Shown here in pieces: positions 1-33,659 of a stretch of DNA of 33,659 nucleotides; within the stretch, counting starts at the first letter, position 1; each line of letters opens with the position of its first letter. The stretch lies in contig CAIOKC010000005.1 in NCBI GenBank assembly GCA_903858755.1, positions 1 to 33,659 of the forward strand, given 5' to 3'. The notes beneath the pieces are model-generated. The model made no database searches and was not told the origin of the DNA. It was given only the letters and a program-made list of their open reading frames with translations. The position numbers were made by a program, and so were the translations under genes. This stretch comes from an uncultured bacterium (lineage in GTDB: Bacteria > Patescibacteriota > Minisyncoccia > Phycocordibacterales > UBA2100).

Positions 1-189
1 GAGCATCCCGACGATGCCCCACACCATGTGCTGCTTCCCTTCCGTGTTGTCGCCGCCCTGATTGATGGCATAGAGAAATTCCACGAGCCCGTAGATGAAG
101 AGGAAGAAGCCTGCGGAGAATACGATAAGGATCGCCGGGTCGATGATCAGCGTGACGAACGTATCCATTATGTTGCCCGCTGCCTGCAT
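1..189 (-). CDS. Partial small membrane protein, pilin-like (C-terminus beyond window edge)
   Basis: Minus-strand reading from ATG at 189: MQAAGNIMDTFVTLIIDPAILIVFSAGFFLFIYGLVEFLYAINQGGDNTEGKQHMVWGIVGML...; open at the window edge so absent from the ORF track; resembles 228-587 and 2940-3317. Confidence 0.7.
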   Translation of the reverse strand, partial: MQAAGNIMDTFVTLIIDPAILIVFSAGFFLFIYGLVEFLYAINQGGDNTEGKQHMVWGIVGML

Positions 190-227
190 GCTCTCAGTGT
201 ACCGCACTCAGGCGGCGAATCGAGCGG

Positions 228-587
228 CTAGAAATTGCCGCTCGTGTTGATCTGAATTCCCTTTGGGATAATGGGGTCGGTCGATGTAACCTTGAAGGTG
301 CTCTGAAGGAGGCGGATGATGCCCCAGATCGAGACCATCACGAAAATGGCGATGATGCCGTAAAGCATGATCTGCAGACCAGCCGCTTTCTGCTCACCGA
401 CATTTGCGAGGTATTGGATGAGCCCCCAGAAAAAGATGACGATGGCGAGGGTAATAAAGAGACCGATGAGCGCGTTCAAGAAGGTATTGGCAAGAGCGAG
501 CGTGTCGAGGAGCGTCGCTGCTGAGGCGAGCGCGGGGAGGAGGCTTACGCCCGCTGCCACCACTGAAGATCCGATAACGTTCCGCAT
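228..587 (-). CDS. Small pilin-like membrane protein (TrbC/VirB2-style, two hydrophobic segments)
   Basis: 119 aa, signal-like N-terminus, motif IFVMVSIWGIIRLLQSTF shared with 2940-3317. Confidence 0.75.
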   Translation of the reverse strand: MRNVIGSSVVAAGVSLLPALASAATLLDTLALANTFLNALIGLFITLAIVIFFWGLIQYLANVGEQKAAGLQIMLYGIIAIFVMVSIWGIIRLLQSTFKVTSTDPIIPKGIQINTSGNF

Positions 588-694
588 AAATGAGGGATGT
601 TCTTGTTATTCGTAAGTACCGTAATGGTAAGCCCCGAGGATAAAAACACAATGGCGGGGGCGACTAGCCTTGTGGATAATAAAGTGCTTATCCC

Positions 695-722
695 TTGACG
701 TGGTAATACTAGGGTATATAAT
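695..722 (+). promoter_or_regulatory. Transposase promoter TTGACG-N16-TATAAT, overlapping the left TIR; ATG begins 8 nt after the -10
   Basis: Direct reading: TTGACG 695-700, TATAAT 717-722, ATG 731. Confidence 0.6.
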
Positions 723-730
723 TCTAGTAT

Positions 731-1591
731 ATGAAAAGCACAAAGTACGGTCTTACCAGCCTCCGCAAACAGTTCCCCACCGACCGGGCTTGCATCGAGT
801 TCATGTTCGACGCCATGCACGGTCGTAAATGCTCGTGTGGCGGCTCCTACTCACTGATGAAGAACGGGGAGCGTAAACAGCGCACCTTTCAGTGCTCTAT
901 GTGTCGCAACAAGATATCACCGACTGCCGGTACCATTTTTCACAAAAGCGATACCCCGTTAGTCCTTTGGTTCCATGCGCTGATGGTATTCTCGAACGCA
1001 AAGTCAGGCATGTCCGCTTCCGCACTCGCTCGCGACCTCGAAGTAACCTACAAGACGGCGTGGCGTATGCTCACGCTCATACGCAAAGGCTTGAAACAGA
1101 GCGAGGATGTACTACACGGCGATGTCGAGTTGGACAGTGGATACATAGGCGGCACGGCGAAGCAAAAGGAATGGAAGCGCAACAAATCCACTGTGTTTGC
1201 TGCCGTGCAGCGAGGCGGTGAGATGCGTGCCGAGGTAGTGCGAGACGGAGGCGCGAAGGCGCATAAAAACTTCCTTTGGAAAAACGTCTCGACGATAGAC
1301 ACACGCCTCATCACTGACAAAACGAACAAGCTAGACAATGTGGCCATCGGATACGACCGCCACAGTGTAGACCACAGCCGCGGCGAATACGTGCGTGGGG
1401 ACATTCACGTAAACAACGTGGAGACGTTCTGGAGCCACGTAAAGCGCTCGATAAAGGGCACGCACAAGGCTGTCAGTCCTAAGCACCTAGATGGGTATAT
1501 CAACGCTTTCGTCTGGCATTACAACAATCGGCACAGCGACAGTGAGCGCTTTGCTTCTTTGCTAGGTGTTTTAATGCAGCCCGCAAACTAG
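731..1591 (+). CDS. IS1595-family (ISXO2-like) transposase
   Basis: 286 aa; N-terminal zinc ribbon CSCGG..CSMCRNKISPTAGTIFH, LDSGYIGG, VNNVETFWSHVKRSIKGTHKAVSPKHLDGYINAFVWHYNNR. Confidence 0.93.
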   Translation: MKSTKYGLTSLRKQFPTDRACIEFMFDAMHGRKCSCGGSYSLMKNGERKQRTFQCSMCRNKISPTAGTIFHKSDTPLVLWFHALMVFSNAKSGMSASALARDLEVTYKTAWRMLTLIRKGLKQSEDVLHGDVELDSGYIGGTAKQKEWKRNKSTVFAAVQRGGEMRAEVVRDGGAKAHKNFLWKNVSTIDTRLITDKTNKLDNVAIGYDRHSVDHSRGEYVRGDIHVNNVETFWSHVKRSIKGTHKAVSPKHLDGYINAFVWHYNNRHSDSERFASLLGVLMQPAN

Positions 1592-1719
1592 CTAATTTCT
1601 TGCTGTTTTTCATACGCACTTCAGCCGCTTGCGTCAAGATGATGCAGAGTATTATACTTCAGGAAACAGGAAAACCCCCTATCTAGTATAGAGGTTCCCT
1701 GGTTAAGCTAATAAGCTTT

Positions 1720-1763
1720 AAGCGTCAGTCCGTTTTCCTGTGAGGGGAGCGGACTTTTCGCTT
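1720..1763 (+). terminator. Possible intrinsic terminator downstream of transposase
   Basis: AAGCG..AGTCCG...CGGACT..TTTCGCTT inverted repeat with short T run. Confidence 0.35.
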
Positions 1764-1938
1764 ATTTCTTCCGTTTGGGGCGGTTGTCGATGATCTCGAC
1801 GACGTGGGTGTCCTTTTCGCGGCGAGCTTCCTCTACCGTGGTGAACTCCCCAGTGCGAGCATCGCGCCCAATTTTGTGAGCCACTGTGTTGTTGTCGCTA
1901 TGGTCTTGCGGATAAACGCACGCTCGGCCAGCGGACAA
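1762..1938 (-). CDS. Small conserved-type protein with ..AHKIGRDARTGEFTTVEEARREKDTHVVEIIDNRPKRKK (58 aa, TTG start)
   Basis: Minus-strand translation; absent from the ORF track; the GRDAxTGxF..VxEA..TxVVExI pattern resembles a widespread family of short bacterial proteins. Confidence 0.45.
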   Translation of the reverse strand: MSAGRACVYPQDHSDNNTVAHKIGRDARTGEFTTVEEARREKDTHVVEIIDNRPKRKK

Positions 1939-2331
1939 CTAGAATACGCTCAGAGGCGATTGCTCGCCTCTGAAAATATCCGACTGAGACACTTTCAGAG
2001 ACAAGCAAAAATCACCGGAACTCAGGCAGGGACTCGACCAAGGTAAGCTCGTTTTTACGGAGCGAATCCTCGGACTAAGTTTCGACTCTCAGTCTGAGGT
2101 TTGACTTTCGTCATTCCCAAGACCGAGTACCCACCTAAACTACGGTGATTGCTGGGCGCTAGCGCCCCTGCCGCTCCACTACACGGTGTCATCGGTCGAA
2201 ACGAATGACACGAGCATCTAACAAAATCAAAGAACGTACTGACATTCTCGCAACTGCCCGAAAAAACACAATAGCCCAGACCTGTTGATAAGATAGTGCG
2301 AAACACCTCACCATTTCGTGTCAAGTCGCAA

Positions 2332-2487
2332 CTACTTTTGCGCTGAAAGATAATCGCCAAGAGAAACAACAAAGCCTACAAGCCCGACTATTATCAAAAT
2401 CCCAGGGCTTTCACCTGAATACAGTAAGAATCCGCTATAAACGGATAGTATCCCAAAAATAACCATTCCGAGATAAGACCTTTTCAT
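2332..2487 (-). CDS. Small two-TM membrane protein
   Basis: MKRSYLGMVIFGILSVYSGFLLYSGESPGILIIVGLVGFVVSLGDYLSAQK; TACAAT (minus, 2494-2499) lies 6 nt upstream of the ATG. Confidence 0.5.
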   Translation of the reverse strand: MKRSYLGMVIFGILSVYSGFLLYSGESPGILIIVGLVGFVVSLGDYLSAQK

Positions 2488-2562
2488 CGCTACATTGTAC
2501 ACCGGATCGCTGTTAAGTACCACGTGATGGAATAGGTGTTGATAATAATCCCCCCAGTCCCC

Positions 2563-2934
2563 CTAGTGATCCTCTTCCTTGCCGCCGGAATTCCGGATAA
2601 GGAAGATGAGCGCCCATAGGGCAAGCGCGACGCCCGCTCCAGCGGCTATGTACGTCGCGACCGCGGGGTGCGCTTGCAGGAATTGGACGATGGCAAGGAC
2701 GACGACGAGGGTGAAGAGGATGGCAGGGGTCCACGACATCACGTGTATCGCCTCATCGCGCGGACCCGGCCATACGCCAAGGCGGGTCACCCACATCACG
2801 AATCCCGTGCCGTATGCGAGGATCGCAGCGACGAGCATAAGTCCGACGAATATATTGAAAAGCCCCACGATCTGCGTGATGAAGACCGAGCCGCTGCTCG
2901 CTGCTCCCACTCCGGCGACAAGTGCGTCAGGCAT
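2563..2934 (-). CDS. Hypothetical multi-TM membrane protein in pilin-like operon
   Basis: 123 aa with three to four hydrophobic segments; directly downstream of 2940-3317. Confidence 0.75.
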   Translation of the reverse strand: MPDALVAGVGAASSGSVFITQIVGLFNIFVGLMLVAAILAYGTGFVMWVTRLGVWPGPRDEAIHVMSWTPAILFTLVVVLAIVQFLQAHPAVATYIAAGAGVALALWALIFLIRNSGGKEEDH

Positions 2935-2939
2935 ACAGG

Positions 2940-3317
2940 CTACTCATTGAACTGCGGCGGGAGAAATGGCTCTTGCTGCACCGGCGCTCCGCCGCCCCCT
3001 CCACTATACAGATTGGAACCGAAAAGGGTATTTTGCAAAAGCTTCAAGATGCCCCAGATCGAGACCATGAGGAATATTACGAGGAGTCCCCAGAAGAAGT
3101 ACTGGCGAAGCTTCTCCCCGCCCTCTTCGCTGAATTTCAGGATGTTGGTCGAAATACCATAAAAATAGACGACGATGCCCAGCACGATAAGGACGATGGT
3201 CGCGTTGTTGAGGATGAGCACGATGAGATCAGCAAGCTCGCTGAAATCGCGCGGCGCGGCGAGTGCCATCGCCGGAGCGAGCGCGGCGAAGAGCGGCAAG
3301 AAACGAGCGTAGCGCAT
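2940..3317 (-). CDS. Small pilin-like membrane protein (TrbC/VirB2-style)
   Basis: Signal-like N-terminus, IFLMVSIWGILKLLQNTLFG motif, Gly-rich tail. Confidence 0.78.
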   Translation of the reverse strand: MRYARFLPLFAALAPAMALAAPRDFSELADLIVLILNNATIVLIVLGIVVYFYGISTNILKFSEEGGEKLRQYFFWGLLVIFLMVSIWGILKLLQNTLFGSNLYSGGGGGAPVQQEPFLPPQFNE

Positions 3318-3318
3318 A

Positions 3319-3666
3319 CTAGCTGATGAGCTGAGAGACCGTGCCGCCGATAAGCGTCGCGATGACCCACGCGCCGAGGATGAGGAGCGCGCCGATGATG
3401 ACGTAGACGAAATTCTTCTTCGCTTCGCTCAGCTTCCCCTCGTTGCCTCGCGCGAAGACAAACATAAAACCCGCGATTACGATAAAAAGCGTAATGATAG
3501 GGAGCGCGACAATGACGAGGACCTTGAGCGCTCCTGCGATGAAATCCGTCACCGACTGCGAGGTCAGCGGATTCTGCAATCCTTGCGCATGCGTCGGGCT
3601 CGCGCTCGCCCAAAGCGCGATCGCTGGGGTCATTGCCGTGAATGCTGTGCGCAGACGCCTGATCAT
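3319..3666 (-). CDS. TrbC/VirB2-like pilin protein
   Basis: Signal peptide (..ASASPTHAQG) and two hydrophobic helices LVIVALPIITLFIVIAGFMFVFARG..FVYVIIGALLILGAWVIATLI; ATGA overlap with the upstream gene. Confidence 0.78.
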   Translation of the reverse strand: MIRRLRTAFTAMTPAIALWASASPTHAQGLQNPLTSQSVTDFIAGALKVLVIVALPIITLFIVIAGFMFVFARGNEGKLSEAKKNFVYVIIGALLILGAWVIATLIGGTVSQLIS

Positions 3667-5003
3667 AGACCGAGTGTATTGCCGAGCTGCTGATCGGCGC
3701 GCTGCACGGCTTGAGCCACCAACTGCGCGCCGCTCGCCACGCTTTCAATCATACCGCGGAAGATTTCCGCTGTCGCCTCGGGATCCGGATCGATCCAGGA
3801 GCGCGCTGCGATCGCCGATGATGTGACGACCTCATCGCGCCCCATTGCGACCCCCAAGCCCGTGAAGGCGATACTGCCGGGATTCGGGAGCGCGCCTTGC
3901 GATACGTCGAGACGAGCCGACGGAAGACCGAGCGCGGTAGAGAGATCTCTGGATATACCGGTCGCGCCGAGGAGGAAAGCCACCTGCAATGCGGCGCTCG
4001 GATTTTTCCCCGCTTTTGAAGCCGCGAGCGCGTAGACGCGAGCGGTCGTCATGGAATTCGGCTTCGAGCGTATCTGGGGAAGCGGCGCCATGGCGAAATT
4101 CAGATTTGGGTTCGACCGCTCGATGAGCGACTCTTCGCTCGCATACCCCACATAGAGCGCCACGTCCCCCGCAGCAAATGCTTTTTGCGATTTCGGAAGC
4201 GAGCGGTTCCACGAGTAGTCGTCTTTCGAGGGGTCGGCAAACTCCGTGTAAAAGCGGAGTGCGGATTCGGTCGGCTGCGTCACGCCCGCCACTTTCGATA
4301 CTAATGCGGGTATCAGGCGCCCCGCGCCGTCGTGTGCAGTGATCGATCCCCCCGCCTGGAGGATAAGGATCGCGAGGATGTCCTTGGCATTGTCGACATT
4401 TTGGTATTCACCGAACGCGACGGCGCTCTTCACGATTCCTCCCGTATCACTTTTCTTGCTCACCTTCTGCGCAATGCCCATGAGCTGATCCCAGTATTGC
4501 GGAGGCTGCGAGAATCCGGCAGAAGCAAGCATGTCTTTGTTCCAGTAGAGCACGAGCGGGTCGGCGACGATCGGAATGCCAAGGATCCCTCCCTGTCCGA
4601 CGAAAGGAGAAGACGCGCCGATAAACGTGTTTTCAAACTGCGATTGCGAAAGTGCAGAGAATTGGATGATCGCCGCCTTGCCTGCATTTTTCGCGGCATA
4701 CTCCTGTCGTATCAAGAAAAGGTCTGGACCAGTGCCGCTTGCGAGCGCATTCGTGAGAAGCTGCTCGTACGTCGCGGAGTCCTTCTGTTCGTACGACACC
4801 TGCGAGAGCGAGGCGTCTTTTTCCGCCGCCTGCCGGATGACGGCGGTAATCGCCGTCTGGTCGAGCGTGCCCCATATCTTCACGGGACCGATAGTACTGG
4901 AAGCGCCACCGCCGACTGCGAGCGCAAAGACAAGTATGCCTACGATCGCAAAAGCGCCGAAGACGACGAGCAAGATTATCTGAAACATCGAGAGTTTCCT
5001 CAT
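3663..5003 (-). CDS. Extracellular solute-binding protein (family 1-like)
   Basis: 446 aa; N-terminal TM, ITAVIRQAAEKD, GTGPDLFLIRQEYAAKN, PIVADPLVLYWNKDMLASAGFSQPPQYWDQLM, and AFAAGDVALYVGY. Confidence 0.85.
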   Translation of the reverse strand: MRKLSMFQIILLVVFGAFAIVGILVFALAVGGGASSTIGPVKIWGTLDQTAITAVIRQAAEKDASLSQVSYEQKDSATYEQLLTNALASGTGPDLFLIRQEYAAKNAGKAAIIQFSALSQSQFENTFIGASSPFVGQGGILGIPIVADPLVLYWNKDMLASAGFSQPPQYWDQLMGIAQKVSKKSDTGGIVKSAVAFGEYQNVDNAKDILAILILQAGGSITAHDGAGRLIPALVSKVAGVTQPTESALRFYTEFADPSKDDYSWNRSLPKSQKAFAAGDVALYVGYASEESLIERSNPNLNFAMAPLPQIRSKPNSMTTARVYALAASKAGKNPSAALQVAFLLGATGISRDLSTALGLPSARLDVSQGALPNPGSIAFTGLGVAMGRDEVVTSSAIAARSWIDPDPEATAEIFRGMIESVASGAQLVAQAVQRADQQLGNTLGL

Positions 5004-5011
5004 TGACCCTG

Positions 5012-5017
5012 ATTATA
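5012..5017 (-). promoter_or_regulatory. -10 element TATAAT 8 nt upstream of solute-binding protein ATG
   Basis: Minus strand: GGCTATAATCAGGGTCAATGAGG. Confidence 0.5.
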
Positions 5018-5061
5018 GCCCCTGGATTCCTTTTCTTTTTCCACATACCCCACACCCGGTG

Positions 5062-5088
5062 ATATATCGACGTCCGACGTCGATATAT
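5062..5088. repeat. REP-like palindrome 1a, 13-1-13 (ATATATCGACGTC C GACGTCGATATAT)
   Basis: Perfect inverted repeat immediately upstream of RAYT1. Confidence 0.85.
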
Positions 5089-5097
5089 GATACGGGC

Positions 5098-5754
5098 ATG
5101 GAGCTCATACACGCATTCAATCGAGGTGCCGACAAGCGCATCATTTTTATGGATGAGCGCGATCGAATCCGCTTTGTGCACGATATGTACGAATTCAACG
5201 ACCTGCGCCCCGCCATCAACACCGCACACGGATTGCATATCGACGTCCGACGTCGATATATGCGGAAAAGAGAACGGATCGTGACGATACATGGCTGGTG
5301 TCTTATGAAAAATCACTACCATTTGCTCCTTTCTGAAGAAGTCGACGGTGGAATTACGACCTTCCTGAGAAAATTGAATGGCGGATATACGAAATACATC
5401 AACGAAAAATACCGGCGGCAGGGAGTCTTGTTCCAAGGCAAGACCAAAAGAAAGCTGATTGATTCTGAATCCTATTTTCTGCACATCCTCCACTACATAC
5501 ACTTGAACCCGCTCGACTACTTGCAAGATGCCAGGCATTGGAGAAAAGGCTCCATCGCAAGGTCGGATCTGGCGCTCGCCTATCTCGACAAATACCGGTG
5601 GAGCAGCTACAGAGATTACTGTGGGACCAAGAATTTCCCGTCTCTTATCGAAACAGATCTTTTCTCTGACGTATATGGAGACTACCGAAAGAAAATCCGG
5701 AGGTATGTACAGGAGATCGACCAAGTCGCAATAACAGAAATATCTCTCGAGTAA
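5098..5754 (+). CDS. REP-associated tyrosine transposase (Y1_Tnp / TnpA-REP-like), RAYT1
   Basis: HUH motif LMKNHYHLLL, GGITTFLRKLNGGYTKYINEKYRRQGVLFQGKTKRKLI, LHYIHLNPLDY; flanked by REP palindromes. ATG 5098 preferred over GTG 5059. Confidence 0.92.
   Translation: MELIHAFNRGADKRIIFMDERDRIRFVHDMYEFNDLRPAINTAHGLHIDVRRRYMRKRERIVTIHGWCLMKNHYHLLLSEEVDGGITTFLRKLNGGYTKYINEKYRRQGVLFQGKTKRKLIDSESYFLHILHYIHLNPLDYLQDARHWRKGSIARSDLALAYLDKYRWSSYRDYCGTKNFPSLIETDLFSDVYGDYRKKIRRYVQEIDQVAITEISLE
5237..5259. repeat. REP-like palindrome 1b inside the RAYT1 CDS, 11-1-11
   Basis: ATATCGACGTC C GACGTCGATAT, identical core to 1a, encodes ..HIDVRRRY... Confidence 0.85.
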
Positions 5755-5808
5755 TACGGGTACGAACAAGCGCACGTGCCACCACCCATTACCGTGTTTA
5801 TCGGCGGT

Positions 5809-5831
5809 TTATCGACATCCGACGTCGATAA
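5809..5831. repeat. REP-like palindrome 1c (one mismatched pair)
   Basis: TTATCGACATC C GACGTCGATAA. Confidence 0.8.
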
Positions 5832-5853
5832 TCGTCGAAAAGCAGGAAAAGGA

Positions 5854-5882
5854 GGTATATCGACGTCGGATGTCGATATACC
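5854..5882. repeat. REP-like palindrome 1d, inverted relative to 1c (BIME-like pair)
   Basis: GGTATATCGACGTC G GATGTCGATATACC; its reverse complement contains the same ATCGACATCCGACGTCGATA core as 1c. Confidence 0.8.
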
Positions 5883-6458
5883 TTACTTCGCGACGAGTCT
5901 GAAAATCAAACCATAGTGATGCTTCCCTGCCTTGAATTCCCGCGAGAGCTCGAAGCCGGTCGAGTGTGCGAGCGCAAGCGCGGCATCCTTATCCACCACC
6001 TCTTTTTTGACGGGTCCCATCCCCCCGAAAGATTCCGACCAGTCGATAATGGCGAGCCGACCCGTGGGCTTCAGCACGCGCCACGCTTCGGCAAGCACCG
6101 CCGCTTTGTTCTCCACCTGGAAAAGCAGATTTGAGATGAGGACGAGATCGAGTTTTTTGTCTGCGATCTTGGAGGCCCGCGGGCGTTCAAGATCGCACCA
6201 GATCACCTCCACGTTGTTGTAGCCGCGCCTATGCGCATCGTTCTTCACCTTGCGCAAAAGATCGCGCTGGACGTCGACGGCATACACATGCCCCGCGCCA
6301 TGCAGGCGCTCCGCCATCCCCAAGACATACGCACCCGAGCCGCTTCCAAAATCCGCGACCGACATGCCATTCTGTATTTCGAGCGCGGCGATGTTGCGCG
6401 GCGGATGCGCGAAGCCATCCGGTATGAACGGAACGATGCGGTGCCCCGTATGCTGCAT
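5883..6458 (-). CDS. Class I SAM-dependent methyltransferase
   Basis: VADFGSGSGAYVLGMAERL, VYAVDVQRDLL, LISNLLFQVENKAAVLAEAWRVLKPTGRLAIIDW. Confidence 0.9.
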   Translation of the reverse strand: MQHTGHRIVPFIPDGFAHPPRNIAALEIQNGMSVADFGSGSGAYVLGMAERLHGAGHVYAVDVQRDLLRKVKNDAHRRGYNNVEVIWCDLERPRASKIADKKLDLVLISNLLFQVENKAAVLAEAWRVLKPTGRLAIIDWSESFGGMGPVKKEVVDKDAALALAHSTGFELSREFKAGKHHYGLIFRLVAK

Positions 6459-6522
6459 TCACGTAAGTATATAACGACAAATCGCGCGCACATGCGACCG
6501 CAAACGCCTTTTTGTGGGAAAA

Positions 6523-9009
6523 CTACTCCGCAGTTTCTTCGGATTTGAAAACCACAAACGACGCGACGCTATCGCCTTCGCGCATTTTCATGACGCGCAC
6601 GCCCTGCGTCGCGCGGGAGAGCGAAGATATCTCGTCGAGCCCCGTACGGATAGTTTGAGATTTCTTCGACATAGCCACGAGCTCCCCTGCGCCCGCGACC
6701 ACCGCAGCGCCCACGAGCTGCCTAGTCTTTGTGGTGATCGACATCGTCTTGATGCCGCTGCCGCCGCGCCCTTGGATTTTGTACTCGGAGAGTGGGGTCT
6801 TTTTGCCGTAGCCGGTCGAGGAAAGGACGAGAAGCTCCGCATCATTCGCCGCTTTGGGTACGACACCGGTGCCCACGATCGAATCGCCGCTGCCGAGCTT
6901 CATGCCACGCACGCCCGCAGCCTGGCGACCCATCTCGCGCACATCTTTTTCGTCGAAGCGGATCGCCTGCCCTTTTGCGGTCACGAGGACGACGCTATCG
7001 CCGCGGTGGACGAATTGCGCGGAAATGAGCGCATCCCCCTTGTCTAAGCCGATCGCGATAAGACCGCTGCGCCTGACTTCTTTGAATTTGTCTGCCGACG
7101 TCTTCTTCACAGTACCATTCTTGGTCGCCATGAGAAGCGAGAGCCCTTCCGCTGCTTTCTTTTCTTTCGGCATCGCGAGAATCGAAGTGATTTGCTCACC
7201 CTGCTCGAGCGAGATGAAATTCATGATGGACTTGCCCTTGGTCGCACGGCGACCTTCCGGCAAATCGTACATCTTGAGCTGGTAGACTTTGCCTCGATCA
7301 GAGAAGAAAAGGAGATCGGAATGTGCAGATGCGGTGAGAAATTGCGTCACGAAATCCTCCTCTTTCGTATCAAGATCGACGACGCCGACGCCCCCGCGCT
7401 TCTGACGGCGGTACTCGCTCGGATTCGTGCGCTTGATGTAGCCGCCTTGTGTGAGGACGAGGACAGAATCCTCGTCGGCAACGAGATCTTCGGCGGAGAG
7501 GATCGCCGCGCCGCGCTTCACGATCCTTGTGCGGCGATCGTCGCCATATTTCTCGACGACTTCATTGATCTCTTTCTTGATGAGATCCATGAGCTTTTTC
7601 TCGCTTTTCAAGAGCGCGGTCAATTCCTCGATAAGCGCCTGTACTTCCTTGAGCTCGTCCTCGACCTTTTTGCGCTCAAGACCTGCGAGCTTCTGGAGGC
7701 GCATGTCGAGAATCGCGTTTGCCTGCAACTCCGAGAATTTGAAGCGGGTCTGCAATCCCAGGCGGGCGTCGTCGACGTCTTTGGACTTCTTGATGAGCGC
7801 GATGATTTCGTCGATATGATCGAGCGCCTTCTTGAGGCCAAGCAAGATATGCTCGCGCGCCTCTGCGCGGGCAAGATCGAATCTCGTGCGCCTGGTCACC
7901 ACATCCTTGCGATGCGCGATGAAGTACTCGAGAAGCGCCTTGAGCGAAAGGGTCTGCGGGACACCATCGACGAGCGCGACGACATTGTAGTGGAAGGTCT
8001 CTTCGAGCTGCGTGTGCTTGTACAGATAATTGAGGACGGTCTGAGCGTTCGCGTTGTTTTTCAATTCGACGACAATGCGGATGTCTTTTGCGGATTCATC
8101 GCGGATGTCGCGGATTCCTTCAAGCTTCTTCTCGTGCACAAGATCCGCGATCTTAGTGATGAGATCTGATTTGACCACGCGAAACGGGATGGAAGTGATG
8201 ATGATCTGGTAGTCACCTTTCTTTCCCTCCACGATCTCCGCATCGCCGCGGACAACAACGGGTCCGCGACCCGTCGCATACGCATGCGCGATATCTTTCT
8301 GATTAAATGCAATACACCCCGTCGGGAAATCAGGTCCTTGCACGAATTGCAAGAGATCGTCGGTCGTCGCATCGGGATTCTCGATGAGATGGATCGCCGC
8401 GCCGCAGACCTCGCGGAGATTATGGGGCGGGATATTGCATGCCATGCCGACCGCGATACCGAGCGTGCCGTTGAGGAGAAGATTCGGTATGGCAGCGGGC
8501 AAGACGGTCGGTTCCTTCTTTGTGTTGTCATAATTCGCGCGGAATCCCACTGTCTCTTTCTCGATGTCTCCCAGCATTTCCGCTGCGAGCTTCGACATCT
8601 TCGCTTCGGTGTAGCGGTATGCCGCGGCGCCATCGCCGTCGATCGAGCCGAAGTTGCCCTGCCCGATGATGAGCGGGTATCGCATCGTGAAATCCTGCGC
8701 CATTTTCACCATGGAATCGTAGACCGCGACGTCGCCGTGCGGATGGTATTTGCCGATCACGTCGCCGACGACTGTCGCCGATTTGCGCGTCTTCGCGCTC
8801 GCGGTGAGTCCGCTCTCGTGCATGGCGTAGAGAATGCGCCGATGGACGGGCTTCAGCCCATCGCGCACATCGGGAAGCGCGCGCGCCGTGATCACGGTCA
8901 TCGCGTAGTCGAGGTACGATTCGCGCATCTCCGCGGTAATAGAACGCGCTACGACACCCTCAGGGCGCGCGGCGGGTACGTCCGATTCTGTGTCCTCCTT
9001 GCGAGCCAT
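6523..9009 (-). CDS. gyrA: DNA gyrase subunit A
   Basis: [61 protein letters not shown] GyrA-box-like QKRGGVG. Confidence 0.97.
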
Positions 9010-9020
9010 ATGTTGTCTCC

Positions 9021-9029
9021 ATTATACCA
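9021..9029 (-). promoter_or_regulatory. Extended -10 (TGG-TATAAT) upstream of gyrA
   Basis: Minus strand: TTTTTGGTATAATGGAGACAACATATGGC. Confidence 0.5.
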
Positions 9030-9143
9030 AAAATGGGCTCAAAATCCAGCGCGAAAACACCGCCGGCATTGACGAAAGCGACCGTCTATATTAGAAATCC
9101 CGCAGTGTCTTGTATTCCCGCAACTGTAGCAAAGGGGTCACAT

Positions 9144-9479
9144 ATGGTCAGCATGCAACACCGGATCTGGAAGATCATCGCCCGGGTGAAAGGTCTCGAC
9201 GGCAAGTGGTTCTATCGGGCGATTCTGCTCGAAAACGAGGGCTACCCCCACACCCTTGCATGGGATCGGGCTGAGACAGTTTTCACGACCGATGGCTCGG
9301 CGAAGATCGACTGGTCTGTCGGGCAGTACTCCGACGTGAAATCCGCGCAGGGCGCGCTCGGCGCTCTGGTGCGAGGTCTGCGCAAGAAAGATGCAAGCGC
9401 AAGTGTCGAGCAGGGTGTCTGCCGCTTCGAAATCGATCTCGCAGCAAAGACCGTCCGCGCCAATGCGATTCGCGGGTGA
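9144..9479 (+). CDS. Hypothetical small protein (internal start MVSMQHRIWK... preferred)
   Basis: ORF 9033-9479; AAAGGGG SD-like sequence 6 nt before ATG 9144; followed by a strong terminator hairpin. Confidence 0.6.
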   Translation: MVSMQHRIWKIIARVKGLDGKWFYRAILLENEGYPHTLAWDRAETVFTTDGSAKIDWSVGQYSDVKSAQGALGALVRGLRKKDASASVEQGVCRFEIDLAAKTVRANAIRG

Positions 9480-9510
9480 CGCAGGAAACGCAACACCTCG
9501 CCAATCCTTC

Positions 9511-9535
9511 AAGACCGCCCCACCGGGGCGGTCTT
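9511..9535. terminator. Bidirectional intrinsic terminator hairpin
   Basis: AAGACCGCCCC ACC GGGGCGGTCTT, 11-bp perfect stem between convergent genes. Confidence 0.8.
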
Positions 9536-9901
9536 TCAATACATCGACCCGGAAGCGCCGAATTGGTCGGCTCCGTTTTCTGCCGTTTCCTGCTCGACCG
9601 CCTGAAGTTGCGCGCCAGCGTCTCCGGAGGCGGCGCGGGCGCGGATGTCGTTGAGCTCGTCCGTATCGGTGAGCTGCCCTTGAAGCTGCGCCTGCGCGTC
9701 TTTCACGGCAGAAGAATAAAAATCCGCGCCCGCGCCGCCGCCCACATTGAGCTGCTCGGAATTATTGCGAATACCGCGAAGAAAGAAAATCGTCCACGCG
9801 ATAAGCAGCACGAGTACCACCGTCAGCGCGACACCGCTCGCGACGACAACCTTGTCTTCCTTCGGACCTTCTTTGAGATTGTTAAGTGTTTTCTGCACCA
9901 C
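9536..9901 (-). CDS. Hypothetical single-TM protein
   Basis: 121 aa, one TM helix (VVVASGVALTVVLVLLIAWTIFFLRG); GTG start with TACAAT 6 nt upstream. Confidence 0.7.
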   Translation of the reverse strand: MVQKTLNNLKEGPKEDKVVVASGVALTVVLVLLIAWTIFFLRGIRNNSEQLNVGGGAGADFYSSAVKDAQAQLQGQLTDTDELNDIRARAASGDAGAQLQAVEQETAENGADQFGASGSMY

Positions 9902-9920
9902 GCCCCCATTGTACTACGCG

Positions 9921-10538
9921 CTAGGAAGCGAGCACGACGACGTCGTTCTCTTTTCCTGCCAAATCGCGCGGCTTGATGGTCAGCTTATCAACCGGCTTCA
10001 CCTCTTCCCCTGCTTCTTTCAAGAATTGCTTCAGCGTCTTGTCATCGAAAAGAATCGGTATGACGATCCGTGCCTCGAGTTTTACCGCGAGCTTTTGCGC
10101 TTCCGATGGCGTCAGCGCCCCCCCGCCGCCCACCGGGATGATAAGGATGTCGGGTGAATCCATTTCAAGAATCTCCTTCGGAAGATCGAGATCGCCGAGC
10201 GCACCCAGATACAGAATCGTCATGTCGTCGAAATGGACGGAATAGATGGTATTGCCGCGCGGCGCTCCTCCCCACTTCGATCCCGCAGGAAAACCCGCTG
10301 CGGTCATGTCTTGCACCTCGTACTCGCCAGGACCAAATATGACGAACGGCTGCTTATCACCGCGACCTGCCTCTTCCACGCCGTTCATATCCGGGTGATT
10401 CGCCGACACGAAGGCGACATCGGCTCCGAAATTCGTCGGTTTAAAACTCTTGGATTGCTTCGAGACCGGTCCGAAGACAAGCGTCGTATCGCCCGCGCTC
10501 GCGCGTATGCAGGCACCTTCGTGGAATGTCAAAATCAT
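9921..10538 (-). CDS. MBL-fold metal-dependent hydrolase-like protein
   Basis: MILTFHEGACIRASAGDTTLVFGP..VAFVSANHPD..VIFGPGEYEVQDM..ILYLGALGDL..DILIIPVGGGGALTPSEA; extended -10 TGCTATAAT 7 nt upstream of ATG. Confidence 0.8.
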   Translation of the reverse strand: MILTFHEGACIRASAGDTTLVFGPVSKQSKSFKPTNFGADVAFVSANHPDMNGVEEAGRGDKQPFVIFGPGEYEVQDMTAAGFPAGSKWGGAPRGNTIYSVHFDDMTILYLGALGDLDLPKEILEMDSPDILIIPVGGGGALTPSEAQKLAVKLEARIVIPILFDDKTLKQFLKEAGEEVKPVDKLTIKPRDLAGKENDVVVLAS

Positions 10539-10626
10539 GTTCGGGATTATAGCAGATCGACCCTCCCAGTACACCGACCGAGCTCGCGCGGAGGCGCCGA
10601 CTCCGCCATGAAGTGCGGTCGCGCAC

Positions 10627-10654
10627 TTGACCCGACCGGCAGGAAGCGTACTCT
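10627..10654 (+). promoter_or_regulatory. Promoter TTGACC-N16-TACTCT
   Basis: Direct reading upstream of the 10724 secreted-protein gene. Confidence 0.4.
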
Positions 10655-10723
10655 TTGGATCAGTATCCGCACCCACCCCCGCGCTGCGGACAGTATGAAA
10701 GGGGGATTTGGAGGTCGTTGAAA

Positions 10724-11050
10724 ATGGTGAAGAACTTTTTCTTTCTCGCCGTTCTTACCCTTGCGACCGCATCGCATACGGTCGCGAAGGATTTGTCGGA
10801 GTGCGGCGGCACGTCCGTCGTCGCGAAGAAATCGGATTTCGGTACGATGCGGCCATTCGACAGCGCGTGGCTGATCCCGCAAGCGATCAGCGAAGCTCAT
10901 GCGAAGTTCGTCCCTTCCTTGCGCTGCGTCGGTTTCCCGATCGGCACTCCGTGCACGGAGTCGATCGGACTCTCCGGCGACATCACATTCAAGGCTCCGC
11001 CGGCGATGGTCGCCGCCGATCCTGGTCGTGGCACTGGGACGCAACAATAG
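10724..11050 (+). CDS. Small secreted protein of unknown function
   Basis: Signal peptide MVKNFFFLAVLTLATASHTVAKD; GGAGG SD; three Cys in the mature part; terminator follows. Confidence 0.65.
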   Translation: MVKNFFFLAVLTLATASHTVAKDLSECGGTSVVAKKSDFGTMRPFDSAWLIPQAISEAHAKFVPSLRCVGFPIGTPCTESIGLSGDITFKAPPAMVAADPGRGTGTQQ

Positions 11051-11055
11051 CGATT

Positions 11056-11087
11056 GAGCCCGGCATCGCGCCGGGCTCCTGCTTTTT
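11056..11087 (+). terminator. Intrinsic terminator
   Basis: GAGCCCGGC ATCGC GCCGGGCTC followed by CTGCTTTTT. Confidence 0.85.
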
Positions 11088-11096
11088 CCCCTGAGC

Positions 11097-11125
11097 TTGT
11101 GTGGAAGCATCTCTCCGTATATAGT
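11097..11125 (+). promoter_or_regulatory. Candidate rpsA promoter TTGTGT-N17-TATAGT
   Basis: Direct reading; leaves a roughly 95-nt structured leader before the rpsA ATG. Confidence 0.4.
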
Positions 11126-11228
11126 GTGCGAGCGCCCTAGGGGCGATTATTCATTACTAAATAGCTCGGTAATACTTCCCTGCCTTCAGGCACGGTAGCG
11201 TAAGCAGGATAGTCCGAGCCGCAATACA

Positions 11229-12350
11229 ATGGTTACAGCAGCAGAAGAGAAGAAGGTCGCAAGCGTTGAAGAAGAAATCGAGATAGCGAAAGAGCAGACG
11301 GGTCCGATGGCGGAGCTTTTGCGCGATTCCGCAAAACCTCCCGTCTTGGAAGATGTCGTAGAAGGTCCCGTCATTGCAGTCGGTCGCGCACGTGTCTTCG
11401 TCGATCTTCACCCGTACGGGACAGGCATCATTTACGGACGCGAGTACCTTTCGGCGCGCGAGGCGCTGAAAAATGTCAACATCGGCGACACCATCACCGC
11501 GAAAGTGGTCGGCACCGACAATTCCGAAGGCTACATCGAGCTCTCGCTCCGCGAAGCGCGCCAGGCGCTGATCTGGAACGAAGCCGAAGTCGCCATGCAA
11601 AAGAAAAGCGCTTTCGAGCTTGCGATTACGGATGCAAACAAGGGCGGTCTCATCATCAATTGGAACGGTATCCAGGGATTCCTTCCCGCATCCCAGCTCG
11701 CCCCCGCGCACTACCCGCGCGTGCCAGATGGCGACAAAGACAAAATCTTCGTCGAGCTCAAGAAAATGGTGGGGCAAAAGCTGGAAGTGCAGGTCATCAC
11801 CGCAAATCCGAAGGAACAGAAACTCATCTTTTCTGAGAAAGGAGCGGGCTCTTCCGAGCGATCATCGCTTGTCGAGAAGTACCATGTCGGCGACGTGCTG
11901 CAGGGCATCATCACTGGCGCGACCGAGTTCGGCGTCTTCGTGAAGCTCGAAGAGGGTCTTGAAGGTCTGGTACACATCTCGGAAATGGATTGGGCGCTCG
12001 TCGAGAATCCGAAAACCCGCTACAAGGTGGGCGAACAGGTCAGCGTGAAAGTCATTGAGATAAAAGAGGGGAAAATATCTCTCTCCATAAAAGCGCTCAC
12101 CGACGACCCGTGGAAAGTCGCCGCAGCAAAATATCACAAAGATCAAAAAGTGGACGCCGTGGTCATCAAGTACAACAAACACGGAGCGCTCGCCTCCATC
12201 GAGGAAGGCGTCGCGGGCTTGGTGCACGTGTCGGAATTCGGCAGCGAAGATGATCTGCGCGCGAAGCTCGAACTCGGCAAGGTCTATCCATTCACCATTA
12301 CCTTCTTCGAACCAAAAGATCGCCGCATGACACTCAAGCCGACGCAGTAA
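11229..12350 (+). CDS. rpsA: 30S ribosomal protein S1 (multiple S1 domains)
   Basis: S1 motifs incl. GDVLQGIITGATEFGVFVKLEEGLEGLVHISEMDW and KVDAVVIKYNKHGALASIEEGVAGLVHVSEFG. Confidence 0.93.
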   Translation: MVTAAEEKKVASVEEEIEIAKEQTGPMAELLRDSAKPPVLEDVVEGPVIAVGRARVFVDLHPYGTGIIYGREYLSAREALKNVNIGDTITAKVVGTDNSEGYIELSLREARQALIWNEAEVAMQKKSAFELAITDANKGGLIINWNGIQGFLPASQLAPAHYPRVPDGDKDKIFVELKKMVGQKLEVQVITANPKEQKLIFSEKGAGSSERSSLVEKYHVGDVLQGIITGATEFGVFVKLEEGLEGLVHISEMDWALVENPKTRYKVGEQVSVKVIEIKEGKISLSIKALTDDPWKVAAAKYHKDQKVDAVVIKYNKHGALASIEEGVAGLVHVSEFGSEDDLRAKLELGKVYPFTITFFEPKDRRMTLKPTQ

Positions 12351-12447
12351 TCTCGCAACCAAAAAGCACTCCGTCGGCTCGTTTGAGAAACATCCCCGAA
12401 ATCCAACGGGTGTTAAACGGGTGCTATGACTTCAACCCCGCGCCAAG

Positions 12448-12488
12448 ATACCCCCTGCGTCAAGATAACATCTTGACGCAGGGGGTAT
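12448..12488. repeat. REP-like palindrome 2a, 19-bp perfect arms, 3-nt loop
   Basis: ATACCCCCTGCGTCAAGAT AAC ATCTTGACGCAGGGGGTAT immediately upstream of RAYT2. Confidence 0.9.
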
Positions 12489-12499
12489 ACTACACATTA

Positions 12500-13168
12500 A
12501 TGAATCGTCCACCATTTGCAGAAGACGAGTGGTACCATTGCTATACGCGCGGCATCGATAAACGACGCACATTCCTCGATCGTAGCGATTTCAGTCGGTT
12601 TCTTAGTCTACTGTATTTGTGCAACAGCGAGCCAGCAATCCATCGAAGCAACCTCCGCTCTTCTTCACTTCCAGAGCTGCTTTCGTTGGATCGCAAACGC
12701 CCCCTCGTCGGCATTGGGGCTTTTTGCGTGATGCCAAACCACTTCCATGTACTTGTACGAGAGACGGGTGAAGGCGGCATATCAGCCTTCATGCAGAAAT
12801 TAGGGATTGCGTACACGATGTATTTCAACGTTCGATACGAGCGCAATGGCAACCTCTTTGCAAAGCCGTTTAAATCAAGACATATTGCCGACGATTATTA
12901 TCTACAGCAAGTCTTACAGTATATTCATCTTAATCCGGCTGAGATCTTCGAACCTGAATGGAAAATGGGGCGAGTAAAACATCTCAGGAAGCTCGAAAAG
13001 AAACTGCTCGAATATCCATACTCGAGCTTTAACGCTTTTATCGACGAGGACGATCCTCTTAGGAAAATCCTCGATGCAGAAATATTCGAGCTCGAAACGC
13101 AGCTATCACCAAAAAGGATGATACAAGAAGCTCGCGACTACTACAGCGATGTCAAGATGTTATCTTGA
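12500..13168 (+). CDS. REP-associated tyrosine transposase (Y1_Tnp), RAYT2
   Basis: WYHCYTRGIDKRRTFLD, HUH motif VMPNHFHVLV, GGISAFMQKLGIAYTMYFNVRYERNGNLFAKPFKS, QYIHLNPAE; TATACT 8 nt before ATG 12500. Confidence 0.92.
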   Translation: MNRPPFAEDEWYHCYTRGIDKRRTFLDRSDFSRFLSLLYLCNSEPAIHRSNLRSSSLPELLSLDRKRPLVGIGAFCVMPNHFHVLVRETGEGGISAFMQKLGIAYTMYFNVRYERNGNLFAKPFKSRHIADDYYLQQVLQYIHLNPAEIFEPEWKMGRVKHLRKLEKKLLEYPYSSFNAFIDEDDPLRKILDAEIFELETQLSPKRMIQEARDYYSDVKMLS

Positions 13169-13169
13169 C
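13151..13169. repeat. REP-like palindrome 2b overlapping the RAYT2 stop codon
   Basis: GTCAAGAT GTT ATCTTGAC; TGA stop (13166-13168) lies in the right arm. Confidence 0.75.
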
Positions 13170-13231
13170 GCAGTTTGAGAAGTTGCTGCTCCGGCGCCTG
13201 TCCTCCTCCTTCTTCTCCCTCGTCAAACGAG

Positions 13232-13822
13232 TCAGTTGTATTGATTCATCGCAATCTCTCGACCGTCGAGCACGACCGATTCGAGCGCGTGCGAGACACG
13301 CTTGAAGACTTGTTTCAATTCCGCAAGCTCGTGCGGTTTGAATTTCATCAGAATGAAATTGTTCACTACCTTTTCCCCTTGCGGCTTCTTCACGACGCCG
13401 GAAGCGGTCGATGGCGATATGCCGATGCGCAGACGCGTAAATTTCTTCGTCTTCACGGCACGCATAATAGACTCCAATCCCTTGTGTCCTCCGCTGCCCC
13501 TGTCGTATGAGAGCTTTATCGCGCCGAGTGGAAGATCAAGATCGTCGTAGACGACGACGAGTCGCTCCGCCGCCTTCACGCTCTTCACGAATTTCGCGAC
13601 TGCGTTCCCCGATTTGTTCATAAAGGTGTCGGGAGCGACAAGCGCAACTGCCGTTTTCTCCACCAAGCCGCTCGCGACGTGCGCTTTCGCCTTCCTATCC
13701 TCTTTCCAATCGGTAAATTTGAGGTTCTTCGCGAAATGATCGAGTGCCATACGCCCTGCGTTGTGCCGCGTCATGTCGTATTCCTCTCCGGGATTACCGA
13801 GCCCGACAATTACCCATGCCAT
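13232..13822 (-). CDS. pth: Peptidyl-tRNA hydrolase
   Basis: MAWVIVGLGNPGEEYDMTRHNAGRMALDHFA, DTFMNKSGNAV, VVYDDLDLPLGAIKLSYDRGSGGHKGLESI. Confidence 0.95.
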   Translation of the reverse strand: MAWVIVGLGNPGEEYDMTRHNAGRMALDHFAKNLKFTDWKEDRKAKAHVASGLVEKTAVALVAPDTFMNKSGNAVAKFVKSVKAAERLVVVYDDLDLPLGAIKLSYDRGSGGHKGLESIMRAVKTKKFTRLRIGISPSTASGVVKKPQGEKVVNNFILMKFKPHELAELKQVFKRVSHALESVVLDGREIAMNQYN

Positions 13823-13978
13823 ATGAATACGATACATACTATCGCGCATCTTGTATCGTGTATAGAAATCCAAAGCGGGTAGATTTCCTTCTCCCGCCAC
13901 CACAACGACGCGCGGAAAACGCATCGACCACTCCAATCACTTGGTGTCAATCCCGATGCGGCGGTAGAATGTGCGCAC

Positions 13979-14572
13979 ATGAATGATCCTGTGATGCAAA
14001 ATGGTTCATCACCGGATGTGCGCAGTGAATCTTCGCGCTCTCTCATCCTCTATGTCGTCGTCGCGCTTGGTCTCGCGCTCTTTGTGCGCTTCTTTGTCGC
14101 TGCGCCATACGTCGTGGTAGGCGCTTCCATGGAGCCGACCTTCGACGATTATCACTACCTCATCATTGATCGCTTCTCCTACCGTATCGAGGAGCCGAAG
14201 CGAGGCGATGTCATCGTCCTTGATCTCCCGCAGGAGACATCGCGCGCGCTTATCAAGCGCATCATAGGTCTTCCAGGCGACACGGTCATCCTCGAGGGGC
14301 GCAGTGTGAAGATCGTGAACGCGGAATACCCCGACGGATTCATCCTCGACGAGCCGTATCTCGATCCGGCGAATCTCGGAGGTGCCTCGCACATGCGCGT
14401 CACGCTCGGCGAAGATCAATTCTTCGTGCTCGGCGACAATCGCCGCGTCTCCGCCGATTCGAGACTGTGGGGAGTCTTGCCGCGCAACGATATCGTAGGG
14501 CGCGTGCTCCTGCGCCTGTATCCCCTGAGCCAGCTCGGGATATTCCCCGGTGAATTCCAATTCAATTCATGA
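13979..14572 (+). CDS. lepB: Signal peptidase I
   Basis: VVVGASMEPTF (Ser), RALIKRIIGLPGDTV (Lys), FFVLGDNRRVSADSRLWG. Confidence 0.95.
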   Translation: MNDPVMQNGSSPDVRSESSRSLILYVVVALGLALFVRFFVAAPYVVVGASMEPTFDDYHYLIIDRFSYRIEEPKRGDVIVLDLPQETSRALIKRIIGLPGDTVILEGRSVKIVNAEYPDGFILDEPYLDPANLGGASHMRVTLGEDQFFVLGDNRRVSADSRLWGVLPRNDIVGRVLLRLYPLSQLGIFPGEFQFNS

Positions 14573-15768
14573 TCCGCCTCAAAGACACGCGGCATTCGTC
14601 GACGTCGGAGTTCCTCTCGTCCGCTATCGGCATCGCCGAATACTACGGCTTCTCGCACCTCGATGCGCTGCCGCGCGTCGCGCAGAGCGAAAAACATCGA
14701 CCGTACTCCGTCGCCAAAGTGGAATCAGAGATCACGCTCGCGCGGCGCGACGAACGCGCCCTCCTCTCCGCCGCGCGCAAATGTCTCACAAACTCTGAGC
14801 GCGGTCGTACCACGCTTGCGTGGCGCACAAGCGCTTCCGCCGCCGCACCCGGGCTCACGCTCGAGCTGCACATCGTGGGTCCTTCGAGCGCGATCGCGGA
14901 AGCGCTCCTTATCGTCGTCGCACATGCGATCGCGGAAGAATCCGGCGTCGCTGGTCGCACCCTCTCGATCAACAACATCGGCTCCCTTGAATCTTCCAAT
15001 CGCTACGTGCGCGATGTGGGGCTCTACCTGCGCAAACACATCGAATCGATCACGCCGACGCTGCGCCCGCGCGCGGCAAGCGATCCGCTCGGGACACTCG
15101 TGCAGCTCGTCGAACGCGGTCATCCCGCCATTTCTCGCGCGCCGCAGCCGATGGAGTACCTTACAGAAGAAGAGCGGCGGCGTTTCTGGGAATTACTGGA
15201 GTACCTTGAGATGTTTGGGCTTCCCTATGAGCTCGATCCGCACATACTCGGAAGCCGCGATTGCTGGTCGCACTCGCTCTTCGAGCTTTCGGCGCTCGAT
15301 CAGGAATCCGGCTCTCAGGTCGCGTTCGCGCTCGGCGGTCGCTATGACCCTCTCATGAGCCGATTTGCGCGCACGCCTATGTCGGCTGCGACCGTCTCTA
15401 TCGCGTGCGAAATCCGCGGCAAGACCCATATCAAGCGCGAAGCGCCAAAAGTGCGCGGCGACATCCAGCCAGCGATCTACTTCGCGCACCTCGGCGACGA
15501 GGCCCGCCGGCGCGCGCTTTCGGTGCTCGAGAATCTCCGCCGTGCAGGCATTTCCGTCCACCAAGGACTCTGGCATGAGAGAATCGCCGAGCAAATGACG
15601 GACGCGCGCAAGCTCGCGACGCCATACATCCTCATCATGGGGCACAAAGAGGCGGTCGAGGGAACGATCCTTGTCCGCGAGGTCGCAACGAATTCGCAAG
15701 ACGCGATCCCCCTCCCCGAACTCTCCTCCTACCTGAAGCGACGCCGGGTCGGAATCCCGAGGACGTAG
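14569..15768 (+). CDS. Histidyl-tRNA synthetase-like paralog, catalytic motifs degenerate
   Basis: HisRS-like layout (LSINNIGSLESSNRYVRD, EERRRFWELLEYLEMFGLPYELDPHILG, GGRYDPL, anticodon-binding-like C-terminus) but no LVRGLDYY and no motif 2; ATGA overlap with lepB. Confidence 0.75.
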   Translation: MIRLKDTRHSSTSEFLSSAIGIAEYYGFSHLDALPRVAQSEKHRPYSVAKVESEITLARRDERALLSAARKCLTNSERGRTTLAWRTSASAAAPGLTLELHIVGPSSAIAEALLIVVAHAIAEESGVAGRTLSINNIGSLESSNRYVRDVGLYLRKHIESITPTLRPRAASDPLGTLVQLVERGHPAISRAPQPMEYLTEEERRRFWELLEYLEMFGLPYELDPHILGSRDCWSHSLFELSALDQESGSQVAFALGGRYDPLMSRFARTPMSAATVSIACEIRGKTHIKREAPKVRGDIQPAIYFAHLGDEARRRALSVLENLRRAGISVHQGLWHERIAEQMTDARKLATPYILIMGHKEAVEGTILVREVATNSQDAIPLPELSSYLKRRRVGIPRT

Positions 15769-15820
15769 CCAAGTCCGAAGAGATTGCCCTGGAAAGAACC
15801 CCGTGGTACAGTGGCGCTTC

Positions 15821-16123
15821 ATGGGTATCAATGCAGAAGTACAGAAGAGCGGGACGGAAAACGTCCTTTCCACCATCCGCAAATTCTCGCGGCGCGTCCA
15901 GGGCACCGGTCTCATCAAGACCGTGCGCCGTGGTCGCTACTACGCGCGCGGCGCGTCAAAGACCGTCAAGAAAAAGCGCGCGCTCAAGCTCATCAAGCGC
16001 CGCGCCGATTACCGCCAGCTTGTGAAAGAAGGGAAAGTGATCGAAGCGCCTCCACGCGGCGCAAACCGCGAATCGCGCGATTCAAGCTCTCCCCGTCCCT
16101 CAGAGACTCCGATCGCCCGCTAG
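15821..16123 (+). CDS. rpsU: 30S ribosomal protein S21
   Basis: MGINAEVQKSGTENVLSTIRKFSRRVQGTGLIKTVRRGRYYARGASKTVKKKRALKLIKRRADYRQL. Confidence 0.85.
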   Translation: MGINAEVQKSGTENVLSTIRKFSRRVQGTGLIKTVRRGRYYARGASKTVKKKRALKLIKRRADYRQLVKEGKVIEAPPRGANRESRDSSSPRPSETPIAR

Positions 16124-16150
16124 TTTCCGGTCCCTCGACCTCTTATCTCG

Positions 16151-16564
16151 ATGCTGAAGAAACGCCGCGTGCGTCCCCCCGCCGTTTCCATACGGAAAAC
16201 GATCCGCTCCGCGGTACCGAAGATTCCTTTCGAGGAAATCGCGACCGAGATACTTTCCGAGCACTACGATCTCTCCCTCGTCCTCTGCGGCGATGTGCTC
16301 GCGAAGCGCATGAATCGCACTTATAGGAAAAAGACCTACTCGCCCAACGTCCTCTCCTTCCCGCTCGACCGCCATGAGGGCGAAATTTTTCTGAATATCG
16401 AGTGCGCACGGCGCGAAGCAAGAAAATACGGCGTGCCGCTCCGCGAGCGTATCGCCCTACTGTTCGTCCACGGATGCTTCCACCTCAAAGGTCTCGACCA
16501 CGGAAAGAAAATGGAATCGGCGGAACGCGCAATACTCACGTCGTTCAAGCTCGTCGGGAAGTGA
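16151..16564 (+). CDS. ybeY: Endoribonuclease YbeY (rRNA maturation)
   Basis: NRTYRKKTYSPNVLSFPL and HGCFHLKGLDHG metal-binding motif. Confidence 0.92.
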   Translation: MLKKRRVRPPAVSIRKTIRSAVPKIPFEEIATEILSEHYDLSLVLCGDVLAKRMNRTYRKKTYSPNVLSFPLDRHEGEIFLNIECARREARKYGVPLRERIALLFVHGCFHLKGLDHGKKMESAERAILTSFKLVGK

Positions 16565-16623
16565 TGTGCTATCCACCAGGCGACACCACGGCACACCTCG
16601 TTTCCGAGCTACAATGTCTAGCA

Positions 16624-17793
16624 ATGAGACGCCTGTACACGGGTATCGATATCGGCACATACCACGTGAAAGTGGTAATAGCTGAAGCGGGAGAGAATCC
16701 CGATATGCCCATGCACATCATCGGTACCGGCACGTCGGTATCGCGCGGTTTGCGCCACGGATACATCGTCGATACCAAAGAAGCGGCGCGCAGCATCCGC
16801 GAAGCGCTCGACAGAGCATCGTCTGCGGGGAAAGTGCGCGTGCGCCACGCCCGCCTCGCGGTCGGCGGCGTGGGGCTCGACGAAATGCGCTCGATGGGCG
16901 AAGTCAATCTCACCGCCTCCGGCGGTATCGTGACCGAGCGCGAGATAGAGCGCGCGGAGCGGGAAAGCCAAAAGAAGCTCGCGCCGAAATTGGTGAACCG
17001 CACCGTCATCCATACGATCCCGATTGAATTCCGCGTCGACGGCGTCAAAGCGTTCGGCAAGCCGCACGGCATGCAAGGTACCAAGCTCGCCGTCGAGACA
17101 CTTCTCATCACCATGCTCACGCAGCACTACGAAGATCTCATCGGCGCAGTCGAGGGCGCCGGTGTCGAGGTGGACGACGTCATGGCATCCCCGCTCGCTG
17201 CGGCTCTCGTCACGCTCAGCAAAGCGCAGAAAACCGCGGGCGTGATCCTCGCAAACATCGGGGCGGAGACGCTCTCGGTGGCGATTTTCGATGAAGACAC
17301 ACCCCTTTCGATAAAAGTATTCCCGATCGGCTCCAACAACATCACAGAATCGATCGCGCTCTCCTTCCAGATTCCGCTTCCCGAAGCCGAACAAATGAAA
17401 CGAGGCGCGATCATCGGGAGCGATATCCCGACCAAGCGCATGCAGACACTCGTCGCCTCGAAGCTCAAAGATATGTACGCCCTTGTCAACGCGCACCTGC
17501 GCTCGATTGGTCGGCATCGCCTGCTCCCGGCAGGCATCGTCATCACCGGGGGCGGCTCCGGTCTTACATCGGCGACAGAGATAGCGCGCGCGATACTCAA
17601 GCTTCCTTCGCAGGTCGGGCAGATCGGGAACCTTTCGCGCACATCGAGCGTCGATGCCACCTGGGCGGTCGCGTACGGTCTCTGCCGATGGGCGTACATG
17701 GAAGACGCGGCGCGCAGCAAATACAGCTTCAGCGACATCGTCGCGAACGGTTGGGACTCCTTGAGACAAGGCATGCGAAGTTTGCTGCCGTAA
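16624..17793 (+). CDS. ftsA: Cell division protein FtsA
   Basis: [58 protein letters not shown]; immediately precedes ftsZ. Confidence 0.95.
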
Positions 17794-17858
17794 AAGACAC
17801 GCTCCCCAGGTCGTGTCAAGTTTGCCCTTTTGGACTCGATTGGTATCATGTCCGAGTC

Positions 17859-19046
17859 ATGAGCAAACAAGTGAAATCCGATATCGAGTCATTCGCGCGA
17901 ATTCGCGTCGTCGGTGTCGGCGGGTCCGGAGGGAATGCGGTGAATCACATGATCGCATCGCACGTACAGGGAGTCGACTTCATCGCCATCAATACTGATG
18001 GTCAGGATCTCCACAAAAATAAAGCAAAAAGAAAAATCCATATCGGCAAGACGCTCACGCGCGGGCTCGGCGCCGGGATGAATTCGGAGCTCGGCAAACA
18101 AGCCGCAGAAGAGACGCGCGAGGAAATCCAAGATGCAATCAAAGGCTCCGACATGGTCTTCATCACCTGCGGCATGGGAGGAGGCACCGGCACAGGTGCC
18201 GCACCCGTCGTCGCGAAGGTCGCGCGCGAGCTCGGTGCGCTCACCGTCGCCGTCGTCACCCGCCCATTCGGCTTCGAAGGCGCGCAGCGCATGCGCCTCG
18301 CGGAGAACGGCTTGCAGGAGCTTCGCAAAGCGGTTGATGCTCTTATCACCATCCCCAACGACAAGCTGCTTGCGATCGTCTCGCGCGAGACCGGCATCAG
18401 AAATGCCTTCGCCATGTGCGACGACATCCTGAAGCAGGCGGTCGATGGCATCTCCGATCTCATCACCACGACCGGCATCATCAACGTCGACTTCGCCGAC
18501 GTGCGCACGATCATGCACAACGCGGGCAGCGCCCTCATGGGCATCGGCACCGCGATCGGCGAACATCGCGCGGAAGTCGCGGCGCGCGCCGCCATCAATT
18601 CCCCGCTCCTCGAAGTCTCCATCCACGGTGCAAAGGGTGTCCTCTTCTCTGTCGCAGGCGGCGACGACCTTGGAATGCTCGAGGTGCAGGACGCCGCAAA
18701 CGTCATCACCGAAGCCATCGACCCGGAAGCCAAAGTCATTTTCGGCGCCGTGACCGACGACACTCTCAAAAAAGGTCAGGTGCGCGTCACGGTCATCGCG
18801 ACGGGCTTTCCCGAGAGCGTGCAGCGAAGCGCACTGTTTGCTGGATCGCAGCGTCTCGCGGCGGCGCGTAAAGAACAAGACGTCCCTCCGGTCAATGCCC
18901 GCGTACGCGAAGAAATGAAATCCGAGACGGAAGAAAAGCAAGAAAAACCGACCCGTCCGGCGAAGGCAAATGCCGCGAAAATAGAAACTCAGCAGGAAGA
19001 CGACGAAGCGTGGGGCGGACTCCCTTCTTTCCTGCGAAGGAAGTGA
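17859..19046 (+). CDS. ftsZ: Cell division protein FtsZ
   Basis: [49 protein letters not shown]-terminal tail [10 protein letters not shown]. Confidence 0.98.
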
Positions 19047-19072
19047 GGTGCGCGTGATACACTGGTCGGACC

Positions 19073-20023
19073 ATGTCTGATTTTGAATTACTCATTGTGG
19101 GCGGCGGACCCGCCGGCGCCGCCGCGGCTGTCTATGCGGCGCGCAAACAGCTCAAGACCGCGATCATCACCGATGAGTGGGGCGGGCAAAGCAACATCTC
19201 ACTCGATGTGCAAAATTGGATCGGCACACCGTCGATCTCGGGTGCAGATCTCGCGAACGCGCTCAAAGCGCATGTGGAAGCGTACAAGGGTGAATTCCTG
19301 GAGATCATCTCTCCCGCTCGCGCCATCGCACTCGAGCTGCACAACGACGTTGTGCAAGTCAGACTTGCACAAGGGAAGGACGAAAGAATGATCGAGTCAA
19401 GAGCGCTTTTGATCGCCTCCGGCGCAAGGCGGCGCAAGCTTGAAGTGCCTGGTGCTGCAGCATTCGATCAAAAGGGGCTCACCTACTGCGCGAGCTGCGA
19501 CGGACCGCTCTTCAGCGGGCAAGACGTCGCCGTCATCGGCGCGGGGAACGCCGCATTCGAAACCGCGCTTCAGCTGCTCGCCTACTGCAAGACGGTCACG
19601 CTCCTCAGCCGCTCGGAGACGCTTCGCGCGGACGAAATTACGGTCGCTGCTGCACGCGCACATCCAAATATGCGCATCATCACCAATGCTGAACCAACGG
19701 CGGTCGAGGGCGCACAATTCGTCACCGGACTAACATACAAAGACACGAACGCAGGGAAGGAAACCCTGCTTCCCGTCGTTGGCATCTTCGTCGAAATAGG
19801 ACTACTCCCGAATACGGAGTGGCTCGGCTCATCAGTAGAGCTCACTCCCATCAAACAGGTCGTCGTCGACCCTCGCACGCAGCGCACATCGCATCCTCGC
19901 GTGTGGGCGGCGGGGGATTGCACGAATGGCATCTACCACCAAAACAACATCGCCGCTGGCGACGCAGTGAAAGCTCTCGAAGATGTGTACATGTTTCTCC
20001 GCCGCAACAAGAGCGAGGCGTAG
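19073..20023 (+). CDS. trxB: Thioredoxin reductase-like FAD/NAD(P) oxidoreductase
   Basis: LLIVGGGPAGAAAAVYAARKQLKTAII, CASC redox motif, VIGAGNAAFETALQLL, VWAAGDCTNGIYHQNNIAAGDAVKALEDVY. Confidence 0.92.
   Translation: MSDFELLIVGGGPAGAAAAVYAARKQLKTAIITDEWGGQSNISLDVQNWIGTPSISGADLANALKAHVEAYKGEFLEIISPARAIALELHNDVVQVRLAQGKDERMIESRALLIASGARRRKLEVPGAAAFDQKGLTYCASCDGPLFSGQDVAVIGAGNAAFETALQLLAYCKTVTLLSRSETLRADEITVAAARAHPNMRIITNAEPTAVEGAQFVTGLTYKDTNAGKETLLPVVGIFVEIGLLPNTEWLGSSVELTPIKQVVVDPRTQRTSHPRVWAAGDCTNGIYHQNNIAAGDAVKALEDVYMFLRRNKSEA
19350..19372. repeat. Palindrome TTGTGCAAGTC A GACTTGCACAA inside the trxB CDS
   Basis: 11-1-11 perfect palindrome, identical to 29827-29849; an additional inverted repeat TGCACAAC-GAC-GTTGTGCA overlaps at 19338-19356. 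Confidence 0.9.
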
Positions 20024-20026
20024 TGC

Positions 20027-20488
20027 TTACTCCGTCACAACGACTGAGCCTGTCCTGTATGCATGAATGTGGTCGTGGTATCTCCACTCGCCCACGTGAT
20101 CGAAAGTGAATTCCCAGGACTCTCCCGGCTTCAATCCTCTGCAAGCATCGAAGTCGCTACCGAGGCAGTCGGTAGGAGATTTCTGCGGGTACAGGCTGTG
20201 CGTAGGATGGACGGCGGACGCGGGCCAGACATCCTCGTCGGAAGTATTGACCCATCGCACCGTCTGACCTTTGCGGATGGTTACCGTCGACGGCTCGAAT
20301 CCTTTATTGGTAAACGCTATAAGCACGTCGAAGTTGTCATCTCCCGCCTCCGGCACTTCACCACCGCTCCCTGCCGGCACATCCGCTTGAATCTGCGCTA
20401 CGGCGTCTGCGGCATACGTCTGCCACAGGAAATATCCTGCGCCCGCAAAAAAGCAGAAGGCAAGGAATACGGAAATCCAGCGTGTCAT
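20027..20488 (-). CDS. Secreted/anchored cupredoxin-domain (plastocyanin-like) protein
   Basis: MTRWISVFLAFCFFAGAGYFLW..; GFEPSTVTIRKGQTVRWVNTS..HPTHSLYP..CRGLKPGESWEFTFDHVGEWRYHDHIHAYRTGSVVV. Confidence 0.9.
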   Translation of the reverse strand: MTRWISVFLAFCFFAGAGYFLWQTYAADAVAQIQADVPAGSGGEVPEAGDDNFDVLIAFTNKGFEPSTVTIRKGQTVRWVNTSDEDVWPASAVHPTHSLYPQKSPTDCLGSDFDACRGLKPGESWEFTFDHVGEWRYHDHIHAYRTGSVVVTE

Positions 20489-20495
20489 CCGCAGA

Positions 20496-21134
20496 CTATA
20501 CCACGGGGGCATTTTTCCGAGCGAGAAACTCGCGCCCGTGCCCGACCTCGGTATTGATTGGTATGTTCCGCTGGCAGAGATCGCACTCCGACTCAGGCCA
20601 CTGATCCAAATGCACACTGAGCAACGATTCAAACACCGGTGGATTCCCCACCGCTTCGCGAGACACCTCTCCCCGATTGCAGAGCGCGACCGCGCCGACG
20701 ACGTCAGCTCCCGCAGCGCGAACCGTATCAACGACTTTCTTGATCGAGCCACCTGTCGTGGTGAGATCTTCGACGACGAGCGTCTTCTTTCCCTTGATGA
20801 CCGCGTCATACCCGCGCCGCACGACAAAGCCGCCCTGCCCGTCTTTATCCGCATACACGGCGGATACGTCGCGCCCGGAGAGTTCTGAAAGATGATGCGC
20901 CGTCCACTGCGCCAGTATCGCCGCTGCGACCGCAGGACCGATCACTACTTCTACGCCAGCGTCCTTGTATCGCTCCGCCATCGCGCGGCACAGTCGCGAG
21001 GTTTCCGCCGTATAAGGGTAGAGCGCGTCTTTGTTGACATACGTATCCGCATGGAGACCAGAGGTGAAAACGAAATGCCCGGCACGGAATGCTCCCACTT
21101 TTTGCAAAATGTCGAGTACTTCGGATTCATCCAT
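20496..21134 (-). CDS. pyrE: Orotate phosphoribosyltransferase
   Basis: GHFVFTSGLHADTYVNKDALYP, PRPP loop KTLVVEDLTTTGGSIKKVVDTVRAAGADVVG. Confidence 0.93.
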   Translation of the reverse strand: MDESEVLDILQKVGAFRAGHFVFTSGLHADTYVNKDALYPYTAETSRLCRAMAERYKDAGVEVVIGPAVAAAILAQWTAHHLSELSGRDVSAVYADKDGQGGFVVRRGYDAVIKGKKTLVVEDLTTTGGSIKKVVDTVRAAGADVVGAVALCNRGEVSREAVGNPPVFESLLSVHLDQWPESECDLCQRNIPINTEVGHGREFLARKNAPVV

Positions 21135-21146
21135 ATCTTGAATATA

Positions 21147-21974
21147 TCACAGCGCTTTTGTAATAGCGCCACGGAGTTCTTGCGCCTCTTTGCGTGCTGC
21201 CTCGGCAAAATCATCTCCACTCGAAGAGAAGATGACCGAGCGCGACGCGCAGATGATCATGCCGCGCCCGCGGCTGTCTTTCGCCGCCGCGACGGTCTTT
21301 CGGAGATCTCCCCCCTGGGCGCCGATGCCGGGGATAAGTATCGGCATGTCGCCGACGATTCTCCGAACCTCCGCGAGCTCGTCGACGTGAGTTGCACCTG
21401 CCATCACGAGACAGTTCCCATGCTCATTCCATTCGTCGACGACGTGCCGCGCGACGACCGCGTAGAGCGGCTCTCCGTCGACCAAGAGCGCCTGGAATTC
21501 GCCTGAGCCCTCGTTGGACGAACGCACAAGGACAATGATCCCTTTTTCTCTCCGAGCGAGGAACGGGGCAAGGGCGTCCCTCCCGAAATACGGATGTACC
21601 GTAATCGCGTCTGCGCCAAGACGGTCGAACGCGGAAACGACGTAGCCGTTGTTCGTGTTGCCGATATCCGCGCGTTTTGAGTCGAGGACGACGACCACAT
21701 CGGGCGCAGCGTCATTGATATACGAAATGGTGTCGCGGAGCGCACGCCACCCGTCTTCCCCGTGCGCCTCATAGAACGCCGAGTTCGGCTTGTAGCCACA
21801 CACGAGATCTTTCGTCGCGTCGACGACCGCCGTATTGAAAGCGAGAATCCCTTCGTACACCCCCTTGCTGCGCAAAGACGCCGGAATCTTCTCAAAATCA
21901 GTATCGAGACCTACGCACAGGAAATTACCCTTGTCCCACTCCGCTTCAAGAAGTTGCCTGAAATCGCGGTTCAT
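21147..21974 (-). CDS. pyrF: Orotidine 5'-phosphate decarboxylase (type 2)
   Basis: FLCVGLDTDFEKIP, YKPNSAFYEAHGEDGWRAL, VVLDSKRADIGNTN, VHPYFGRDALAPF. Confidence 0.94.
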   Translation of the reverse strand: MNRDFRQLLEAEWDKGNFLCVGLDTDFEKIPASLRSKGVYEGILAFNTAVVDATKDLVCGYKPNSAFYEAHGEDGWRALRDTISYINDAAPDVVVVLDSKRADIGNTNNGYVVSAFDRLGADAITVHPYFGRDALAPFLARREKGIIVLVRSSNEGSGEFQALLVDGEPLYAVVARHVVDEWNEHGNCLVMAGATHVDELAEVRRIVGDMPILIPGIGAQGGDLRKTVAAAKDSRGRGMIICASRSVIFSSSGDDFAEAARKEAQELRGAITKAL

Positions 21975-21998
21975 TGCCGACCATACTAGCATGAGAGA

Positions 21999-22026
21999 AG
22001 CCGGCGGACCCTGAGGTCCGCCGGCT
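21999..22026 (-). terminator. Strong hairpin (possible terminator for the 22053-22208 gene)
   Basis: AGCCGGCGGACC CTGA GGTCCGCCGGCT, 12-bp perfect stem; no good T-tract. Confidence 0.5.
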
Positions 22027-22052
22027 CGATATCCACCGACTGCGGCGAAATG

Positions 22053-22208
22053 CTACCAACGCCAACCGTTGGCTTCGTGCTTGCCCGGATGAATCTTCTT
22101 CTTGGGCGGGACTTCGGGCTTGAGCGGCGGTTTCGGTGTCTCTTTCCGATCCGTATCCGGACGCGAAGATTGTGAAGATCCCTTGGGATCGCTGGTTTGT
22201 TTGCCCAT
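22053..22208 (-). CDS. Small Pro/Lys-rich hydrophilic protein (51 aa)
   Basis: MGKQTSDPKGSSQSSRPDTDRKETPKPPLKPEVPPKKKIHPGKHEANGWRW; GGAGG 8 nt upstream of ATG 22208 (in-frame ATG at 22307 also possible). Confidence 0.6.
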   Translation of the reverse strand: MGKQTSDPKGSSQSSRPDTDRKETPKPPLKPEVPPKKKIHPGKHEANGWRW

Positions 22209-22337
22209 CGTATGACCTCCGGTTTGGGAATAGTAGCTACAGAAGATAATTCCTCTGTAGCATAGTATCCCCAAAGCATGTAGGTCGGCAAATTTCCATA
22301 CACCCATCCCTCCTCAAAGAACCGAAAGAACTCAAAC

Positions 22338-22366
22338 AAAAACCTCCGCTTGTCGCGGAGGTTTTT
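22338..22366 (-). terminator. Intrinsic terminator hairpin, part of putative attenuator
   Basis: Minus strand AAAAACCTCCGC GACAA GCGGAGGTTTTT (12-bp stem with T run). Confidence 0.85.
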
Positions 22367-22406
22367 GTGTTTGTTTCGTGTGATTATGCAAAACAAACGC
22401 CTCCGC
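22355..22406 (-). promoter_or_regulatory. Putative antiterminator hairpin, mutually exclusive with terminator 22338-22366
   Basis: Minus strand GCGGAGG-C-GTTTGTTT-[TGCATAATCACACG]-AAACAAAC-ACAAAAA-CCTCCGC; the CCTCCGC arm is shared with the terminator. Confidence 0.6.
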
Positions 22407-22452
22407 AAGCGGTGATCATCATCTGCATCATCATCGCGGACACATGCTGCAT
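22384..22452 (-). CDS. Putative 22-aa Met-rich leader peptide MQHVSAMMMQMMITACGGVCFA
   Basis: ATG 9 nt after TAGAGT -10; the ORF ends in the antiterminator loop; too short for the ORF track. Confidence 0.5.
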   Translation of the reverse strand: MQHVSAMMMQMMITACGGVCFA

Positions 22453-22461
22453 AACAGATCC

Positions 22462-22489
22462 ACTCTATCGCGCTACCCCATTCTGTCAA
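22462..22489 (-). promoter_or_regulatory. Promoter TTGACA-N16-TAGAGT (minus) upstream of leader ORF
   Basis: -35 at 22484-22489, -10 at 22462-22467. Confidence 0.6.
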
Positions 22490-22513
22490 CACGCTGTACG
22501 GGATCGCCACATA

Positions 22514-22545
22514 TGTTTATCTCGACCTATAGGTATAGATAAACA
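22514..22545. repeat. Imperfect 32-bp dyad TGTTTATCTcgACCTATAGGTatAGATAAACA
   Basis: Nine outer plus five inner base pairs around two mismatches; intergenic. Confidence 0.6.
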
Positions 22546-22622
22546 ATATCTGTAAACAACGAGGGATACATGCTCTCAAGCGCTGATCGTTGATGACTCT
22601 ACGAATTCAAAATCTTAAGCTG

Positions 22623-22694
22623 TGACCCTATCGGGAATCGAACCCGAGTTAACAGCTTGAAAAGCTGCTGTCCTAACCACTAGACGATAGGGCC
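22623..22694 (-). tRNA. tRNA-Glu (UUC)
   Basis: GGCCCTATCGTCTAGTGGTTAGGACAGCAGCTTTTCAAGCTGTTAACTCGGGTTCGATTCCCGATAGGGTCA, cloverleaf by eye; CCA not encoded. Confidence 0.95.
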
Positions 22695-22816
22695 TTGCGC
22701 AGCAATATATCGTATTTTCTATGAACTCGAAAGTGTGGTACGTTGTCTTTGGCTGGATCGTTAGCGCGCATGCCGCAGATGCAACGTGCGCGGGTGGATT
22801 TTCTAATCGCCCGAAT

Positions 22817-22903
22817 GGAGAGGTGGCTGAGTGGTCGAAAGCACCGGTTTCGAAAACCGGCAGACTGGAAACGGTCTCGAGAGTTCGAATCTCTCCCTCT
22901 CCG
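22817..22903 (+). tRNA. tRNA-Ser (CGA)
   Basis: GGAGAGGTGGCTGAGTGGTCGAAAGCACCGGTTTCGAAAACCGG..GAGAGTTCGAATCTCTCCCTCTCCG, long variable arm; CCA not encoded. Confidence 0.95.
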
Positions 22904-22906
22904 AAA

Positions 22907-23524
22907 ATGAAGAAATCCTTGGCGACTCTCAAGCGCGATGAGCGGTTTGCGCGACTCATAAAGAAACACGGTGCTCCGGCGCTCTCGCGCGGCGATGTCT
23001 CGGGAAACGGCATGTTCCGAGCGCTTGTGCGATCGATTATCTACCAGCAGCTTTCGGGAAAAGCCGCGAGCTCTATCCACTCACGCTTCCTCGCCCTCTT
23101 CCCCCGCAAGCGCCCCACGCCGCGGCAAGTGCTCGGGATGAGTGAAAGCGGGCTTCGCGCCTGCGGCTTGTCGCTCCAGAAGATCGGCTACATGAAAGAC
23201 CTCGCGCAGAAATTCGAATCTCGCGCCATCAAACACCGCTCGTTCGCGAAGATGCAGAGTGAAGAAATCGTCGCGCACCTCACGCAGGTCAAAGGTGTCG
23301 GCGAGTGGACGGTGCACATGTTCCTTATCTTCACGATGGGACGGCTCGACATACTCCCGGTCGGCGACCTCGGCATCAGAAAGGGCTTCCAGATCGTCTA
23401 CGACCTGAAAGCCCTCCCAGATAGAAAGACAATGGAGCGCCTCGCCGCGGATTGGCGAGCGCACGCATCGATAGCCTCGTGGTACCTGTGGCGTGCGGCG
23501 GACGAAGCGAAGACGAAATCCTAA
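22907..23524 (+). CDS. DNA-3-methyladenine glycosylase-like (HhH-GPD, AlkA family)
   Basis: MFRALVRSIIYQQLSGKAASSIHSRF, LTQVKGVGEWTVHMFLIFTMGRLDILPVGDLGIRKGFQ. Confidence 0.9.
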   Translation: MKKSLATLKRDERFARLIKKHGAPALSRGDVSGNGMFRALVRSIIYQQLSGKAASSIHSRFLALFPRKRPTPRQVLGMSESGLRACGLSLQKIGYMKDLAQKFESRAIKHRSFAKMQSEEIVAHLTQVKGVGEWTVHMFLIFTMGRLDILPVGDLGIRKGFQIVYDLKALPDRKTMERLAADWRAHASIASWYLWRAADEAKTKS

Positions 23525-24033
23525 TTCCCGCGAAGCGCGGAGAACATCGCACCCGAAACCGCGCCGTCGGAATTCATGACGAGCGTGTCTTTGTGAAGGT
23601 CGAAGGATTTGTCTCCGTCGTCCACATACACGAGCACCTGATACATCTCTCCCGCCACCGTATTGCGCAGAAGCTCCACCTGCACGGCTTGGTGCGTGCC
23701 TGCGTCGACGCGAGCCGCGCCCAAGACGCGACCGCTCGAATCACGCACCGCGACCCATCCCATCTGCGGGACGGAGACCGATTCGACGACAACGAAGCTG
23801 CCTGCCGGCTGATCGCCGACAGAGACGGCATCGCCGCTCACGCTCATATCGCCTGCCACAAAGCTCGGCGATTTCGTCTCCCCATTCACGGTGTCGGATA
23901 CTTTCGTCGAATCCGACACGGCGGTGCCTTTCACTCCTGCATTCTGCGCGCCAAACATCCACCACGCTCCCGCGAGGAGGGCGAGCACCAACACGCCGAT
24001 AATACCCTGATACGTTCGTTCACTGACTGTCAT
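23521..24033 (-). CDS. Membrane-anchored extracytoplasmic protein, possible DUF7282-like beta domain
   Basis: N-terminal TM; VVVESVSVPQMGWVAVRDSSGRVLGAARVDAGTHQAVQVELLRNTVAGEMYQVLVYVDDGDKSFDLHKDTLV. Confidence 0.7.
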   Translation of the reverse strand: MTVSERTYQGIIGVLVLALLAGAWWMFGAQNAGVKGTAVSDSTKVSDTVNGETKSPSFVAGDMSVSGDAVSVGDQPAGSFVVVESVSVPQMGWVAVRDSSGRVLGAARVDAGTHQAVQVELLRNTVAGEMYQVLVYVDDGDKSFDLHKDTLVMNSDGAVSGAMFSALRGN

Positions 24034-24081
24034 ATATGCGCACGCGTTGTATTAACGAATATAGACCCAGTGTATCGCGCG

Positions 24082-24104
24082 AAAAGACGCCCGCAAGGGG
24101 GCGT
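24082..24104 (-). terminator. Possible intrinsic terminator downstream of tsaC
   Basis: Minus: ACGCCC CCTTGC GGGCGT CTTTTC. Confidence 0.5.
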
Positions 24105-24135
24105 TGTATCCCCCATATTGGGAGCAGTGGAAGTA

Positions 24136-24774
24136 TCAGTACTCCGACCGGATGGTCTCCCAGATATCGGCCACAGGGATTGACCCTTCGCGCACAATGA
24201 CCGGCTCTTCACCGCTCACGTCGACGACGGTCGAAGGAATGCTCGTCGGCAACTCACCCGCATCGATCGCGAGGTTGATCTGGGAGGAATCCCCAAGCTG
24301 CTCACGTATGCGATCGATACTCCGCTCCGGATCTCGCCCCGCACGATTCGCGCTGGTCGTCGTGTATGGTCTGCCATACTCGCGCGCGAGCGCGATGCAG
24401 AAATCATTGCGCGGGATGCGGAATCCGATCGTCGACATGCGAGTCGCGACGCCTCCTTCCACCCCTTCTTTCTTCTTCAAAATAAGCGTGAGCGGACCGG
24501 GGAGGAATTCTTCTGCGAGCTTGCGTGCAAACAGATTGACCTCTGCATATCGCTCTGCCATCGCAAGGTCCGTGATGACGCAATGTATCGGCTTCTTTTC
24601 GTCGCGCCCCTTGATGGCATACACTGTTGCGACCGCCTCATCGGAAAACGCATCGGCACCAAGCCCATAGAGCGTATCGGTGGGATACAGGATGACACCC
24701 CCTGCGCGGAGAGTCTCTGCCGCTTTCTCGACAGCGCTCTCGAGGACACTATCTTTCAAACGAATGGTTTCCAT
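24136..24774 (-). CDS. L-threonylcarbamoyladenylate synthase (Sua5/YciO/YrdC)
   Basis: GGVILYPTDTLYGLGADAFSDEAVATVYAIKGRDEKKPIHCVI, VATRMSTIGFRIP, TTSANRAGRDPERSIDRI. Confidence 0.94.
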   Translation of the reverse strand: METIRLKDSVLESAVEKAAETLRAGGVILYPTDTLYGLGADAFSDEAVATVYAIKGRDEKKPIHCVITDLAMAERYAEVNLFARKLAEEFLPGPLTLILKKKEGVEGGVATRMSTIGFRIPRNDFCIALAREYGRPYTTTSANRAGRDPERSIDRIREQLGDSSQINLAIDAGELPTSIPSTVVDVSGEEPVIVREGSIPVADIWETIRSEY

Positions 24775-24850
24775 TGTATGAAGACTACCGAAAAATCATC
24801 GATTCTGCTATAGTTTCCCCGTCCGCTGATATACAGCGTACGCGCGCTTA

Positions 24851-24869
24851 CCTGCCTGCGGCAGGCAGG
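24851..24869. repeat. Palindrome CCTGCCTGC G GCAGGCAGG (9-1-9)
   Basis: Perfect inverted repeat upstream of tRNA-Val. Confidence 0.7.
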
Positions 24870-24933
24870 GCTCCGGTGGGTGATGCGGTGTACTGGAGAC
24901 AGTCGCGCAGAGGGAGTTCTTTGGGTATACAAC

Positions 24934-25008
24934 GCGCGCTTAGCTCAGTGGTAGAGCATCGTCTTGACGTGACGAGGGTCGGGGGTTCGATCCCCTCAGC
25001 GCGCACCA
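24934..25008 (+). tRNA. tRNA-Val (GAC), CCA encoded
   Basis: GCGCGCTTAGCTCAGTGGTAGAGCATCGTCTTGACGTGACGAGGGTCGGGGGTTCGATCCCCTCAGCGCGCACCA. Confidence 0.96.
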
Positions 25009-25019
25009 CTCTTGTGTTT

Positions 25020-26798
25020 CTACGAATCCTGGATGAATCCGCCCGCTTGGTGGCGCCACAGCTCGGCATAGATACCGCCCGCATTGATCAACGCTTCGTG
25101 CGAACCGTCTTCGGCGATCGCGCCGCGATCGAGCACGACGAGGCGATCCATCTCGCGCAGAGTGGAGAGTCGATGCGCGATTGCGATGACCGTCTTCCCT
25201 TTCATCAATTCATGCAGTGCTTTCTGGATCTCGACCTCAGATTCCGAATCGAGCGCGCTGGTCGCTTCGTCGAGGAGGAGTATCGGGGCTTTCTTGAGGA
25301 TGGCGCGCGCGATTGCGATGCGCTGGCGCTCTCCGCCCGATAGCTTCACGCCGCGTTCGCCCACCATCGAATCGTAGCCGCTCGGCAATCGCTGGATAAA
25401 ATCGTGCGCTTGGGCAAGCTCCGCCGCATGGACGACGTCGTCATCCGTCGCCGAAGGGTCCCCGTACGCGATGTTCTCGCGCACCGTGCGGTGGAAAAGG
25501 AGCGGCTCTTGCGGCACCACGGCGATTGCATTGCGGAGACTCTCCTGCGTCGTGCTCGCGATATCGATTCCATCTATCAAGATCTTCCCTCCGCTCAACT
25601 CGTGATGGCGAAGCAAGAGGCGGATGAGCGTGGATTTACCCGCGCCGCTTCTTCCGACAAGCCCGATTCTTTCTCCGCCCGCAATCTTCAGATCCAGCGA
25701 TTCGAAGACGGGGGCGTCGCCGTATTTGAAAGAAGTGTGATCAAATACGATCTCTCCTCTCTTCACCGCAAGCTCGATCGCATCGGGTCTGTTTGGGATG
25801 CCGTGCGGCTCCGTGATCTCATCGAGACTTTCCTGTATCTCGCCCCACACCTCTGCGAATTTGTTGAAATTCGAACCGAGAGATTGCAGGAGACCTTCGA
25901 TGCGGAAAATCACGGTGATGACGAGAATGATGTCGCCGAGAGAAAGGGAGCCCGCGCGCGCGAACTCTACCGTCGCGAAGACCATCGCTCCGCCGAATAC
26001 GACGAGCAGCGCGCTATTGAATACCCGCGTCCACTCTCCGAAAGCCCAGCTTCTGAAATGCGCTATGCGCCGATTGTCGATCGCGCTTTTGAGTCGCTCG
26101 ATCTCGAATTCGCGCCGCGCGTATTCCTGCATAGCGCTCACATTGGTGAGGAGGTCAACGGTCGCGCCATTGATCTTGGTCTCGAGATCGTGCGCGCGCG
26201 CCGCAAGCGGCACGCGCTTCAGCCCGAGATACGCATTGAGTGCAAGGATGATGACGACCCACGCAAGGAATATCCACGCGATTGTGGCATTCACCGTGAA
26301 TACAATGATGAAACTCGCGACCGCGGTCACCGCAAGCTCGAGAAATTCCCACAATGTGATATCGACGATGTCGCGCACGCCGGTCGCGGCGTGCCGGATC
26401 TTGTTCATGATAGAGCCGGCGAATCGATCGGAAAAGTACGCGCGGCTATGCAGGGTCACGTACGAGGTGAGCGCGTAGCGCGCGGTCGCCGACGCGCCCG
26501 TCGCCCACCGCGCGCCGGCGAATCCGCCGATCCTCCAAAGCGCCTTGGCGATACCGAGGAAAAGGATGTATAAGCCGCACGCAAACAAAAGCGGTTCGTA
26601 TGAGCCGCCGTTCACGAGGGCATTCGCCGCATTCGCGACCATCTTAAACACATAGGGGACGCCCGCGACGACCGCATTGGCAATAGCCGCAAGGACAAGC
26701 GAGAATATCGCCGCCCTCCAGTGCGGTCGAGAAGAAAAAAGAAAGAACCGCAAAGGACTCTTGCTCATTGGGAGGTCATCGCGCCATACAGATTTCAT
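25020..26798 (-). CDS. ABC transporter, fused permease/ATPase (MsbA/multidrug type)
   Basis: Six-TM N-terminus; Walker A GLVGRSGAGKSTL, signature LSGGERQRIAIARAIL, Walker B PILLLDEATSALD. Confidence 0.96.
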   Translation of the reverse strand: MKSVWRDDLPMSKSPLRFFLFSSRPHWRAAIFSLVLAAIANAVVAGVPYVFKMVANAANALVNGGSYEPLLFACGLYILFLGIAKALWRIGGFAGARWATGASATARYALTSYVTLHSRAYFSDRFAGSIMNKIRHAATGVRDIVDITLWEFLELAVTAVASFIIVFTVNATIAWIFLAWVVIILALNAYLGLKRVPLAARAHDLETKINGATVDLLTNVSAMQEYARREFEIERLKSAIDNRRIAHFRSWAFGEWTRVFNSALLVVFGGAMVFATVEFARAGSLSLGDIILVITVIFRIEGLLQSLGSNFNKFAEVWGEIQESLDEITEPHGIPNRPDAIELAVKRGEIVFDHTSFKYGDAPVFESLDLKIAGGERIGLVGRSGAGKSTLIRLLLRHHELSGGKILIDGIDIASTTQESLRNAIAVVPQEPLLFHRTVRENIAYGDPSATDDDVVHAAELAQAHDFIQRLPSGYDSMVGERGVKLSGGERQRIAIARAILKKAPILLLDEATSALDSESEVEIQKALHELMKGKTVIAIAHRLSTLREMDRLVVLDRGAIAEDGSHEALINAGGIYAELWRHQAGGFIQDS

Positions 26799-26827
26799 AA
26801 AGATCCATTATGCGTTATAACCTCCCT

Positions 26828-27979
26828 ATGCGCATCCTCGGCATTGAGACAAGCTGCGATGAGACGGCGGTCTGCCTTATCGAGACACAGGGCTCCTTCG
26901 GGCCCGGCTTCTCCTTTTCCATACTCGGCAACACGCTTTATTCACAAGCCGCGCTCCACGCAGAGTACGGCGGGGTCTTCCCGAATCTCGCTAAGCGCGA
27001 GCACGCGAGGAATCTCGTGCCGCTCCTCCAAAGCATGCTCAAGGACGCGGGTGAACTCGAAGCGGCTGATATGATATATCATATCGACTTTGAGACGTTG
27101 CTTGAGCGGGAGCCGGAGCTACTGCAACAACTTCCCCCCTTCCTCGAACGGCACAAAAAACCCGCCATCGACTGTATCGCGGTCACACACGGACCGGGCT
27201 TGGAGCCGGCACTCTGGGTCGGCATCAATTTCGCTCGCGCGCTTGCGACAGCGTGGGATATCCCGCTCGTTGCGGTAAATCACATGGAAGGACACATCGT
27301 GCTCTCCATGATGGCGGGGAGTGGACTTACTCACTTTGAATTCCCCGTACTGTCACTTCTTATTTCCGGCGGGCATACTGAGCTCGTGCTCTCCGAGACA
27401 TTCGGATCCTACAACATCATCGGGCAGACACGAGACGACGCGGCGGGAGAAGCATTCGACAAGGTCGCGCGCCTCCTTGGGCTCGGCTACCCCGGCGGAC
27501 CGGAAATCTCTAGGCTCGCCTCGCAAGCACGCAATGAACGACTTACAAAATCGTTCATTTTGCCGAGACCGATGATTCATGAGGATACGCTTGATTTCTC
27601 GTTTTCCGGTTTGAAAACCGCGGTGCGCAAGATTGTCGAGCAAGGTGCGCTGACGGAGACAACAAAGCAGCAGCTTGCGCGAGAATTCGAAGACGCCGTC
27701 GCGGACGTACTCGTCGGCAAGACGATTCGCGCGCTCGAAGAGTACGGCGCGCAGACTGTCCTCGTGAGCGGCGGCGTATCAGCAAACACGCACATCCGCC
27801 TCTGCCTTGGAGAGGCTTTGGCGAAGACGGGCGGCGGCACCAGGCTCCTCGCCCCGCCGCCGGAGTTTGCGACCGACAACGCGCTCATGATCGCGCTTGC
27901 AGGCTACTTTCATGCACTCGAAGGCGATTCCACAGATCCTTCTGCCCTCGTCGCGCGGGGAAATCTGAAGCTCGCGTAA
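26828..27979 (+). CDS. tsaD: tRNA N6-adenosine threonylcarbamoyltransferase
   Basis: ILGIETSCDETAVCLIE, KREHARNLVPLL, VTHGPGLEPALWVGINFARALA, VNHMEGHI, LLISGGHTELVL, VSGGVSANTHIR. Confidence 0.96.
   Translation: MRILGIETSCDETAVCLIETQGSFGPGFSFSILGNTLYSQAALHAEYGGVFPNLAKREHARNLVPLLQSMLKDAGELEAADMIYHIDFETLLEREPELLQQLPPFLERHKKPAIDCIAVTHGPGLEPALWVGINFARALATAWDIPLVAVNHMEGHIVLSMMAGSGLTHFEFPVLSLLISGGHTELVLSETFGSYNIIGQTRDDAAGEAFDKVARLLGLGYPGGPEISRLASQARNERLTKSFILPRPMIHEDTLDFSFSGLKTAVRKIVEQGALTETTKQQLAREFEDAVADVLVGKTIRALEEYGAQTVLVSGGVSANTHIRLCLGEALAKTGGGTRLLAPPPEFATDNALMIALAGYFHALEGDSTDPSALVARGNLKLA
27068..27085. repeat. 18-bp perfect palindrome GATATGATATATCATATC within the tsaD CDS
   Basis: Located in a variable insertion segment (ADMIYHID) ahead of AVTHGPG. 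Confidence 0.7.
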
Positions 27980-28007
27980 AGCGGGTTTTTGCTGCTAAAA
28001 TGCCTCG

Positions 28008-30176
28008 ATGGAGCCATCGAAAGCGCCAGAACTATTCCTGAAACCCTACAACCCCGCAGAGCGCGAACCAGAGATTCTCGACGCCTGGGAAAAAAGCGGC
28101 TACGGGAATCCCGACACCTGCGAGAGAGCCGGTGTCGTCGACCCTTCGAAAGGTACGTACTCAATAGTCCTCCCGCCTCCGAACGTGACGGGAACCCTTC
28201 ACATGGGTCATGCCGCCATGCTCGCGATTGAGGATATCTTGATTCGCTACCACCGCATGCGCGGCTACAAGACGCTGTGGGTGCCCGGTACCGACTCCGC
28301 CGCGCTCGCCACGCAATCGAAAGTGGAAACGGAAATCTACAAAAAAGAGAAGAAGACCCGGCACGATCTCGGTCGCGAAGAGCTCATGCGCAGGATCGAC
28401 GCTTTCGTCGAGGAGAGCAGAGCGACGATCGTCAACCAGACGAAGAAGATGGGCTCCTCGCTCGACTGGTCGCGCTATGCCTACACTATGGACGAACGGC
28501 GGTACGCGGCGGTCGTGGAAGCATTCGTCCGTATGTACGACGCGGGTCTTATCTACCGCGGCGATCGTATCGTCAACTGGGATCCGAAGCTGCAGACCGC
28601 CGTCTCCGACGACGAGATAGAGTATGTCGAACAAAAAGATCCGTTCTACCATTTCCAGTACGGTCCGTTCGTCATCGGCACCGTACGGCCAGAGACGAAA
28701 TTCGGAGACAAGTACGTCGTGATGCATCCAGACGATCAGCGCTACAAGGAATACGCGCACGGTCAGAAGATTGATCTCGAATGGATCAATGGTCCCATTA
28801 CCGCGACCATCATCAAGGACGAAGCGGCGGATATGGAATTCGGCTCTGGCGTGATGACGATAACGCCGGCGCACTCTGCGATAGATTTCGAGATAGCGCA
28901 GCGCCACCATCTGGATGCCGAGCGCGTCATCGACGATCGCGGCATCCTCCTCCCCATCGCCGGAGCGTTCGAGGGTCAGCACATCAAGAAAGCCCGCGCC
29001 GCGATCGTCGACAAACTCAGGGCAAAGGGACTTGTCGTGAAAGTGGACGAGGATTACACGCACAACGTGGCGACGAACAGCCGCGGAGGCGGCATCATCG
29101 AGCCGCAGATAAAACTCCAGTGGTTTATCGGCGTCAACAAAGCCGTACGATTCCCCGACGGCAAGATGGCGACGCTAAAGGAGCGGATGCGTGAGAGCGT
29201 GGAGGACGGCGCGATCAACATACTCCCGGAGCATTTCGAAAAGATCTACTACCACTGGATAGATAATCTCCGCGACTGGTGCATTTCGCGCCAGATATGG
29301 TTTGGACATCGCATTCCCGCATGGTTCAAAGACGGCGAAATACGAGTGGGCGCGGAATCCCCCGGCGAAGGGTGGACACAAGATGAGGACACACTCGACA
29401 CGTGGTTTAGCTCCGGTCTCTGGACATTTTCTACACTCGGCTGGCCTGAAGAAACGGAAGACCTCAAGGTGTACCACCCGACGAGCGTACTCGAGACAGG
29501 CTATGACATTCTTTTCTTCTGGGTTGCTCGCATGATCCTGATGAGCATGTTCCTCCTCGGCGAAGCCCCGTTCAAAAACGTCTACCTCCATGGTCTCGTG
29601 CGCGACGGACAAGGCAGGAAGATGTCGAAGTCGCTCGGCAACATCATCGATCCCCTCGACATGGTCGCGAAATACGGAGCCGACGCGACGCGGCTCTCGC
29701 TCATCATCGGCGCAGCGCCCGGCAACGACCTTAAGCTCTCCGAGGATAAAGTGCGCGGCTACAAGAACTTCGCCAATAAGCTCTGGAACATCGCGCGCTT
29801 CGTCCTAGAACACTACGACCAACATCTTGTGCAAGTCAGACTTGCACAAGGAGACGACGAACTGATCGACGAGTCAATGAAAGTCGCGACGAGCGTTTCC
29901 CACCATATCGATACATTTCGTCTCGATCTCGCCGCAGACACCGCCTACCATTTCGTCTGGGATCGTTTCGCAGCGGAGATTCTCGAAGAATCGAAGCCTA
30001 TCTTCCGGGGCGACGACCAAGCTGCGATAGCTTCGCGCCAATATGCCATACACAAGATACTAGATACCTCTCTACGACTCCTCCACCCTTTCATGCCATT
30101 TGTGACAGAAGCGATCTGGCGAGAACTCCCCACAAAAGAGCGCGATCTCCTCATGGTCGCAAAGTGGCCCGTATAA
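28008..30176 (+). CDS. valS: Valyl-tRNA synthetase (short form, 722 aa)
   Basis: PPPNVTGTLHMGHA (HIGH), GTDSAALATQ, KMSKSLGNIIDPLDMVAKYGADATRLSL. Confidence 0.96.
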   Translation: MEPSKAPELFLKPYNPAEREPEILDAWEKSGYGNPDTCERAGVVDPSKGTYSIVLPPPNVTGTLHMGHAAMLAIEDILIRYHRMRGYKTLWVPGTDSAALATQSKVETEIYKKEKKTRHDLGREELMRRIDAFVEESRATIVNQTKKMGSSLDWSRYAYTMDERRYAAVVEAFVRMYDAGLIYRGDRIVNWDPKLQTAVSDDEIEYVEQKDPFYHFQYGPFVIGTVRPETKFGDKYVVMHPDDQRYKEYAHGQKIDLEWINGPITATIIKDEAADMEFGSGVMTITPAHSAIDFEIAQRHHLDAERVIDDRGILLPIAGAFEGQHIKKARAAIVDKLRAKGLVVKVDEDYTHNVATNSRGGGIIEPQIKLQWFIGVNKAVRFPDGKMATLKERMRESVEDGAINILPEHFEKIYYHWIDNLRDWCISRQIWFGHRIPAWFKDGEIRVGAESPGEGWTQDEDTLDTWFSSGLWTFSTLGWPEETEDLKVYHPTSVLETGYDILFFWVARMILMSMFLLGEAPFKNVYLHGLVRDGQGRKMSKSLGNIIDPLDMVAKYGADATRLSLIIGAAPGNDLKLSEDKVRGYKNFANKLWNIARFVLEHYDQHLVQVRLAQGDDELIDESMKVATSVSHHIDTFRLDLAADTAYHFVWDRFAAEILEESKPIFRGDDQAAIASRQYAIHKILDTSLRLLHPFMPFVTEAIWRELPTKERDLLMVAKWPV
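29826..29850. repeat. Palindrome CTTGTGCAAGTC A GACTTGCACAAG inside the valS CDS
   Basis: 12-1-12 perfect palindrome; core identical to 19350-19372 in trxB and read in the same frame. Confidence 0.9.
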
Positions 30177-30177
30177 T
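30172..30177 (+). promoter_or_regulatory. -10 TATAAT overlapping the valS stop codon, 7 nt upstream of the PrsW-like ATG
   Basis: ..CCCGTATAATAGTGTAGATGGGC; valS TAA at 30174-30176. Confidence 0.5.
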
Positions 30178-30184
30178 AGTGTAG

Positions 30185-30889
30185 ATGGGCGAATTTGAGC
30201 CGATTATCGCAGCAGCCGCAGGCGGGATACTCCCCGCTCTCGCATGGCTGTGGTTTTGGCTCCGCGAAGACAGCGACCATCCCGAGCCCCGCCGCCTTAT
30301 CGCACTCGCGTTCCTCGCCGGCATGGTCGCAGTCGCGGTCGTGATACCGCTCGAAAAGAGCGTCGCGCCGTACATAGCCGCCGAGGCGCTGCTGTTCACG
30401 GTCTGGTCCGCAATGGAAGAAGTCATGAAGTACTTCTGGGCGCGACTCAGCGTGCTGCGCCGCCGCGAAGACGACGAGCCGATCGACCCCGTCATCTACA
30501 TGGTGACGGTCGCACTCGGCTTCGCGGCGGCAGAAAACGCGCTGTTCCTCCTCTCGCCGCTTTCGGGCGACACCATAGTGCAGACGGTGATCACGGGAAA
30601 TCTGCGCTTCATCGGGGCGACGCTGCTCCACGTCCTTTCTTCTGCGGTCATCGGCGTCGCGCTTGCGCTCTCGTTCTACAAATCGAAGCGGAGCAAGCGC
30701 ATCTATGCATGCTGGGGAGTTATCCTCGCCATCGCTTTGCACAGCGCTTTTAATTTCCTTATACTAAACACACCGGAAGAGCACCTGATGCGCACCTTTG
30801 GCATCGTGTGGATCGGTCTGGTGGCGCTTCTCGGCGTGCTCGAATACATCAAGCGCATTCATCCCGTGCTCAAACGACGATTTTCATAA
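30185..30889 (+). CDS. PrsW-family intramembrane metalloprotease
   Basis: Multi-TM, AMEEVMKYFWA, ALGFAAAENALFLL, GATLLHVLSSAVIG, ALHSAFNF. Confidence 0.88.
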   Translation: MGEFEPIIAAAAGGILPALAWLWFWLREDSDHPEPRRLIALAFLAGMVAVAVVIPLEKSVAPYIAAEALLFTVWSAMEEVMKYFWARLSVLRRREDDEPIDPVIYMVTVALGFAAAENALFLLSPLSGDTIVQTVITGNLRFIGATLLHVLSSAVIGVALALSFYKSKRSKRIYACWGVILAIALHSAFNFLILNTPEEHLMRTFGIVWIGLVALLGVLEYIKRIHPVLKRRFS

Positions 30890-30890
30890 C

Positions 30891-31376
30891 ATGAAAAAAT
30901 CCGGATTCTTCTCGCGGCTCACCGGCTCATCCGACTACCCGGACTATTTTGATAGCACCGGCGAGAGGGCTGTCTTCGAGGGCGAAGGTGAGGAGCGCCA
31001 CGCCAGTATCTCGACAAAGAACGAGAATTGGTCTGGCGATGAACCGCACGGAGAGCTCGCAGTCGACATCTACCAGACGCCGGACGCGATCGTGGTAAAA
31101 GCACTCGTCGCCGGAGTACAGCCGCAATCCATCGATATCTCGCTCACCCGCGAAATGCTTGTGATTTCTGGTCAACGCTCGGACGAGCGTGAGGTAGATG
31201 AAGACGGCTACTTCCAGCGCGAACTCTACTGGGGCTCTTTCTCACGCACCATTCTTCTTCCGGAAGAGATTGATGTCGATATGGCGGAAGCGACCGAAAA
31301 GCACGGCATCCTCATGATCCGCCTGCCGAAGATCAACAAAAAACGCCAGACGAAACTCAAAGTGCGGGCTCGATAG
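30891..31376 (+). CDS. Hsp20/alpha-crystallin family small heat-shock protein
   Basis: LAVDIYQTPDAIVVKALVAGVQPQSIDISLTREMLVISGQRSDE..YFQRELYWGSFSRTILLPEEID..HGILMIRLPKI. Confidence 0.92.
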   Translation: MKKSGFFSRLTGSSDYPDYFDSTGERAVFEGEGEERHASISTKNENWSGDEPHGELAVDIYQTPDAIVVKALVAGVQPQSIDISLTREMLVISGQRSDEREVDEDGYFQRELYWGSFSRTILLPEEIDVDMAEATEKHGILMIRLPKINKKRQTKLKVRAR

Positions 31377-31408
31377 CCGAGCTAGCTCGTCGGCAATCGC
31401 CCTGCCGC

Positions 31409-32326
31409 TTACTCCCACGAGATTGTCACCGATCCGCTCGAACCGCTTGCGCCGGAGCTACATCCGGCTCCGCCTCCGCCTCCGGCGCCCACCGCAATCG
31501 CCACTTGGGAGCCGATCGTGAGAGAGCTCGAGCTATACGTTTTTGCCGATGCGCCGCCCGCGCCGCCATTTCCTCCGCGATACCTCCCCCATACGCCGCC
31601 CGCGCCGCCCGAAGATCCGCCACCGGTAGTATTGGTGTCGCCCCCCGCTGCGCTTCCGGCAGCACCGTTTGATCCATTCCACGAACCACCGCCGCCACCG
31701 CTTCCTCCGTACCCGAATACCGAGCCTCCGAAGCTGCTCGAGCCACCCGAGGCGCCTGAATCACCCGGCAACATCGTGCGCCCCGGGCATTTCGGACTTC
31801 CGCCTCCACCGCCGCCCGCGCCGCTTACGCTCACGCTCAAAGTATTAAATGCAGGGACGACAAACGTGTACGCGCCCGGCGTCGTGTAGGACTGGCTCCC
31901 CGGCACAACCGCCCCCGGGAGAAGCGATACCCACGCAGTGCCATCGCAGTACTCCGGCTCTCCGATTGCTTCGACGTATCGGATCGCACCCTCGATTGCT
32001 CCGGTGCACGACTCTCCGGAATACCCCGGTCGCATGGCGCCTCCCACATCGAGTGCGACGATTGGATTCTCCACGCGTATGCCAAGGCGCTCTTCCACAT
32101 ACCATCCTCCAAACACGGCAAGCGCATTGAGCGAGATGCCGCCGTCTTTCACCTGATCGGTGCTGCCAGCATTGATCGGAGCGGAAAGCGTGCCTCCGGG
32201 AGCAGACTCGATCGGCGCGCTCCACGCGTCCAAGAGCCCCGCCGCCCCGAGAGCCACGACCAGTATCGATACAAAGAGCGCTGCTCGAGCAGCCGGCGAT
32301 CCAATGCGTAAGGTGATATGACTCAT
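31409..32326 (-). CDS. Secreted glycine-rich surface protein with pilin-like or fiber-like N-terminal module
   Basis: N-terminal TM; LSAPINAGSTDQVKDGGISLNALAVFGGWYVEERLGI; C-terminal YTTPGAYTFVVPAFNTLSVSVSGAGGGGGG... poly-Gly domain. Confidence 0.8.
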   Translation of the reverse strand: MSHITLRIGSPAARAALFVSILVVALGAAGLLDAWSAPIESAPGGTLSAPINAGSTDQVKDGGISLNALAVFGGWYVEERLGIRVENPIVALDVGGAMRPGYSGESCTGAIEGAIRYVEAIGEPEYCDGTAWVSLLPGAVVPGSQSYTTPGAYTFVVPAFNTLSVSVSGAGGGGGGSPKCPGRTMLPGDSGASGGSSSFGGSVFGYGGSGGGGGSWNGSNGAAGSAAGGDTNTTGGGSSGGAGGVWGRYRGGNGGAGGASAKTYSSSSLTIGSQVAIAVGAGGGGGAGCSSGASGSSGSVTISWE

Positions 32327-32336
32327 CGTACAGCGG

Positions 32337-32726
32337 CTAAGATGTCGGAGACCAGCTAGTCCCATTGCAGTACTCGACCTTTTTCGTCGAGCTGTTGTAT
32401 CTGAGCGCGCCTTCCGTTATCGCCTGACACACTTCCCCGCCGTTGCCAAGGCGGATGGTGCCGGCGACATCGAGGGTCAGCGCGGGGCTCGCATATCCGA
32501 CACCAAGATCGTCTTCGACATAACCGCTGCCGAATACCGCAAGCGCGTTGACGGAAAGCCCCGCGTCCTTCACCTGATCCGTCGTGCCGATATTGATGGG
32601 CGCAGGGACGTTGCCGGCAGGCGCGGTCGCCGTAGGACCGCTCCACGCGGAGAGGAGCGACGCGAAGAGCAAGCACGCGGCGAGGACAAGCGCTATGCCT
32701 ACATGCTGTTTGAATGAAAGGGTCAT
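32337..32726 (-). CDS. Short paralog of the neighbouring surface protein, lacking the Gly-rich domain
   Basis: MTLSFKQHVGIALVLAACLLFASLLSAWSGPTATAPAGNVPAPINIGTTDQVKDAGLSVNALAVFGSGYVEDDLGVGY..CNGTSW. Confidence 0.8.
   Translation of the reverse strand: MTLSFKQHVGIALVLAACLLFASLLSAWSGPTATAPAGNVPAPINIGTTDQVKDAGLSVNALAVFGSGYVEDDLGVGYASPALTLDVAGTIRLGNGGEVCQAITEGALRYNSSTKKVEYCNGTSWSPTS
32563..32689. repeat. Direct repeat copy 1 (127 bp identical to 33533-33659)
   Basis: Base-for-base identity at an offset of 970, running to the window end. Confidence 0.9.
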
Positions 32727-32733
32727 ACGCTTT

Positions 32734-33659
32734 CTACTCCCAGGTGATATTGACCTGCCCACGAGCACCAGCGCCGCCAGACGTCTGACCAGTATCGGCA
32801 GTGGTGCCACCTGCGCCGCCACTTCCCACGACGACCGTGATGGTACTACCCGAGGTGAGCTGCCCCGCGCTGTATGTCTTGATCACATGTGCGCCGCCTC
32901 CGCCGCCGCCTGAGCTGCAATCTGCGCACGTCGCCGCTGCTCCGCCACCACCCGGCACGCCCCCCGGAGCCATACCCGTCGCCCCTCCATTGCCGCCGCT
33001 CGGCGAATTGCCGCCGACCCCCTGTGTGTTTCCCGCCGTTCCGTTTTGATTGCTCGACCCGCCGCTCGCGATGCCGCCCGCACCACCCTGCGGCGGCTGG
33101 AAACCTCCTTGTCCCGCGCCGCCTCCGCCAGCCGACACCGAAGAATTGAATGTCGATGCGGTGCCGGAGCCGCCAGCATGATGATATCCCGTGCCCCCTC
33201 CGCCGCCGCCCCACATCTCCACCGTGAGTGTCGAAGAATAGCTTGGCACGGTGAAAGTGTACGTGCCGGGAATCGTGTAGAGCGTCGAACCGGAGGACGC
33301 AGAACCTCCTCCGAAAGCTGACCATTCAGTCCCGTTGCAGAATTCCATCTCCTTCGATCCGCTGTTGTAGCGTATCGAGCCTTCGGTAATCGACTGGCAT
33401 GTCTCGCCGCCGTTTGCGATGCGGAGGGTGCCGGCGACATCGAGTGCGACGATGGGGCTCGTGCGTCCGATGCCGAGTTTGTTTTCGATATACTGAGAAC
33501 CGAAGACGGCGAGTGAATTGACGGAGATGCCGGCGTCCTTCACCTGATCCGTCGTGCCGATATTGATGGGCGCAGGGACGTTGCCGGCAGGCGCGGTCGC
33601 CGTAGGACCGCTCCACGCGGAGAGGAGCGACGCGAAGAGCAAGCACGCGGCGAGGACAA
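32734..33659 (-). CDS. Glycine-rich surface protein (N-terminus truncated by window edge)
   Basis: ..LLFASLLSAWSGPTATAPAGNVPAPINIGTTDQVKDAGISVNSLAVFGSQYIENKLGIG..TIPGTYTFTVPSYSSTLTVEMWGGGGGG... frame open at right edge. Confidence 0.8.
   Translation of the reverse strand, partial: VLAACLLFASLLSAWSGPTATAPAGNVPAPINIGTTDQVKDAGISVNSLAVFGSQYIENKLGIGRTSPIVALDVAGTLRIANGGETCQSITEGSIRYNSGSKEMEFCNGTEWSAFGGGSASSGSTLYTIPGTYTFTVPSYSSTLTVEMWGGGGGGTGYHHAGGSGTASTFNSSVSAGGGGAGQGGFQPPQGGAGGIASGGSSNQNGTAGNTQGVGGNSPSGGNGGATGMAPGGVPGGGGAAATCADCSSGGGGGGAHVIKTYSAGQLTSGSTITVVVGSGGAGGTTADTGQTSGGAGARGQVNITWE
33533..33659. repeat. Direct repeat copy 2
   Basis: Identical to 32563-32689; may extend beyond the window. 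Confidence 0.9.

Follow-up and report, generated by a model that had tools for sequence, protein, structure and literature searches.

The minus strand of a patescibacterial contig carries, within the window (the whole 33,659-nt stretch of DNA that was analysed), a short methionine-rich ORF between a promoter and an intrinsic terminator, which raises the question of whether this arrangement measures methionine, is a small gene in its own right or is fortuitous. Very probably, it is a transcription attenuator that works through the ribosome and senses methionine and, on the best reading of the sequence, this Met-tRNA-sensing attenuator would control the 51-aa orphan gene that follows. The elements concerned are listed below.

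22462..22489, minus strand: promoter TTGACA-N16-TAGAGT, with the -35 element TTGACA at 22489-22484 and the -10 element TAGAGT at 22467-22462
22433..22455, minus strand: segment 1, the 5'-terminal part of the ORF with its AUG, predicted to pair with segment 2 when the ribosome is absent
22384..22452, minus strand: leader ORF of 22 codons, MQHVSAMMMQMMITACGGVCFA, its TAA ending at 22384, with homologous ORFs in relatives
22417..22434, minus strand: control codons ATG ATG ATG CAG ATG ATG, a run conserved in relatives
22384..22407, minus strand: segment 2, the ORF end TGCGGAGGCGTTTGTTTTGCATAA, identified by permutation tests and folding
22355..22376, minus strand: segment 3, AAACAAAC-ACAAAAA-CCTCCGC, partner of segment 2 in the antiterminator and also 5' arm of the terminator
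22338..22366, minus strand: intrinsic terminator (3:4) with a perfect 12-bp stem, GACAA loop and T tract, identified by folding and covariation
22314..22330, minus strand: TTCTTTCGGTTCTTTGA repeat 3' of the terminator, common to other attenuators, from a genome motif search
22223..22275, minus strand: long hairpin that immediately precedes the downstream gene's SD, from folding
22053..22208, minus strand: 51-aa orphan ORF with an SD, the presumed regulated gene, from ORF translation
22000..22025, minus strand: GC-rich hairpin with a tail of TTCTCT, lying after the orphan and before pyrF, the probable end of the unit, from the sequence and with counterparts in relatives

The promoter, the 9-nt gap, the 22-codon ORF and the Met run are all present on the minus strand where the earlier note had placed them. 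The ATG is at 22452, 9 nt past TAGAGT, and a pattern check found TTGACA-N16-TAGAGT to be the sole promoter match within 21900-22700. Most relatives retain the pattern TTGAC[A/G]-N16..18-TANNNT-N6..9-ATG and, because the spacing from the -10 element to the ATG is 6-9 nt across leaders, the leader mRNA probably begins at or near the AUG, i.e. it would be leaderless. Folding likewise recovered, at the expected positions, both the perfect 12-bp terminator and the competing antiterminator, each of which forms as a conformer of its own. In the antiterminator, GCGGAGGCGTTTGTTT pairs with AAACAAACACAAAAACCTCCGC (the strands being the ORF end GCGGAGGCGTTTGTTTTG and AAACAAAC...CCTCCGC), and the nascent segment folds in this way at -21.9 kcal/mol. 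The terminator, AAAAACCTCCGC-GACAA-GCGGAGGTTTTT at 22366-22338, has a stability of -18.8 kcal/mol (z -6.5) as an isolated stem, which two extra pairs raise to -23.1. A further pairing, absent from the earlier note, joins the ORF start (22455-22433) to the ORF end, and the ribosome-free leader of the window folds as this 1:2 structure plus the terminator (z -5.9). When the entire 752-kb genome from which the window was taken was scanned mechanically for sites combining a promoter, a short ORF and a terminator with complementarity to the ORF end, four rows representing three sites were returned, with the window site far ahead. The leader arrangement is not due to chance.

These elements suggest a mechanism in which RNA polymerase would start at the leader AUG or next to it, followed by a ribosome. 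Were charged Met-tRNA scarce, the ribosome would stall in the Met run and cover segment 1, leaving segment 2 free to pair with segment 3, and the antiterminator so formed would allow transcription to continue into the 51-aa gene. Were methionine ample, a ribosome at the stop codon would cover segment 2, 3:4 would form and transcription would end. With no ribosome, the 5' end of the ORF would pair with its 3' end (1:2), leading again to 3:4. The scheme presumes that the leader is transcribed, that its translation is leaderless and coupled to transcription, that the system responds to methionine and that the target has a purpose in that response. The trp, his, leu and ilv attenuators of Enterobacteria have in common with this locus a short ORF with a control-codon run, the 1:2, 2:3 and 3:4 pairs and an intrinsic terminator; as in the trp/his type, the codon run is of one residue, the terminator lies past the ORF, the antiterminator is exclusive with it and the 1:2 pairing frees it. 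The present leader differs from the enterobacterial ones in that methionine is sensed, the start codon lies within segment 1, the mRNA is probably leaderless, the host belongs to the Patescibacteria and the presumed target is an orphan gene, not a biosynthetic operon.

Conservation in relatives was the ground on which the earlier note had proposed to judge the attenuator, and there the ORF, its Met run and the two stems are all kept. A DNA search of 60 relatives found three same-genus homologues, with the peptides MHVKAGAMMMDMMMTPAAEAFCLHT, MYSKAMMMAMMSSRAEVFCLTA and MQVYRTAMMMEMRPLGGSLLRTA. A covariance model built from six leaders was run on 52 genomes of the genus, and inspection of its full-length matches showed similarly built Met leaders in 14 genomes. 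A pattern search of 397 genomes of the order added four more, split between two other families: the Taylorbacteria genome G042 has one, and the remaining three come from the second family. The run itself is kept in homologous leaders, as the expected conservation of Met codons demanded.

The pairings were assessed on 32 leaders sorted by control codon, by comparing each leader's own partners with permuted ones in 20,000 permutations; the 1:2 pairing of the ORF start had first been suggested by the fold of the window and was tested on all leaders afterwards. For 2:3, between the ORF end and the terminator 5' arm, own partners gave -20.1 kcal/mol against -14.6 +/- 0.57 kcal/mol for permuted ones, with 0 of 20,000 permutations as good and likewise 0 of 20,000 inside codon class, and for 1:2, between the ORF start including the AUG and the ORF end, the values were -15.7 against -13.0 +/- 0.54 kcal/mol, with 0 of 20,000 as good overall and 3 of 20,000 inside codon class, all of these counts being no strict probabilities because the leaders share descent. 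The antiterminator as originally proposed, using the ORF end and exclusive with the terminator, is upheld by this locus-specific pairing. A local hairpin just 5' of segment 2 was rejected as the 1:2 element, being no better than permuted or shuffled controls. The covariation anticipated for both stems is borne out in part: among 15 aligned Met/Cys leaders it is strong for the terminator, whilst the antiterminator is 88% paired, compared with at most 56% in slid controls, and its columns hold few double changes.

Codon sensing of the trp/his type, as the earlier note had envisaged, gains support from sister leaders whose run fits the operon behind them. The repeated residue varies among leaders (Met, Cys, Val, Ile, Leu, Phe) and the RNA architecture stays constant. 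Val-run leaders of the same build lie directly 5' of acetolactate synthase (ilvB) in three genomes, an Ile-run leader lies upstream of threonine deaminase (ilvA) in one, and a Leu leader (...SLLGLLLTTSGGGSACL) lies directly 5' of leuA in the window's own genome. A search that started from leuA found a poly-Leu leader upstream of three of four other leuA genes, from different families of the order, with an evident terminator in at least two. Cognate operons thus stand behind Leu, Val and Ile leaders, whereas a link of the Met leaders to methionine metabolism may be seen in the SAM-hydrolase-like genes at four of them, the gene in the window being an orphan. The Val leaders 5' of ilvB are comparable to the ilvB leader attenuators of Actinobacteria, which have a uORF with branched-chain codons, an antiterminator and an intrinsic terminator (PMC1262725; Mtb ilvB1NC, PMC13236596).

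Some individual leaders deserve separate description. The Leu leader MTHKQTGLPKSIAKRLIGRTAEGSFSLLGLLLTTSGGGSACL is on the minus strand of L128 (G000:C26), just 5' of leuA (2152-3720), and its N-terminal part seems extended relative to its relatives by a small in-frame palindromic insertion. An aromatic leader, MSNGRMSSAAWYFFFFTSRGGVAASLL (WYFFFF), with a terminator starts at 4545 on the plus strand of the same locus, again in the window's own genome; it precedes a 164-aa orphan, towards which a prephenate-dehydrogenase-like gene converges on the other strand. An Ile leader (MHQARTISIIAIITPISGV; L088, G003:C16:13331-13485) lies ~1.5 kb 5' of a 16S rRNA gene that has the same orientation.

The range of residues also bears on other explanations of the locus. 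The first, which is unlikely, is an arrest peptide, whereby a nascent AMMMxMM(T/S/N)P chain together with Met, SAM or another ligand would stall the ribosome and the RNA switch would be unchanged. The AMMMxMM motif and the T/S/N, and often P, after it are well conserved, as would suit such a peptide; however, the residues flanking the run are variable, and the same RNA architecture with Cys, Val, Ile, Leu or Phe runs before matching operons is a prediction of codon sensing. Less probable still is a microprotein gene, Met/Cys/His-rich and e.g. metal-binding, that has a terminator of its own and only incidental complementarity. Met-rich peptides can bind metals, and promoter, ORF and terminator do make up a complete small gene. 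The earlier note had left metal sensing or a microprotein open, an option now disfavoured, as the repeated residue switches among loci whilst the RNA architecture stays, relatives do not retain the Cys and His, and both the ORF end with the terminator and the ORF start with the ORF end form locus-specific pairings. A metabolite riboswitch (e.g. for SAM) or a T-box, beside which the short ORF would be incidental, is highly improbable: alternative terminator/antiterminator pairing is common to those systems, but an Rfam scan of the window yielded only tRNAs at gathering scores, with no SAM riboswitch or T-box match, and the Met run ranks among the best conserved parts of the leader in relatives. 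SAM riboswitches and Met T-boxes resemble the present leader in controlling methionine/SAM genes via transcription termination, but in them the RNA by itself recognises SAM or uncharged tRNA, whereas the present leader contains a conserved ORF.

The Met attenuator is the preferred reading, against which are counted that Met starvation affects initiation too, that the target in the window is an orphan, that double changes in the antiterminator are few, that SAM-HAT homologues elsewhere have no leader and that MetE is missing from the Met-leader genomes tested. The expected SD-bearing 51-aa gene is confirmed at 22208-22053; it is the sole gene between the attenuator and the GC-rich hairpin (22025-22000), and a protein search of 60 relatives found no homologue. 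The neighbouring pyrF was rejected as the target, since a hairpin or terminator intervenes in the window and in relatives, and not every Met leader has pyrF nearby. Among genomes, the genes behind Met leaders encode short Pro/Lys-rich proteins, small Cys-containing proteins, ~120-aa proteins, and SAM-hydrolase-like and methyltransferase-like proteins, so that the sensor is better conserved than the genes it would control. The ~120-aa orphans with a similar C-terminal end occur behind Met/Cys leaders at L046, L052, L054, L056, L058 (three in tandem) and L060, and no Pfam match was found in the two that were scanned. The hairpin at 22223-22275, which is long, stable and interrupted by an internal loop, has similar counterparts in the interval from terminator to SD at many of the leader loci, including L044, L045, L046, L052 and L058.

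SAM hydrolases free methionine from SAM, an activity that would make sense under Met shortage. Genes with a SAM_HAT_C domain above the Pfam cut-off stand behind three Met leaders from two families (G018, G023 and G042), and the protein behind a fourth (G198) is weakly similar to SAM-HAT proteins; with no Pfam hit and a weak pairwise match, it was rejected as a proven SAM hydrolase. The G042 protein is modelled with a SAM-hydrolase fold (pLDDT 88.7), its best structural matches being the SAM hydrolase MJ1651, PH0463 and related chlorinases/fluorinases. Hydrolase activity is not assured, because the conserved APRNG-type motif differs from the DPGVG motif of characterised SAM hydrolases. A universal link between SAM-HAT genes and Met leaders was rejected, as five distant homologues have no leader. 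At L192, ~130 nt 5' of a SAM-HAT homologue, a short ORF MWKYRYSSLFPITR is followed by a terminator-like hairpin and is possibly another leader. In the ten Met-leader genomes tested, metK was present in all and MetE (C-terminal domain) in none, so no biosynthetic Met operon stands behind the leader.

Leader-peptide systems had been shown only in Proteobacteria and Actinobacteria before Firmicutes were added (PMC2965389, 2010). The earlier note knew of no such attenuator in this kind of genome, and in the open-access papers searched no report was found of leader-peptide attenuators in Patescibacteria/candidate phyla radiation, or of a Met-codon attenuator. For Actinobacteria, one study reports no conserved RNA structures upstream of methionine operons (PMC1262725). 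Mycobacteria have leaderless short ORFs of the poly-Cys type (Canestrari et al. 2020, cited in PMC13236596), which PMC13236596 describes as acting by translation attenuation and which lack a conserved terminator hairpin (PMC1262725). They resemble the present system in that a short ORF contains a run of the residue being sensed, and the spacing from the -10 element suggests that the mRNA here may likewise start at the AUG; they differ in that the window run is of Met, not Cys, although Cys runs occur in sister leaders. The attenuation principle is known, whilst methionine as the sensed residue and the patescibacterial setting appear new, a further new point being the location of the start codon within segment 1. 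On balance, it seems likely that Patescibacteria of this order use probably leaderless attenuators that share one architecture, with the start codon in 1:2, and differ in the residue of the codon run (Met, Leu, Val, Ile, Cys or Phe), of which the newly recognised Met type would switch on SAM-hydrolase-like enzymes and fast-changing orphans at Met shortage. If true, very small, mostly uncultured bacteria keep transcription-translation coupling and sense single amino acids, and their leaders would be readable markers by which the genes that follow Met, Cys or Phe leaders could be assigned to shortage of the respective amino acid.

Two minor features of the window complete the description. Tandem TCTTT-N2..6-TCTTTGA occurs at only two sites in the 752-kb genome, 22314-22330 of the window and the minus strand of L128, both directly 3' of an attenuator terminator (one Met, one Leu). 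A boxA function for the post-terminator TTCTTTGA was rejected, as rRNA leaders of the genus have TTTGAAAACTGAA-like sequences and only TTTGA is in common. Elsewhere, at 31409-33642 on the minus strand, three tandem paralogous ORFs share an APxNxGTTDQVKD...LAVFG region, with Gly-rich C-terminal parts in two of the three.
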